Positions 1 through 64,000 of a stretch of DNA of 64,000 nucleotides are shown here, in pieces. Made by a program: the position numbers and the translations under genes. The first letter of the stretch is position 1, and the number at the start of each line of letters is the position of its first letter. This DNA is from Caulobacteraceae bacterium. GTDB lineage: Bacteria > Pseudomonadota > Alphaproteobacteria > Caulobacterales > Caulobacteraceae. Below the pieces are notes generated by a model. It saw only the letters and a program-made list of their open reading frames with translations. It had not been told where the DNA came from and ran no database searches. The stretch spans positions 1 through 64,000 of the forward strand of contig CANJXI010000008.1 in NCBI GenBank assembly GCA_947478785.1. Direction: 5' to 3'.

Positions 1-165
1 AGCCTCGACGACGAGGAACTCGTCGACAGCTTCACCACCGAACCCCTCGACGCCCAGGTCGAGCGCATCCGCAAGTCCATCGGCCTCGGCAAGCCGGAGC
101 CGGCGGAGGAAACCGCCGCGCCAGACCCGGTCCTCGCCGACGACTACTGGAACAGCTCCGCCTGA
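1..165 (+). CDS. C-terminal fragment of unidentified protein (5' truncated by window)
   Basis: Open frame 1 from window start, ...DDYWNSSA stop TGA at 163-165; no family recognised. Confidence 0.5.
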   Translation, partial: SLDDEELVDSFTTEPLDAQVERIRKSIGLGKPEPAEETAAPDPVLADDYWNSSA

Positions 166-168
166 AGT

Positions 169-393
169 CCTTCTCCCCTTGTGGGAGAAGGTGGGCCGCG
201 AATGCGGCTCGGATGAGGGGTCGCACGCCCCCATCCACCGCCGCGAAACAGGACGAACCGCGAAAAACACGGAAGACGCTGGTCGTTTCCGTGTCTTCCG
301 TGGTTTGAACCCTCCTCACAGATCGCGCGGGGAGCGGAGCAAAACCCCTCATCCGTCAGCTGCGCTGACACCTTCTCCCACAAGGGGAGAAGG
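169..393. repeat. Intergenic inverted repeat pair (25-bp exact arms) enclosing a second hairpin
   Basis: CCTTCTCCCCTTGTGGGAGAAGGTG at 169-193 is the exact reverse complement of 369-393; GGATGAGGGGT/ACCCCTCATCC also inverted inside; inner CACGGAAGAC (268-277)/GTCTTCCGTG (293-302). Confidence 0.8.
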
Positions 394-592
394 CGCGTAG
401 CGCCAGAGGGGGAGAATGCGCGTTGGCGTGAAGCGGCGGCCGGAATCCATATCGAGCAAGCCGGAACTATGGGGCCTGACGTGAGTTAGACCCCACGCTG
501 ACCGACCCTCTTTCCCCCTGGAGGCTCCGGTTTCGCATAGGGGCGGCCGAGCAGCTCGGTCGCCCCGACGCGCCGCGCGCCCGCTCAGACGG

Positions 593-676
593 TGGTGCCC
601 CAGGCCGGACTCGAACCAGCACGCCTCTCGGCAATAGATTTTGAGTCTACCGCGTCTACCATTTCGCCACTGGGGC
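593..676 (-). tRNA. tRNA-Leu (anticodon CAA)
   Basis: Reverse complement GCCCCAGTGGCGAAATGGTAGACGCGGTAGACTCAAAATCTATTGCCGAGAGGCGTGCTGGTTCGAGTCCGGCCTGGGGCACCA; acceptor pairs, long variable arm, GTTCGAGTC T-loop, encoded CCA. Confidence 0.95.
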
Positions 677-888
677 CCGGTCAGCCGGGATGTTTGGGCG
701 GGCGCACTCTAGTCATGGGCCGCCTTCGGTCAACGCGCCGCTGGGCCCTTGCCACGGAAAGCCGCCCACCGCCCGCGGATTGACCCGCGTCAAAGCGCCC
801 CGGCCAAAACCAGCCTCCGACTTGTCAGACGGCCATTGTGGTCGTAAGTAATAATCAGTCGCAACTAGACGCGTCCCAGGATCGCTCC

Positions 889-1233
889 ATGCACGACATG
901 ATCGCAGAGCCCCTCTCCGACACCTCCATCGCCACGGCGGTGGACGGACGGGTGGTGCGGCTGAGCGCGGCCAGGCCCGGCGACGCCGGCACCATCGTCG
1001 ACGTGCGGGCGTCGACGAAGGCCGGCGACCATGGGGTGGACGCCCACGAACTGCACCGCCGGCTGCTGGAGTTCGGCTTCGTGGAGGGCGCCCGCATCGC
1101 CGTGCTGCACGAGGGCGCGATCCGCCGCGATCCCATCGCGGTGCGGCTCGACGACATGCGGGTGGCGCTGCGCCGCCGCGACGCCGAGGACGTCTGGGTG
1201 CGGCTGGACCCGCTCGCTTCCGCTCGCGCATGA
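889..1233 (+). CDS. feoA: Ferrous iron transport protein A (FeoA)
   Basis: FeoA-like SH3 small protein; stop overlaps feoB start by 4 nt; ATG at 889 preferred over 838. Confidence 0.8.
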   Translation: MHDMIAEPLSDTSIATAVDGRVVRLSAARPGDAGTIVDVRASTKAGDHGVDAHELHRRLLEFGFVEGARIAVLHEGAIRRDPIAVRLDDMRVALRRRDAEDVWVRLDPLASARA

Positions 1234-3104
1234 GCGACGCCGCATTGCCGGGCGCGCGGGTGGCGCTGGTCGGCAATCCCAACTCCGGCAAGACCGCGCT
1301 GTTCAACGCGCTGACCGGCGCCCGCCAGAAGGTCGCCAACTACGCCGGCGTCACCGTCGAGCGGAAGGAAGGCCAGGTCACCTCCGCGACCGGCCGCTCG
1401 ATCTCGATCCTCGACTTGCCGGGCACCTATTCGCTGCGCGCCCGCAGCCCCGACGAGGTGGTCACCCGCGACGCGGTGCTGGGCAAGCTGGCCGGCGAGC
1501 AGGCGCCCGACGTCATCGTCTGCGTGGCCGACGCCACCAACCTGCGCCTGGTCCTGCGCCTGCTGCTGGAGCTGAAGGCGGTGGGCCGGCCCATGGTGCT
1601 GGCGCTCAACATGTACGACATCGCCCAGCGCCAGGGGCTGCGGATCGACCTGGAGGGCCTGGCCCGCGACATCGGCTGCCCGATCGTCACCACGGTGGCG
1701 ACCCGCAAGCGCGGCATCGACGAGCTGGTGGCCCAGGTCGACGAGCGGATCCGGGCCGGCGCGCTGTCGGGCGGGAACACCTGGCGCGAGCCCAACGCCG
1801 GGGAGATCCGCGACGCCCACCGCGAGGCCCAGCGCATCCTCAAGGCCCACGTGCGCCCGCCCGAGCGGCCGGACACCTTCACCGGCAAGGTCGACTCGGT
1901 GCTGCTGCACCCGGTGGCCGGCCTGGCGATCCTGCTGGCCGTGCTGTTCCTGATGTTCCAGGCGGTGTTCACCTGGGCGGCGCCGGCGATGGACGGGATC
2001 AACGCCGCCTTCGCCTGGCTGGGCGGCGCGGTCGGCCAGCTGCTGCCGGACGGCCTCCTGAAGAGCTTCATCGCCGACGGGCTGATCTCGGGCGTCGGCT
2101 CGGTTCTGGTCTTCCTGCCGCAGATCCTGACCCTGTTCTTCTTCATCATCCTGCTGGAAGACTTCGGCTACATGGCGCGCGCAGCCTTCCTGATGGACCG
2201 GATCATGGGGGGCGCGGGCCTGCACGGCCGGGCGTTCATCCCGCTGCTCTCCAGCTTCGCCTGCGCGATCCCGGGGATCATGGCCACCCGGGTGATCGAC
2301 AACAAGCGCGACCGGCTGACCACCATACTGGTCGCGCCGCTGATGACCTGCTCGGCGCGGATCCCGGTCTACACCCTGATCATCGGGGCCTTCATCCCGC
2401 ATCGGACGGTGGCCGGCGTCCTCAGCCTGCCCGGGCTGGTGATGTTCGCGCTCTATGCGGCCGGGATCGCCAGCGCGCTGGGCGTCTCGTTCCTGACCCG
2501 CACCTTCTTCTGGCGCGGGGCGGCCGAGCCGTTCCTGATGGAGCTTCCCACCTACAAGCTGCCCGATCCGGCCAACGTCGCGCGCAACCTCTTCCTGCGC
2601 GGCAAGATCTTCATCACCCGGGCCGGCACGATCATCTTCCCGCTGATGATCGCGGTCTGGTTCCTCTCGTCGTTCCCGGGCGCCCCGGCCGGCGCGACCG
2701 ATCCGGCGATCAACTATTCCATCGCCGGGCGGGTGGGCCTGTTCATCCAGCCGGTCTTCGCCCCCATCGGCTTCAACTGGCAGATGGTGGTGGCGCTGAT
2801 CCCGGGCTTCGCGGCCCGCGAGGTGGCGGTGGCCGCGCTGGGCACGGTCTACGCCATCGGCGCCTCGGACGCGGCCCAGGCGACCCTGGGCTCGACGCTG
2901 GCCGCCCACTGGTCGATCGCCACCGGCCTGTCCTTCCTGGCCTGGTACGTCTTCGCCCCGCAATGCGCCTCGACGCTCGGCGTCGTGAAGCGCGAGACCA
3001 ACTCCTGGCTCTGGCCGGGCGTGATGCTGGTCTACATGACGGGCCTCGCCTACCTGGCGGCCTTCGTGACCTACCAGGCCGCGGCGGCCGCCGGCCTGGG
3101 CTGA
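1230..3104 (+). CDS. feoB: Ferrous iron transporter B (FeoB)
   Basis: G1 motif GNPNSGKT, DLPGTYSL G3, multi-TM with GxxxAxF... core. Confidence 0.97.
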   Translation: MSDAALPGARVALVGNPNSGKTALFNALTGARQKVANYAGVTVERKEGQVTSATGRSISILDLPGTYSLRARSPDEVVTRDAVLGKLAGEQAPDVIVCVADATNLRLVLRLLLELKAVGRPMVLALNMYDIAQRQGLRIDLEGLARDIGCPIVTTVATRKRGIDELVAQVDERIRAGALSGGNTWREPNAGEIRDAHREAQRILKAHVRPPERPDTFTGKVDSVLLHPVAGLAILLAVLFLMFQAVFTWAAPAMDGINAAFAWLGGAVGQLLPDGLLKSFIADGLISGVGSVLVFLPQILTLFFFIILLEDFGYMARAAFLMDRIMGGAGLHGRAFIPLLSSFACAIPGIMATRVIDNKRDRLTTILVAPLMTCSARIPVYTLIIGAFIPHRTVAGVLSLPGLVMFALYAAGIASALGVSFLTRTFFWRGAAEPFLMELPTYKLPDPANVARNLFLRGKIFITRAGTIIFPLMIAVWFLSSFPGAPAGATDPAINYSIAGRVGLFIQPVFAPIGFNWQMVVALIPGFAAREVAVAALGTVYAIGASDAAQATLGSTLAAHWSIATGLSFLAWYVFAPQCASTLGVVKRETNSWLWPGVMLVYMTGLAYLAAFVTYQAAAAAGLG

Positions 3105-3188
3105 GCCGCCCCGACGCCGAAATTAACCTTCAATTCGTCGTGCTCCTTAACCGGCGCTCAATCCCAAGCGTGGCAACGTCTGGTTGTC

Positions 3189-3509
3189 ATGCAAAAAACG
3201 CTGGAAAACGCCCCCGAAACCCGCACCGGCAAAAAGCCGGGTCGAGGCAATCAAACCCTCGCCAAGCGCGTTCGTGAGGCCCTCCTATCGCTCGGCGGCG
3301 AAGCGCACCGCGCGATGGTGATCGAACAGGTGGCCCGCAAGCTGGGTCACGACGTCCGTCAGATCCCCGAGGATCTGCACGAGGCGGTGATCCTCTCCTT
3401 CGAGGCGAACTGGCGCGACGAACGCCGGCGGGCGACCTACGGGTTCCACCTGCCGTTCGGCGAAGGATCGCACCGCTGGAGCGTCCGGCGCGAGTACGCC
3501 ATCCACTAA
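3189..3509 (+). CDS. Conserved hypothetical protein, possible HTH-like fold
   Basis: 106-aa ORF with good start; no family recognised. Confidence 0.6.
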   Translation: MQKTLENAPETRTGKKPGRGNQTLAKRVREALLSLGGEAHRAMVIEQVARKLGHDVRQIPEDLHEAVILSFEANWRDERRRATYGFHLPFGEGSHRWSVRREYAIH

Positions 3510-3985
3510 GCTTGGGTGGCGTCGCCGGCCAGCTGTCCGGCCACGGACTGCAGCCGCGTGAGCAGGCGCTTGAGCAGGGCCACCTCGCCCGGCGCCAGGC
3601 CCGAGATCAGCGCCGCCTCATAGGCCAGCGCCAGCGGCGCGATCTCCGCGTGCAGGCTGGAACCCTCCGCGGTCAGCGCCAGCACGTGGCTGCGCCCGTC
3701 GGCCTGATGGTCGGTGCGGGCGACCAGGTGGCGCTTCAGCAGTTCCTGGGCCGCGCGGCTGACCGTCACTTTGTCCATCATGGTGCGGCCGACGATCTGG
3801 CCCTGCGTCACCCCGCCGTCCTCGGCCAGCACGCAGATCACCCGCCATTGCGGGATCGAGAGGCTGAAGCGGTCCTGGTAGGCGCGCGCGATCAAGCCCG
3901 ACACCGCGTTGGACGCCACCGACAGCCGATAGGGCAGGTAGGCGTCGAGGCTGAAGCCTTGGTCGTTGGCCGCCTCCACGCTCAT
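3506..3985 (-). CDS. MarR family transcriptional regulator
   Basis: YRLSVASNAVSGLIARAY...MMDKVTVSRAAQELLKRHLVART..DGRSHVLALTAEG, typical MarR wHTH. Confidence 0.9.
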   Translation of the reverse strand: MSVEAANDQGFSLDAYLPYRLSVASNAVSGLIARAYQDRFSLSIPQWRVICVLAEDGGVTQGQIVGRTMMDKVTVSRAAQELLKRHLVARTDHQADGRSHVLALTAEGSSLHAEIAPLALAYEAALISGLAPGEVALLKRLLTRLQSVAGQLAGDATQA

Positions 3986-4986
3986 GCGGCCGCCACCGCC
4001 TGTTCGATGGCCCCGAAGATTGTGTGGCGCCGCGCGTCGCGCATCTCGATGCGCACGACATCGCCGGCCTTCAGGAACGGCGTCGCGGGGGCGCCCGAGG
4101 CGATGGTCTCGATCGTCCGGACCTCGGCCAGACAGGAATAGCCCGCGCCGCCTTCGCTCACCGGCTTGCCGGGCCCGCCGTCGGCGCCCCGGTTGGACAC
4201 GGTGCCGGACCCGATGATGGTCCCGGCGCCGAGCGAGCGGCTCTTGGCGGCATGCGCGATCAGGGCGCCGAAATCGAAGGTCATGTCCACGGCGGGGTCG
4301 GCCTCGCCCAGCGGCTGGCCGTTCAGCTCGACCTCCAGCGCGCCGGACAGCTTGCCGTCCTTCCAGCCGGGCAGCGCGTCCGGCGTGACCGCGACCGGCG
4401 AGAAGGCCGACGCCGGCTTGCCCTGGAAGAAGCCGAAGCCCTTGGCCAGTTCGTCGGGGATCAGGTTGCGCAGGGAGACGTCGTTGCAGAGCATCACCAG
4501 CCGCACCGCCGCCAGCGCCTGCTCGCGGCTGGCGCCGCGCGGCACGTCGCCGGTGATCACCGCCACCTCACCCTCCAGGTCCAGGCCCCAGCTCTCGTCG
4601 GCCAGCGGGATCGGGTCGCGGGGACCCAGGAAGCCGTCGGAGCCGCCCTGGTACATCAGCGGATCCGTCCAGAAGCTCTTGGGCAGCTCGGCGCCGCGGG
4701 CCTGCCGGACCAGCGCCACGTGGTTCACATAGGCCGAGCCGTCGGCCCACTGGTAGGCGCGCGGCAACGGACTTGCGGCCTGGTGTTCGTGGAAGCGTTC
4801 CTTGGGCACGGCGCCCAGCTCCAGGCTCTCGGCCAGGGCCCGCAGCGCCGGCGCCATGCCCTCCCAGTGATCCAGCGCCGCCTGCAAGGTGGGGGCGATG
4901 TGGTGGGCCTCGGTGAACCAGGCCAGGTCGTTGGAGACCACCACGAGGCGCCCGTCACGGCCACCCTTGAGCGAGGCTAGTTTCAT
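3982..4986 (-). CDS. Fumarylacetoacetate hydrolase family protein
   Basis: FAA_hydrolase motifs (LEGEVAVITGDVP, IGSGTVSNRG); start MKLASLKGG at 4986. Confidence 0.9.
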   Translation of the reverse strand: MKLASLKGGRDGRLVVVSNDLAWFTEAHHIAPTLQAALDHWEGMAPALRALAESLELGAVPKERFHEHQAASPLPRAYQWADGSAYVNHVALVRQARGAELPKSFWTDPLMYQGGSDGFLGPRDPIPLADESWGLDLEGEVAVITGDVPRGASREQALAAVRLVMLCNDVSLRNLIPDELAKGFGFFQGKPASAFSPVAVTPDALPGWKDGKLSGALEVELNGQPLGEADPAVDMTFDFGALIAHAAKSRSLGAGTIIGSGTVSNRGADGGPGKPVSEGGAGYSCLAEVRTIETIASGAPATPFLKAGDVVRIEMRDARRHTIFGAIEQAVAAA

Positions 4987-4996
4987 TGGATCTCCC

Positions 4997-5266
4997 TTAT
5001 GCGGTCTCGCGGCGGATGGTGCGGGTGAGCCGCGCGCCTTGTTCGAAGGCCGTCGGCTCATAGACCATCACCTCGACCCGGATGTCGCCACCGGTCTCGG
5101 CTTCCCACAGATAGCTGCGTTCGAAGGAGACCGCGCGGCCCATCGGGGTAAAACCTTCGTATGTGTCACCCCAGGGCGTCAGCTTTGCCAGTTGGCGCCA
5201 GCCCAGCGTGCAGGCCCGCTCCAGTTCTTCCTGGGCCGCCGCCTCGAGGTCGGCCTGGAATTCCAT
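4997..5266 (-). CDS. Hypothetical protein within tyrosine-degradation operon
   Basis: 89-aa ORF tightly packed between hmgA and FAA hydrolase. Confidence 0.75.
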   Translation of the reverse strand: MEFQADLEAAAQEELERACTLGWRQLAKLTPWGDTYEGFTPMGRAVSFERSYLWEAETGGDIRVEVMVYEPTAFEQGARLTRTIRRETA

Positions 5267-6397
5267 CTAGGGCGTCTTCCAGCTGTCGACATAGGCCGGA
5301 TTCTCGACAGCCCCGGCGGCCTCGCCCACGTCGAGCGGATCGCGGGCGTCGATCATCACGGCGTATTCGTCGGTCGCGGGCTTGGGCTGGGACAGCATGT
5401 TCTTCAGCGCCTTGGGATGCGGCCCATGGGTGAAGCCACTCGGGTGGAAGGTCAGCATCCCGGCCTCGATGTGGTCGCGGCTGAAGAAGTCGCCGGCATG
5501 GTAGAACAGCACTTCGTCATAGTCGTCGTTGTTGTGGAAGAACGGCACCTTCAGCGCGCCGGGGTCAGTCTCGAAGGGCCGGGGCGTGAAGGTGCAGACC
5601 ACGAAGCGCTCCGACAGGAAGGTCGTGTGGACCGACGGCGGCAGGTGGTAGCGGTGGCTGGTGATCGGGCGCAGGTCCGCCACATTGAGCCGCACGGGCG
5701 CGAGGTCGCCGTGCCAGCCCACGGCGTCCAGCGGATTGTAGGGGAAGGTCGCCACCGAGACCTGCCCGCGCTTCTTGATCTCCACCCGATGGTCGCCGGC
5801 CTGCGCCTGGTGGTCCCGGAACGCCTCGTCCATCACCGGCATCTCCAGCATGGCCGGGTCGAAGAAGGCGTGCGGGCCAAGCAGGCCCCGGTCGGGCAGG
5901 GTGAAGTGGGTGTTGGTCGCCTGGATCATCAGGACGGCGGAAGGCCTGGCCGGCGATAGGCGCCACATGGTCCCGCGCGGCAGGTAGAGGTAGTCGCCGG
6001 AGCGATAAGCCAGGCGCCCGTAGTCGCAGAAGAGATCACCCTCGCCCGCATGGACGAACAGCAGCTGGTCTCCATCGGCGTTGCGGGCCAGCGCCGGCAT
6101 CGCCTCGGACAATGTCCAGAACAGCAGTTCAAGGGCCGCGTTGCGTAGCACCGTGGCCGCCGCCCAGGGCGAGGGCGCAGGCGTGTCCAACCGGTTAAGG
6201 TCGAAGGCGCGCGGCCTGAGCGGGCCCTCGAAATTGCTCCAGCCTGTGGGCGGCCGAGCGTGGTGGATGAAGGCCGCCGGACCGAAGAAGCCCTCCTTGG
6301 ATATCTCCCGCTCGAACGTCCCTTCCGGCATGTCGGCGTGCGCCTGGCGTGAATGCCGGCCCTCGGCGCCGCGGACCGGGATCCAGTTGCGGGCCAT
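5267..6397 (-). CDS. hmgA: Homogentisate 1,2-dioxygenase
   Basis: HmgA-like cupin protein: FHNNDDYDEVLFYHAGDFFSRDHIEAGMLTFHPSGFTHGPHPKA. Confidence 0.92.
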   Translation of the reverse strand: MARNWIPVRGAEGRHSRQAHADMPEGTFEREISKEGFFGPAAFIHHARPPTGWSNFEGPLRPRAFDLNRLDTPAPSPWAAATVLRNAALELLFWTLSEAMPALARNADGDQLLFVHAGEGDLFCDYGRLAYRSGDYLYLPRGTMWRLSPARPSAVLMIQATNTHFTLPDRGLLGPHAFFDPAMLEMPVMDEAFRDHQAQAGDHRVEIKKRGQVSVATFPYNPLDAVGWHGDLAPVRLNVADLRPITSHRYHLPPSVHTTFLSERFVVCTFTPRPFETDPGALKVPFFHNNDDYDEVLFYHAGDFFSRDHIEAGMLTFHPSGFTHGPHPKALKNMLSQPKPATDEYAVMIDARDPLDVGEAAGAVENPAYVDSWKTP

Positions 6398-7497
6398 CAG
6401 CTGTCCTTCGGCGGCAGGACGCCGCGGCGCATCTGGTCGGCCTCGATCGATTCGAACAGCGCCTTGAAGTTGCCCTCGCCGAAGCCCTCGTTGCCCTTGC
6501 GCTGGATCAGTTCGAAGAAGATCGGGCCGATCATGTTCTCCGTGAAAATCTGCAAGAGCAGGCCCTGGCCCTCGGTGGGGGCGCCGTCCAGAAGTATATC
6601 GTCCGCCCGCAGGCGCTGCAGGTTCTCGCCGTGGCCAGGCACCCGAGCGTTGAGCTGTTCGTAGTAGGTGTCGTTAGCCGCCTGGAACCGGACGCCGGCC
6701 TCGCGCATGGTCTCCACCGCTGCGTAGATGTCGTCGGTCCCTAGCGCCACGTGCTGGATGCCCTCCCCGTGGTATTCGCGCAGGAATTCCTCGATCTGGG
6801 AATGCTCGTCCTGGCTCTCGTTCAGCGGAATGCGGATCTTGCCGTCAGGGCTGGTCATGGCCTTGGAAAAGAGCCCGGTCTGAGCCCCCTCGATATCGAA
6901 GTAGCGGATCTCCCGGAAGTTGAAGATGCGCTCATAGAAGTCCGCCCACTTTGCCATGTTGCCCCGATGGACGTTGTGGGTCAGGTGGTCGAGGTAGGTC
7001 AGGCCCCTGGCGTTGGCCGCCGTGGCGTCCTGGGCGCCCTCGATGGGGATGAAGTCCACGTCGTAGATCTCCTGCGCTCCATAGCGGTCGACGAGGTAGA
7101 GATTGGACCCGCCGATCCCTTCGATCGCCGGGATGTTGAGCTCCATCGGCCCGACCGGGCCGGAGACCGCGACCGCGCCGCGTTCGACGGCGAGCTTCAG
7201 GGCCTTGGCGGCGTCCTTCACGCGGAAGGCCATGGCGTTGGCCGAGGGGCCATGGATCTGGCGGAAATCCGCCGGCTGGCCGGACGGCTCCATGTTGAGA
7301 ATGAAGTTGATGTCGCCCTGCCGGAACCGCAGAACGTTCTTGGAGCGGTGCCGGGCGACCGCCGTGAAACCCATCAGCTCGAATAGGCCCTTCAGTCGCT
7401 CGGGCTCCGGCGACGTGAACTCGACGAACTCGAAGCCGTCGGTGCCGAGGGGGTTGTCGAAGAGGTCGGGACGTTGCGCCTGGGCTGGGACGGTCAT
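6397..7497 (-). CDS. hppD: 4-hydroxyphenylpyruvate dioxygenase
   Basis: FVEFTSPEP..., LTHNVHRGNM, GEGIQHVALGTDDI, QIFTENMIGPIFFELIQRKGNEGFGEGNFKALFESIE. Confidence 0.96.
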   Translation of the reverse strand: MTVPAQAQRPDLFDNPLGTDGFEFVEFTSPEPERLKGLFELMGFTAVARHRSKNVLRFRQGDINFILNMEPSGQPADFRQIHGPSANAMAFRVKDAAKALKLAVERGAVAVSGPVGPMELNIPAIEGIGGSNLYLVDRYGAQEIYDVDFIPIEGAQDATAANARGLTYLDHLTHNVHRGNMAKWADFYERIFNFREIRYFDIEGAQTGLFSKAMTSPDGKIRIPLNESQDEHSQIEEFLREYHGEGIQHVALGTDDIYAAVETMREAGVRFQAANDTYYEQLNARVPGHGENLQRLRADDILLDGAPTEGQGLLLQIFTENMIGPIFFELIQRKGNEGFGEGNFKALFESIEADQMRRGVLPPKDS

Positions 7498-7626
7498 GGT
7501 GGCAATCTCCTGTCGAGCGCCATATAGTATCATATGCAACGATATTCGAGCTGACGAAAAGTAGACCCTGTTCGCCCACGACCGATGCTAGGGCTTCAAC
7601 GCACCAGCAACCGTCCCGGATCACCG

Positions 7627-8205
7627 ATGCTCCGCAAACTCTACGACCGGGTCCTGGCGCTGGCCGCGTCCGACCGGGCCCCATGGGCGCTGGCGGTGGT
7701 GTCCTTCGCCGAGAGCTCGTTCTTCCCGGTCCCGCCCGACGTGATGCTGGCGCCGATGGTCGCCGCCCGGCCCTCGCGGGCCTATGTCTATGCGGCGATC
7801 TGCACGGCGGCCTCGGTGGCGGGCGGCCTCCTCGGCTACGCGATCGGCGTCTTCCTGGAGCCGGTGGCGCATGCGATCCTGGGGTTCTTCGGCCACGCCA
7901 ACGGGCCCCAGGAGTTCCACGACTGGTTCGCGAAATTCGGGCTCTATGTGATCCTGGTGAAGGGCCTGACGCCGATTCCCTACAAGCTGGTGACGATCAG
8001 CGCGGGCCTCGCCCGCTTCGACCTTTTCACGTTCGTCTGGGCCTCGGTCCTGACGCGGGGGGTGCGCTTCTTCCTGGAGGCCACGGTGCTGAAGTTCTAC
8101 GGCCCGGCGATCCTGGAGGAGGTCGAAAAGCGGCTCACCCTCTATGCGATCCTGGGCGTGGCCGTGATCGTGGGCGCGGTGGTGGCGGTGAAGGTCTTTG
8201 GCTGA
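7627..8205 (+). CDS. YqaA family (VTT/DedA-related) membrane protein
   Basis: MLRKLYDRVLALA..APWALAVVSFAESSFFPVPPDVML..., VKGLTPIPYKLVTISAG. Confidence 0.85.
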   Translation: MLRKLYDRVLALAASDRAPWALAVVSFAESSFFPVPPDVMLAPMVAARPSRAYVYAAICTAASVAGGLLGYAIGVFLEPVAHAILGFFGHANGPQEFHDWFAKFGLYVILVKGLTPIPYKLVTISAGLARFDLFTFVWASVLTRGVRFFLEATVLKFYGPAILEEVEKRLTLYAILGVAVIVGAVVAVKVFG

Positions 8206-8233
8206 GGCGGGAATTGGGGGCATATCAGCGAGG

Positions 8234-8740
8234 ATGCTGAAACCCTTCCTCGATCGCTGGCGGCTGACGGCCTTGCTGGCGTCGGCCGCCATGCTGGCTA
8301 TCGCGCACGCCTTCGAGACCTTTGGCGGCCTGGCGCCCTGCATGCTCTGCCTGCGCCAGAGGCTGGTCTACTGGGTCGCCATCGAGGTCGCCGCCGTGGC
8401 CATGGTTGTGGTGCGGCTGCCGGGCGGGGCGAGACTGCGCCAATGGAGCTGCTGGCTGCTGGCGCTGATCTTCCTGACCGGCGCCGGCATCGCGGCCTAT
8501 CACGCCGGCGCGGAGTGGAAGTTCTGGCCGGGACCGCAGGCCTGCTCCGGCGTCTCAAAGGGCGTCGACGCCGCGGCCCTCCGGCAATTCCTCAACGGCG
8601 CGCCGGTCCGCGCACCGTCCTGCGAGGACGCCGCGTGGGTATTCGCGGGGATATCCATGGCCGGCTGGAACGCCGTGGCCTCGCTGATCCTGGCGGGGCT
8701 GAGCATCGCCGCCGCCCTGCGCGAATGGACGAGGCGATGA
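8234..8740 (+). CDS. Disulfide bond formation protein B (DsbB family)
   Basis: Multi-TM with CMLCLRQR and second Cys pair (C..GPQACSG/PSCEDAAW). Confidence 0.88.
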   Translation: MLKPFLDRWRLTALLASAAMLAIAHAFETFGGLAPCMLCLRQRLVYWVAIEVAAVAMVVVRLPGGARLRQWSCWLLALIFLTGAGIAAYHAGAEWKFWPGPQACSGVSKGVDAAALRQFLNGAPVRAPSCEDAAWVFAGISMAGWNAVASLILAGLSIAAALREWTRR

Positions 8741-9300
8741 GCGGCAAGCCTGTCCCGCCGCGCCCAGGCCGGGGCGCCACGGCCGCCCGCCTGGCCGAGA
8801 TCCTGCGGGTCGACCACGCCGGAGAGTTGGCCGCCGTCGCCATCTACCGGGGCCAGCGCACGGTGATGGGCGAGGCGCTCGGCCATCCGCGTATCCTGGG
8901 CCAGCTGGCCGAGATGGAGGCCCAGGAAGCCGTCCACCTGGCCCGCTTCGACCACCTGCTCACCGAGCACCGGGTGCGGCCCACGGCGCTGACCCCACTC
9001 TGGCGGCTGGCCGGGTTCGCGCTCGGCGCGGGCACGGCCCTGATGGGCGAGAAGGCGGCGCACGCCTGCACTGATGCTGTCGAGACGGTCATCGAGGAGC
9101 ACTACGCCGACCAGGTCGCCGAACTTGCGGAGCGCCAGCCGGAGCTGGCCGCCGAGCTTGCGAAATTCCGCGACGAGGAACTCTCGCACCGCGACCTGGC
9201 CGTCGACGAAGGCGCCCGCGAGGCCCCTGGATACACCCTGCTATCGGCGGTGATCCGCGCCGGCTGCCGCACCGCCATCAAGATCAGCGAGAAGATCTAG
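8737..9300 (+). CDS. coq7: Demethoxyubiquinone hydroxylase (Coq7/UbiF-like)
   Basis: LRVDHAGELAAVAIYRGQ, EAVHLARF, EEHYADQV, RDEELSHRDLA di-iron motifs; ATGA overlap with dsbB. Confidence 0.92.
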   Translation: MSGKPVPPRPGRGATAARLAEILRVDHAGELAAVAIYRGQRTVMGEALGHPRILGQLAEMEAQEAVHLARFDHLLTEHRVRPTALTPLWRLAGFALGAGTALMGEKAAHACTDAVETVIEEHYADQVAELAERQPELAAELAKFRDEELSHRDLAVDEGAREAPGYTLLSAVIRAGCRTAIKISEKI

Positions 9301-9390
9301 CGGTCCAGTTGCGATTCCCCGGGATTACATCTGGGAGGGAGTCGCGCGACGCCTAAAGTTCTGCTTTTGTTCGATCTCAAGGAGGCGGAC

Positions 9391-9669
9391 ATGGCGGACG
9401 GCGGATTCGGGTTGCAGGAGACCTGGCCGGCCTGGCCCAGGCTCAACCAGGCGCTTGCGGCGCGCAGCTCGCTATGGGCGATCTGCCGATGCGGGCGCGA
9501 GGCGGTGATCGATCCCGGCGCCTGGGTCGGCCAGGGCCTGAGCCGCCAGGCCACCGCCCACCTGGAGACGCGTCTGCGATGCGTCTGCGGGGCCCGGCGC
9601 GCGCGGCTGGAGATTCGTGGCCTCGCCGAGGCGCCGGCCATGACCGGCGGCATCTACGTCTTCCGGTGA
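9391..9669 (+). CDS. Hypothetical protein with Cys pairs
   Basis: MADGGFGLQET...ICRCGR...RCVCGARRARLE; possible zinc knuckle-like CxC sites. Confidence 0.55.
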   Translation: MADGGFGLQETWPAWPRLNQALAARSSLWAICRCGREAVIDPGAWVGQGLSRQATAHLETRLRCVCGARRARLEIRGLAEAPAMTGGIYVFR

Positions 9670-9708
9670 GCCATCGCTCGCGCTAGCCTTCCGGGAGGGG
9701 AGGACGCC

Positions 9709-10343
9709 ATGACGTTGAAGGTGATCGGAGCCGGCTATGGCCGGACGGGGACCATGTCGCTGAAGCTCGCCCTGGAGCAGCTCGGCTTCGGCCCCTGCTA
9801 CCATATGGTCGAGGTGTTCAAGAATCCCGAGGCGCCGCAGTGGTGGGTCGAGGCCGCTGACGGCAAGCCAGACTGGGAGAAGATCTTCGCGGGTTATAAC
9901 GCCACCGTCGACTGGCCCAACGCCACCTTCTACGCCGAACTGGCGCAGGCCTATCCGCAGGCCAAGGTGATCCTCAGCGTGCGCGACCCGGAAGCCTGGT
10001 TCACCTCCACCCAAGCGACCATCTTCCCCGAGGTGCTGCCGGCCGACGATACGCCCTTCGGCCGGATGTTCCTGAAGGTGATCGCGCGGCTGTTCGACAA
10101 CCGCCTGCGTGACCACGACCACGTGATCGCCCAGTTCGATCGCCACAACGCGGGGGTCCGCGCGCGCATCCCGGCCGAGCGGCTACTGGTTTACGAGGCG
10201 GCGCAGGGCTGGGGTCCGCTGTGCGCGTTCCTTGGCGTCCCGGTTCCCGACGCCCCCATGCCCAAGGCCAATTCCACCGAGGACTTCCTGGCCATGCGCA
10301 AGGCCATGGCCGCCGGCCGCGAGGGGTCCGCGGCCGCGGCCCC

Positions 10344-10347
<4 letters not shown>
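9709..10347 (+). CDS. Sulfotransferase family protein (P-loop)
   Basis: GAGYGRTGTMSLKLALEQLGFGPCYHM, KVILSVRDPEAWF. Confidence 0.88.
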
Positions 10348-11555
<1,208 letters not shown>

Positions 11556-11604
11556 CGCTAGGCCAACACCCTGCTGGCGGACGGGGCTGGGACGGCCACC
11601 GCGA

Positions 11605-12846
11605 TCAGAACTCCGTCAGGCCGCGCCCGACGGTCTTGTCGAGATCGGCCTTGGTGGGGGAGGCCCCCGCCGTGAAATAGCCGGCGGCCTTCTTGGCCTC
11701 CATCTCCACCTTGGCGTCGCCCGGCACCAGACCGTCCGGGAGCGCCACCCGCTCCCCGACCTCGACGCCGCCTTCGACGAGCGCGTCGTACTTCAGATTG
11801 GACATCGAGACGAACCGGTCGATCCGCTCGATCCCCAGCCAGTGGATGACGTCGGGCATCAGTTGCTGGAAGCGCGCGTCCTGCACGCCCGCCACGCACG
11901 CCGTCCGCTCGAAATAGGTCGAGGCCTGGTCGCCGCCCGGCTGCCGCTTGCGGGCGTTGTAGACCAGGAATTTGGTCACCTCGCCCAGGCCGCGGCCCTC
12001 CTTGCGGTTGTAGACCACCAGGCCCGTTCCGCCGCCCTGGGCCTGCCGCGCAGCCTCCTCGATGCCGTGGGTCAGGTAGGGCCGGCAGCTGCAGATGTCG
12101 GAGCCGAAAACGTCGGAGCCGTTGCACTCGTCATGCACCCGGCAGGTGAGCGGGTAGCTCCGGTCGCCCAGCCGCGCGGGGTCGCCGAAGACATAGAGGG
12201 TGGTCCCGCCGATCGGCGGCAAGAAAACATCGATATCGGGCCGGGCGACCAGATCCGGATACATGCCGCCGGTCTCTTCGAACAGGGCGCGGCGCAGTTG
12301 CTGCTCCTCGATCCCGAAGCGCCCGGCGACGCCAGGCAGATGCCAAACCGGATCGATGGCCACCTTGGTCACGGCCACCTCGCCACCGGCGTGGATCACC
12401 TCGCCGTCGACGGCCAGGCGGCCCCTGTCGATAGCGCCCGCGATCTCGGGCAGGCTGATCCGCGCCTTGGTGACGGCGATGGTGGGACGGATGTCGATCC
12501 CCGCGGCCAGCTCGGTCGCGAAGTCTTCGGCCACCCGGTGACCCCAGGGATCGAGCGAGACGATCCGGCCCGCCTGGCTCCACTGGGGATGCGGGCCGAT
12601 CCTCGTCGCGGGATAGGTGTCGTTCAGATCGGGGCGGCTCTCCGCCGACATGGCGCCCGACGCGACGGCGAGGGCCCGATAGATGGAATAGGACCCGCCG
12701 TGGGCCCCGATGGCGTTTCGGTCGGGTCCGGCGTTGGAGGTTGCGATCACCGCCCCGCGCCCGCGCACCGTCGCGGCGCCCCAATGGATCGGAAACCGGC
12801 TCCCCGACGCGGAAAGCCGGATGTGGGACGTCCTCTTGCCCGACAT
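11605..12846 (-). CDS. GTP cyclohydrolase II-like protein, URC1 type
   Basis: CRVHDECNGSDVFGSDICSCRPYL zinc motif, YNRKEGRGLGEVTKF; extended N-terminus as in URC1 proteins. Confidence 0.85.
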   Translation of the reverse strand: MSGKRTSHIRLSASGSRFPIHWGAATVRGRGAVIATSNAGPDRNAIGAHGGSYSIYRALAVASGAMSAESRPDLNDTYPATRIGPHPQWSQAGRIVSLDPWGHRVAEDFATELAAGIDIRPTIAVTKARISLPEIAGAIDRGRLAVDGEVIHAGGEVAVTKVAIDPVWHLPGVAGRFGIEEQQLRRALFEETGGMYPDLVARPDIDVFLPPIGGTTLYVFGDPARLGDRSYPLTCRVHDECNGSDVFGSDICSCRPYLTHGIEEAARQAQGGGTGLVVYNRKEGRGLGEVTKFLVYNARKRQPGGDQASTYFERTACVAGVQDARFQQLMPDVIHWLGIERIDRFVSMSNLKYDALVEGGVEVGERVALPDGLVPGDAKVEMEAKKAAGYFTAGASPTKADLDKTVGRGLTEF

Positions 12847-12991
12847 GGAACGGATGGCGCCTCTGGAATCGAAGAAGGCCCCACAGGCGTCTCGCCGGCT
12901 TGGGGCCTTCGGGGTCAAAGAGTGCTCTCGACCACCGGGCTTGGCAAGGGACGCGGGGTTGCGCCATGTCCGCTATCCCGGCGGACGGCGG

Positions 12992-13011
12992 CCTAGGTAA
13001 ACCTACCTAGG
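12992..13011. promoter_or_regulatory. Perfect 8-4-8 palindrome CCTAGGTA-AACC-TACCTAGG between divergent genes (candidate operator)
   Basis: Direct sequence inspection; lies between URC1 start and histidine kinase start. Confidence 0.6.
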
Positions 13012-13052
13012 GGTTCGAACGGGGCTGTTCGCGAACGGCGTTGTGCGGGTAC

Positions 13053-13871
13053 ATGACCGCTGATCAGGAGACCAGGACCATCCTGCGCACGCCCGCCCCG
13101 CCGTCCGACCCGACCGCTCCCGACCCCACCGCCAATGAACGGCGGATGGCCGAACTGCAGGCCGAGTTGCTGCACGTCTCGCGGATCACCGCCATGGGCG
13201 ACATGGCCTCGGCGCTGGCCCACGAGCTGAACCAGCCGCTCTCGGCGATCGTCAACTATCTGAAGGGCTCATCGCGGCTGCTCGATGCGCCGGAAATACC
13301 CCGCGCCGAGCTCAAGGAGGCGCTTGAGAAGGCGGCCGAGCAGGCGCTCAGGGCAGGCACCATAATCCGCCGCCTGCGCGATTTCGTGGCCCGGGGCGAG
13401 ACCACCCGGCGCATGGAGAACCTGACCGAAGTGGTCCAGGAGGCCGGCGCGCTGGCCCTTATCGGCGCGCGGGGCGCAGGCGTGCAGGTGCGCTTCATCA
13501 ACGATCGCGGCGTCGACCTGGTGCTGGTCGACAAGGTGCAGATTCAGCAGGTGCTGCTGAACCTGATCCGCAATGGCGTCGACGCCATGACCGACAGTCC
13601 CCTGAAGGACCTCAGCATCACCGTCGAACCTGGTCCGGCCGGTTTCGCCCAGGTGATCGTGGCCGACAGCGGCCCGGGGGTGTCGCCAGATATCGCCAGC
13701 CAGCTCTTCCAGCCGTTCGTCTCCACCAAGCCCGCGGGCCTGGGCGTGGGCCTGTCGATCTCGCGCACCATCGTCGAGGCGCACGGCGGCCGGATCTGGG
13801 TCGAGACCGCGCCCGGCGGCGGCGCGGCCTTCCATCTCACCCTGCCGACGGACACGCCGGAAACGCTGTAA
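13053..13871 (+). CDS. Sensor histidine kinase, FixL-like kinase core without PAS domain
   Basis: RITAMGDMASALAHELNQPLSAIVNYLKG H-box; NLIRNGVDAM N-box; DSGPGV; GLGVGLSISRTIVEAHGG. Confidence 0.92.
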   Translation: MTADQETRTILRTPAPPSDPTAPDPTANERRMAELQAELLHVSRITAMGDMASALAHELNQPLSAIVNYLKGSSRLLDAPEIPRAELKEALEKAAEQALRAGTIIRRLRDFVARGETTRRMENLTEVVQEAGALALIGARGAGVQVRFINDRGVDLVLVDKVQIQQVLLNLIRNGVDAMTDSPLKDLSITVEPGPAGFAQVIVADSGPGVSPDIASQLFQPFVSTKPAGLGVGLSISRTIVEAHGGRIWVETAPGGGAAFHLTLPTDTPETL

Positions 13872-13882
13872 GGCCCAAGGGC

Positions 13883-15109
13883 TCAGGCGATCGCGCCGGC
13901 TTTCTTGAGCTCGTCCAGCTTCTCCCAACTGAGCCCCAGTTCGAGCAGCACCTCCTCGGTGTGCTCGGAGGCCTCGGGCGCCCGCGTCGCCCGCATGGGA
14001 GCATGGTCGAACTGTACCGGCCCACGGACCAGCTTCATCGGCGTGCCGCCGTCCTCCAGGTCGACCTCCATGATCATGTCGTTGGCCAGCGCCTGCTCGT
14101 CGGCGCCGAGCTCGATCAGGTTCTGCATCGGAGCCCAGGCGCCCTGCAGGTCGCGCAGACGCTCCCGCCAATGGGCCAGCGGATACTGCGCGAAGGTCTT
14201 GACCAGCAGGTCGCTCGACGCCTGCCAGTTCGCCATGATCGCCTCGGCCGTCGAAAAGCGAGGGTCGTCGGCGGCCTCGGGCACGCCCAGGCGGACAAAG
14301 GTGTCGCGGATGAACGGGCCGGGCGTCACCATGCACAGCGTCACGGCCCGACCATCGGACGTCGTGTAAATGCCCATCAGCGGCGCGTTCATGACGCCCC
14401 CGGACCGCGGCATCTCGGCCTGTAGCAGCACGTTCTTCTCCAAGGCCTGGGTCACGCCAGCCCCTGCCGCCCACCAGGCTGTGGCCAACAGGGACGCATC
14501 CACCTCGACCCCCTCGCCGGTCTGGCCTCGGTGGAAGAGGGCCGCCGCCACGCCGCCGGCGAGGTTCATGGCGCTGATCATGTCGCCGAACGCCGGCATG
14601 GTCTGCCAAAGGGGCGCTCCCAACTCGGGCGGCGTCAGGGTGGCGCCCATTCCACCCCGCGACCAGAACACCGTGCTGTCGAACCCCCGCCCCTCGCGCT
14701 CCGGCCCCTTGTCGCCGAGGCCGCTGCCTCGCGCGTAGACTATGCCCGGGTTGACGGCTCTTATATGTTCGACATCGAACCGGTTCTTCTGGCGAACCGC
14801 CGGCAGGGCGTTGGTCAAGAGCACGTCGGCCGTTCGCGCCAGTTCGTACAGCACCTCCTGGCCGCCGGGCGTGGACAGGTCGAGGCCGACGCTGCGCTTG
14901 CTGTGGTTGGGCTGTTGCAGGCCGGTCTGGCGCTGCGGATCGACATGCTGGCCGCCCATCCGGATAAAGCCGCGCTGGCCGTCGCCCCGGATGGGGTGTT
15001 CAATCTTGATGACCTCCGCGCCCCAGTCGGCGAGCAGCGCGCCCGCCGCCGGGACGAAGGTGTACTGCGCCACCTCGATGACCCGGACGCCCTTCAGGAC
15101 CTGCGTCAT
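13883..15109 (-). CDS. CaiB/BaiF (family III) CoA-transferase
   Basis: GVRVIEVAQYTFVPAAGALLADWGAEVIKIEHP, KRSVGLDLSTPGG. Confidence 0.93.
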   Translation of the reverse strand: MTQVLKGVRVIEVAQYTFVPAAGALLADWGAEVIKIEHPIRGDGQRGFIRMGGQHVDPQRQTGLQQPNHSKRSVGLDLSTPGGQEVLYELARTADVLLTNALPAVRQKNRFDVEHIRAVNPGIVYARGSGLGDKGPEREGRGFDSTVFWSRGGMGATLTPPELGAPLWQTMPAFGDMISAMNLAGGVAAALFHRGQTGEGVEVDASLLATAWWAAGAGVTQALEKNVLLQAEMPRSGGVMNAPLMGIYTTSDGRAVTLCMVTPGPFIRDTFVRLGVPEAADDPRFSTAEAIMANWQASSDLLVKTFAQYPLAHWRERLRDLQGAWAPMQNLIELGADEQALANDMIMEVDLEDGGTPMKLVRGPVQFDHAPMRATRAPEASEHTEEVLLELGLSWEKLDELKKAGAIA

Positions 15110-15579
15110 GCGCCGTTTGCTCCCAGCGGTTGTGGCAGGAGGTAGACGATCAGCCACCGGGCGGACGCCGCTGGCCTGTCGGCGCCTTCGATCTCCACCG
15201 TCAGGTCAAAGATCCCGCGCCATTTCAGCACATCAAGCTGCTCCACTCCGATCAGGTCAACGGCCACCCGGATCCGCGCGCCGACCTCGACCGGCGCGAT
15301 GAACCGGATCCGATCGAAACCATAGTTGAGCGCCGACCGCACGCCGTCGGGCATCGGCGTGAAGGGGCTGGCGAGCGAGATCGCCATGGAGAGCGTGAGC
15401 AGCCCCTGGGCAATCAGGTCATGCAGCCTGGGCTCGGCGGCCTCGTCCGCCGGCGCGTCCGCCCCGGGTTCTAGCGTCGCGCGCCCGAACGCCTTGACGG
15501 TCGCCAGATCGACCAGCGCCCAGTCCGAGACCCCCAGCCGGGAGCCGGCGCGCGAACGCAGGTCCTCTAGTGTGCCCAT
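15106..15579 (-). CDS. MaoC family dehydratase
   Basis: MaoC hotdog: IAQGLLTLSMAISLASPF..NYGFDRIRFIAPVEVGARIR. Confidence 0.88.
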   Translation of the reverse strand: MGTLEDLRSRAGSRLGVSDWALVDLATVKAFGRATLEPGADAPADEAAEPRLHDLIAQGLLTLSMAISLASPFTPMPDGVRSALNYGFDRIRFIAPVEVGARIRVAVDLIGVEQLDVLKWRGIFDLTVEIEGADRPAASARWLIVYLLPQPLGANGA

Positions 15580-15733
15580 GGGCAATTGGCCCTCCCCGGC
15601 TGATGGTGTGCGTCGCGGAGTAACCGCTTACGCCAGCGCTGAAACATTCCAACATCGAAAGCGCAACTTGTGGCCACGAGCCGGCCCCAAATGCGGCAGA
15701 ACCAGCAGGCCTCAGCTGCTGGGGACCGACCAC

Positions 15734-18700
15734 ATGGCATGGCTTTCCGAGGCGACCCGCACGCGGGCGCGGTCACGGGCGTTGCGAGCCGGGGTAAGCC
15801 TTCTGGCGCTGGCCTGGGGCGGACGGGCGCTGGGCCAGACCATGATCACCACGGCGATCGCGACGCCGGTCGCCACGGCCACCGCCGCGGCCGGCGCCCC
15901 GGACAACATCGCCATCACGTCCAGCGGTTCGATCAAGACCACCACGGCGGGCCCGCTGGTGACAATCAACAGCAGCAACACGGTCAGCAACGCGGGATCG
16001 CTGATCACGGTCGACGTCAGCGACACCACGGGCGTCCTGGTGGTGGGCGGCAACAGCGGCGCCGTCACCAACACCAACGTCATCACGCTCAACGAGTCCG
16101 CCACGGCGACCGACACCAACGGCGACGGAAACCTGGACGGGCCGTTCGCGAGCGGCTCCGGGCGGTATGGCCTCCGGGTGACCGGCCCCGGCACTTTCTC
16201 CGGCAACCTCGTCAACGCCACCGGCGGCGTCATCACCGCGCAGGGCAACGATTCCGCCGGCATATCCATCGAGACCAACCTCGCGGGCTCGGTCGTCAAC
16301 GCCGGGACGATCAGCGTGACTGGCGACCGGGTCGTGGGCGTCCGCACCACCGGAACAGTGAGCGGCGACGTTTCCTCCCTGGTCGGCCTGACAGCCACCG
16401 GCCTCTCGGCCCAGGGCCTGGCGGTGGGCGGCGACGTGGGCGGCGGGGTGGTCGTGGAAGGCGCGCTGACGGCCACCGGCTACCGCTACACGACACGCAG
16501 CACCGACGCTGCGGTGCTCTCCAAGCTGGGCGCCGACGACCTGTTGCAGGGCGGCCCCGCGGTTTCGATCGGCGCCAATGTGGCCAGGGGCTTCCTGGTG
16601 GGCGCGCCACCGGTGGTCGACGCCACCAATCCCGACGTGAACGGCAACGGCGTGCCCGACGCGGGCGAGGTGGCAGGGACGATCACCGCGTTCGGCGCCG
16701 CCCCCGCGGTGGTGATCGGTGCCGTCGGACGCAGTGTCACCCTGGGGGCCGTCGGGACCGGCTCGGACGCCTACGGGATCGTCAACCATGGGACGATCAT
16801 CGGCTCCGGCGTCTATGACGGCGTCAGCGCCACCGGCCTGCAACTGGGCGTGGCCGGCGGCGGCGCGGTGCTGACCACCGGCGGCCTCCACAACCTGGGC
16901 GCCATCACCGCCCAGAGCTACGCGGCGGACGCCACCGGCCTCGTCCTGAAGGCCGGCGCGGCCGTTCCGCTCATCCACAACGACGGCACCATCGGCGGCG
17001 CCCTGGCCTCTGATCAACAAGGCGCCACGGCGCGCGCCCTGCTGATCGAAGCCGGGGCGTCCAGCCCGGTCCTTCAAAACGCCGGCGGGATCGCCGCCCG
17101 GGTGGCCGGGCAAAAGGCCGATTCCTTGGCGATCACCGACCGGTCCGGAACCCTGACCGAGATCGAGAACGTGCGGACCATCTCGGCGCTGCGCTCGATC
17201 ACCGACGCAACAGCGGCCGTCACCGGACGCACCGTGGCCATCGACGTCTCGGCCAACACCTCCGGCGTGCATCTCGTGCAGACCGACATCAGCGGCGGCG
17301 CCACCCTGCCCGCGATCACCGGCGGCATCGCCTTCGGGTCGGGTGCGGACGTGATGGACATCCAGGCCGGGACCATCGCCGGCGATATTGCGTTCAGCGC
17401 GGGCGCCAATGCGCTGAACATCTCCGGCAATGCGACGGTGGCCGGCCGGCTGACCGCCACGGGCGGCACGCTGGGCCTTAACCTCGCGGCCGGCGCGCTG
17501 CAGATCAACGGCGTCGATCCCGTCAGCCTGACCAGCCTGAACATCGGCGCGGGTTCGACCCTCATCGTCACCGCCGACCCGGCCGCCGGCGCCGCGACGC
17601 GGCTCGACGTCGCCGGGACCGCCACCATCGCGAACGGCGCGAAGCTCGGGGTGCGGCTGGCCTCGCTGGCCAACGAGTCGAACACGTACACTTTGATCCG
17701 CGCAGATCACCTGACCGCCGGCGAGATCGATTCCAGCCTGCTGGGCGCGACGCCCTTTCTGTTCGACGCCAGCCTGCAGACCGACGCCATGGCCGGCACC
17801 GTGTCGCTGACCCTGGCGCGCAAGTCGGCCGCCGAACTGCAGCTCAACAGGCCGCTGACCGCCGCCTACGGCGCGATCGTCGCATCGGCCGACACCGATA
17901 CGGGCCTGCGCGGCCTGGTGCTGGCGCAGAACAACCGCGCGAACCTCGTCGGCCTCTTCAACCAGTTGCTGCCCAACTACAACGGCGGGGTGTTCCGCGC
18001 GACGGAAGCCGCCGCCAGGGCCTTCGCCCGGCCGCTCGACGACCGCCAGGATCCCGAGGGTGGCGGCGTCTGGGTCCAGGCGATCAATACGGGTGTTTTC
18101 GCCCAGGCCGGGACCGACGGCCAGGCCTACAAGAGCATCGGATTTGGCATGGTGACGGGCTACGAGCGGCCAGCCTCGAACCTGGGCGTCCTCGGCGCGA
18201 CCTTCGGCTTCTCGGCTGGCGGCGTGGATCCCAAGGGCGCCGCGGTCGATCAGAAGCTGACGGCCGACGTGGTCGACGCGGGTGTCTACTGGCGCGCCAC
18301 CGCCGGCGCCTTCAGCGCCAACGCGCGCCTGGCCGGCGACTATTTGCACGTCGGCAGCCATCGCGTCGTTAACGGCGTAGGCGCCGACGGCGCGCAGATC
18401 TCGCGGACCGCCAAGGCCGACTGGTCGGGGTATGGGGTCAACGGCCGGCTGATGGGCAGCTATGAGGCGCATATCGGCGGCCGCTTTTCCTGCGGCCCCA
18501 GGCCAGCGTCGACTACGTCCGCCTGGCGGAGGGCGCCTACACCGAGCACGGTGGCGGCGACGCCATGGACCTGGCGGTCGCCCACAGGACCAGTTCCAGC
18601 GCCTCGGCCGACGCGGGCGTAGCCGTCGGGGCCGTCTTCCAGAACGATCTGGCGCAATGGAGCCCCGAACTCATGGTGGGCTACCGCGACGTGGCGACCG

Positions 18701-18909
18701 AGCACATCGACGCCACCCGCGCGCACTTCGTTTCCGGCGTCACGGAGTTCGGCTTGCCCGCCAACCAGATCGGCGGACAGGGCGTGTTGGCCAGGGTGGC
18801 CTTGAAGGGCGAGAACAGCTCTGGCGGCTTCGCGGCCGAGGCCGGCGCCGAGCGCCGCGACGCGCTGACCATCTACGACCTGCGCCTGACCGCCCACCTG
18901 GCGTTCTAG
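15734..18909 (+). pseudogene. Autotransporter outer-membrane protein, apparently frameshifted near 18485-18488
   Basis: Signal-like N-terminus MAWLSEATRTRARSRALRAGVSLLALAWGGRALGQ; repetitive low-complexity passenger; beta-domain in frame 2 to ~18487 and continuing in frame 1 to DLRLTAHLAF (18909). Insertion of one T in TTTT restores YEAHIGGRFFLRPQASVDYVRLAEGAYTEHGGGDAMDLAVA. Confidence 0.85.
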
Positions 18910-19466
18910 GCCTCCAGCTCGATGTCCCAGTAGAGGTAGTCCAGCCAGCTCTGGTGCAGATGGTGGGGCGGGAAGCGGCGGCCGTGCTCCTGCAACTGGT
19001 AGGCGGTGGGACGCTGCGGCGCGTGGCGCGGATGCATGTGCGCTTCCTTGGGCGTGCGTCCACCCTTGGTCAGGTTACAGCGCGCGCAGGCCGTGACGAT
19101 GTTCTCCCAGGTGGTGCGCCCGCCACGCGAGCGGGGGATCACATGGTCGAAGGTCAGGTCCTCGGTAGCGCGGCAGTACTGGCAGGTGAAGGCGTCGCGC
19201 AGGAAGAGGTTGAAGCGGGTGAACGCCGGCGGCCGGTCCTGGGTCACGAAGTGCTTCAGCGATACCACGCTTGGCAGCTGCATCTCGAAGGACGGCGAGC
19301 GGATCACCTGATCGTAGGTCGAGACCACGTCGACCCGGTCAAGGAAAACCGCCTTGATGACGTCCTGCCAGGGCCAGAGTGAAAGCGGATAGTAACTGAG
19401 CGGTCGGAAATCGGCGTTGAGCACCAGCGCGGGCCAGCCGGAGGGGGCATGGCTAAGCACCTGCAT
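18906..19466 (-). CDS. HNH endonuclease family protein
   Basis: CQYCRATEDLTFDHVIPRSRGGRTTWENIVTACARCNLTKGGRTPKEA. Confidence 0.95.
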   Translation of the reverse strand: MQVLSHAPSGWPALVLNADFRPLSYYPLSLWPWQDVIKAVFLDRVDVVSTYDQVIRSPSFEMQLPSVVSLKHFVTQDRPPAFTRFNLFLRDAFTCQYCRATEDLTFDHVIPRSRGGRTTWENIVTACARCNLTKGGRTPKEAHMHPRHAPQRPTAYQLQEHGRRFPPHHLHQSWLDYLYWDIELEA

Positions 19467-19667
19467 CGCGGGACCTCCCGCGGGGCGCCTCAGCGCCTAT
19501 GGGGTACGCTTGTGAACTGAAGACTGAGCCCTCGATCGCACGGCGCCAGCGGTCCTGCCGCTGCAAGGATCAGCATAGGATAGATTCGGAGACATCTCCA
19601 TGACGCTTGCCGGACCTCGCCACACACGGACTGTGGGGCGAGGTTTATCGGCATCGCATCCGGGGTC

Positions 19668-19769
19668 TTAAGCGCCGACGAGGGCGGTGGCCGTGGCGAT
19701 CGTCAGGCCGAGGAACACGATGGCATAGGAGGCCAGGGTGTCGAGGGCGCGGTTCATTTGAAGCGACAT
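19668..19769 (-). CDS. Putative 33-aa membrane microprotein MSLQMNRALDTLASYAIVFLGLTIATATALVGA
   Basis: Start and stop read directly; AGAAGGA Shine-Dalgarno-like sequence upstream; one predicted TM helix; resembles 20000-20107. Confidence 0.6.
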   Translation of the reverse strand: MSLQMNRALDTLASYAIVFLGLTIATATALVGA

Positions 19770-19834
19770 GGTCCAGTTCCTTCTGTGTGGTTCCGGCGCC
19801 GGGGCCCGGTCGCCGCGTCCGATGTGGACAGTGC

Positions 19835-19853
19835 TTAGATAGCATCTATCTGA
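19835..19853. promoter_or_regulatory. Candidate operator TTAGATAG-CAT-CTATCTGA
   Basis: Near-perfect inverted repeat upstream of the 33-aa ORF. Confidence 0.5.
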
Positions 19854-19950
19854 ACGATGTCTAGATGACGATTTACAATGCACTGCTATGCATTTCTGCA
19901 TGCGCCTATAGCTGGGCTGTCAGCGACGTGCAGGCATGGCGGACACGAAA

Positions 19951-19976
19951 AAGGGGCCTCCGCGACGAGGCCCCTT
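19951..19976 (-). terminator. Rho-independent terminator for the 35-aa microprotein transcript
   Basis: AAGGGGCCTC-CGCGAC-GAGGCCCCTT, perfect 10-bp stem followed on the minus strand by a T-run (CCTTTTTCG). Confidence 0.8.
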
Positions 19977-19999
19977 CGATCAGCGCCGAACGGGGGAGG

Positions 20000-20107
20000 T
20001 CAGACGCCGACGGCGACCGCGAAGGCCGCGGAGATCGCCATCCCCAGGCCCAGGAAGAGGGCGGGGAAAAAGCGATCGAAAAAATAGGGTAGACGCGCGA
20101 GAGACAT
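20000..20107 (-). CDS. Putative 35-aa membrane microprotein MSLARLPYFFDRFFPALFLGLGMAISAAFAVAVGV
   Basis: Read directly from the sequence; AAAGGTG SD-like upstream, strong terminator downstream, single TM. Confidence 0.65.
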   Translation of the reverse strand: MSLARLPYFFDRFFPALFLGLGMAISAAFAVAVGV

Positions 20108-20166
20108 GACACACACCTTTGAGTTTGAACCCCTTGGGAGTGGGGACGTTTCTTATTTGAACAACG

Positions 20167-20219
20167 CTAAGATAGTGGATATCTAAGCGCCGTCAAGATA
20201 TCTATGCGGCGTTAAGATA
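20167..20219. promoter_or_regulatory. Cluster of TAAGATA/TATCTTA-like half sites (candidate TetR operator)
   Basis: CTAAGATA-gtgga-TATCTAAG (167-187), AAGATATCT (195-203), TTAAGATA (212-219) between microprotein and TetR. Confidence 0.55.
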
Positions 20220-20239
20220 AAGTTTAGGGTGGAAACCGA

Positions 20240-20863
20240 ATGAGTGACATCCCGGCCACAGACGCCCGACGTTATCACCACGGCGATCTCAGCCGCGCGC
20301 TGATCGACGCCGCCCGGCGGCTGCTGGAGGCGGAGGGCCAGAGCGCGCTCTCACTGCGCGCGGTGGCGCGGGAGGCGGGCGTCAGCCCGGCCGCGCCTTA
20401 TCACCACTTCAAGGACAAGGGCGAACTTCTGGACGCCGTGGCCCAGGAAGGCTGGACCCTGTTGGACGCGGCGCTGGTCAAGGCGAAGGCCGAGGCGCCC
20501 GACATCCATCAGGCCCTGACCGAGCTGGGCGTGGCCTATGTCTGTTTCGCCAGGGACAACCCCGCGCTCTATCGGGTCATGTACGACACCGCCCGAGAGA
20601 AAGAGGCCCTTCCGGAGCGGATGCAGAACGGCGAGGACAACTCCTATTCCAAGGTCCGCGACGTGCTCATCGAGGCCGGCGGCGACCCGAACGACTCCCT
20701 GGACCTGGAGCTGGCCACCAGCGCGGCCTGGTGTTCCGCCCACGGCCTGGCCGAGATGGCCGGTTTCAAGCAGTTCGACCACCTCAAGGACGCCTGTGGC
20801 GGCGAGACGGCGTTCTTCCGGGCGATCTTCAACCACATGGGGTTGGCCCCGAGGCGCCGCTGA
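20240..20863 (+). CDS. TetR/AcrR family transcriptional regulator
   Basis: YHHGDLSRALIDAARRLLEAEGQSALSLRAVAREAGVSPAAPYHHFKDKGELLDAVA. Confidence 0.95.
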   Translation: MSDIPATDARRYHHGDLSRALIDAARRLLEAEGQSALSLRAVAREAGVSPAAPYHHFKDKGELLDAVAQEGWTLLDAALVKAKAEAPDIHQALTELGVAYVCFARDNPALYRVMYDTAREKEALPERMQNGEDNSYSKVRDVLIEAGGDPNDSLDLELATSAAWCSAHGLAEMAGFKQFDHLKDACGGETAFFRAIFNHMGLAPRRR

Positions 20864-20876
20864 CGGCGATATCGGC

Positions 20877-21713
20877 GTGAGCGGCGACTTCGTCACGCGG
20901 TTCGCCCCCTCGCCCACGGGCGACCTGCACCGGGGCCACGCCTTTTCCGCGCTCACCGCCCATCAGGCCGCTCGGGACGCGGGAGGCCGGTTCCTGCTCC
21001 GCATCGAGGATATCGACCGCACGCGCAGCCGGCCCGAATTCGAGGCCGCGATCCCCGAGGACCTGGCCTGGCTCGGCCTCGCCTGGGAGGAGCCCGTGCG
21101 CCGCCAGTCCGACCACATGTCCGACTACGGCCGCGCGCTGCGCGACCTCGCCGAACGCGGACTCCTCTACCGCTGCTTCCGCACCCGCCGCGAGATCGCC
21201 CTGGCGATCGAGAGCGCGCCGCACGGGGCGATGGAGGCCTTCCGAGGCACGCCGCTTCCCGCCGCCGAAGAGGCGCGCCGCGTCGAGGCCGGCGAGGCCT
21301 ACGCCTGGCGCCTTTCGCTGGACGCCGCCTCGCGCGTCCTCTGCGGCTTCGATGACCTCACGTTCATCGACCGGGACCGGGGCGAAGTCGCCGCCCGGCC
21401 GGAGCTGGGCGGCGACGTGGTGCTGGGCCGCAAGGACGTTGGCGTCGCCTATCACCTGGCCGTCGTGGTCGATGACGCCCTGCAAGGCGTGACAGAGGTG
21501 ATCCGTGGCGAGGATCTCTTCGAGGCGGCGCACGTGCAGCGCCTGCTGCAGGCGCTCCTGGGCCTCCCCACGCCCGCCTACCGCCACCACAGCCTGATCA
21601 CCGGTCCCGACGGCAGGCGCTTCGCCAAGCGCGACGGGGCCCAGACCCTGCGCGCCCTGCGCGAAGCCGGCATGACCGCGCAGGCGCTGCGGCGCGAACT
21701 GGGCTTTACATGA
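20877..21713 (+). CDS. gluQRS: Glutamyl-Q tRNA(Asp) synthetase
   Basis: TRFAPSPTGDLHRGHAFSAL, LRIEDIDRTRS, RFAKRDGAQTL; GTG start. Confidence 0.92.
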   Translation: MSGDFVTRFAPSPTGDLHRGHAFSALTAHQAARDAGGRFLLRIEDIDRTRSRPEFEAAIPEDLAWLGLAWEEPVRRQSDHMSDYGRALRDLAERGLLYRCFRTRREIALAIESAPHGAMEAFRGTPLPAAEEARRVEAGEAYAWRLSLDAASRVLCGFDDLTFIDRDRGEVAARPELGGDVVLGRKDVGVAYHLAVVVDDALQGVTEVIRGEDLFEAAHVQRLLQALLGLPTPAYRHHSLITGPDGRRFAKRDGAQTLRALREAGMTAQALRRELGFT

Positions 21714-23121
21714 AGCCCCAGGCCAGCCGGGCGACCTCTATGGACGCGAGCTTGGCTTCGAAGGCCGACCAGTCGTCGCGCTCGGCGATGGGCGCCCAGA
21801 GCGCCTCGATCTGGTCGTAGAGCAGTTCCTCCGGCTCAGGCCGAGCGAACCAGGGATCGGCCAGGCGCTCCGGGCGCTCGGCCTCATAACCCGCCAGCAG
21901 GCGGCGCAATTCCGCGAAACCCTCCTCGCGGTAGATCGCGCCGCGCACGCCCGTCAGCGCGCGGGCCTCGTCGCCGCAGAACCAGTCGAAGAACAAGGGC
22001 TCCCAGCGCAGCGCCTCGCCGCCCTCTGAGAAGGCCTTGAACGTCGCCTGCACCAGCGCGGCGTCGTCCGCCTCCGACCGGGGTTTCAGCCCAAGTCGCG
22101 CCAGGATCGCGGCGGTGAGCGCCTGGCGATAGGCTGGACCGAAACCGTTCAACGCCTCGACCAGGCCGTCGCTCTCCGTCGCCAGGCTCAGCGATCCCGC
22201 CAGCTGCTGCAGGTTCCAGAACACCGCCTCTGGCTGGCGGCCGAAGCTGTAGAGGCCGGAATGGTCGAAATAGGCCGCGGTGAAGTTGGGATCGTTGTGC
22301 GGCAGGAACCGGTAGGGGCCGTAGTCGAAGCTCTCGCCGGTGATGTTCATGTTGTCGGTATTGAGCACGCCATGCACGAAGCCGGCCGCCATCCAGGCCG
22401 CGGTCATCCGCGCCGAGCGCCCGACCACCGCCTGCAGGAGGGCGGCGGGGCGGTCGTTGACCCCTTCCAGCTCCGGATAGTAGGTCGCGATCACATAGTC
22501 GGTGAGCTGGGTGATCCGGTCGCCGCGCTCGAAGAAGGCGTGGCGCTGGAAGCTGCCGAAACGGATATGGCCGTGGCTCAGCCGCACCAGCACCGAGGAG
22601 CGCGTCGGGCTGGGCTCGTCACCCCGCGTGAGGTCCTCGCCGGTCTCGATCAGCGAGAAGGACCTGGAGGTGGGGACCCCTTGCGCCTCCAGCATGGCCG
22701 TGGCCAGGACTTCGCGCACGCCGCCCTTCAGGGTGAGCTTGCCGTCGCCGGAGCGCGACCACGGCGTGCGGCCCGAGCCCTTGGTTCCCAGGTCCAGCAG
22801 CCGGCCGGTCTCCGCCTCGCGAAGTTGGGCGAAGGTGAAGCCACGCCCGTCGCCCAGGTCGGGATTGTAGTTGCGGAACTGGTGGCCGTGGTAGCGCTGC
22901 GCCAGCGGCGGATCGAGATTGCCCGGCAGAGGCTCGAAGCGCCCGAAGTGGGCGATCCACTCATCGGCGGTCAGGCTGTCCAGCCCGACGGTGGCCGCCG
23001 CCCGGTCGTTGCGAAAGCGAAGGATGGTCTTGGGAAACACCTCGGCCCGCACAGGATCGGCGAACTCGGGGCCCAAGCCCTGCACCCTTGGATCGGGACG
23101 GTAGATCGGCGAAACGGGCAT
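21706..23121 (-). CDS. selO: Protein adenylyltransferase SelO/YdiU family
   Basis: YHGHQFRNYNPDLGDGRGF, LDLGTKGSGRTPWSRSGDGKLTLKGGVREVL, HGVLNTDNMNITGESFDYGPY. Confidence 0.95.
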   Translation of the reverse strand: MPVSPIYRPDPRVQGLGPEFADPVRAEVFPKTILRFRNDRAAATVGLDSLTADEWIAHFGRFEPLPGNLDPPLAQRYHGHQFRNYNPDLGDGRGFTFAQLREAETGRLLDLGTKGSGRTPWSRSGDGKLTLKGGVREVLATAMLEAQGVPTSRSFSLIETGEDLTRGDEPSPTRSSVLVRLSHGHIRFGSFQRHAFFERGDRITQLTDYVIATYYPELEGVNDRPAALLQAVVGRSARMTAAWMAAGFVHGVLNTDNMNITGESFDYGPYRFLPHNDPNFTAAYFDHSGLYSFGRQPEAVFWNLQQLAGSLSLATESDGLVEALNGFGPAYRQALTAAILARLGLKPRSEADDAALVQATFKAFSEGGEALRWEPLFFDWFCGDEARALTGVRGAIYREEGFAELRRLLAGYEAERPERLADPWFARPEPEELLYDQIEALWAPIAERDDWSAFEAKLASIEVARLAWGFM

Positions 23122-23227
23122 CGCCTACCTCTGGCATCGCCCAGCCGGCCTACGCCAGGAAAAACCGGTGGGCACAGCGTCCGGCGCCGCCTTAGCGCGG
23201 GCCGGCATTCCTGCTACTGCGAAGTTG

Positions 23228-24406
23228 ATGGCCAAGCGGATCACCCTGGATTTCCTGCGCACGGAGAGCGCCTCGGGCCTGATCCTGGCGGCGGCGGCCT
23301 TCGCGGCCATCGCGCTTGCCAACTCGCCCTGGGCCGACAGCTACTTCAGCTTCATCCGCGCGCCCATAACCGTGCAGATCGGCGACTTCCGCGAAACCCT
23401 GCCAGTGTTGGCCTGGGTCAAGGACGGCCTGATGGCGATCTTCTTCTTCGTCGTCGGCCTGGAGATCAAATACGAGATCGTCCGCGGCGAACTGGCCAAC
23501 CCGCGCCGGCTGGCCCTGCCGGTGATCGCGGCGCTGGGAGGCATGGCGGCCCCGGCGCTGATCTACCTGGCGATCAACCACGGTCCTGGCGGCGCGCCGC
23601 AAGGCTGGCCCACGCCGGTGGCCACCGACATCGCCTTCGCCGTGGCCGCGCTGGCGATGGCGGGGCCTCGCCTGCCGCCCACCTTGCGCATCTTCCTGCT
23701 GACCATCGCCATCGCCGACGACATCGGCGCCGTGGTGCTGATCGGCGCGCTGTTCACCCACCATGTCGGGGTGGCGGCGGTGGGCGGGGCGCTGGCGTCG
23801 CTGGCCCTGATGGGCATGCTGGGCCGCTGGCGGGGCGCGCCCTACCTCTTCTATGCGGTGGGCTTCCTGCTGGTCTGGGCCTTCACCCTTAAGTCGGGAA
23901 TATCGACATCCGTGGCCGGCGTCGCCTGCGCCATGACCATCCCGCTGCAGGCGCGCAAGCCGGGCCGGCCGGGCGTGCTGGAGGACGCCATGGAGAGCCT
24001 GCACCCCTATGTGGCCTTCCTGATCCTGCCGCTCTTCGCCTTCACCGCGGCGGGCTTCACCTTCCGGGGCCTCGGCCTTTCCGACCTGTTCGGGCCCATC
24101 GCGCTGGGCGTGGCCGCCGCGCTCTTCGTGGGCAAGCAGCTGGGGGTGTTCGGCGCGGCCTCGCTGGTGATCGGCCTGAAGCTCGCGCGGCGCCCCACCG
24201 GCGCGAAATGGCTCGAGCTCTACGGCGTCTCGGTCCTCTGCGGCGTCGGCTTCACCATGAGCCTGTTTATCGGCCAGCTCGCCTTCCCGCTGGCCGACAG
24301 CGCCGCCCAGGCGCAGGTCCGCATCGGCGTGGTGGCCGGCTCGTTGGCCTCGATGCTCCTGGGCGCGGCGGTGCTGGCCTGGTCTCAGGCCCGGCGGAAG
24401 GACTGA
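23228..24406 (+). CDS. nhaA: Na+/H+ antiporter NhaA
   Basis: LANSPWADSY, LKDGLMAIFFFVVGLEIKYE, TPVATDIAFAVA. Confidence 0.96.
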   Translation: MAKRITLDFLRTESASGLILAAAAFAAIALANSPWADSYFSFIRAPITVQIGDFRETLPVLAWVKDGLMAIFFFVVGLEIKYEIVRGELANPRRLALPVIAALGGMAAPALIYLAINHGPGGAPQGWPTPVATDIAFAVAALAMAGPRLPPTLRIFLLTIAIADDIGAVVLIGALFTHHVGVAAVGGALASLALMGMLGRWRGAPYLFYAVGFLLVWAFTLKSGISTSVAGVACAMTIPLQARKPGRPGVLEDAMESLHPYVAFLILPLFAFTAAGFTFRGLGLSDLFGPIALGVAAALFVGKQLGVFGAASLVIGLKLARRPTGAKWLELYGVSVLCGVGFTMSLFIGQLAFPLADSAAQAQVRIGVVAGSLASMLLGAAVLAWSQARRKD

Positions 24407-24428
24407 GGCCTTCCGCCGGGCGAACCGC

Positions 24429-25865
24429 CTACTCGGCCGCCTGTTTCGGCGCGTAACCCAGGACGGCCTTGGTCTCAAGGAATTCGGCGAAGGCGTAGTC
24501 GCCCCATTCGCGACCGTTGCCGCTCATCTTGTAGCCGCCGAACGGCGCCATGCTGTCGTAGCCGCCGTTGATCGCCACTTGGCCGGCGCGCAGGCGAGAG
24601 GCCACCTTGCGGGCCTGCTGGATATCGGCGCCGTTCACGTAGCCGGCCAGGCCGTATTCGGTGTCGTTGCCGATCTCGATGGCCTGGTCGAGGCTGTCGT
24701 AGCCCAGGATCGACAGGACGGGCCCGAAGATCTCTTCGCGGGCGATCGACATGTCGTTGGTGACGTTGGCGAACACAGTCGGCTTCACGAACCAGCCGGT
24801 ATCGAGACCATCCGGTCGGCCGGGGCCGCCGGTGACCAGGGTCGCCCCCTCGTCGATACCCTTCTTGATCAGGGTCTGGATCTTGTCCCACTGAATCTTG
24901 CTGACCACCGGTCCGAGCTGGGAATTGCCGTTGGGGTCGCCCACGGTGATCTGTTCGGCGCTTGCCTTGGCGGCGGTGATCGCCTCGCCCATGCGCTTGC
25001 CGGGGACGAGCATGCGGGTCGGCGCGTTACAGGACTGGCCTGAGTTGGTCATCATCGCCTGCACGCCGCGCGAGACGCTGGTGGCCAACACATCATCGTC
25101 GAGCACGATGTTCGGGCTCTTGCCGCCCAATTCCTGGTGCACGCGCTTGACAGTGGGCGCCGCGTTGCGCGCGACCTCGATGCCCGCCCGTGTGGAGCCG
25201 GTGAAGGAGACCATGTCCACGTCCGGGTGGCTGGACAGCGCCACGCCCACGCCGGGCCCATCGCCGTGGATCATGTTGAAGACACCCTTTGGCACACCGG
25301 CGGCATGCATGATCTCGGCGAAGATCTGGCCCGAGAACGGCGCCACTTCCGAGGGCTTCAGCACCATGGTGCACCCCGTGGCGATGGCCGGCGCCACCTT
25401 GCAGGCGATCTGGTTCAGCGGCCAGTTCCAGGGGGTGATGAAGGAGCAGACGCCGATCGGCTCCTTGACGATCATGGTCGTCCCACGATCCTCCTCAAAC
25501 TTGTAGTCCTTGAGGATCTGGGCGGCGGCGGCCAGGTGGCCCATGCCAATCGGCACCTGCGCGCGCTGCGCCAGCGTGGCCGGCGCGCCCATCTCCTCGG
25601 TGACGGCGGTGGCAAGGTCGCCGAAGCGCTTCTGGTATTCGGCCAGGATTCGGCCCAGCACCTCGATGCGCTCTTCGCGGCTGGTCTGCGACCAGGTGAC
25701 GAAGGCCCGCTTGGCGGCCTTGACCGCCTTGTTGACGTCGGCGGCCGAGCCCAGCGCGATCTTGCCCGCGACCTTTTCGGTGGCCGGGTTCTCCACATCG
25801 AGGGTCTTCGACTCGACCGGATCGACCCATTCGCCATCGATGTAGAACTTCAGGTACTCGCGCAT
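24429..25865 (-). CDS. Aldehyde dehydrogenase family protein
   Basis: FITPWNWPLNQI, VHQELGGKSPNIVLDD, NSGQSCNAPTRMLVP, EEIFGPVLSIL. Confidence 0.96.
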   Translation of the reverse strand: MREYLKFYIDGEWVDPVESKTLDVENPATEKVAGKIALGSAADVNKAVKAAKRAFVTWSQTSREERIEVLGRILAEYQKRFGDLATAVTEEMGAPATLAQRAQVPIGMGHLAAAAQILKDYKFEEDRGTTMIVKEPIGVCSFITPWNWPLNQIACKVAPAIATGCTMVLKPSEVAPFSGQIFAEIMHAAGVPKGVFNMIHGDGPGVGVALSSHPDVDMVSFTGSTRAGIEVARNAAPTVKRVHQELGGKSPNIVLDDDVLATSVSRGVQAMMTNSGQSCNAPTRMLVPGKRMGEAITAAKASAEQITVGDPNGNSQLGPVVSKIQWDKIQTLIKKGIDEGATLVTGGPGRPDGLDTGWFVKPTVFANVTNDMSIAREEIFGPVLSILGYDSLDQAIEIGNDTEYGLAGYVNGADIQQARKVASRLRAGQVAINGGYDSMAPFGGYKMSGNGREWGDYAFAEFLETKAVLGYAPKQAAE

Positions 25866-26038
25866 GGCGTCCTCCTGGACCGTTGTCACCACGGCCAAGG
25901 ATCTCCGCCCCGGCCTTTGGAGCGCACCTTAGTGATCGGCGTTAATCGGGAAAGTCCTTTCCGCCCCCGCGAAGCACGCTTGCCGCCGGCGGCCGGCCCC
26001 GATAAAGCCGCTGGCAAGCGAACTTCCGGAGACCGCAC

Positions 26039-26119
26039 ATGATCGCCATCGGCGCCATCGCCGCCTTCCTCGTGGTCATCGCCCTGCTGAACCGCATCGA
26101 GTTCGGCCGGTTCGACTGA
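26039..26119 (+). CDS. Putative 26-aa single-TM microprotein MIAIGAIAAFLVVIALLNRIEFGRFD
   Basis: Read directly; CCGGAGA SD-like 8 nt upstream; hydrophobic core plus charged tail; precedes the SDR/folB pair. Confidence 0.5.
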   Translation: MIAIGAIAAFLVVIALLNRIEFGRFD

Positions 26120-26139
26120 CCTGACCCGCGCGCCTCCCC

Positions 26140-26868
26140 ATGTCTGACCGCGGAGTAGCGCTGATCACCGGCGGCGCCAGGCGTATCGGACGCGCATTGG
26201 TCGTGGCCTGCGCCGACGCGGGCTTCGACGTGGCGATCCATGTCCGCGTCATCGACGATCAGGCCGAGGCCGCCGCCGCCGAAGTGCGCGCGCGGAGCCG
26301 CAAGGCGACCATCCTGACCTGCGACCTGCGGAAAGAATCCACGACCGTGGCCCTGGTGGGCGAGGCCGAGGCCGAGTTGGGCGCGGTCACCCTGCTGGTG
26401 AACTCGGCGAGCGTCTTCGAGGAGGACGCCTTCGAGGGCATGAACCGCGCCTCGTGGGACGCCCACATGGAAACCAACCTGCGCGCGCCGCTGGTGCTGG
26501 CCCAGACCTTCGCGCGGCGCCTGCCGGCCGGGCGCGAAGGCCTGATCGTCAACCTTCTCGACCAACGGGTGTTCACGCCCGCGCCCGAGTTCTTCTCCTA
26601 TTCGCTCAGCAAGGCGGCGTTGTGGGACGCCACCCGCATGCTGGCGGTGGCGCTGGCCCCGCGAATCCGGGTGAACGGCATCGGCCCCGGCCCGACCCTG
26701 CCCTCCATCCACCAGGACCAGGCCGCCTTCGACGCCGAGGCCCGAGCCACCCTCCTGCGGCGTCCGGCCTCCCCCGCCGAGATCGCCGCCACCCTGCGCT
26801 ACCTGATCGACGCGCCCTCGGTGACCGGCCAGATGATCGCCGTCGACTCGGGGCAGCATCTGGCATGA
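26140..26868 (+). CDS. SDR family oxidoreductase, pteridine reductase/FolM-like
   Basis: ITGGARRIGRALV; YSLSKAAL; RVNGIGPGPTLPS; adjacent to folB. Confidence 0.85.
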   Translation: MSDRGVALITGGARRIGRALVVACADAGFDVAIHVRVIDDQAEAAAAEVRARSRKATILTCDLRKESTTVALVGEAEAELGAVTLLVNSASVFEEDAFEGMNRASWDAHMETNLRAPLVLAQTFARRLPAGREGLIVNLLDQRVFTPAPEFFSYSLSKAALWDATRMLAVALAPRIRVNGIGPGPTLPSIHQDQAAFDAEARATLLRRPASPAEIAATLRYLIDAPSVTGQMIAVDSGQHLA

Positions 26869-27233
26869 GCGAGCCCACGGTCGTCGCCACCAAGGTCTTC
26901 GTCACCGGGCTGAAAGTGCAGGCCCAGATCGGCGTCCATCGCCACGAGATCGGCCGTCTGCAGCCGCTGATCGTCGATGTCGAGCTGGACGTCCCCAGCG
27001 CCGGCCATGCGAGGCTGGCCGACACGCTCAACTACGAGACCGTGCTGGCCGCCGCCCAGGCGGTGGCCCGTGACGGCCACATCGGCCTGGTGGAGACCTT
27101 CGCCCACCGGCTGGCCAACCTCTGCCTCGCCGATCCGCGCGTCACCCAGGTGCGGGTGCGGGTGGAAAAGCCCCTGGCGCTGGCGCCCGACGCCACCGGG
27201 GCGGGGGTCGAGATCGTCCTGGTCCGGGGCTGA
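26865..27233 (+). CDS. folB: Dihydroneopterin aldolase
   Basis: QAQIGVHRHEIGRLQPLIVDVELDV.., DTLNYETVLAAAQAVA, LVETFAHRLANLCL. Confidence 0.9.
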   Translation: MSEPTVVATKVFVTGLKVQAQIGVHRHEIGRLQPLIVDVELDVPSAGHARLADTLNYETVLAAAQAVARDGHIGLVETFAHRLANLCLADPRVTQVRVRVEKPLALAPDATGAGVEIVLVRG

Positions 27234-27292
27234 ACCCCAAGGGTCTTCCAAACCGTCCCCGCCGAGGCCATCTGGTGTTCAGGAGGTGCAGG

Positions 27293-27688
27293 ATGACCGA
27301 ACGCCTGAGCTACGAAGCCGTCGAGGACCGGACCATGCCGGCGGTGGTCTACGGACTGTATCTGATCGCGCTCGCCACCGCGGTTCCAGTGCTGATCGGC
27401 GCGATCGTCGCCTACGCCAGCCGCGCAAACGCGGGGCCCGCCATGCGCACCCACTTCGACTTCCAGATCCGAACCTTCTGGATGTCCATCGCCTGGTGGC
27501 TGATCGGCGGCTTCCTGATCGTCGTGGGCGGGATCTTCTCGCTGATCCTGATCGGTCTGCCGTTCTTCTTCCTGGGCTGGGCGATCGTGGGGCTGGTCAC
27601 CGCCTGGTACGCCGTGCGCAGCATCGTGGGCGTCATCCACCTCGCAAACGGCCAGCCCTATCCGCGACCGTACAGCTGGTTGATCTAG
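27293..27688 (+). CDS. DUF4870-like membrane protein
   Basis: Three TM segments, FQIRTFWMSIAWWLIG..., IVGVIHLANGQPYPRPYSWLI. Confidence 0.75.
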   Translation: MTERLSYEAVEDRTMPAVVYGLYLIALATAVPVLIGAIVAYASRANAGPAMRTHFDFQIRTFWMSIAWWLIGGFLIVVGGIFSLILIGLPFFFLGWAIVGLVTAWYAVRSIVGVIHLANGQPYPRPYSWLI

Positions 27689-28161
27689 GCAGGCGCCGCC
27701 AGCGCCACCCGCCGGCGTTCAAGGCTCTCGGGCGGCCACTGCGTCTCCAGGTCGTAGAATATCGCAAACGCCGGCTGTTCGGCGGGCAACTCCACCCACG
27801 GCTGTTTAGACCGCGTGAAAATGTGGGCGTCCGGCGTGACCGCCGTGGGATCGTCCAGCGTCCCCGCCCGCACGAAGCGGGTCTGGGTCCGGCCGCCATA
27901 GGTGCTCCAGACCGCCGTCGCGCAGCCCTCGCAACGCCAGATGACATGCGGGCGACCGCTGTCGGTCGGGACCGGGAAAGCCTTGGGGACCGCACCCTCC
28001 AGCACCACGCGATCCGCTTCAATGATGGCGTTGATCACGAAGGCGCTGCCGGTCTGGCGCTGGCAATCCAGGCAGTGGCAGCAGTTGACGAACATCGGCT
28101 GGCTGGCCAGCCGATAACGGACGCGCCCGCAGGCGCATCCGCCTGCAAGCGCATCCGTCAT
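27685..28161 (-). CDS. GFA family protein (CENP-V/GFA zinc fold)
   Basis: GGCACGRVRYRL, CCHCLDCQRQTGSAFVINA, CEGCATAVWS. Confidence 0.92.
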   Translation of the reverse strand: MTDALAGGCACGRVRYRLASQPMFVNCCHCLDCQRQTGSAFVINAIIEADRVVLEGAVPKAFPVPTDSGRPHVIWRCEGCATAVWSTYGGRTQTRFVRAGTLDDPTAVTPDAHIFTRSKQPWVELPAEQPAFAIFYDLETQWPPESLERRRVALAAPA

Positions 28162-28163
28162 CG

Positions 28164-29051
28164 TCAGGCCGACACCAGTTGGCGGCGCACCATCTTGGCG
28201 TAGTCGTCGGAGAGGCTGAGCGAGATGTTGCCCGGCGTGAACGTGTATTCGCCGATCTGCGACACCGGCGTCACCTCGGCGGCGCTTCCCGTCACGAAGC
28301 ATTCCGTGAACGTCGAGAGCTCGTCCGGCAGGATGTGCCGTTCGATCACCTCGAAGCCCTGCTTCCGGGCCAGCTTGATAAGTGACTGGCGCGTGATGCC
28401 GTTCAGGAAACAATCCGGCAGCGGCGTGTGGATCACGCCGTCTCGCACGAAGAACACGTTCGAACCGGTGCTCTCCGCCACATAGCCCCGATAATCGAGC
28501 ATCATGGCGTCGGTGTATCCGTCCTTCTCGGCGGCATGCTTGGAGATGGTGCAGATCATATAGAGGCCGGCGGCCTTGGCGTGCACGGGCTCGGTCTCCG
28601 GCGATGGGCGCTTGTACTTGGCCCAGCACATGCGGATGCCCTTGGCCTTCTCCGCCGGGCTGAAATAGCTCGGCCAGTCCCACACCGCGATCGCCACGTG
28701 TATCTTGGTGTTCTGGGCCGAGACCCCGATCATCTCCGAACCGCGCCAGGCGATCGGGCGGACATAGGCGTCGCTCAGGCCGTTCTTGGCGCAGGTGTCC
28801 TTGCAGGCCTGGTCGATCTGGGCCACCGTGAACGGGATTTCGAAGTCCAGGATCTCCGCGGACTTGAAGAGACGCTCGGTGTGCGCCGTCAGCTCGAAGA
28901 TCTCTCCCCCGTACATCCGTTCGCCCTCGAACACGGCCGAGGCGTAGTGCAGGCCGTGCGTCAGTACGTGCACCGTCGCCTCGCGCCAGGGCACGAACTG
29001 GCCGTCCAGCCAGATCCATCCATCGCGGTCGTCGAAGGGAACGAGAGACAT
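28164..29051 (-). CDS. ilvE: Branched-chain amino acid aminotransferase
   Basis: WLDGQFVPWREATVHVLTHGLHYASAVFEGER, ESTGSNVFFVRDGVIHTP. Confidence 0.95.
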   Translation of the reverse strand: MSLVPFDDRDGWIWLDGQFVPWREATVHVLTHGLHYASAVFEGERMYGGEIFELTAHTERLFKSAEILDFEIPFTVAQIDQACKDTCAKNGLSDAYVRPIAWRGSEMIGVSAQNTKIHVAIAVWDWPSYFSPAEKAKGIRMCWAKYKRPSPETEPVHAKAAGLYMICTISKHAAEKDGYTDAMMLDYRGYVAESTGSNVFFVRDGVIHTPLPDCFLNGITRQSLIKLARKQGFEVIERHILPDELSTFTECFVTGSAAEVTPVSQIGEYTFTPGNISLSLSDDYAKMVRRQLVSA

Positions 29052-29167
29052 GAGGGGGTGACCTCCTTTCGAGTGGATAGTCTTGAAACCTCCGGAACGG
29101 GCGGCGTCAAACAAAATGGGACCACGGGCCGGCCGGCAACTATGGTCGCGAGGGGCGGAGCAAGCGC

Positions 29168-29869
29168 ATGACGGCGAATTCGGCGCGCGGCCGCCACCTG
29201 CTCATCGTCGACGACGATGACCGCATTCGAGAACTCCTGAAGGAGTATCTGGCCCGGGCGGGTTTCCGGGTGACGGCGGCGCCCGGCGGAGCCGCGGCGC
29301 GCCGGCTGATGGAGACCCTGGACTTCGACCTGGCGGTCTTTGACGTGATGATGCCGGGCGAGGACGGCTTCTCGCTGACCCGCTGGCTGCGCGAACAGAA
29401 GGGGTCATGCGGCAAGACCCCGGTCCTGATGCTCACCGCGCGCGGCCAGCCGGAGGACCGCATCGAGGGCTTCAAGGTGGGCGCCGACGACTATCTGGCC
29501 AAGCCCTTCGAGCCGGAGGAACTGGTGCTCCGTATCGAGGCGATCCTGCGGCGCGCGCAGGACCGTCCGGCCACGGGCGGCCCGCTGTCGCTGGGCCGCA
29601 GCCGCTTCGATCCCGATCGCGGCGAGCTCACCTGTGACGACGAACCGGTGCGGCTCACCGAGGCCGAGGTGGCGCTGCTGCGGCTGCTGGCGCGCAATCC
29701 GCACGAGCCCGTCGAGCGGCTGGAACTCGCCCGCGGCGCCGGCGATCCTTCCGGCCGCGCGGTGGACGTGCAGGTGACCAGGCTTCGGCGTAAGATCGAG
29801 GAAGACCCCAAGGCGCCGCGCTATCTGCAGACCGTGCGCGGCATAGGCTACAGGCTGGCCCCGGACTGA
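29168..29869 (+). CDS. OmpR-family response regulator
   Basis: Receiver LIVDDDDRIRELLKEYL..DVMMPGEDG, C-terminal wHTH DVQVTRLRRKIEEDPKAPRYLQTVRGIGYRL. Confidence 0.95.
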   Translation: MTANSARGRHLLIVDDDDRIRELLKEYLARAGFRVTAAPGGAAARRLMETLDFDLAVFDVMMPGEDGFSLTRWLREQKGSCGKTPVLMLTARGQPEDRIEGFKVGADDYLAKPFEPEELVLRIEAILRRAQDRPATGGPLSLGRSRFDPDRGELTCDDEPVRLTEAEVALLRLLARNPHEPVERLELARGAGDPSGRAVDVQVTRLRRKIEEDPKAPRYLQTVRGIGYRLAPD

Positions 29870-31227
29870 TGAGGATCCGATCGCGCGTGATCGGCCGCTG
29901 GATCAAGCGGCAGATGCCGAAGACGCTGTTCGGCCGCTCGCTGCTGATCATCGTCCTGCCGGTGGCGATCATGCAGATCGCGGTGGCCTATGTGTTCTTC
30001 GACAACCAGTGGCAGTCGGTGACCGCCCGGCTTTCCGAGGGCCTGGCCGGCGACATCGCCTGGGCAGTGGAAAGCTACCAGGAGGACCCCAGCGACGAGG
30101 GATTCGCCAAGCTCTCCAGCCGGGCCGAGGAATCCATGGGCCTATCCATCGCGCTGCAGCCCGGTCGCAAGCTGCCGGCGACGCGCCGCGACGCCCCGAT
30201 GCTGGCCGAACCCTTCCTGGCCCCCATCGACCATTCCCTGGAGCGCGCCCTGGAGAGCCGGCTGGACAGCCCGTTCTGGTTCGACACCACCCGCTACCCG
30301 GCCTACGTCGACATCCGGGTCCAGACGCCCAACGGGGTGATGCGCATCCTGGCGCCGCGCGAACGGGCCTTCGCCACCAAGGGGCACATCTTCGTGCTCT
30401 GGCTGACCGTGGCGACCGTGCTTCTGACCGCCATCGCGATCTTCTTCATCCGCAACCAGGTTCGCGCTATCGAGCGGCTGGCCAACGCCGCCGAGGCCTT
30501 CGGGCGGGGCGGCGACGCGCCGGCGTTCAAGCCGCACGGCGCTCGCGAGGTCCGCCGCGCCGCCACCGCCTTCATCGACATGCGGGCCCGCATCCAGCGC
30601 CACATAGACCAGCGAACGACTCTCCTCGCTTCCGTCAGCCATGACCTGCGCACCCCGCTCACCCGGCTCAAGCTGGCCCTGGCGCTGGGCGAGCCGGGCA
30701 AGCGCAACGAGGCGATGAAACGCGACCTGGCCGAGATGGAGCACATGATCGACGAATACCTGGCCTTCGCCCGCGGCGAGGGCGGCGAGGCGGTCGAGGC
30801 CGTCCCCTTGCGCGCGCTGATCGAGGAGGTGAGCGAGGGCGCCGTGCGGGCCGGCGCGCGGGTGACGCTGGAAGCCGACCCGGCCTTGACCGCCAGCGTC
30901 AGGCCAAATGCGCTGAAGCGGGCGCTCTCCAACCTGGTGATGAACGCGGCGGTCTATGGCGAGCGCGTCGAGGTGACCGCACGCACGACCCCGCACGGCG
31001 GCGTCGAGATCCTGGTGGACGACGATGGGCCAGGTATTCCGGAGGACCGTTACGAGGAGGCTTTCAAGGCGTTCGGCCGCCTCGACGAGGCGCGCAACCA
31101 GAACGAAAAGGGCGTCGGCCTGGGTCTCGCCATCGCCCGCGACGTCGCCCGCGGCCACGGCGGCGACATCACCTTGGCGCGATCGCCTCTGGGCGGTCTG
31201 CGGGCGGTGGTGCGGCTGCCGGGGTAA
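29869..31227 (+). CDS. EnvZ-like sensor histidine kinase
   Basis: HAMP region, ASVSHDLRTPLTRLKLAL, DDDGPGIP, GVGLGLAIARDVARGHGG. Confidence 0.95.
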   Translation: MRIRSRVIGRWIKRQMPKTLFGRSLLIIVLPVAIMQIAVAYVFFDNQWQSVTARLSEGLAGDIAWAVESYQEDPSDEGFAKLSSRAEESMGLSIALQPGRKLPATRRDAPMLAEPFLAPIDHSLERALESRLDSPFWFDTTRYPAYVDIRVQTPNGVMRILAPRERAFATKGHIFVLWLTVATVLLTAIAIFFIRNQVRAIERLANAAEAFGRGGDAPAFKPHGAREVRRAATAFIDMRARIQRHIDQRTTLLASVSHDLRTPLTRLKLALALGEPGKRNEAMKRDLAEMEHMIDEYLAFARGEGGEAVEAVPLRALIEEVSEGAVRAGARVTLEADPALTASVRPNALKRALSNLVMNAAVYGERVEVTARTTPHGGVEILVDDDGPGIPEDRYEEAFKAFGRLDEARNQNEKGVGLGLAIARDVARGHGGDITLARSPLGGLRAVVRLPG

Positions 31228-31229
31228 CC

Positions 31230-32027
31230 TTAGCCGCCCAGCTCCTTGGAGCGGCGCATGGCCTTCTGGACCGCGTCGCGGAGCAGGGGCGGCAGGCCGT
31301 TGGCGCCCAGGAGGACGTTGAGCGCCGCCTCCGTCGTGCCGCCGGGCGAGGTGACCTGGCGGCGCAGCTCCACAGGATCCAGCCCGCTCTTGGCCAGCAG
31401 CGCCGCGGCCCCGACCAGCGTCGAGCGGGCGAGCTTGCTGGCCTCCGCCGGCGGCAGGCCGGCCGAGGCGCCGGCGGCCTCCAGCGCCTCCAGGAAGGCG
31501 TAGAGATAGGCCGGCCCGGAACCCGAGACGGCGGTGGCCGCATGCATCTGGCCCTCATCGGAGAGTTCGACCACCGTACCGAGCGGCTTGAAGAGGGCGA
31601 CCGCGCGAGCCAGGGCTTCGGGCGTGTCGGCATGCAGGCTGGCGGTGCCCTGGCCGATGGCCGCCGCCGTCGTCGGCATGGCGCGGGCCACCGCGCGTCC
31701 GCCGAAGGCATGGGCGATTTTCTCGGCCTTCACGCCCGCGGCGATCGAGACGATGACGGCGTCGGGCGCCAGTCTTTTGGCGTACTGTTCCGCCGCCTCT
31801 GTCCAGGCCTGAGGCTTGACGCAGAGGACCACGGTCTTGGCCCGCGCCAGCTCCGACTCGGGCGGGTTGAGCACCGCGCCGGCCTTGATCGCCGCCAGGG
31901 CGTCTTCCCCTGGCTGTGGATCGACAATCATGATCTCGCCGGGCGGGAACGCCTTGGCCTTGCGCCATCCGGCGAGGATCGCGCCGCCCATACGGCCGGC
32001 GCCAAGCATCAGGATGGGAGTGATCAT
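31230..32027 (-). CDS. proC: Pyrroline-5-carboxylate reductase
   Basis: MLGAGRMGGAILAGW, RAMPTTAAAIGQG, AVSGSGPAYLYAFLEAL, TSPGGTTEAAL. Confidence 0.96.
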   Translation of the reverse strand: MITPILMLGAGRMGGAILAGWRKAKAFPPGEIMIVDPQPGEDALAAIKAGAVLNPPESELARAKTVVLCVKPQAWTEAAEQYAKRLAPDAVIVSIAAGVKAEKIAHAFGGRAVARAMPTTAAAIGQGTASLHADTPEALARAVALFKPLGTVVELSDEGQMHAATAVSGSGPAYLYAFLEALEAAGASAGLPPAEASKLARSTLVGAAALLAKSGLDPVELRRQVTSPGGTTEAALNVLLGANGLPPLLRDAVQKAMRRSKELGG

Positions 32028-32117
32028 GGGTTAAGCTGTAGCGGCCTCACCCACCGCCGTCATCCACAGACGCGTGACGTCGTCCGTTTCCGCGCGGCTT
32101 GCCGCCATGCGCGGGCG

Positions 32118-32621
32118 TTATGCCTCGCCGACGGTCTCGAACATGCAGGCGGCGATGGCTTCCTTGGCGGACTTGGAGCCCTTCACCAGGAAATCGAACG
32201 CCGGGTAGAACCGGTCGGCGCCTTCCACGGCCACGTCGATCATGGCGGCGGCCTGGGCCAGGCTCGGCTGTTCGTTGGTCATCAGCGCCATGCCGTGACG
32301 GAAGATGACCTCGCCGTCCTCCCAGAGTTCGAAGTGCCCCAGCCACACGCGCGGGTTCACCTGGGCGATCAGTTCGTGGGCGGCTTCGCGCTGCGCGGCG
32401 TCCACCGTCAGGTCCATGGACAGGCAGAGCTGCAGGCAGTCGCCCTCCGGCCGCCAGGCGAACCACAGCTCGTAGTCCTTCCAGTCCCCGGCCAGGGTGA
32501 AGGCCAAGTCGCCGTCTTCGGTGCGGTCGAATTCCAGGTTCTCGGCGGCCAGGACATGTTCCACGACATCCAGGGGATCGTTGCCGAGCAGGACGGTGTC
32601 GTCAGACTGGGTGGTGTCCAT
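32118..32621 (-). CDS. YbjN domain-containing protein
   Basis: DPLDVVEHVLAAENLEFDRTEDGDLAFTLAGDWKDYELWFAWRPE. Confidence 0.85.
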   Translation of the reverse strand: MDTTQSDDTVLLGNDPLDVVEHVLAAENLEFDRTEDGDLAFTLAGDWKDYELWFAWRPEGDCLQLCLSMDLTVDAAQREAAHELIAQVNPRVWLGHFELWEDGEVIFRHGMALMTNEQPSLAQAAAMIDVAVEGADRFYPAFDFLVKGSKSAKEAIAACMFETVGEA

Positions 32622-32759
32622 TAGACCCCTTTCGCAGCGGGCTGGGCGCGGACAGCCGCGCCCGAATCGCCAGCGATATTGAAATTAATCCGGTTTGTGG
32701 CCACGGCGTCACCTGGTTCTTGCCACAGGCGAGCCACGTTCGCGTGTTTGGCTTATTAT

Positions 32760-33011
32760 TCAGTCTGCCTGCTTCTTGGCGGCGGACGCCGCCTTCTTCC
32801 CGCGCAGCGCCTCGACCTCGGCGCGCAGGCCGGCCAGTTCCGCCTTCAACGCGTCGAAGTCCTCGCGGCGGACGAGGTCCAGTTCGGCGACCAGACGGTC
32901 CGTCTGGGCGCGGAAGGCGGCCTTGGCCTCTTCGCCGGCGGCCTGGGCCAGGCCCATCGCGGCGGTGGTGAGCTTGGCCATCTCGTCGAGGAAGGGGTTC
33001 TGTGTCTGCAT
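32760..33011 (-). CDS. UbiK family ubiquinone biosynthesis accessory factor (BMFP)
   Basis: MQTQNPFLDEMAKLTTAAMGLAQAAGEEAKAAFRAQTDRLVAELDLVRREDFDALKAEL. Confidence 0.88.
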   Translation of the reverse strand: MQTQNPFLDEMAKLTTAAMGLAQAAGEEAKAAFRAQTDRLVAELDLVRREDFDALKAELAGLRAEVEALRGKKAASAAKKQAD

Positions 33012-33111
33012 CTAGCGGCTCTAAACGGCGGGATTTCGCGCCCGTCACATCCTCTATATGGCGCTCAAGGGGTGAAAGCGAAGGGGTTCTCCTCTAAAGC
33101 TGCCCCGACCT

Positions 33112-33984
33112 TTGCCTTGGAGCCGCCTTTACGTGCCCTTTCCGGATTTCGACCCTGTCCTCATTCATCTGGGCCCGATCGCGATCCGCTGGTACGCCCT
33201 GGCCTATATCGCGGGCATCCTGCTGGGCTGGCGGTATGTGGTGGGACTCGTGCGAAATCCCAGCCTTTGGGCCAAGCGCGGACCGGCGACCACGCCGGAA
33301 AAGGTCGACGACCTGATCCTCTGGATCACCCTTGGCATCATCGTCGGCGGCCGGTTGGGCCATGTGATCTTTTATACCCCGCGGATCATCTGGACCGACC
33401 CTGTCGAGATCCTGAAGACCTGGCATGGCGGGATGAGCTTCCACGGCGGCTTCCTGGGGGTGGTGATCGCCTGCGCCGCCTTCGCCTACCGCAACCGCAT
33501 CGACCCCTTGCGGCTGGGCGACATTGCCGCGGCCGCCACCCCGATCGGTCTGTTCTTCGGGCGCGTCGCCAACTTCATCAACGGCGAGCTATGGGGCCGG
33601 CCGACGACCCTGCCATGGGGCATGGTGTTTCCGGGGGCTGGCGATCTGCCCCGCCATCCGAGCCAGCTCTACGAGGCCGCGCTGGAGGGGATCGTGCTGT
33701 TCCTGGTTCTCCGCTGGGCGACCCATGGGGCCAAGCTCCTGAACCGGCGCGGCGTGGTCACGGGACTGTTCATCGCCGGCTACGGCGTCATCCGGGTCCT
33801 GCTGGAGACGGTCCGCGAGCCCGACAGATACATGCCGCAATTCCCGTTCGGCCTGACCATGGGGATCATGCTTTCCGCGCCGATGATCCTGGCGGGCCTG
33901 TTCCTGATCTTGCGAGGGCTCAGCGAACCGATTCCCACCCTGGAGACGGCGACGCCCGCCGCCGGCGACGATGAGCCTCGCTGA
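33112..33984 (+). CDS. lgt: Prolipoprotein diacylglyceryl transferase
   Basis: GPIAIRWYALAYIAGI, WHGGMSFHGGFLG, GRVANFINGELWG, HPSQLYEA. Confidence 0.96.
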   Translation: MPWSRLYVPFPDFDPVLIHLGPIAIRWYALAYIAGILLGWRYVVGLVRNPSLWAKRGPATTPEKVDDLILWITLGIIVGGRLGHVIFYTPRIIWTDPVEILKTWHGGMSFHGGFLGVVIACAAFAYRNRIDPLRLGDIAAAATPIGLFFGRVANFINGELWGRPTTLPWGMVFPGAGDLPRHPSQLYEAALEGIVLFLVLRWATHGAKLLNRRGVVTGLFIAGYGVIRVLLETVREPDRYMPQFPFGLTMGIMLSAPMILAGLFLILRGLSEPIPTLETATPAAGDDEPR

Positions 33985-35029
33985 CCGGCTGACCGCCGAG
34001 ATCACCCAGGGCGGCCCGATCAGCGTCGCCCGTTACATCACCGCCTGCCTGCACGATCCGGACTTCGGCTATTACGCCACGCGCCCGGCCCTCGGGCTCG
34101 ACGGCGATTTCGTCACGGCGCCGTTGATCAGCCAGATGTTCGGCGAGCTGGTCGGCGTCTGGGCGGCCTCCACCTGGGAGCTGATGGGCCGGCCCGCGCC
34201 GTTCCGCCTGGTGGAGATGGGGCCCGGCGACGGCACGCTGATGAGCGATATCCTGCGCGCCACGCGCCACGCGCCGGGATTCATCGAGGCCGCCGACCTG
34301 TGGCTTGTCGAGGTCTCCGAACCCCTGAAGATCCTGCAGCGCAACCGGCTGGGCGAGGCGCCGCGATGGGCGCCGGCCCTGGCGGAGGTTCCGGGCGGCG
34401 CGCCCCTGATCCTGGTGGCCAACGAGTTGCTGGATTGCCTGCCCGCGCGCCAGTTCGTGCGCACCGCCACCGGCTGGGCCGAGCAGGTGGTGGGCCTGGA
34501 CGCCCGCCGGCGTCTGACCTTTGGCCTCGCCGCCACCCCGGTGGCCAGCCTGCTGCCCGACGCCGCCCTGGGCCAGGTCTATGAACAGTCGGCCCCGCAG
34601 GCGGCGCTGGGCGGCGAGATCGGCCGGCGGATCGCCACCGACGGCGGCGCCGCGCTGTTGATCGACTACGGGCGCGCCATCCCCGGTTTCGGCGACACCC
34701 TGCAGGCGCTCAGCCGCCACGAGAAGGTCGATCCCCTGGCCAATCCCGGCAAGGCCGACCTGACGATCCACGCGGATTTCCCCGCGGTCATGCGCGCCGC
34801 CCGCGCCGGGGGCGCGGAGGCGGCCGTCCTGACCCAGGCCGACTTCCTGGCCAGGCTCGGGATAGGCGCCCGCGCCGAGGCCCTGGTGCGGGCCCGCCCC
34901 GACCGCGCAGCCACCATCGGCCGCCAGCTCCACCGCCTGGTCAGCGCCGACGAGATGGGCGAGTTGTTCAAGGCCTGCGCGATCTTCGCGCCGGGCCAGA
35001 CACCGCCGGGCTTCGAGGAGACCACATGA
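33971..35029 (+). CDS. SAM-dependent methyltransferase, MidA/NDUFAF7-like
   Basis: GPISVARYITACLHDPDFGYYATR, MGPGDGTLMSDILR, VANELLDCLPARQFV, LLIDYGRAIPGFGDTLQAL. Confidence 0.92.
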   Translation: MSLADRLTAEITQGGPISVARYITACLHDPDFGYYATRPALGLDGDFVTAPLISQMFGELVGVWAASTWELMGRPAPFRLVEMGPGDGTLMSDILRATRHAPGFIEAADLWLVEVSEPLKILQRNRLGEAPRWAPALAEVPGGAPLILVANELLDCLPARQFVRTATGWAEQVVGLDARRRLTFGLAATPVASLLPDAALGQVYEQSAPQAALGGEIGRRIATDGGAALLIDYGRAIPGFGDTLQALSRHEKVDPLANPGKADLTIHADFPAVMRAARAGGAEAAVLTQADFLARLGIGARAEALVRARPDRAATIGRQLHRLVSADEMGELFKACAIFAPGQTPPGFEETT

Positions 35030-35802
35030 GCCTGCCCGTCCTCACCTCTCCGCTGCTGCAGGTCGAGGGCGTCCGGCACGCCTTTTTCACGCGCCAGGGC
35101 GGCGTCTCGAAGGGGATTTACGCGGGCCTCAACGTCGGCCTGGGCTCCAACGACGACCCTGAAGCCGTGCGCGAGAACCGCCGCTGGGCCGCGGCCCACT
35201 TCGGAGCGGAAAGCCTGGTCACCGCTTACCAGGTGCATTCCGCTGTAGCGCTCACGGCCGACGGCGACTGGCCTGCCGGGCCGCCACAGGGCGACGCGGT
35301 GATCAGCGCCGTGGGCGGGGTCGTCTGCGGCGCGCTGGCCGCCGACTGCGCCCCGGTGCTGCTTTGCGATCCGCAAGCCCGGGTGGTCGCCGCCGCCCAT
35401 GCCGGCTGGCAAGGCGCGCTTGGCGGCGTCGTCGAAGCCGCCGTCGCGCGGATGGAGAGCCTGGGCGCGGAGCGCCGCCGCCTGCGTGCGGCCGTGGGGC
35501 CGTGCATCGGGCCTCGGTCCTATGAGGTGGGCCTTGAGTTCCTGGAGCGCTTCATCGCGGTCGATCCCGCCCACGCCGCCTTCTTCACCGCCGGCGTCAC
35601 CCCCGACAAGCGCATGTTCGACCTGCCGGCCTTCGTGCTCGGACGGCTGCGGGCCGCGGGCGTCGGGACATGTGAATGGATCGGCCGCGACACCTGCGCC
35701 GAGCCGGAACATTTCTTCTCGAACCGGCGGGCGTTCAAACAGGGCGCACCCGACTACGGGCGGCTGTTGTCAGCGATCGTCCTGACCGGACCTTCGTCCT
35801 AG
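35026..35802 (+). CDS. pgeF: Peptidoglycan editing factor PgeF / polyphenol oxidase family
   Basis: HAFFTRQGGVSKGIYAGLNVGLGSNDDPEAVRENR, AADCAPVLLCDPQARVVAAAHAGWQGALGGV. Confidence 0.94.
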   Translation: MSLPVLTSPLLQVEGVRHAFFTRQGGVSKGIYAGLNVGLGSNDDPEAVRENRRWAAAHFGAESLVTAYQVHSAVALTADGDWPAGPPQGDAVISAVGGVVCGALAADCAPVLLCDPQARVVAAAHAGWQGALGGVVEAAVARMESLGAERRRLRAAVGPCIGPRSYEVGLEFLERFIAVDPAHAAFFTAGVTPDKRMFDLPAFVLGRLRAAGVGTCEWIGRDTCAEPEHFFSNRRAFKQGAPDYGRLLSAIVLTGPSS

Positions 35803-37436
35803 CCCAGGTCGATCAGGCCCATCTTGGCCAACCGGCCGACGATCTCCGCCATGGCGTCCGGCGAAATCCCGGCCCCTTGCGCCAGGGCCGCGACGGTGGG
35901 CGCGCCGGCCGCCAGGGCCGCGAAGATCCGCTGCGCGGCCTGCGCCGGCAGCTTCCAGTGCGCCAGGATGGGATGTCCGGCCAAGGACTCATAGGTCGAC
36001 AGGCTGGCGTCGGCGGCGGCGGCGATGGGCGTGTCCGGCCTGATCGTGTGGGTCGAATAGTGGCCGAAGACCTCGAAGGGATCGCGCCGGCCGGATGCTG
36101 AGCGGGGCGCCCCATGCAGTAGCGCCGATGTCGCGTCACGCCGGCGGATGGCGTTCAGCTCGGCCCACAGCGCCTGGTAGCGCCCATAGATCACCGACCA
36201 GTCGTAGATTTCCCGCGCGCGGCTCCGTCCGGCCGCACCCATCCGCCGGCGCAGATCGCCGTCGACGACGAGGTCGGTGAGCCGGGCGACCAGCGCGCGC
36301 ATGTCGACGGCGACAGCCGAGCTCATCCGCGAGAGGAAGAGATCGTAGCTAGCCGTCCCGACTTCATGGTCCCGCCCCGCCGGTTCCCCGGCGCCGGCGG
36401 CCGGCTGCCATGTGGCGATCCGGAAGCCGTCGATCCCGTCGCGGATGGTGTCCTTGTAGCCGTTCCAATCGGTGACCAGAACCGGCAGGCCCGCCGCCAT
36501 GGCCTCCACCGGCGTGAGCCCGAAGGTTTCCTGGATGCTGTCGGAGAGCGTGATGAAGATGTCGGCGGCCGCCCAGCTTCCGCGATAGAGCGCCGGGTCC
36601 TTGCCATCGAGGAAGATGCAGCGGACGTCGGGGCAGAACCGGGCGGCGGCCGAGCGGAAGGCGTTCTCAAGGTCCTGGTTGACGAACTGGCCGGCATGCA
36701 GGATCGCGATCCGCCGCCCTGTCGCCTGGGCCGCCGCCTGCAGGGCCCGGTACATCGGATAAGGATGGGCCTTGCCGTTGATGGAGAACCGCCCCGCGAA
36801 GAGGGCCACGACCTCGTCATCTGCGATATCCGAGTCGGCGCGCGCCGCGGCGCGGTCCTCGGCGGTGAACGCGTAGTCCTCGCAGTGGACGCCCAGGGGA
36901 ATCAGCGGCGTCAGGGGGCGGGGCGACGTCACCGCGCACCCGAACCGCCATTTCAGATAGTCGGCCTGAGTGTCCAGACCACCGTGGATCACGCTCACCG
37001 CCGCCGAGGACGTGCAGATCACCGCGTCCCAGGGCATGATCGGCGCCACCGCCATGTCGGCGATCTGGTCCAGCGCGCCGCCGGACGCCAGCGTGTGGGT
37101 CACGCCACAGAGGCTATACTGGTCCGCCCCCACCCGCAGGCGCGAGCGGGCTGACAGGTCGATGACATGGTCGGGCCGATAGAGCACGCCGCAGGGGCCG
37201 AGTAGATCGAGCCGCCTGGCTGGAATCCAGCGGGTCTGGGCCGCCGGATCCAATTCGGCCACGCGGGCGCGAAAGGCCTCAGCGGACGCGGGGCTGGGCG
37301 TATAGGCGGCCAGCGGATCGTCGCCCCTGGCCTTGACCGCCGCGCGCAGGAAGCCGTCGCCCGCCGACTGACGCCCCATGAGCCTGGGGCCGGTCGTCAG
37401 ATAGCCGTCGGGTTCGAACAGGATCGCGGGATGCAC
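35799..37436 (-). CDS. Glycosyltransferase family 4/GT-B with C-terminal extension
   Basis: DSIQETFGLTPVEAMAAGLPVLVTDWNGYKDTIRDGIDGF; GTG start 37436 inferred. Confidence 0.88.
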   Translation of the reverse strand: MHPAILFEPDGYLTTGPRLMGRQSAGDGFLRAAVKARGDDPLAAYTPSPASAEAFRARVAELDPAAQTRWIPARRLDLLGPCGVLYRPDHVIDLSARSRLRVGADQYSLCGVTHTLASGGALDQIADMAVAPIMPWDAVICTSSAAVSVIHGGLDTQADYLKWRFGCAVTSPRPLTPLIPLGVHCEDYAFTAEDRAAARADSDIADDEVVALFAGRFSINGKAHPYPMYRALQAAAQATGRRIAILHAGQFVNQDLENAFRSAAARFCPDVRCIFLDGKDPALYRGSWAAADIFITLSDSIQETFGLTPVEAMAAGLPVLVTDWNGYKDTIRDGIDGFRIATWQPAAGAGEPAGRDHEVGTASYDLFLSRMSSAVAVDMRALVARLTDLVVDGDLRRRMGAAGRSRAREIYDWSVIYGRYQALWAELNAIRRRDATSALLHGAPRSASGRRDPFEVFGHYSTHTIRPDTPIAAAADASLSTYESLAGHPILAHWKLPAQAAQRIFAALAAGAPTVAALAQGAGISPDAMAEIVGRLAKMGLIDLG

Positions 37437-37590
37437 CCTGCGGCGACTAACATGGTGCCCGTGTCGCGACCAAGCCGGCAACGGAGAGAGCCGGTCCGAA
37501 ACCCGATCGCAGCCGCGCGGGCGGGGATAGACTCGCCCGCCTCCCCTGCTACAAGCCCGAGCTTAGCGAACTCGTCAGTGTGGGGCCCCG

Positions 37591-38526
37591 ATGAAGCTGC
37601 TGGCCGGCAACTCCAATCGCACGCTTGCCGAGGCCGTCGCCTCCCATCTGGATCTGCCGTTGACCAAGGCCCAGGTGAAGCGCTTCGCCGACAACGAGGT
37701 CTGGGTGACCATCGACGAGAACGTCCGCGGCGAGGACGTCTTCGTCATCCAGTCGACCAGCTATCCGGCCAACGACAATCTCATGGAGCTGCTGATCTGC
37801 ATCGACGCGCTGAAACGCGCCTCCGCCAGGCGGATCACCGCGGTGATGCCCTACTTCGGCTACGCGCGGCAGGACCGAAAGACCGGCGGCCGCACGCCGA
37901 TCTCGGCCAAGCTGGTGGCCAACCTGGTCACCCGGGCCGGCGCAGACCGGGTGCTGACCATGGATCTGCACTCCGGTCAGATCCAGGGCTTCTTCGACAT
38001 CCCCACCGACAACCTGCTCTCGGCGCCGATCCTCGCCCAGGACATCAAGGACCACCACAAGAAGACCAGCGAACTGATGATCGTTTCGCCCGACGTGGGC
38101 GGCGTGGTCCGCGCGCTGGCCGTCGCGACCCGGCTGAACGCCGAGCTCTCCATCGTCGACAAGCGCCGCTCGGGACCGGGCAAGAGCGAGGTCGCCAACA
38201 TCATCGGCGACGTGAAGGGCCGTCGCTGCATCCTGTTCGACGACATGATCGACGGCGGCGGCACGCTGACCAACGCCGCCCAGGCTCTGATCGACCACGG
38301 CGCGCTGGAGGTCTCGGCCTATGTCACCCACGGCGTGCTGTCGGGCGCAGCGGTGGAGCGGGTGAACGCCTCGATTCTCAAGGAACTGGTGATGACCGAT
38401 TCCATCCAGCCCCCGGACCGGGCCGCCGACGGCGGCAAGATCCGCTACGTGAGCTGCGACCGGCTCATCGGCGAGGCGATCCGCCGCATCGCCAATGAGG
38501 AGAGCGTGTCGAAACTGTTCGACTGA
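37591..38526 (+). CDS. prs: Ribose-phosphate pyrophosphokinase
   Basis: [67 protein letters not shown]. Confidence 0.97.
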
Positions 38527-38644
38527 GAACGCCGCCATCCTCTGCGGCCACGCTTGCTCAGCAAGTGTTTACCTTGCGAGGCCGTAAATTCGCCGGGGGG
38601 CATGTCGAATCGTTGTTCCACTCGCCCGAGGTGAAGGCTTCCTG

Positions 38645-39691
38645 ATGTTTTCGAATATTCCGGTCCGCCGCGCGCTTGGCGCCACCGCGCTCGCAGCGAT
38701 GCTCCTCCTCGTCGCCTGCGCCGAGCCCGCCCCCCCGCCGCCGGCCCCGCCGCCGGCCATTCCCACCATCAGCCTGTCGCCCCGCGTCATCGAGCAGGCC
38801 AGCGCCTATCGCGCCTACGTCGCGCGCGCCAACACCATCTCTCCCGGCTTCGTCGACGGCGCGGCCGTGGCCAACAGCCTGAAGACCGGCGAATCCTACG
38901 AGCCGCAACAGTTGCTGCGCGGGGCTATCGCCTATGGGGCCGTGGTCGCCCTGCAGGATCCGGAGTTCGTGGCCGGCGTGCGCAAGTTCGTCGCCGATCC
39001 CGAACAGCGCCGCACGGTGGCTTATGAGATCATGAAGGACCCGGCTTACGCGGTGGGGTTCCAGGGGTCGGCCGGGGCGGCGGGGCTGGTGATGGCCGCC
39101 CTGGGCGAGGACGGCCGCCGGCTGCTCGACCTCGGCCGCTCGGTGAAGCAGGCCGCCTATGACGTGCAGCATTCGCCATGGTCCAAGGCCGAGGTGCCTG
39201 ACCGCGAGATGCGACTGGCGCTCGCCAAACAGCTGTCGGCCTCGCCGCTGATGGGCGAGGTCTCGGAGACCGCGCGCCTGCAACTGGCGGTGAACGGCGG
39301 GGCCGCACTGGGGCTTTCCGGCCAGAGCGTCAGCCCGCCCTATACGCCGTTCGTGATTCGCAGCCTGGCGGTCGCGGCGCTGGCGGCCCTGGGCTACGCC
39401 GACGACGCGAGCCTGGCCCAGGTGATGCCGATCCTGGCCGATCCCACGGCGGCCACCTGCTTCAACATGTCCAAGCTCAACCTCTACCAGTGCCTGGCAG
39501 TCTCCAAGCCGCATTACGAGGACGTCTTCTGCCTTGGCCAGCACGTGCTGATCGACACCGGCAAGTGCCTGATCAAGGGCGCCGGCGTGACCGAGCCGGT
39601 CGACGCCCGCGCCGAAGCCATGGCTGCGGCGGCCAAGGCCGCGGAGAGCGTGGCGGCGAGCAAGAAGAAGAAACCCTCTAAAAAGCACTGA
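38645..39691 (+). CDS. Putative lipoprotein, function unknown
   Basis: Lipobox LLVAC, proline-rich linker AEPAPPPPAPPPAIP, Lys-rich tail. Confidence 0.75.
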   Translation: MFSNIPVRRALGATALAAMLLLVACAEPAPPPPAPPPAIPTISLSPRVIEQASAYRAYVARANTISPGFVDGAAVANSLKTGESYEPQQLLRGAIAYGAVVALQDPEFVAGVRKFVADPEQRRTVAYEIMKDPAYAVGFQGSAGAAGLVMAALGEDGRRLLDLGRSVKQAAYDVQHSPWSKAEVPDREMRLALAKQLSASPLMGEVSETARLQLAVNGGAALGLSGQSVSPPYTPFVIRSLAVAALAALGYADDASLAQVMPILADPTAATCFNMSKLNLYQCLAVSKPHYEDVFCLGQHVLIDTGKCLIKGAGVTEPVDARAEAMAAAAKAAESVAASKKKKPSKKH

Positions 39692-39817
39692 AGCCGCGGG
39701 GCGCGGGGCGTTGCGCGGGGCGGTCCTTTTGTGTATCTACGCGCACCCTTCGACCCTAGCGGTCACCTATGCGTCGCCGCGCCCCCTCGCGCGGCGGCTT
39801 CGTTTTGAGGCAAGGCC

Positions 39818-40477
39818 ATGGCCGATATCGTTCTGAACGTCGAAGTCCGCGATCGCACCGGCACGGGCGGCGCGCGCGACGCCCGCCGCGCCGGGCTCGT
39901 TCCCGGGGTGCTCTACGGCGGCGACAAGGACCCGGTGGCCATCTCGGTCCGGGCCAACGAGTTCCGCAAGGCGCTCTATACCGGCAAGCTCCTGGGCCAC
40001 CTGGTGACCCTGAAATACGGCGCGGAAACCCAGCCGGTGATCGCCAAGGCCATCGACATGCATCCGGTGACCGATGAGCCGACGCACTTCGACCTCTACC
40101 GCGTCGACGCCCATCAGAAGATCAAGATCCCGGTGCCGGTGCACTTCGCCAACCACGAGGCCTCGCCCGGCATCAAGCGTGGCGGCACGCTCAACATCGT
40201 GGGCCACGACGTGCTGGTCTCCTGCCTGGCCGACCACATCCCCGAGGAAATCATCGTCGACCTGACGGGCCTGGAAATCGGCGGCGCGATCCGCATTTCC
40301 GACCTGCCCTTCCCCGAAGGCGTGGAGCCGGCGATCGACGTGGCCACCGTGATCTGCACCGTCTCGGGCGCCTCGGCGCAGGGCGACGCCGATGACGCGG
40401 CCGACACCGCCGCAGGCGAAGCCGCCGCCGCCGAAAGCGCCGCGGAAGCCGCGGCCGAAGCGAGCGGCGAGGGCTAG
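39818..40477 (+). CDS. rplY: 50S ribosomal protein L25/general stress protein Ctc
   Basis: RRAGLVPGVLYGGDKDPVAISV, HFDLYRVDAHQKIKIPVPVHF; acidic C-tail. Confidence 0.96.
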   Translation: MADIVLNVEVRDRTGTGGARDARRAGLVPGVLYGGDKDPVAISVRANEFRKALYTGKLLGHLVTLKYGAETQPVIAKAIDMHPVTDEPTHFDLYRVDAHQKIKIPVPVHFANHEASPGIKRGGTLNIVGHDVLVSCLADHIPEEIIVDLTGLEIGGAIRISDLPFPEGVEPAIDVATVICTVSGASAQGDADDAADTAAGEAAAAESAAEAAAEASGEG

Positions 40478-40507
40478 TCCCGCCGCTCCGGCCTTCGGAG
40501 CGCGTCC

Positions 40508-41125
40508 ATGCTGCTCATCGCTGGCCTCGGTAACCCCGGGGCCGCCTTCGCCAGGAACCGCCACAACATCGGCTTCATGGCCGTGGACGAGATCGCGCGC
40601 CGCTGGAACTTCGGCCCCATGCGCGCGAAGTTCCAGGGCTTGGCCTCGGAAGGCGCGATCCAGACCCCCGGCGGCCCGGTCAAGGCCCTGCTGCTCAAGC
40701 CCCAGACCTTCTACAACGAGAGCGGCCGGGCGGTTGGCGAAGCGCTCAAGTTCTACAAGATCGATCCCGCCGACCTCGTGGTCTTTTACGACGAGATCGA
40801 CCTGGCTCCCGGCCGCTTCCGGATGAAGGCCGGCGGCGGGGCGGCCGGCAACAACGGCGTGCGCTCGATCACCGCCCAGGTGGGGCCGTACTTCCGCCGC
40901 GCCCGCATGGGCACCGGCCACCCCGGCGACAAGGACCTCGTGCACGGCCACGTGCTGTCCGACTTCCACAAGGCCGACAAGCAGTGGCTCGAGCCGCTGA
41001 TCGAAGCCTGCGCAGAGGCGCTCCCCATCCTGGCCGCCGGCGATGACGAGAAATACCAGACCGAGGTCATGCGGCTCGCTCCCGCCGACAAGCTCGATCC
41101 CCGCAAGGCCGCTCGTGGGGAGTGA
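40508..41125 (+). CDS. pth: Peptidyl-tRNA hydrolase
   Basis: LIAGLGNPGAAFARNRHNIGFMAVD, KPQTFYNESGRAV, DEIDLAPG..GGGAAGNNGVRSI. Confidence 0.97.
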   Translation: MLLIAGLGNPGAAFARNRHNIGFMAVDEIARRWNFGPMRAKFQGLASEGAIQTPGGPVKALLLKPQTFYNESGRAVGEALKFYKIDPADLVVFYDEIDLAPGRFRMKAGGGAAGNNGVRSITAQVGPYFRRARMGTGHPGDKDLVHGHVLSDFHKADKQWLEPLIEACAEALPILAAGDDEKYQTEVMRLAPADKLDPRKAARGE

Positions 41126-41200
41126 TGGGCGACATTTCTCCCACGCCGGGAAGCCGCGGCGTGCTAACCCGCGCCCCTCAATAGGAACCTGAAAGACCCC

Positions 41201-42298
<1,098 letters not shown>

Positions 42299-42308
42299 GA
42301 GGTTCGCG

Positions 42309-42989
42309 ATGGGCGAGACCGTCCGCCTGACCAGCGCCAGGGACGGGTTCGAATTCGACGCCTACCACGCGGATGTGAGCGACGCGCGGCGCGGCGGGCT
42401 GGTGTTGCTGCATGCCCTGTGGGGTGTGACCCCACATCTGCGCGGGCTCGCCGACAGCTATGCCGAGGCAGGCTACGAGACCCTTCTACCCAGCCTTTTC
42501 GACCGCTTCCAGCGGGGCTTTCCCGAGCGGGACATTGAGCCCGCGCACCTGGAACGGCAGAACGGGTTCGGCCGGGCGACCGGCTGGGGCGCGGAGGTGA
42601 TGGACGCTGTGCAGGCGGCGATCGACGCCCTGGCGCCGCCGGTCTTCGCCCTTGGGTTCTGCTTTGGCGGAACGACCGCATGGCTGGCGGCGGCGCGTTG
42701 CACGGGGCTCTCGGCGATGGCCTCCTACTACGGCGGCCACGTCGCCGAATATCTGGACGAGACGCCGAAGGTCCCGACCATCCTGCACCTCGGCAAGAGC
42801 GACGTACTGATCCCGCCCGCCGACGTGGCGGCGATCCGCGAGGCGTATCCCGATCTGCCGGTCTACATGTACGAAGGTGGCCACGCCTTCGCGGGTCCGG
42901 GCGGCCATGAGCCCGACAGCGCCAACCTCGCGCGCCTGCGCACGCTGGCGCTCTTCGCCCGCAACGGCGCGGGCCGCGGCGAGATCTAG
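42309..42989 (+). CDS. Dienelactone hydrolase family protein
   Basis: FALGFCFGGTTAWLAA nucleophile elbow, YEGGHAFAGPGG. Confidence 0.9.
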   Translation: MGETVRLTSARDGFEFDAYHADVSDARRGGLVLLHALWGVTPHLRGLADSYAEAGYETLLPSLFDRFQRGFPERDIEPAHLERQNGFGRATGWGAEVMDAVQAAIDALAPPVFALGFCFGGTTAWLAAARCTGLSAMASYYGGHVAEYLDETPKVPTILHLGKSDVLIPPADVAAIREAYPDLPVYMYEGGHAFAGPGGHEPDSANLARLRTLALFARNGAGRGEI

Positions 42990-43459
42990 GTCTTTTCCTC
43001 GATCTGGGCGCGCACCTCGGGCAGCCGCTCCAGGGCGCGCGCCAGCACCGCCTGGGCCGCCAGGATGCCGATGCCGGCCGCATAGGCCGAGAACACATTG
43101 GCGCCCATGCGGCCAGCCTGGGCGGCCTGCCCCACCTGCCAATAGATGAACAGGCCCGCGCCCATCAGAAGGGCCACCCCGGAGACGACGGAACCCGGGG
43201 TCTGGCCGAAGCCCGCCTGGAAGCTCATCCAGACCCACCGGGCGAGCCTGCGCTTCACCGGTCCCGCCAGTAGTGGGATCAGAAACGAGGCCAGCAGGTA
43301 AGCGGCGGGCCAAAGCAGCGTCCAGCGCGCCACCGAGACGGCCCCACCCGGCAAGCGGTCGAAGGCGTCCACGGCGCCCGCCCCAAAGATCAGTGCGGCC
43401 GCGAGGACCGTCGTATCCTGCATCCGCTTGAAGTTCCGCCATGCGCGCGTGAAGGCCAT
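42986..43459 (-). CDS. Hypothetical membrane protein
   Basis: Multiple hydrophobic segments; no recognised family. Confidence 0.65.
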   Translation of the reverse strand: MAFTRAWRNFKRMQDTTVLAAALIFGAGAVDAFDRLPGGAVSVARWTLLWPAAYLLASFLIPLLAGPVKRRLARWVWMSFQAGFGQTPGSVVSGVALLMGAGLFIYWQVGQAAQAGRMGANVFSAYAAGIGILAAQAVLARALERLPEVRAQIEEKT

Positions 43460-43524
43460 CGGCGCGACCTTAGAAGGCTTTTGGGCCGGCGTAAGGCGGG
43501 TATGCTCACGCCAGTGACGCGCCC

Positions 43525-44349
43525 GTGAAATCCTCCGCCCTCATCCTCGCCGCCCTGGGCGCGCTCGCGGCTTCCCCGGCGCCGGCGGGCGAGACGGCCT
43601 GCTGGTTCGAAGGCGGCGTGGTGATCGTCCCGGCCGAGGTGATGGGCGTCGCCGGCGACTATGTGCTGGATACCGCCAGCCCGCACACCCAGCTCGCCGA
43701 GACCCAGGCGCAGGGCGCGGGCTACGCGGATACAGCGCTCTCCGGCGCGGTGCGGCTGGCTGGCTTGACCCTGCGCGGCCAGCCGGTGGCCGTGGCCGCC
43801 ATCGATCTGCGCACCGGAGTCCTGCCGACCCCGGTGGCCGGTGTGATCGGCGCCGATGTGCTGAATGGCTATGTGCTGGACGTCCGCTTCGCGCCCTGCC
43901 GGATCGGGCTCTATCGGGCGGGACATGCGCCGCCCTTCCGGTCAGGCGCCGCCCTGCCGCTCCGCTGGGTCGCCGGCCGGCCTGTGGTGACGGCCACGGT
44001 CTCCGACGGCGTCGTCACGCGCAGCGGCGGGTTCTCGCCGGGCGTCGGCGTCGACCGCGCCGTGCGGATCAGCGACGCCATGGCCCAGGTCCCCGGCGCA
44101 GCCAAGGCCATCGAGCTTTATCCCTATGGGATTCTCCAGCCCCGCCTGGCGCGGCTCGACTTTGCTGGCGCCGCGTTCATGGACCTGCCGTCAGGCTTGG
44201 TCCTCGCCGAGGACCCCGCGCTGGCCGGCCTGATCGGGGCGCCGTTGCTGTCTCGGTGGCGTCTGCGGTTCGACTTCCCCAAAGGACGCCTGCTGCTCGC
44301 ACCAGCTTCTCCTCCCCGCGGCGCGAGGAGGGAGACCGAGGGCTTCTAG
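43525..44349 (+). CDS. Secreted aspartyl-protease-fold-like protein
   Basis: Signal peptide; VLDTASPHTQL resembles D-T/S-G/A-A/S motif; GTG start. Confidence 0.55.
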   Translation: MKSSALILAALGALAASPAPAGETACWFEGGVVIVPAEVMGVAGDYVLDTASPHTQLAETQAQGAGYADTALSGAVRLAGLTLRGQPVAVAAIDLRTGVLPTPVAGVIGADVLNGYVLDVRFAPCRIGLYRAGHAPPFRSGAALPLRWVAGRPVVTATVSDGVVTRSGGFSPGVGVDRAVRISDAMAQVPGAAKAIELYPYGILQPRLARLDFAGAAFMDLPSGLVLAEDPALAGLIGAPLLSRWRLRFDFPKGRLLLAPASPPRGARRETEGF

Positions 44350-45200
44350 TGGGCGACGTTGCGCCAGATGCGCTTGTAGCTGAACCAGAGCAGGATCGAG
44401 AACCCGAGCAGGTAGATCATCGCGCCCAGGCCGAACTGCTTGCGCTCTTCCATCTTGGGCTCGGCGGCCCAGGCCAGGAAAGCCGAGACGTCCTTGGCCT
44501 GCTGGGCGACGGTGGAAGGACTGCCGTCGTCGAAGGTCACCTTGCCGGGCGCGAGCGGCGGCGGCATGGCGATGAAGCCGCCAACCGGAACCTTGTCTTT
44601 CGGCCCCTTCCAGAACGAGGACATGTCGCCTGGCATGTAGGGGTTGTAGTACTTGCCCGGCGGCACGGTCATGCCGGCCGGCGGGGCGTGGAAGCCCGTC
44701 AGGATCGAATAGAGATAGGCCGTGCCGCCCTCGCGGGCCTTGGCGATGACCGACAGATCGGGCGGCAGGGCGCCGCCGTTCGAGGCGCGGGCCGCCGGCT
44801 CGTTGGGGAACGGGGCCGGGAAGCGGTCGGCGGTGCCGCCGGGCCGGGTGATGGCGTCGCCGGTGTCCTGATCGATGTCCTTGATCTGGATGTCCTTGGC
44901 GAGGCTCTTCACATAGGGGTTGTCGTTCGGGTTCTTGTACTTCTCGTCGTAGAACGGCCCGCCCTTCTGACCGAGGTTGCGGAAGTACATCTGGTTCATC
45001 GCGTGGCAGGCCGAGCAGACCTCGCGATAGACCTTGTAGCCCCGTTGCAGCTGGGCCTTGTCGAATTTGCCCAGCGGCCCCTCGAATGACCAGTGCACGT
45101 CACGGGGCTCGGCCTCGGTGGTGGCGCTAAGCGCCGGCCCCGCCATCAGGGCAAGACCCAGCGCCGCGAACGCGAAAGCTTTGCGCAGCATCAGGCTCAA
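44346..45200 (-). CDS. petC: Cytochrome c1 of bc1 complex
   Basis: [17 protein letters not shown] haem c motif, C-terminal TM anchor. Confidence 0.97.
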
Positions 45201-46516
45201 CCCCTTTTTTCAGGCGACGCCACGGCGCCGGTGGGCGTGGTGGCGGGATGCGACAGGACCGGGGCCGAGATCGATTGCGGCACCGGCAGAGGGGTCTCGG
45301 TGAGGCCCATCAGCGGGTTGATGACCCAGAAGTAGACGAAGTAGTAGAGCGCCGCGATCCGCGACAGCCACACGAAGCTGTTGAGGTTCGCGTCGCCCAG
45401 CTGCAGGCCGGCCACGCCCGGGATCACCATGTCGTCCGGGGCGTGCGCGCCGCAGAAGCCCAGGATGATGCAATCCAGCGCGAACAGGAAGAAATACAGC
45501 CGGATGGTCGGGCGGTAGCGCATGGAGCGCACCTTCGAGGTGTCCAACCAGGGCAGGACGAACAGGGTGGCTATCGCCCCGAACATCAGGATCACGCCCA
45601 TCAGCTTGTTCGGGACGGCCCGCAGGATCGCGTAGAACGGCAGCAGGTACCACTCGGGCACGATGTGGGCCGGCGTCACCAGCGGGTTGGCCTGGATGTA
45701 GTTGGCCGCGTCGCCCAGCGCGTCTGGCAGGTAGAAGACGAAGGTCGCGTAGAGGATCAGGAACACCGAAATCGCGAAGCCGTCCTTGACCGTGTAGTAC
45801 GGGTGAAACGGCACGGTGTCGTCAGGCGAGCTGACGTTCACGCCGGTCGGGTTGTTGTTCCCCGGCACGTGCAGCGCCCAGATGTGCAGGCCAACCACGC
45901 CCGCGATCATGAACGGCAGCAGGTAGTGCAGCGAGAAGAAGCGGTTCAGCGTCGGATTGTCGACCGCGAACCCGCCCCACAGCCAGGTGGTGATGGCCGG
46001 GCCCACCAGCGGGATCGCCCCGATCAGGTTGGTGATCACCACCGCCCCGTGGAAGCTCATCTGGCCCCAGGGCAGGACGTAGCCGAAGAAGGCCGTGCCG
46101 ATCATCAGGAGGTAGATCACGCAGCCCAGGATCCACAGCACCTCGCGCGGGGCCTTGTAGGAGCCGTAGTAGAGGTTGCGGAACATGTGGACGTAGACCG
46201 CCAGGAAGAACATCGACGCCCCGTTGGCGTGCATGCCCTGGATCAGCCAGCCGAAGTTCACGTCGCGCTTGATGCGCTGGACGGAGTCGAAGGCGTGATC
46301 GACGTGCGGCACATAGTGCATCGCTAGGATGATGCCGCTGACGATCTGGATGCCAAGCATCAACGCCAGGATCCCGCCGAAGGTCCACCAGTAGTTGAGG
46401 TTCTTCGGGGTCGGGAAGCTGACGATGGTGTCGCTGGCGAACCGGATGATCGGCAGCCGCGTGTCCAGCCAGCGCTCGAAGCCGGTTTTCGGCTCGTAGG
46501 TTGAGTGTCCGCTCAT
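45197..46516 (-). CDS. petB: Cytochrome b of bc1 complex
   Basis: [70 protein letters not shown]. Confidence 0.98.
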
Positions 46517-46521
46517 CGATG

Positions 46522-47076
46522 TCAGCCGATCTTGACCTTGGTGTCGGAAAGGAAGGCGTACGTCGGCACCTCGAGGTTCTTCGGCGCGGGACCCTTACGG
46601 ATGCGCCCGGAGGTGTCGTAGACGGAGCCGTGGCAGGGGCAGAACCAGCCGCCGTACTCGCCGCCGCCGAAGGTCGGCACGCAGCCCAGGTGGGTGCAGG
46701 TGCCCACCAGGACCAGCCAGTTCGCCTTGCCGGGCTTGTGGCGGCTCTCGTCGGTGGCCGGGTCGCGCAGGTCGGCGTGGTCGCCCTGGATCGCCTCCTG
46801 GATTTCCTTGGGCGTGCGGTTGCGCACGAAGAGCGGCTTGCCGCGCCACTTCACCACCACCTGCTGGCCGGGCTCGACCTTGGAAAGGTCGAACTCGATG
46901 GAAGCCAACGCCAGCGTGTCGCCGGCCGGGTTCATCTGGTCGATGAACGGCCAGGCGAGACCGCCGACCAGGCCGAGCGCGGCCACGCCCGCGGCGATAT
47001 GGATGAAGTCACGACGATCCGGATCGTCACCCGTGACGTGCGGATCGGGATTTGCGCCCACGACGGTGTCGGCCAC
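46522..47076 (-). CDS. petA: Ubiquinol-cytochrome c reductase Rieske Fe-S subunit
   Basis: [32 protein letters not shown]. Confidence 0.98.
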
Positions 47077-47277
47077 CTAAAGCTACCCCTCGATATGAGC
47101 CCCCGAACGAGACGGGGCGCCCAGCTTTTGGACCCTTCCAGACGCTCTGGTAAGGGCTTTATCGTCACGGCAGGCGAGCGCACGACGCACGAACCGGAAA
47201 TGCCTGCGAAGCTTCGCGCCTGCGGTTCCTTGATTCGTCTATCAGAGCCCGGTCCAACCCCTCGCGGATCGCTTAGA

Positions 47278-47745
47278 ATGCGTTTGGCCCTTTTTCAACC
47301 GGACATTCCGCAAAACCTCGGCGCGGCGCTTAGGCTGGGCGCCTGTCTGAGCGTGCCGGTGGACGTCATCGAGCCCTGCGGCTTCCCGCTTTCCGACCGC
47401 GACATGCGCCGCGCGGCGATGGATTACGCCGAGCGCGCCCTGGTGAAACGGCACCGCGGCTGGGCCGATTTTCTCGCCTCGCCTGAGCGCGCGGCGGGGC
47501 GCCTGCTGCTTTTCACGACGCGCGGGGCGGAACATTTCCACCGCTTTTCCTACCGGACCGGCGACATCCTGCTGTTTGGCCGCGAGAGCGCCGGGGTCCC
47601 CGAGGACGTCCATGCGGCGGCCGATGCGCGGCTGACCATCCCTCTGGCGGCGGGCGCCCGGTCGCTGAACCTGGTCACTGCCGCGGCGATCGCACTGGCC
47701 GAGGCGTTGCGCCAGACGGATGGATTTCCTAAGCCCGCCCCATGA
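47278..47745 (+). CDS. trmL: tRNA (cytidine(34)-2'-O)-methyltransferase TrmL
   Basis: SPOUT: MRLALFQPDIPQNLGAALRLGACL, LLFGRESAGVPEDVH, SLNLVTAAAIALAEALRQ. Confidence 0.93.
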   Translation: MRLALFQPDIPQNLGAALRLGACLSVPVDVIEPCGFPLSDRDMRRAAMDYAERALVKRHRGWADFLASPERAAGRLLLFTTRGAEHFHRFSYRTGDILLFGRESAGVPEDVHAAADARLTIPLAAGARSLNLVTAAAIALAEALRQTDGFPKPAP

Positions 47746-48635
47746 CCATGCCCTCCGAACCCGGCCTGCCGCCTGAGATCCTGGAGCGCCGCACCCGCGC
47801 CAAGGCCTGGTTCGAGGCGCTGCAGACGCGGATCATCGCCGAGCTGGAGGCCCTGGAGGACGAGGCCTCGCCGGAACTCTATCCAGAACCGCCAGGCCGT
47901 TTCGAACTGAAGCCCTGGACCCGCGAGACCGGAGTGGGCGGCGGTGTGGGGGCCTTCCTGCGCGGGCGGCTGTTCGAAAAGGCCGCGGTCCACACCTCCG
48001 CCGCCCTCGCCCGCTTTTCGCCCGCCATGGCCGCGACCATGCCCGGCGCCGACAAGGACCCGTCCTACGTCTCGGCCAGCATCAGCCTGATCGTCCACCC
48101 GCGCAGCCCGCGCGTGCCGACCGTGCACATGAACACCCGCTTCCTCTCCACCGCGCAGAGCTGGTTCGGCGGCGGCGCCGACCTGACCCCCATGGTGGAC
48201 GAGCAGCGCAGCCAGGAGGCCGACGACGCCGTGTTGTTCCACGGCGCGCTGCAGGCCGCCTGCGACGCCCACGACCCCGACTGGCACGCCAAATACAAAG
48301 CCTGGTGCGACGAATATTTCTTCCTGCCGCACCGGAGCGAGACCCGCGGGGTCGGCGGCATCTTCTACGACCAGCACAACTCCGGCGACTTCGACAAGGA
48401 CTTCGCCTTCACCCGCGACGTCGGCGAGGCGTTCCTGGGCGCCTACCCGAAGATCGTCCGCCACCGGATGAGCGAGCCCTGGACCGACGAGGACCGCGCC
48501 CAGCAACTGGTCCGCCGCGGTCGCTATGTGGAGTTCAACCTGCTCTACGACCGGGGCACCATGTTCGGCCTCAAGGCCGGCGGCAACATCGAGACGATCC
48601 TCAGTTCCATGCCGCCGATGGTGGCCTGGCCCTAG
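47742..48635 (+). CDS. hemF: Oxygen-dependent coproporphyrinogen III oxidase
   Basis: WFGGGADLTPM, KAWCDEYFFLPHRSETRGVGGIFYD, RRGRYVEFNLLYDRGTMFGLKAGGNIETILSSMPP. Confidence 0.98.
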   Translation: MTMPSEPGLPPEILERRTRAKAWFEALQTRIIAELEALEDEASPELYPEPPGRFELKPWTRETGVGGGVGAFLRGRLFEKAAVHTSAALARFSPAMAATMPGADKDPSYVSASISLIVHPRSPRVPTVHMNTRFLSTAQSWFGGGADLTPMVDEQRSQEADDAVLFHGALQAACDAHDPDWHAKYKAWCDEYFFLPHRSETRGVGGIFYDQHNSGDFDKDFAFTRDVGEAFLGAYPKIVRHRMSEPWTDEDRAQQLVRRGRYVEFNLLYDRGTMFGLKAGGNIETILSSMPPMVAWP

Positions 48636-48675
48636 GCGAGCTAGCGTGCCCGCCAACAGAAACCGGAGTCCGCCC

Positions 48676-49146
48676 ATGAAAATCCTGTTCGCCCTGACAG
48701 GCGCCTGCGCCCTGCTCCTCGCCCCGGGCGCCTATGCGGGAGACGCCGGCGTCGAGACGGTGATCCACCAGTTCAACGACGCCTTCAACAAGGGTGATGT
48801 GGCCGCCGCCAGGGCGCTGCACGTCGCCGCGCCGATCATCGCAGACGAGCCCGCGCCGCACCTTTGGAGCGGGCCCAAGGCGTTCGACAACTGGCTGGCC
48901 GACCTGGGGAAGGAAGAGGCCGCCCAGGGCAAGACCGAGGGGACCGTCGCCATCGGCGCGCCGACCCGCGAAGTCGTCTCCGGCGACCGCGCCTATGTGA
49001 TCGTACCGTCCACCTACACCTTCAAGCAGAAGGGCAAGACGCTGCGCGAGGTGGCCCAGATGACCTTCGTGCTAGCCAAGGAGCCCTCCGGCTGGAAGAT
49101 CGCCGCCTGGACCTGGACCGGCCCGGAGGGGACGCCCGTCAACTGA
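48676..49146 (+). CDS. Secreted NTF2/SnoaL-like protein
   Basis: Signal peptide; VETVIHQFNDAFNKGDVAAARALH.., GWKIAAWTWTG. Confidence 0.75.
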   Translation: MKILFALTGACALLLAPGAYAGDAGVETVIHQFNDAFNKGDVAAARALHVAAPIIADEPAPHLWSGPKAFDNWLADLGKEEAAQGKTEGTVAIGAPTREVVSGDRAYVIVPSTYTFKQKGKTLREVAQMTFVLAKEPSGWKIAAWTWTGPEGTPVN

Positions 49147-49855
49147 CACCCGCCAGGAACGCCCTGATCCAGCCGCCGACCCGCGCCCGGTCGTCGGGGC
49201 CGGCGTAGCTGGCGATGGCGACGTCGGCCTGGGCGTCGGTGTAGACCTTGCCGCGCCGGACCTCGATGAGGGCCTTGGCGTAGGCGGGCTCGAATTCCGG
49301 GTGGAGCTGCATGGAGATCGCCCGCTGGTCGGTCCAGGCCAACGCGCCCATGGGCGTGAAGTCGCTGGCGGCGATCACTTCCGCGCCGGGCGGCAGTTCC
49401 ACCACCTGGTCCTGGTGTGAACCCGGAAGGCGAAAGGGCGTGGCGGCGTCCATCCAGGGCTGGGGTTTGAGCACCCGGTATTCCTGTTCGCCCAGGCCCC
49501 AGCCCCTGGGCGACTTGATGACCTTGCCGCCGAAGGCCTGGGCCATCAACTGGTGGCCGAAACACACGCCGACCAGCGCCGCCTTGCGCATTGCCGATCG
49601 GAGGAAATCCTCCGTGGGCGCGATCCAAGGCAGGTCCTCATAGGCGCCGGCAGACGAGCCGGTCACAAGGTAGGCGTCGCAGGCGCCCGCGCTGTCCGGC
49701 AGTTCGCCCTCGTCCGCCGCATAGACTCGGTAGTAGTAGGTCTCCGGCCCCAGCAGGCGGATGAACATCTCCGGATAGGTCCCGAAGAGCGGAATCGCCG
49801 GGGTCGGCGGCCGCCCGGTCTTCAGTATGCCCAGTCGGAGGCGCGGCGCGCTCAC
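49139..49855 (-). CDS. Class I glutamine amidotransferase
   Basis: YLVTGSSAGAYED, LVGVCFGHQLMAQAFGGKV, QLHPEFEPAY. Confidence 0.93.
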   Translation of the reverse strand: MSAPRLRLGILKTGRPPTPAIPLFGTYPEMFIRLLGPETYYYRVYAADEGELPDSAGACDAYLVTGSSAGAYEDLPWIAPTEDFLRSAMRKAALVGVCFGHQLMAQAFGGKVIKSPRGWGLGEQEYRVLKPQPWMDAATPFRLPGSHQDQVVELPPGAEVIAASDFTPMGALAWTDQRAISMQLHPEFEPAYAKALIEVRRGKVYTDAQADVAIASYAGPDDRARVGGWIRAFLAGVS

Positions 49856-51078
49856 GACGCCGTCCCCTGGACCACGGACGCCAGCTTCTGGAGGAGCGAC
49901 GGGCGGTCAGGGGCGAAGTCGCTGGCGATCCACCAGGCCTCCACCTCGCCCAGCGCCTTGCCCACCAGCGGCCCCTTGGGAACGCCCGCCGCCAGGACGT
50001 CCTGGCCGTCGAGGGGGAAAACCGGCGCCGTCCAGCCGTCGCCCTGCGCCAGCACGTCGCGCCAACGGGCCGCGCCCTCGCCGTCACGAGCCCAGGCGAG
50101 CCTGGCCCGATCCCGGAAGACAGCAGGCCTCAAGCGATAGACGCATTCCCGGATATCCCGCGGACCCATCGTGCTCGTCAGTCCAGGCGTCGGCGCCAGG
50201 GCCGCGGCCAGACGATCGCGGTCAGCGTTGGAGAGTCGCAACCCTGTCGCCACCTGGATGGCCGCCGCCGGGTCATCCGGCAGCAGGGCGGCCAGCCGCA
50301 ACACCGCGTCGCCGGCGATGCCGACGAGGGCCGCGAAACGCGCCAGGTCGGCTGGCGCGGGCAGCACGACCGCCAGGACGCCGGTCCGGTCCATCAGGTC
50401 CACGGCCGCGCGCGGATCGGGCGCCGCCAGCAGCTTGAGGAACTCCCGCGAGATCCGCTCGGCCGAGAGGCTCGCCACGTTCGCCTTCAGCGCCGCGCAG
50501 GCGGCGCTCGCCGCGGCGTCCGGCGGACCCTTGCCGTACCAGGCCAGAAACCGGAAGAACCGCAGGATGCGCAGGGCGTCCTCGGCGATCCGCTGCTCCG
50601 GCTCGCCCACGAAGACGATGCGCCCAGCCCGGCAGTCGGCGGCTCCATGGCCGGTGGGGTCGAAGATCACCCCGTCGCGCTGCGCGTAGAGCGCATTCAG
50701 CGTGAAGTCGCGCCGACGGGCGTCCCCCAGCCAGTCGTCGGTGAAGGCCACAACGGCGCGGCGGCCGTCGGTGCTCACGTCCCGCCGCAGCGTGGTGATC
50801 TCGAAGGGCTTGCCGCCCGAGACGGCGGTGACCGTGCCGTGCTCGACGCCGGTGGGGACAGCCTTGAGCCCGGCGGCCTTCAGGGCGGCGATCGTCTGGT
50901 CGGGAGTCAGCCGCGTGGCGATGTCGATGTCGTCCACGGGCTGGCCCAGCAGGGTGTTGCGCACGCAGCCGCCGACGAAACGGGCGCAATCCGGCCCGCC
51001 GGCCGCCTCCAGCGCGTCCAGCACCGCGGCCGTCGGCGGAGCGGCGATCCAGGGGGCTCCGCCAAGATTTCCGCTCAC
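49852..51078 (-). CDS. cca: CCA tRNA nucleotidyltransferase/poly(A) polymerase family
   Basis: RFVGGCVRNTLLGQPVDDIDIATRLTPDQ, RDFTLNALYAQRDG; GTG start 51078. Confidence 0.93.
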   Translation of the reverse strand: MSGNLGGAPWIAAPPTAAVLDALEAAGGPDCARFVGGCVRNTLLGQPVDDIDIATRLTPDQTIAALKAAGLKAVPTGVEHGTVTAVSGGKPFEITTLRRDVSTDGRRAVVAFTDDWLGDARRRDFTLNALYAQRDGVIFDPTGHGAADCRAGRIVFVGEPEQRIAEDALRILRFFRFLAWYGKGPPDAAASAACAALKANVASLSAERISREFLKLLAAPDPRAAVDLMDRTGVLAVVLPAPADLARFAALVGIAGDAVLRLAALLPDDPAAAIQVATGLRLSNADRDRLAAALAPTPGLTSTMGPRDIRECVYRLRPAVFRDRARLAWARDGEGAARWRDVLAQGDGWTAPVFPLDGQDVLAAGVPKGPLVGKALGEVEAWWIASDFAPDRPSLLQKLASVVQGTAS

Positions 51079-51341
51079 GGGATCTTCTCGAGGCGGCCGG
51101 GGGTGACCGCGCCACTCGGCGTCACCTCGCCCGGCACATAGTGCTCGCCCCGGGTGTCGCGATGGAAGGCGCCGCCCGCGAGCAGCGACAGGCCGACCAG
51201 GATCGCGCCGGCCGCGAACAACCAGGCGAACGGCGTCGATCCCATCTCGCGCCCGGAGCGCCGCGCCCTGGCGCGCCACACGAACCAGACCACGAACGGC
51301 GCGGCCACCAGGGCCGCCCGCAGGATCAGCACCCTAAGCAA
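51075..51341 (-). CDS. DUF6111-like small membrane protein
   Basis: MLRVLILRAALVAAPFVVWFVWRARARR, between cca and nudix as seen in related genomes (recollection). Confidence 0.7.
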   Translation of the reverse strand: MLRVLILRAALVAAPFVVWFVWRARARRSGREMGSTPFAWLFAAGAILVGLSLLAGGAFHRDTRGEHYVPGEVTPSGAVTPGRLEKIP

Positions 51342-51981
51342 CGGCCGCCCCGTACAGCCGCTCGTAGAGGATTCTCAGCATGCCCGCCGTGGCCCCCCAG
51401 ATGTGCTGATCGGCGTGAGTCATGCTGTAGAACCGGCGGACCTGGCCGGTGGGCAGCTCGCGCTCGTGCTGCACATAGTTGGCGGGATCCATCAGGAAGC
51501 CGAAGGGCGTTTCGAATATCTCGGCCACTTCGTCTGGGTTGGGTTCCAGGGTGAACCCCTCCCGCACGAAGCCCACCACGGGCGTGATCAGATAGCCCGT
51601 TCCCGTGCGGTACGGCGTCGACAGGCCGATCAACCGCACGAACTCCGGATGAAGGCCGATCTCCTCGTGGGCCTCCCGAAGCGCAGTCTGCCAGGCGGTC
51701 TCGCCCGGATCGCGCCGGCCGCCCGGCAGCGCCACCTCGCCGGTGTGCCGGCGCATGGTGTCGGCCCGCCGGGTGAGGATCACCGATAGGCCGTGGTCGC
51801 GCTCGACCAGCGCCACCAGCACCGACGCCGGCGTCGGCGGCTTGTCGGATGGCCAGGTCCAGCCGGGATTGAGATCGAAGTCGGAGCCGGTCACCCCATC
51901 GACCGCCTCCCGCTCCTCAAGGGGATCGAGATGGCGGCCGATCCAATCGCTCAGGTCGTCGGGCGAGCCCTGGGGAGTCAC
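51334..51981 (-). CDS. NUDIX hydrolase, CoA pyrophosphatase-like
   Basis: GEVALPGGRRDPGETAWQTALREAHEEIGL. Confidence 0.95.
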   Translation of the reverse strand: MTPQGSPDDLSDWIGRHLDPLEEREAVDGVTGSDFDLNPGWTWPSDKPPTPASVLVALVERDHGLSVILTRRADTMRRHTGEVALPGGRRDPGETAWQTALREAHEEIGLHPEFVRLIGLSTPYRTGTGYLITPVVGFVREGFTLEPNPDEVAEIFETPFGFLMDPANYVQHERELPTGQVRRFYSMTHADQHIWGATAGMLRILYERLYGAAVA

Positions 51982-52547
51982 AGCCGGTGCGCTCCGGCGG
52001 GACCCACCGGGAACCAGGCGCCGTTCGAGACGATCCCCAGCGTCGGGCCCTGCGGCGTCTGCCGCTCCTCGGCCATCTCCACCAGTTCGTAGAACACCGG
52101 CCGGGCGATCAGCGCCTCCAGTCCGCGCCGGACGTGGACATAGGGGCGAGGCTCGCCGTCGTCGCCCTGAGCCACCCGGATTTCGTGCTCCGGCCCGGCC
52201 TCGACCTCGTCTCCGACATTGGTGAGAAACCGCAGCGCCTCGCCCACGCGGTCGACGCGCACGGCGATGAATGGGGCGTCCTCCACGGTGATCCGCATCT
52301 TCTCGACCGGGGTGACCAGGTGGAAGCCGTCGGGATCCTTGCGCAGGACGGTGGAGAACAGCCGCACCAGGGCTTCGCGGCCGATCGGCGAGCCCTCATG
52401 GAACCACAGGCCGTCCTTGCGGATGACGATGTCGATGTCGCCGCAGTGCGCGGGGTTCCACAGGTGCACCGGCGGCAGGCCGCGACCCGGCGCCTGGGCT
52501 TTCACCGCCGCGATCACCCCATCCAGTCCGGTTTTGCCGTCCGCCAT
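51978..52547 (-). CDS. DUF1285 family protein
   Basis: GDIDIVIRKDGLWFHEGSPIGREALVRLFSTVLRKDPDGFHLVTPVEK. Confidence 0.9.
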   Translation of the reverse strand: MADGKTGLDGVIAAVKAQAPGRGLPPVHLWNPAHCGDIDIVIRKDGLWFHEGSPIGREALVRLFSTVLRKDPDGFHLVTPVEKMRITVEDAPFIAVRVDRVGEALRFLTNVGDEVEAGPEHEIRVAQGDDGEPRPYVHVRRGLEALIARPVFYELVEMAEERQTPQGPTLGIVSNGAWFPVGPAGAHRL

Positions 52548-52605
52548 CGCTCAAGGGTAGGCGGCGCGCGGGTTCGCCTCAAGCGACGAAGCCAGGGCGA
52601 CCCGC

Positions 52606-53130
52606 TTAACGTGGCCCCACGGCGCCGGCCAGCGCCGCCGAGCGGCCCAGCGCGCGCACCAGCACACGACGCTGATCCACGGGTCCCGGCATGATCACCC
52701 GCCTTCCGAGTTCGGCGGCGAACCCCAGCCGGCCAAAATAGGCTTCGTCGCCGACCAGTACGACGTGAGTTTCGCCCGCCGCCTCGGCCGCCTCGCAGGC
52801 CCGCGCGATCAGGCGCGCGCCGAAGCCGGCGCTGCGCTCGCCTTCCTCCACCGCGAAGGGACCGAGGAACGCCGCCGGCTGGCCACCGACGCGGATCCGC
52901 CACATGCGGGCCAGGCCCAGGAGGCGCTCGCCCGCCCAGGCGCACATGGAGAGCTCCGGCGCGAAGGCCGCGAACTCCCGCACGCGCTCGGAGGCCTTGG
53001 TGAAACGCCCCGGCCCGAAGGCGCGGTCGATAAGGGCTTCGGCGAGGTGCGCGTCCCGTGGCCGCTCGGGTTCGAGGGTAAGCAGCGGGGTCGGCGTGGC
53101 GGGCTCGAGGGACATGACTTGCGACTTCAT
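52606..53130 (-). CDS. GNAT family N-acetyltransferase
   Basis: FLGPFAVEEGERSAGFGARLIARACEAAEAAG, AYFGRLGF. Confidence 0.88.
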   Translation of the reverse strand: MKSQVMSLEPATPTPLLTLEPERPRDAHLAEALIDRAFGPGRFTKASERVREFAAFAPELSMCAWAGERLLGLARMWRIRVGGQPAAFLGPFAVEEGERSAGFGARLIARACEAAEAAGETHVVLVGDEAYFGRLGFAAELGRRVIMPGPVDQRRVLVRALGRSAALAGAVGPR

Positions 53131-53346
53131 ACGGAAACAACGTCGAAGCCGTGAACACAGCTTTGCGTTCCGGCGGCGGATCAGGCGGCGCGGCCGGCGC
53201 GCCCCATTGGTCGAAGTCGTCGCATTGCCGCGCACCCCTTGGCCGAGGGGCGCGCAGATAGGACCTCCCGGCCGTCCGGTCAATCGCCCCGCAATTCGTC
53301 GAGGGCGGCTGGACTAGGGCGGCCACGCAAGGCAGGTTCCGGCCAC

Positions 53347-54600
53347 ATGGCCGAGTCCTCCCCCGTCGCCGTCCCCTCGGCCCGCGAATTGCTGAATGAG
53401 CGCGACTACCTGCTCTTCTGGGCCTCGCGCTGGGCGGGCTCCCTGGCCGGCCAGGTCCAGAGCGTCGCCATGGGCTGGCAGATGTATGCGCTGGCCCGCC
53501 TCACGCGTTCCGTGGCGGAGAGCGCCTTCATGGTCGGGATGATCGGCCTGGCCGCCTTCATCCCGGTGTTCCTGCTGGCCCTGCCGGCCGGCGAGATCGC
53601 CGACCGGCACGACCGCAAGAAGGTGCTGATGCTGTGCTTCGTGGGCGAGATCGCCACGGTGCTGACCTTGGCCATCGCCTCCTGGCAGGGCTGGGCGTCG
53701 GTCCCGTTGCTGCTGCTGGTGGGCTTCCTGTTCGGCTGCGCGCGGGCCTTCTTCGCCCCGGCCAGTTCGGCGCTGGGCCCCATGCTGGTGCCACGGCCCC
53801 TGTTGGCGCGCTCCATCGCCTGGAATTCGCTGGCCTGGCAGACCGCCTCGATCGGCGGCCCGGCCCTGGGCGGCCTATTGGTCGCGCTGTCCCCGGCCCA
53901 CGCCTATTTCACGACCTTCGCGCTCTACCTCATCGCGGCCCTGACAGTCTTCATGATCCGCAAGGACACCCAGCCGGTGGTCAACCCCGGCTCGCGCTGG
54001 GCCCTGATGAAGGAGGGCCTGGCGTATGTCTGGCGCCAGAAGATCGTCTTCGGCGCGATCTCGCTGGACCTCTTCGCCGTGCTGCTGGGCGGCGCCACCG
54101 CCCTGCTGCCGGTGTTCGCGCGCGACATCCTGCACGTGGGGGCCGAGGGCTTCGGCATCCTGCGGTCCGGCCCGGCCATCGGCGCCACCGTCGTCGCCCT
54201 GATGCTGGCGGCCCGGCCGGTCCACACCAAGGCGGGGCTCTTCATGTTCGGCGGGGTGGCCGTCTTCGGCCTGTCGACCATCGTCTTCGCCCTGTCGCGG
54301 AGCCTCTACCTCTCGGTGGCCGCCCTGGCCGTCCTGGGCGGGGCCGACATGCTCAGCGTCTATGTCCGCCAGACCCTGATCCAGCTGGTCACGCCGGACG
54401 CGATGCGCGGGCGGGTGTCGGCGGTCTCCTCGGTGTTCATCGGGGCGTCCAACGAACTTGGCGAGTTCGAGAGCGGCGTGGTCGCCCGCTTCCTGGGTCC
54501 CGTCGGCGCGGCGATCTTCGGCGGGGTCGGCGCGCTGGTCGTCACCGGCGTCTGGTCGACCCTCTTCCCGGACCTGCGGAAAGCCGACCGCCTCACATAG
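53347..54600 (+). CDS. MFS transporter (EntS/DUF894-like)
   Basis: 12-TM pattern, LPAGEIADRHDRKKVLM. Confidence 0.93.
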   Translation: MAESSPVAVPSARELLNERDYLLFWASRWAGSLAGQVQSVAMGWQMYALARLTRSVAESAFMVGMIGLAAFIPVFLLALPAGEIADRHDRKKVLMLCFVGEIATVLTLAIASWQGWASVPLLLLVGFLFGCARAFFAPASSALGPMLVPRPLLARSIAWNSLAWQTASIGGPALGGLLVALSPAHAYFTTFALYLIAALTVFMIRKDTQPVVNPGSRWALMKEGLAYVWRQKIVFGAISLDLFAVLLGGATALLPVFARDILHVGAEGFGILRSGPAIGATVVALMLAARPVHTKAGLFMFGGVAVFGLSTIVFALSRSLYLSVAALAVLGGADMLSVYVRQTLIQLVTPDAMRGRVSAVSSVFIGASNELGEFESGVVARFLGPVGAAIFGGVGALVVTGVWSTLFPDLRKADRLT

Positions 54601-54610
54601 CGCGCCGGCT

Positions 54611-55090
54611 CTAACCGTCCGCCAGATTCACCAGCGCCTCGCCGTCGAGGCGGCGCACGGTCCAGTCGTCCTTCGTCGTGGCGCCCAGGCTGTCGTAGAA
54701 GGCGATGGAGGGCGCGTTCCAGTTCAGCACCGCCCACTCCAGGCGTCCGAGGTCGGCCTCGACGCACCGCTGCGCCAGGCGGGCCAGCAGCGCCCGACCG
54801 GCCCCGCCGTGCCGGAAGGCCGGCATGACGAACAGGTCTTCCAGGTAGATGCCCGCCCGGCCCCGGAAGGTGGAGTAGTTGTAGAACCAGAGCGCGAAGC
54901 CTACCGGCGCACCGTCCTGCTCGGCGATGTCGCAGAAGCAGCGCGGATTCTCGCCGAAGAGGTCGCGGCGGATGTCCGCCTCCGTCGCCTCCACCTCGTC
55001 CAGCAGCCGCTCGTATTCCGCCAGGTCGCGGATGAACTGCAGGATCAGCGGGATGTCGGCGGGCGAGGCGACCCGGACGGAAATGCTCAT
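54611..55090 (-). CDS. GNAT family N-acetyltransferase, diamine acetyltransferase (SAT1)-like
   Basis: YNYSTFRGRAGIYLEDLFVMPAFRHGGAGRALLARLAQRCVE, LNWNAPSIAFYDSLGA. Confidence 0.93.
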   Translation of the reverse strand: MSISVRVASPADIPLILQFIRDLAEYERLLDEVEATEADIRRDLFGENPRCFCDIAEQDGAPVGFALWFYNYSTFRGRAGIYLEDLFVMPAFRHGGAGRALLARLAQRCVEADLGRLEWAVLNWNAPSIAFYDSLGATTKDDWTVRRLDGEALVNLADG

Positions 55091-55965
55091 GCGAGGTGCA
55101 GCGTCCCGTCCCCGACGGTCACCCCCGGCGGTGGCGGGATCGAGGCGGGCACGAAGAAGTCCGGCATCAGGGAGACGCTGGGATCGACCCGGTACGGTTC
55201 GAAATCGCGCACGCCCTCGGCGTAGAGGAAGCTGTCGTCGATCAGGAAGTTTCCGGTGAAATCGCGCGACCGCTTTTCGAAGATAGCGTGGGCGGCGTCG
55301 GCGATGATCTCGGCGGTTCGGCAATGGCGCATGCCCTCGTCCCCGGCCAGCGCGAAGCGGATCGCCGCCGTCGCGATCCCGGTCCTGGGCCAGAGCGCGT
55401 TGAAGGCGATCCCGGCGCCACGGAATTCCTCGGCCATGCCCAGCACGCACATGCTCATGCCCATCTTGGCCATGGTGTAGGCCGGGTGGCCGGCGAACCA
55501 GCGGGGGTTCATCTCCAGGGGCGGCGACATGGTGAGCATGTGGGGGTTGGCGGCCTTGAGCAGGTGGGGAATACAGGCCTTCGAGGTCAGATAGGTTCCA
55601 CGCGCGTTCACCTGGTTCATCAGGTCGAAGCGTTTCATGTCGGTGGCCAGCGTGCCGGTGAGCTGGATGGCGGAAGCGTTGTTGACGCAGATGTCGATGC
55701 CGCCGAACGCCTCCACCGTCCTGTCCACGGCCGCCATCACCGAGGCTTCGTCCCGCACGTCGACGACCAGCGGCAGGGCCTTGCCGCCGGCCGCCTCGAT
55801 GTCCTGCGCCGCCGAATAGATCGTGCCCGGCAGTACCTTGTGCGGCTCGGCGGTCTTGGCGGCGATGACGACATTGGCGCCGTCCCGGGCGGCCCGGAGC
55901 GCGATGGCCAGGCCGATGCCCCGGCTAGCTCCGGTGATGAACAGGGTCTTGCCGGCGAGCGACAT
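55087..55965 (-). CDS. SDR family oxidoreductase (HSDL2-like)
   Basis: LFITGASRGIGLAIALRAARDGANVVIAAKTAEPH, CVNNASAIQLTGT, AYTMAKMGMSM. Confidence 0.92.
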   Translation of the reverse strand: MSLAGKTLFITGASRGIGLAIALRAARDGANVVIAAKTAEPHKVLPGTIYSAAQDIEAAGGKALPLVVDVRDEASVMAAVDRTVEAFGGIDICVNNASAIQLTGTLATDMKRFDLMNQVNARGTYLTSKACIPHLLKAANPHMLTMSPPLEMNPRWFAGHPAYTMAKMGMSMCVLGMAEEFRGAGIAFNALWPRTGIATAAIRFALAGDEGMRHCRTAEIIADAAHAIFEKRSRDFTGNFLIDDSFLYAEGVRDFEPYRVDPSVSLMPDFFVPASIPPPPGVTVGDGTLHLA

Positions 55966-55970
55966 GGTTC

Positions 55971-56750
55971 TCAGGCCACCTTGGTGAAGTCGGGCGGGCG
56001 CTTCTCGCGGAAGGCCGCGAACGCCTCCTTGGCTTCGGGCGAGACCAACTGGGTGGTAAAGTGGGAGCCCTCCTCCTTGATCCGCGCCATCAGCGCCTCC
56101 GGCTCGCGCATCAGCGACTTGGTGATGGCCACCGAAGTCGTCGGACGGGCCGCGACGGCCTCGGCCGCCGCCCGGGCCCGGGCGCGCAACTCGCCCGCCG
56201 GCACCACGGCGTTCGCGATCCCCCAGGCCTCGGCTTTCTGGGCGTTCACCGCCTCGCCCAGCACGAACATCGAGAACGCGCGGACATAGCCGATCCGCGC
56301 CGGCAGCAGGATCGAGGACGCGGCTTCCGGCGCCAGCGCCAGGTTCACGAACGGGGTGGTGAGCAACGCGTTCTCGTCGACGAACACCAGGTCGCAGTGC
56401 AGCAGCATGGTCGTGCCAATGCCAACCGCCCGGCCGTTGACCGCCGCGATGATCGGGATGGTCGCTCGAGCCAGCGCCTCCAGCAGGGCGCCGCCAACCC
56501 GCCGCTCGCCGGCCGGCGGCGTATCGCCAGAATTGACCGCGGCGAAGTCGGACAGGTCGTTTCCGGCGGTAAACATGTCGCCGTTGGCCTGGATCAGGAC
56601 GCAGCGCACCTCCGGGTCAGCGGCCGCCCCTTCGATGGCGCCGGACAGCGCGGCGTACATGTCGGGCGAGAGCGCGTTCTTCTTTTCCGGGCGGTTCAGG
56701 GTCAGCGTCAGCACGCCGCCGGACTTCTCGATGATGACGCGCTCGGTCAT
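55971..56750 (-). CDS. Enoyl-CoA hydratase/isomerase family protein
   Basis: LTLNRPEKKNALSPDMYAAL, FTAGNDLSDF, AAVNGRAVGIGTTMLLHCDLVF. Confidence 0.94.
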   Translation of the reverse strand: MTERVIIEKSGGVLTLTLNRPEKKNALSPDMYAALSGAIEGAAADPEVRCVLIQANGDMFTAGNDLSDFAAVNSGDTPPAGERRVGGALLEALARATIPIIAAVNGRAVGIGTTMLLHCDLVFVDENALLTTPFVNLALAPEAASSILLPARIGYVRAFSMFVLGEAVNAQKAEAWGIANAVVPAGELRARARAAAEAVAARPTTSVAITKSLMREPEALMARIKEEGSHFTTQLVSPEAKEAFAAFREKRPPDFTKVA

Positions 56751-56788
56751 GGGATCCTCCCGAAGATTTCGTGATTGCTGGTTAGGCT

Positions 56789-57862
56789 CTACGCCGCGGC
56801 CCGATACCAGTCGACGCCGTTCTCGTCGCGCTCGCGCACGGCCTGGCCGCGGCCGATCAGGCAGTTCAGGTGGGCCAGGCTTTCGCCGGTCGCCAGCCCC
56901 AGCAGGCCACCCTCGATCTTGCGCCGGAACAGCACGCTGAAAACGTCCACCACCCGCCTGGGCTCGGCCGCGATCAGCGCGTGCAGGCGCACCAGGCCGC
57001 GCTCATGTCCTCCGATCAGGTGGTCGATGCGGGCGTGCAGGCCGAAGAACGGGTCGTTGTGGGCCGGCAGCACCAGGACGTCGTCGGGCGCCCGCGACTT
57101 GATGTGCGCCAGCGAGGTCAACCAGTCGGTCAGCGGATCCCCGTCCGGCTCCGTGGGAAAGACCGAGACGTTGGAGGAGATTTTCGGCAGCACCTGATCG
57201 CCACTGATCATCACGTTCAACGCGGGACAGTAGAGGCAGGCGTGTTCGGGGCTGTGGCCGTTGCCCACCACCACTCGCCAGACATGATCGCCGATGGTCA
57301 CCTCGTCGCCGTCGGTCAGCCGGTGGAAGCTGTCGGGCAACGCCTGCATCGAGCGGCCGAACCCGCCGAAGCGGACCCGGTAGGTCTCCAGCGCGTCGGC
57401 GTCCCAACCGGCGGCCTTGTAGAACCGCAGGGCGTCGGGTGGCGCCTCGCGCCCGCTGTCGCCGGCCAGGGAACGGCACATCAGGTATTCCAGGCGGGTG
57501 ATCCAGAGTCGGCAGTCGAACTTGCGGGTGATCCAGCCCGCCATGCCGATGTGGTCGGGATGCATATGGGTGACGAACACCCGCGTGACCGGCCTGCCGC
57601 CCATGGGGCCGGCGAAGGCCGTGCGCCAGGCCTCCTGGGTCTCCGGCCCGCCGATACCCGTGTCGATGATGGCCCAGCCCTCGCCGTCGGCCACCGCCCA
57701 GACGTTGATGAACCCGAGCGGCCCGCCCAGCTGCATCCGCAGCCACTTCACGCCCGGCGCGATGTCGATCGTCGCACCGGTCTCGGGCCCTGCCTCGAAC
57801 GGATAGCTGAGCCTGGGGCGGGCGGGTTCGGCCATGGCCGCCTCTTCAATTCCGTCCGACAC
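56789..57862 (-). CDS. MBL-fold metallo-hydrolase
   Basis: WAIIDTGIGG, VTHMHPDHIGMAGW, GNGHSPEHACLY, MISGDQVLP. Confidence 0.94.
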   Translation of the reverse strand: MSDGIEEAAMAEPARPRLSYPFEAGPETGATIDIAPGVKWLRMQLGGPLGFINVWAVADGEGWAIIDTGIGGPETQEAWRTAFAGPMGGRPVTRVFVTHMHPDHIGMAGWITRKFDCRLWITRLEYLMCRSLAGDSGREAPPDALRFYKAAGWDADALETYRVRFGGFGRSMQALPDSFHRLTDGDEVTIGDHVWRVVVGNGHSPEHACLYCPALNVMISGDQVLPKISSNVSVFPTEPDGDPLTDWLTSLAHIKSRAPDDVLVLPAHNDPFFGLHARIDHLIGGHERGLVRLHALIAAEPRRVVDVFSVLFRRKIEGGLLGLATGESLAHLNCLIGRGQAVRERDENGVDWYRAAA

Positions 57863-57921
57863 GAAGCTCTCCCAAGATCAGGCCGCCAGTCTCGACCCGC
57901 CGGGTCCCAAGGGCAAACGTC

Positions 57922-58260
57922 TTAGCGTCCCGGGATCGGCAGGCACGGCATGATCTCCACCGACTCGCCGGGGAAGATCGTGAAATGAGGGTGCTGTTCG
58001 AACAGGGCCGCCGCCGCCTCATGGGAGGCCGCCTCGACGATGACGAAGCCAGCGACGGCGTTGCGGATGTCGGCAACGCCCGCGCTCGACGCCCGCTTGG
58101 TCTTGCCGAGGGGCCCGCCGCTATCGACGATCCGGGCCGCGTGCTTTTCCATCCAGGCGCCCCAGGCGGCGATCCCCTTCTGCACGGTCGCGTCGCTCGG
58201 CGGCGGGGGGGCGGCGTTCGGATCTGGCGAGCCCATGAAGAGGGCGAGGAATCTCGGCAT
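57922..58260 (-). CDS. YciI family protein
   Basis: MPRFLALFMGSPD..., AWGAWMEKHAARIVDSGGPLG, VEIMPCLPI. Confidence 0.85.
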   Translation of the reverse strand: MPRFLALFMGSPDPNAAPPPPSDATVQKGIAAWGAWMEKHAARIVDSGGPLGKTKRASSAGVADIRNAVAGFVIVEAASHEAAAALFEQHPHFTIFPGESVEIMPCLPIPGR

Positions 58261-58321
58261 GTTCGTCTCCGCTGCTGGCCGTCACAACGCCTGCAGTTGG
58301 ATGAAGCGCTGGGGCCCCCTA

Positions 58322-60592
58322 TTAGGTCCGCGCCTTCAAGGCCTCAAGCACCGCCTTGGGCCGTATCGGCAGGTGGCGCACGCGGGCGCCGGAGGCCGCG
58401 AAGATCGCATTGCCGATCGCCGGGCCGACCACCGTGGTCGCGGGTTCGCCCAGTCCGACGGGAACCTCCGCGCTGTCGACGAAAACAATCTCCATCTCCG
58501 GAACGTCGGCCATCCTGAGCGGGGTGTAGGCGCCGAGGTTGGTGTCCTTCACCTGGCCGTTGGCGAATTCCGTGCCCTCGAATAGCGCCAGGCTCATGCC
58601 CCAGAGCGAAGCGCCCTCCACCTGGGCGCGCGCGCCGCCCGGATCCACGATGGTGCCCGCGTCCACAACCAGGGTCAGCTTCTCGACCTTGACCTTGCCG
58701 CTGGCCGGATCGACCCTCACCCGCGCGGCGCAGGCGGTCCAGGTCGGCATGTCGCGTTCCTGACCAAAGGTCGTGGCGACGCCAAGTCCAGTGTTGGCCG
58801 GCAGGGGCTTGCCCCAGTCCACAGCCCGGGCGAGGCGGTTCAGCACCCCGGCCTGCCGTCGGGCGCCGCCGACCGCGCTGGGCCCGTCCGCCGCGCCGGA
58901 GTTGCGGCCCGCCGCGTCCAGCAGCGCCAAGCGGAAGGCGACCGGATCCTGGCCGGCGGCATGGGCCGCCTCGTCCATGAAGCTCTCCACGGCCCAGTTG
59001 GTCCAGCCGGGCCCCACCGAGCGCAGCCAGCCCGGCCGGAAGGACCGGTTCGCCAGGTCGTTCGAGATCGCACGCACCCGCTGCGCCCCGACGCTGTACC
59101 AGTGGTTCGCGCCACTAATCGCGAAGGGATCGTACGGCACGCCGTTCATGCCCTTGGGCATGAAGAAGGACGCCATCACCTCCGTCGGCCAGCCGGCGCA
59201 GGCCGAGTGCTCCATGGCCGTGACTCGGCCGCCCTCGCCGAACGCCATGCGCACGGTCTGCACCGAGGGCGAGCGGAAGCTGTCGAACCGGCAGTCGTCG
59301 GCCCGCGTGCAGACCATCTTCACGGGCTTGCCGCCAATCGCCTTGGACGCCAGGGCCGCGCCCACGGCATAGTCGCCGTTCAGCCTGCGCCCGAACCCGC
59401 CGCCCAGCAGGTAGGTGCGCATGACGATGCTGGTCTCCGGCCGGCCGAGCGCCTTGGCGAGCCACGGCAGCACCAGCGACTGCCACTGGTTGCCGGTGTG
59501 GATCTCGAACACCCCGTCCTTCTCGAAGGCGAGCGCGTTGATCGGCTCCATCTGGAAGTGGAGCGCGCTGGCGGTGGTGTAGGTGGCCTCCAGCGTCTTC
59601 GTCGCCCCGGCGAACGCCGCGTCGACCCCGGGGTCGTCGACCACCATCGAACCGGCCTTGCGATCGGCGATCAGGGCCATGGCGTGGGCCTGCAGGTCGG
59701 ACTCCGAGACCTGAGCGCTGGAGCCGGCCTTCCACGTCACCTTGACCAGATCGACAGCCCGCGTCGCCGCAACGAAGCTCTTGGCGTAGACCATCACCCA
59801 GCCAGTGACCGTGCCCGACGGGTCTTCCAGAGCGCGGCTCTCGATGTAGCCCGGCACAGCCTTGGCGGCCGAATCGTCGATCGCAACCACCACGCTGTCG
59901 TTGCGGGTCGGCGGCAGTTTCGGCCGCGCATAGACCATCCCCGTGACCTTCGCATCGAGGCCGTAGACGGCCTTGCCGTTGGTCTTGCCGGGAATGTCGC
60001 GCGCGGCGGTCTGCTTGCCGATCAGCCGCCGTTCGGCGACCGGCTTGATCGGCATCTTGGCGAGCTCCTGGGCGGTGAAGCTGCGCTTGAGTTCGCCCCT
60101 TGCGACGATCTCGCCATAGGTGATCGACTTGCCCGCGCCGCTGACCACGCTGTTGCGCGCCATGCAGGCCGCGGGATCGACGCCCATCAGCCGCGCGCCC
60201 TCATCGATGAGCGCGATGCGGCCGGCCGCGCCGGCCTGGCTCATCAGCGGGAAATTCTGCCAGATCGACCAGCTACCGCCGGTGACCATCAGTCCCCACT
60301 TGGGATCGGAGTCCACATGGTCGATCCGGACCTTGTCCCAGTCGGCCTCCAGTTCGTCGGCCAGGATGCGGGCCGTGGCGGTGCCCACGTGCTGGCCCAT
60401 CTCGGCGCGGACCACATGGACGGTGACTGTCCCGTCGCGGTCGATGGCGTACCAGAGGGTCGGCTCGTAGCCGCCGCCCGCCGAGGCGGGGCCCGCGCCG
60501 GCGAAGCTGAACAGCAGGCCGGACGCCGTCGCCGCGATCAGGAAGCCGCGGCGCGAAGGCGCGAAGGCCGCCGATGGAAGATGCCGGTTCAT
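58322..60592 (-). CDS. Xanthine dehydrogenase family, molybdopterin-binding subunit (IorB-like)
   Basis: Tat-like SRRGFLIAA signal; [54 protein letters not shown]. Confidence 0.94.
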
Positions 60593-61074
60593 GCCTTGGC
60601 TCCCTGCATCCGGGCCGCCGCCAGCTTGATGGCCTGCTTGATCCGCACATAGGCCATGCAGCGGCAGAGGTTGCCGTTCATAGCGGAGTCGATCTGCGCG
60701 TCGCTAGGGGCGGGGTTGGTCTTCAGGAGGGCGGCGGCCTGCATGATCTGGCCCGACTGGCAGTAGCCGCACTGGGGGACCTGCAGCTCGATCCAGGCCG
60801 TCTGCAGGGGGTGCGCATCCTTCGGATCGAGGCCTTCGATGGTAGTCACCTGGGCGCCGGCCATAGTGCTCAGCGGCGTGACGCAGGACCGCACCGCCTT
60901 GCCGTTCACGTGCACGGTGCAGGCCCCGCAGGCCGCGATCCCGCATCCGAATTTCGTGCCGGTGAGCCCGATATCGTCGCGGATCACCCAGAGCAGCGGG
61001 GCGTCGCCGGGACTGTCCGGCGAGACCGTGCGGCCGTTCAGCTGAAACGTGGTCATCTGTCCCGCTCCCGACAA
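60589..61074 (-). CDS. (2Fe-2S)-binding protein (IorA-like)
   Basis: [50 protein letters not shown]. Confidence 0.97.
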
Positions 61075-61158
61075 TTTTCGCTGTCCGGAGCGGACGCCTC
61101 ATGGCGGCCCGCCGCAAGCCCAAATTTCAGGGCCTGGCGCGGCTGGCGCGCGCCCGTT

Positions 61159-61602
61159 TCAGGCCGTCTCGCTCAGCCAGGTGCGCAACGCCCGCAGGAA
61201 TGGGAGCGCGTCGCGGAACTCCCTGGGCGTGAAACCCTCGCGCAGGCGCTCGGTCTTCGGGCGGATGGCGGCCAAGGCCTGGGCGTAGGCCCGGCGCCCG
61301 TCGGCGGTCAGCGCGATGCGCTTCTTGCGTCCGTCCTCGGGGCAATCTTCCGCTACCACGAGATTGCGCGCGGCCAGCCGCTGGAGGGTGTTGGTGAGGC
61401 CGTTGCGGGTTAGCTGCAGGGCGCGCGCGATCTCCGCGGGCGTGGTCCCGTCGCCTCGGCGGGCCAGCAGGTTCAGCACTTCGAATTGCGGATAGGTCAG
61501 GCCGACCGGCAGGCGGCCGGTGATGGCGCTGCGCACCATGTGTTCGATGTAGCGGATCTCGTCGAAGACCTGGATGTCCGCGTGATCTTCAGCCTCGGGC
61601 AT
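61159..61602 (-). CDS. MarR family transcriptional regulator
   Basis: LTYPQFEVLNLLARRGDGTTPAEIARALQLTRNGLTNTLQRLAARNLVVAEDCPEDGRKKRIALTADG. Confidence 0.93.
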   Translation of the reverse strand: MPEAEDHADIQVFDEIRYIEHMVRSAITGRLPVGLTYPQFEVLNLLARRGDGTTPAEIARALQLTRNGLTNTLQRLAARNLVVAEDCPEDGRKKRIALTADGRRAYAQALAAIRPKTERLREGFTPREFRDALPFLRALRTWLSETA

Positions 61603-61663
61603 GACCGACTCCTGAGCTAGGACACGCGAGTCAGACTACACCATTCGAGATGGGAGAGGCAAG

Positions 61664-61675
61664 TTCGATATCGAA
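61664..61675. promoter_or_regulatory. Perfect 12-bp palindrome TTCGATATCGAA upstream of marR (candidate operator)
   Basis: Direct reading; between rnhA stop and marR start. Confidence 0.55.
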
Positions 61676-61685
61676 TAAACCCCGG

Positions 61686-62135
61686 CTAGCGGGCTGCGGC
61701 GCGCGTCTCCAGCATCCCCTGCCGGGCCAGGGCGTCGGCCCTTTCATTGAGCACGTGGCCCGCGTGACCCTTCACCCAGCGCCAGTCGACCTCGTGGCGC
61801 AGGCGCACGGCGTCCAGGCGCTTCCACAGGTCCTCGTTCTTGACCGGCTTCTTGTCGGCGGTCTTCCAGCCGCGGGCCTTCCAGCCGTGGATCCACTCGG
61901 AGATCCCCTTCATCACGTACTGGCTGTCGGTGTGCAGCTCGACCTTGCAGGGCCGCGTCAGGCTCTCCAGGGCCATGATCGCGGCCATCAACTCCATGCG
62001 GTTGTTGGTGGTGGCCAGTTCCCCGCCGGAGATCTCCTTCACCTTCCCGCCATACTCCAGCACCGCGCCCCAGCCGCCGGGGCCGGGGTTGCCCGAACAG
62101 GCTCCGTCGGTGTGGATGACCACCTTGGGCGTCAC
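61686..62135 (-). CDS. rnhA: Ribonuclease HI
   Basis: [49 protein letters not shown]. Confidence 0.98.
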
Positions 62136-63088
62136 CCGAACAGCACCAGATCCGGAGCGGCGCGGTGGACGGCCAGCTTGCGCTCGTACTCCAGCGGGTC
62201 CTTGCGCTTGACCAGCGCCCCCGTGGGGGTCGCGTCCCAGTCATGCAGCCGGGTCAGGAAGAAGCGCATGGCCGCGCCGTGGGCCAGGATCGGCAGGGCG
62301 GCGCGTTCGGCGTCCGAGAGCGGCCGCTTGCTTTCGTAGCCGGACACCAGGGCCCTGGCCGACGTAATATTGAAGCTGCCGTCGGGCTCGAAACACCAGG
62401 CGTTGAGCGCCACGGCGATGTCGTAGGCCAGCGCGTCCACGCAGGCGAAATAGAAGTCGATGGCCCCGGCGAAGGCGCCGCCCTTGAAGAACACGTTGTC
62501 AGGGAAATAGTCGGCGTGGATCACGCCTTCGGGCAGGCCCGTGGGCCAGCCCTCCGCCAGGTGTGCGAGGTCTCCGTCGATGGTCGCCGCCAAGCCCGGC
62601 TTCAGGCCCTCGGCCTGGTTCTTCAGCCCCCGGAACATCGGCCCCCAGGCCGCGTGCCCCAGGTCGTTGGCGCGCACGCCTGGGAAGCCCGTCGCGGCCA
62701 GATGCAGGGCGGCCAGGCCCGCGCCCGCCTCCCGGCAGTGGACGGCGCCCGGCCGGCGCACGGAAAGGCCCGAGAGGAAGCTGACGATGGCCGCGGGCTT
62801 GCCGCGCACCGCCTTGAGGATTTCGCCGGCCCGGTCGGGGATCGGGGTGGCGCTCGGGTAGCCATGCTCGGCCAGCCAGCGCATCAGGCCCAGGAAGAAC
62901 GGCAGGTCGGCGGGGTCCACGCGGCGTTCGTAGATGGTCAGGAAATAGCGCCCGGCCTCGGTTTCCAGCAGGAAGTTGGAGTTCTCCACGCCCTCGGCCA
63001 CGCCCTTCAGGCTGAGCGCCACGCCCAGGTCGAAGTCGGCCAGCAGACCCGCCAGCTCCACGTCGGTGATGTCCGTATAGACCGCCAT
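62132..63088 (-). CDS. thrB: Homoserine kinase ThrB (APH-like, alphaproteobacterial type)
   Basis: [74 protein letters not shown]. Confidence 0.95.
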
Positions 63089-63210
63089 GGCCCCCGGATG
63101 CGGGACGCCGCCCAGGCGGTCAAGACGCCGGCCCTACCTGACAGAAATTATCGTTTCCCCGCGACCCGTCCCGCTCTTAAGAAAAGCCAACATAACAGGG
63201 GGATCCGACC

Positions 63211-63852
63211 ATGAAGCTTCGTCTCTTCGCCGCCGTCCTGGCGGGCGGCGTCACGCTGGGCGCCGCGCCGGCCGTGCAGGCCCACTTCATCCTCATGCAG
63301 CCGCCGTCCTGGATCGCCGAGAACCAGCTTGGGGATCCCCAGAAGATGGGTCCCTGCGGCGGGACCACCGCCAATCCCGGCGTTCCCACGGGCGTGGTCA
63401 CACCGGCCAAGGGCGGCGAGATGCTGCACGTCCACGTCAAGGAGACCATCAACCACCCGGGCTTCTTCCGCGTGGCGCTCTCGGTGCTGGACCGCGCCGA
63501 ACTGCCCGCCGATCCGGAGGACGTGACGCGCGACAGCCCGAGCGGCCCGATCTCGGTTTCCGGCAAGATCGAGCGCGATCCCAAGCCGCCGATTCTCGTC
63601 GATGGGGTTTGGGAGAAGCACGAGCGCAAGCCGGTTCAAGAGTACGAGACCGACGTGAAGCTGCCCAACATCAACTGCGACCACTGCACCCTGCAGATCA
63701 TCCAGTTCATGGAAGGCCACGGGGTGAACAAGGACGGGCGCTTCAGCTACCACCACTGCGCCGACCTGAAGATCGTCGCCAACCCAATGCTGCCGATCGA
63801 CCGCGCCTGGCCCGGGCAGGCCAAGGGCAAGAAGGCCAAGGCGAAGAAGTAG
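63211..63852 (+). CDS. Secreted SCE4755-family polysaccharide monooxygenase-like protein (histidine-brace candidate)
   Basis: Signal peptide ending AVQA|HFILMQPPSWIAENQLGDPQKMGPCGG; mature N-terminal His; HVHVKETINHPGFFRVALSV. Confidence 0.75.
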   Translation: MKLRLFAAVLAGGVTLGAAPAVQAHFILMQPPSWIAENQLGDPQKMGPCGGTTANPGVPTGVVTPAKGGEMLHVHVKETINHPGFFRVALSVLDRAELPADPEDVTRDSPSGPISVSGKIERDPKPPILVDGVWEKHERKPVQEYETDVKLPNINCDHCTLQIIQFMEGHGVNKDGRFSYHHCADLKIVANPMLPIDRAWPGQAKGKKAKAKK

Positions 63853-63876
63853 GCTCCCTGGGCGGGCGGACGCCGC

Positions 63877-64000
63877 CTATCCCGCCAGCGCCTTCGGCAG
63901 CTTGAAGCTCACGGTCTCACGCGGTGCGTCGATCTCCTCGACGGAGACCATGAAGCTGTCGGCCAGGCGGTCGATGACCCCTTGCACCAGAACCTCCGGG
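63877..64000 (-). CDS. ispH: 4-hydroxy-3-methylbut-2-enyl diphosphate reductase, C-terminal part
   Basis: ...PEVLVQGVIDRLADSFMVSVEEIDAPRETVSFKLPKALAG*, IspH tail; 5' part outside window. Confidence 0.8.
   Translation of the reverse strand, partial: PEVLVQGVIDRLADSFMVSVEEIDAPRETVSFKLPKALAG

Follow-up and report, generated by a model that had tools for sequence, protein, structure and literature searches.

The 64,000-nucleotide stretch of Caulobacteraceae DNA analysed here (the window) carries two micro-ORFs, P1 and P2, on its minus strand, in the neighbourhood of a gene for a TetR-family regulator. Both micro-ORFs had been described in the first-pass annotation, and their coordinates and sequences were the same in our analysis, as was the divergent orientation of the TetR gene with respect to P2. 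Shine-Dalgarno-like sequences, also mentioned there, were located as AAGGA (about 19778-19782) before the P1 ATG and as AAAGG (20116-20120) before the P2 ATG. The strong terminator placed 3′ of P2 corresponds to a perfect 10-bp stem (19951-19960/19967-19976) followed by T's; it was absent from a simple terminator scan and was listed by a longer-stem scan. An operator pair common to the P1 and P2 promoters had not been part of that description. The positions of all features are listed in Table 1.

Table 1. Genes and predicted regulatory features of the P1/P2/tetR locus, in window coordinates
Feature	Position	Strand	Description
Micro-ORF P1	19668..19769	-	33 aa, MSLQMNRALDTLASYAIVFLGLTIATATALVGA; P1-like family, consensus NRxLDxxVSxAxVxLxLxLAGATAxxGA
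Operator O1	19822..19840		ATGTGGACAGTGCTTAGAT on +; overlaps -10 of P1
P1 promoter	19836..19863	-	TAGACA - 16 bp - TATCTA; register to operators as in P2
Operator O2	19848..19866		ATCTGAACGATGTCTAGAT on +; contains -35 of P1; 26 bp from O1
Intrinsic terminator after P2	19946..19976	-	10-11 bp GC-rich stem and T-run
Micro-ORF P2	20000..20107	-	35 aa, MSLARLPYFFDRFFPALFLGLGMAISAAFAVAVGV; P2-like family, consensus MSLAxFERLFDRxxPAxLLxLGLxxAAAxAxxG
P2 conserved Shine-Dalgarno leader and start	20105..20119	-	AAGGTGTGTGTCATG
P2 leader hairpin	20130..20145	-	CCCC ACTCCCAA GGGG in window; in relatives 5-8 bp covarying stem, CUCCCC loop
Operator O3	20155..20173		ATTTGAACAACGCTAAGAT on +; overlaps -10 of P2
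P2 promoter	20169..20196	-	TTGACG - 16 bp - TATCTT
Operator O4	20181..20199		ATCTAAGCGCCGTCAAGAT on +; contains -35 of P2; 26 bp from O3
Operator O5	20200..20218		ATCTATGCGGCGTTAAGAT on +; 21 bp upstream of the tetR ATG; autoregulation predicted
TetR-family regulator	20240..20863	+	TetR_N + TetR_C_33; divergent from P2; predicted to repress itself and the two micro-ORFs

The TetR regulator is present in 99/100 genomes of the window's genus. A locus was considered usable when it had enough sequence upstream of tetR, the opposite strand being searched, and two loci ended by contig ends were left out. All 89 usable loci carry one to three micro-ORFs of 30-41 aa that belong to one family and are divergent from TetR. 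Reading away from tetR, the architecture is P2-P1 in 44 loci, P2 alone in 23 and P2-P2 in 12, with P2-P2-P1 (7), P1 alone (2) and P2-P1-P1 (1) being rarer. The tandem pair reported in the first-pass annotation is therefore found in the window, but it is not universal, as the copy number varies from one to three per tetR locus.

The median dN/dS was 0.32 for the first ORFs (P2 position) and 0.47 for the later ORFs, indicating purifying selection. Similarly, the in-frame pN/pS was 0.41 for first and 0.56 for later ORFs, against 1.29/1.76 and 1.06/1.77 when these sequences were read in their other two frames as a control. Conservation of the frames in relatives and the ratio of synonymous to non-synonymous changes had been suggested as a check; the frames are kept and dN/dS lies below 1. 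The outcome named beforehand as fatal, decayed fragments of a larger gene, did not materialize. Judged by sequence comparison, P1 and P2 are genuine genes. They are also paralogous at the profile level, since the P1-like and P2-like alignments match each other in a profile comparison with a probability of 95.7%.

The peptides of the family carry a charged collar before the helix, typically R-x-x-D or ER-x-x-DR. The collar D is invariant in 28/28 sequences, and an R or K is found three residues before D in 143/161 micro-ORF sequences, the window's P2 being among the exceptions. The R/K-x-x-D motif is followed by a mostly uncharged hydrophobic stretch running to the C-terminus. The best 19-aa stretches of the two peptides have hydropathy values of 1.9 and 2.3, and AlphaFold2 modeled a single chain as one helix (residues 3-33, mean pLDDT 92.7), a result that bears on the fold of the lone peptide and not on partners. 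One predicted transmembrane helix per short peptide is a feature of single-span modulators. The charged N-terminal side, combined with the positive-inside rule, suggests an N-in/C-out topology, and the conserved collar residues suggest a specific contact. The peptides gave no significant match to Pfam, NCBIfam, PHROGs or PADLOC models, hence no homology to a curated small-protein family, and our literature search found no paper that describes the module. For Caulobacter crescentus, 94 new CDSs, mostly small, are reported by Schrader et al. 2014 (PMC4117421), and homologues of P1/P2 may be among these small CDSs.

The regulator combines a TetR_N helix-turn-helix (PF00440, E 6.5e-15, 55.1 bits vs a cutoff of 24) with a C-terminal ligand-binding-type domain (PF13305, TetR_C_33, 46.6 bits vs a cutoff of 26.8). 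Its AlphaFold2 model is all-helical and matches the fold of 3on2 (TM 0.74/0.78), a Rhodococcus TetR that is also the nearest solved structure by sequence (E 1.8e-30). The function of 3on2 is not assigned, therefore the ligand class is not readable from the fold; this approach was dropped, the nearest structures being either without assigned function or diverse. No match to the TetR at E <= 1e-40 came from genus g3 or from the remaining families of the order, and outside the family a class-level search returned only homologues of 39-45% identity.

Five palindromes with at most one mismatch to a 19-bp consensus (ATCTnnrCrnyGyynAGAT) were detected in the window, all of them at the two micro-ORF promoters and before tetR. 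Each micro-ORF promoter has two such palindromes, 26 bp apart, and a repeat search gave a 39-nt inverted match between the P1 and P2 promoters. The upstream palindrome contains the -35 element (in P2, TTGACG), and the -10 element TATCTT starts one base before the downstream palindrome, so that a bound pair of TetR dimers would cover both. A lone palindrome with two mismatches to the operator, ATCTGCACTCCGGTCAGAT, was also seen at window 37964-37982.

Among the promoters of the genus, 123/161 fit the pattern ATCT-N11-AGAT, 6-8 nt, ATCT-N15 exactly, with a spacing of 7 nt in 101. The outer letters of the operators are fixed by this search pattern, and the inner positions are free of it; at the latter, across 72 first and 51 later promoters, op1 shows little or no variation at C8, G12 and T14. 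The operator pair was also modelled over 45 nt. Run against the whole genome to which the window belongs, this model had matches confined to the promoters of the two micro-ORFs (E 2.5e-12 and 1.0e-11), each matched also as its reverse complement, and it has matches in 60/60 genomes of the genus. A large TetR regulon, for example one including an efflux pump, was rejected at the level of operator pairs, as only the two peptide promoters were returned by this model in the window's own genome at E up to 10.

Predicted sites at the target promoters and before the regulator's own gene, five in total, correspond to the arrangement expected of TetR-family operators. Their position and the co-occurrence of the genes suggest that TetR binds these palindromes. 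In addition, an element resembling ACATTGTAAAATGT is conserved in many relatives just upstream of the P1-type operator pair (window 19867-19890, minus strand); it is perhaps a degenerate third operator or the site of another regulator. The first-pass annotation had proposed a small regulated module of paralogous membrane peptides. Profile-level paralogy, one predicted hydrophobic helix per peptide, shared TetR-type operators and a TetR-micro-ORF co-occurrence that is strict across the loci compared all agree with that proposal.

The module extends beyond the genus of the window. A second genus has TetR in each of its 49 good genomes, and genera g22, g20 and g6 have one micro-ORF at the corresponding place in 40/40 loci examined. 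Across the family, the operator model has matches in 113/200 genomes and 10/22 genera. We fetched 20 of these operator matches, 19 of them from g2, g12, g15, g19 and g21. A TetR of 51-63% identity lies nearby in 19/20, and a micro-ORF of the P1/P2 type directly downstream of the operator in 17/20; at L310, L314 and L317, the strict script detected no micro-ORF at the operator match. This search, starting from the operator, is an independent route to the operator-plus-micro-ORF unit. By sequence, the complete module is seen in at least nine genera of one family, namely that of the window and eight others.

Operator-plus-micro-ORF units were also observed far from tetR, in G009, G051, G012, G002, G046, G013, G067, G068 and G032 (loci L214-L227, L230 and L231). 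Some of these distal units are at contig ends and are near-identical copies (G009 C1/C36, G051 C85/C63); units at contig ends may lie on repeats. The neighbours differ between distal units, the genes nearby including glycine-zipper, WLWP/PEP-CTERM, beta-lactamase-fold, EamA, thioesterase and adenylate cyclase genes. No conserved partner gene besides TetR was found, nor one among the neighbours of the distal units, and the search for a functional partner among these neighbours was abandoned, none being common to all. Proteins with WLWP/WMWP repeats are encoded near several distal units (L216 2255-3550, L218 5560-6915, L223 5776-7131, L224 1-566); they have a glycine-rich stretch where complete, and a PEP-CTERM motif was confirmed in the L216 protein. 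Secreted-looking glycine-zipper proteins were likewise noted by distal units (L218 3529-3921, L223 3248-3661, L224 5731-6102, L227 4631-5014), the one in L218 giving weak Rick_17kDa_Anti/YMGG matches. Finally, in three genomes of one clade (G049, G035 and G043) the operator pair directly precedes a DUF418 membrane-protein gene without an intervening micro-ORF (L228 4225-4311, L229 and L290), which gives the regulon a membrane-related look. In G043, the second half of the pair is degenerate.

With moderate confidence, we interpret the locus as a TetR-controlled membrane-micropeptide module. Once released from repression by TetR, its peptides most likely act as single-span modulators, either of the bilayer or of a complex in the inner membrane. 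TetR dimers would bind the palindromes and block RNA polymerase at the -35 and -10 elements, and TetR would limit its own synthesis via the palindrome before tetR. A small, probably lipophilic ligand would free TetR from its operators, upon which each peptide would be made from its own short mRNA and would insert N-in/C-out in the inner membrane. There, by helix packing, the peptides may modulate either the properties of the bilayer or a membrane protein complex, and so protect the envelope against the agent sensed by TetR. The mode of action could be likened to that of AcrZ- or YohP-type small membrane proteins. In this scheme we infer repression rather than activation, and likewise the ligand, the topology and the target.

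The peptides could instead be toxin-like, depolarizing or damaging the membrane, with TetR silencing them until a growth-arrest signal, comparable to peptides of the TisB/DinQ type that are under SOS or antisense control. Short hydrophobic single-helix peptides, present in several copies and apparently under tight double-operator control, would be compatible with such a role. Against it, however, almost all genomes of two genera have the peptides, which are apparently inherited vertically, no antitoxin ORF was identified, and the peptides have no PADLOC or PHROG match. At gathering score, Rfam shows only a tRNA in the window, thus no Rfam-listed antisense RNA, although an antisense RNA not yet described may exist. 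The conserved collar (D in 28/28) speaks for a specific contact more than for generic pore formation. We regard a toxin as improbable. Of the options raised in the first-pass annotation, namely toxin, stress protein and regulator of an envelope complex, it is the weakest, given this near-ubiquity and apparently vertical inheritance. Together with the conserved collar residues, which suggest a specific contact, these two features of the module lead us to prefer a modulator, be it of the bilayer or of a membrane complex, to a toxin.

The transcripts of P2-type units have features of their own. In these units a separate terminator is usual, and in most of the genus their leader has a hairpin that covaries. 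A terminator was found within 80 nt after the first ORF in 54/89 loci, vs 9/455 in the background. A CTCCC loop motif with a short flanking stem lies between the operator and the ribosome-binding site in 68/87 first leaders of the genus. In 52 distinct sequences, the 5-bp core of the hairpin is paired in 48-51, and the innermost pair is GC in 26, AT in 12, CG in 8 and TA in 3. Covariation in a MAFFT alignment of 50 sequences, picked by the loop motif and not by pairing, was 0.399 vs 0.194 in shuffles (reached by 0/500) and no more than 0.144 on sliding, with kinship among sequences being able to inflate such scores. The hairpin with its loop of anti-SD type is conserved in the genus and weak in the window copy, which has a 4-bp stem and a single-sequence z of -0.47, folding no better than shuffles. 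Most P1-type units lack it, as do most leaders of the second genus. Moreover, when one mismatch was allowed, AAGGTGTGTGTCATG was found almost only at micro-ORF units in the window's own and 17 other genomes of the genus, and reversed AAGGTGTGTGTCATG, used as a control, had no matches in the same 18 genomes. Two one-mismatch matches that were checked (G014 C66 and G006 C8) are unrelated.

These features raise the possibility of a dual-function transcript, in which the P2-type mRNA would also be a small RNA whose CUCCCC hairpin loop pairs with the Shine-Dalgarno sequences of other mRNAs. The frequency of the loop in first leaders, the paired core stem with its covarying innermost pair, a covariation reached by no shuffle, and a short transcript ending at its own terminator would all be in keeping with this function, which is compatible with the modulator reading. 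However, most P1-type units and most leaders of the second genus do without the hairpin, the stem in the window has decayed to 4 bp, and the hairpin may have a simpler role, such as protection of the 5′ end or adjustment of translation in cis. We consider this second function improbable. An extended form is also conceivable, if only as a long shot: the TetR, conserved across a bacterial family, would have a regulon composed almost only of micropeptides and multiplied genome-wide as complete units, each with a double operator, anti-SD leader hairpin, ORF and terminator, and each P2-type transcript would be both the mRNA for a membrane modulator and an anti-SD small RNA.

A short ORF followed by an intrinsic terminator could also be a leader peptide or attenuator acting in cis on the downstream gene. 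This is very improbable and was rejected: the amino-acid sequence of the whole helix is conserved rather than a codon run, the downstream genes vary between loci and distal copies, and the second unit comes with a separate promoter and separate operators. ORFs this short, missed by ORF callers, might conceivably have arisen by chance or be what is left of a decayed larger gene; both ideas were dismissed as scarcely credible, with lengths of 30-41 aa, frames and motifs kept across nine genera and dN/dS below 1.

Gene callers leave this part of the genome empty. The analysis places in it a conserved protein family together with a specific regulator and a defined operator, and makes the function directly testable. 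The predicted regulon of the modulator module is tiny, with two operator-pair sites in its own genome, and the operator pair can readily be used to search for more units. Should the peptides modulate the envelope, helices of ~35 residues would be the only conserved effectors of this response; if the dual-function regulon is true, it would be an envelope response without a conventional enzyme or pump as conserved effector.

Several known systems resemble parts of the module. AcrZ, KdpF and MgtS (PMC7267776 for AcrZ-AcrB) are similar in having about 30-50 aa, one hydrophobic helix and no enzymatic domain. They share no common sequence family with P1/P2, however, which have no adjoining transporter or pump and instead have a dedicated TetR and tandem or dispersed copies. 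The stress-induced YohP of E. coli (PMC12719787) is a tiny membrane protein without catalytic residues and could plausibly serve as a model for action on the state of the membrane. It differs in having 27 aa and in being tied to starvation and stationary phase, and neither TetR control nor a paralogous array is mentioned in the abstract. TisB and DinQ (PMC3567139 for DinQ), membrane-toxic peptides of the SOS response, are likewise short single-helix peptides under a repressor, but their control is by LexA and antisense RNA, not TetR, and the P1/P2 module is near-universal in its genera. For the leader, the nearest parallel is AbcR1/2, which has a 5′ hairpin exposing a CUCC-type loop; the loop, CUCCUCCC (aSD1 motif), pairs with Shine-Dalgarno sequences of mRNAs (PMC8844928). 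AbcR1/2 are trans-acting sRNAs, whereas the hairpin described here is the leader of a peptide gene. As for the regulator, 3on2 of Rhodococcus has the same TetR_N and TetR_C_33 domains as the window's TetR, its ligand and target not being assigned. TetR regulators and small membrane proteins are thus both already known, and what is new is a dedicated TetR with a predicted regulon almost limited to paralogous micropeptides.
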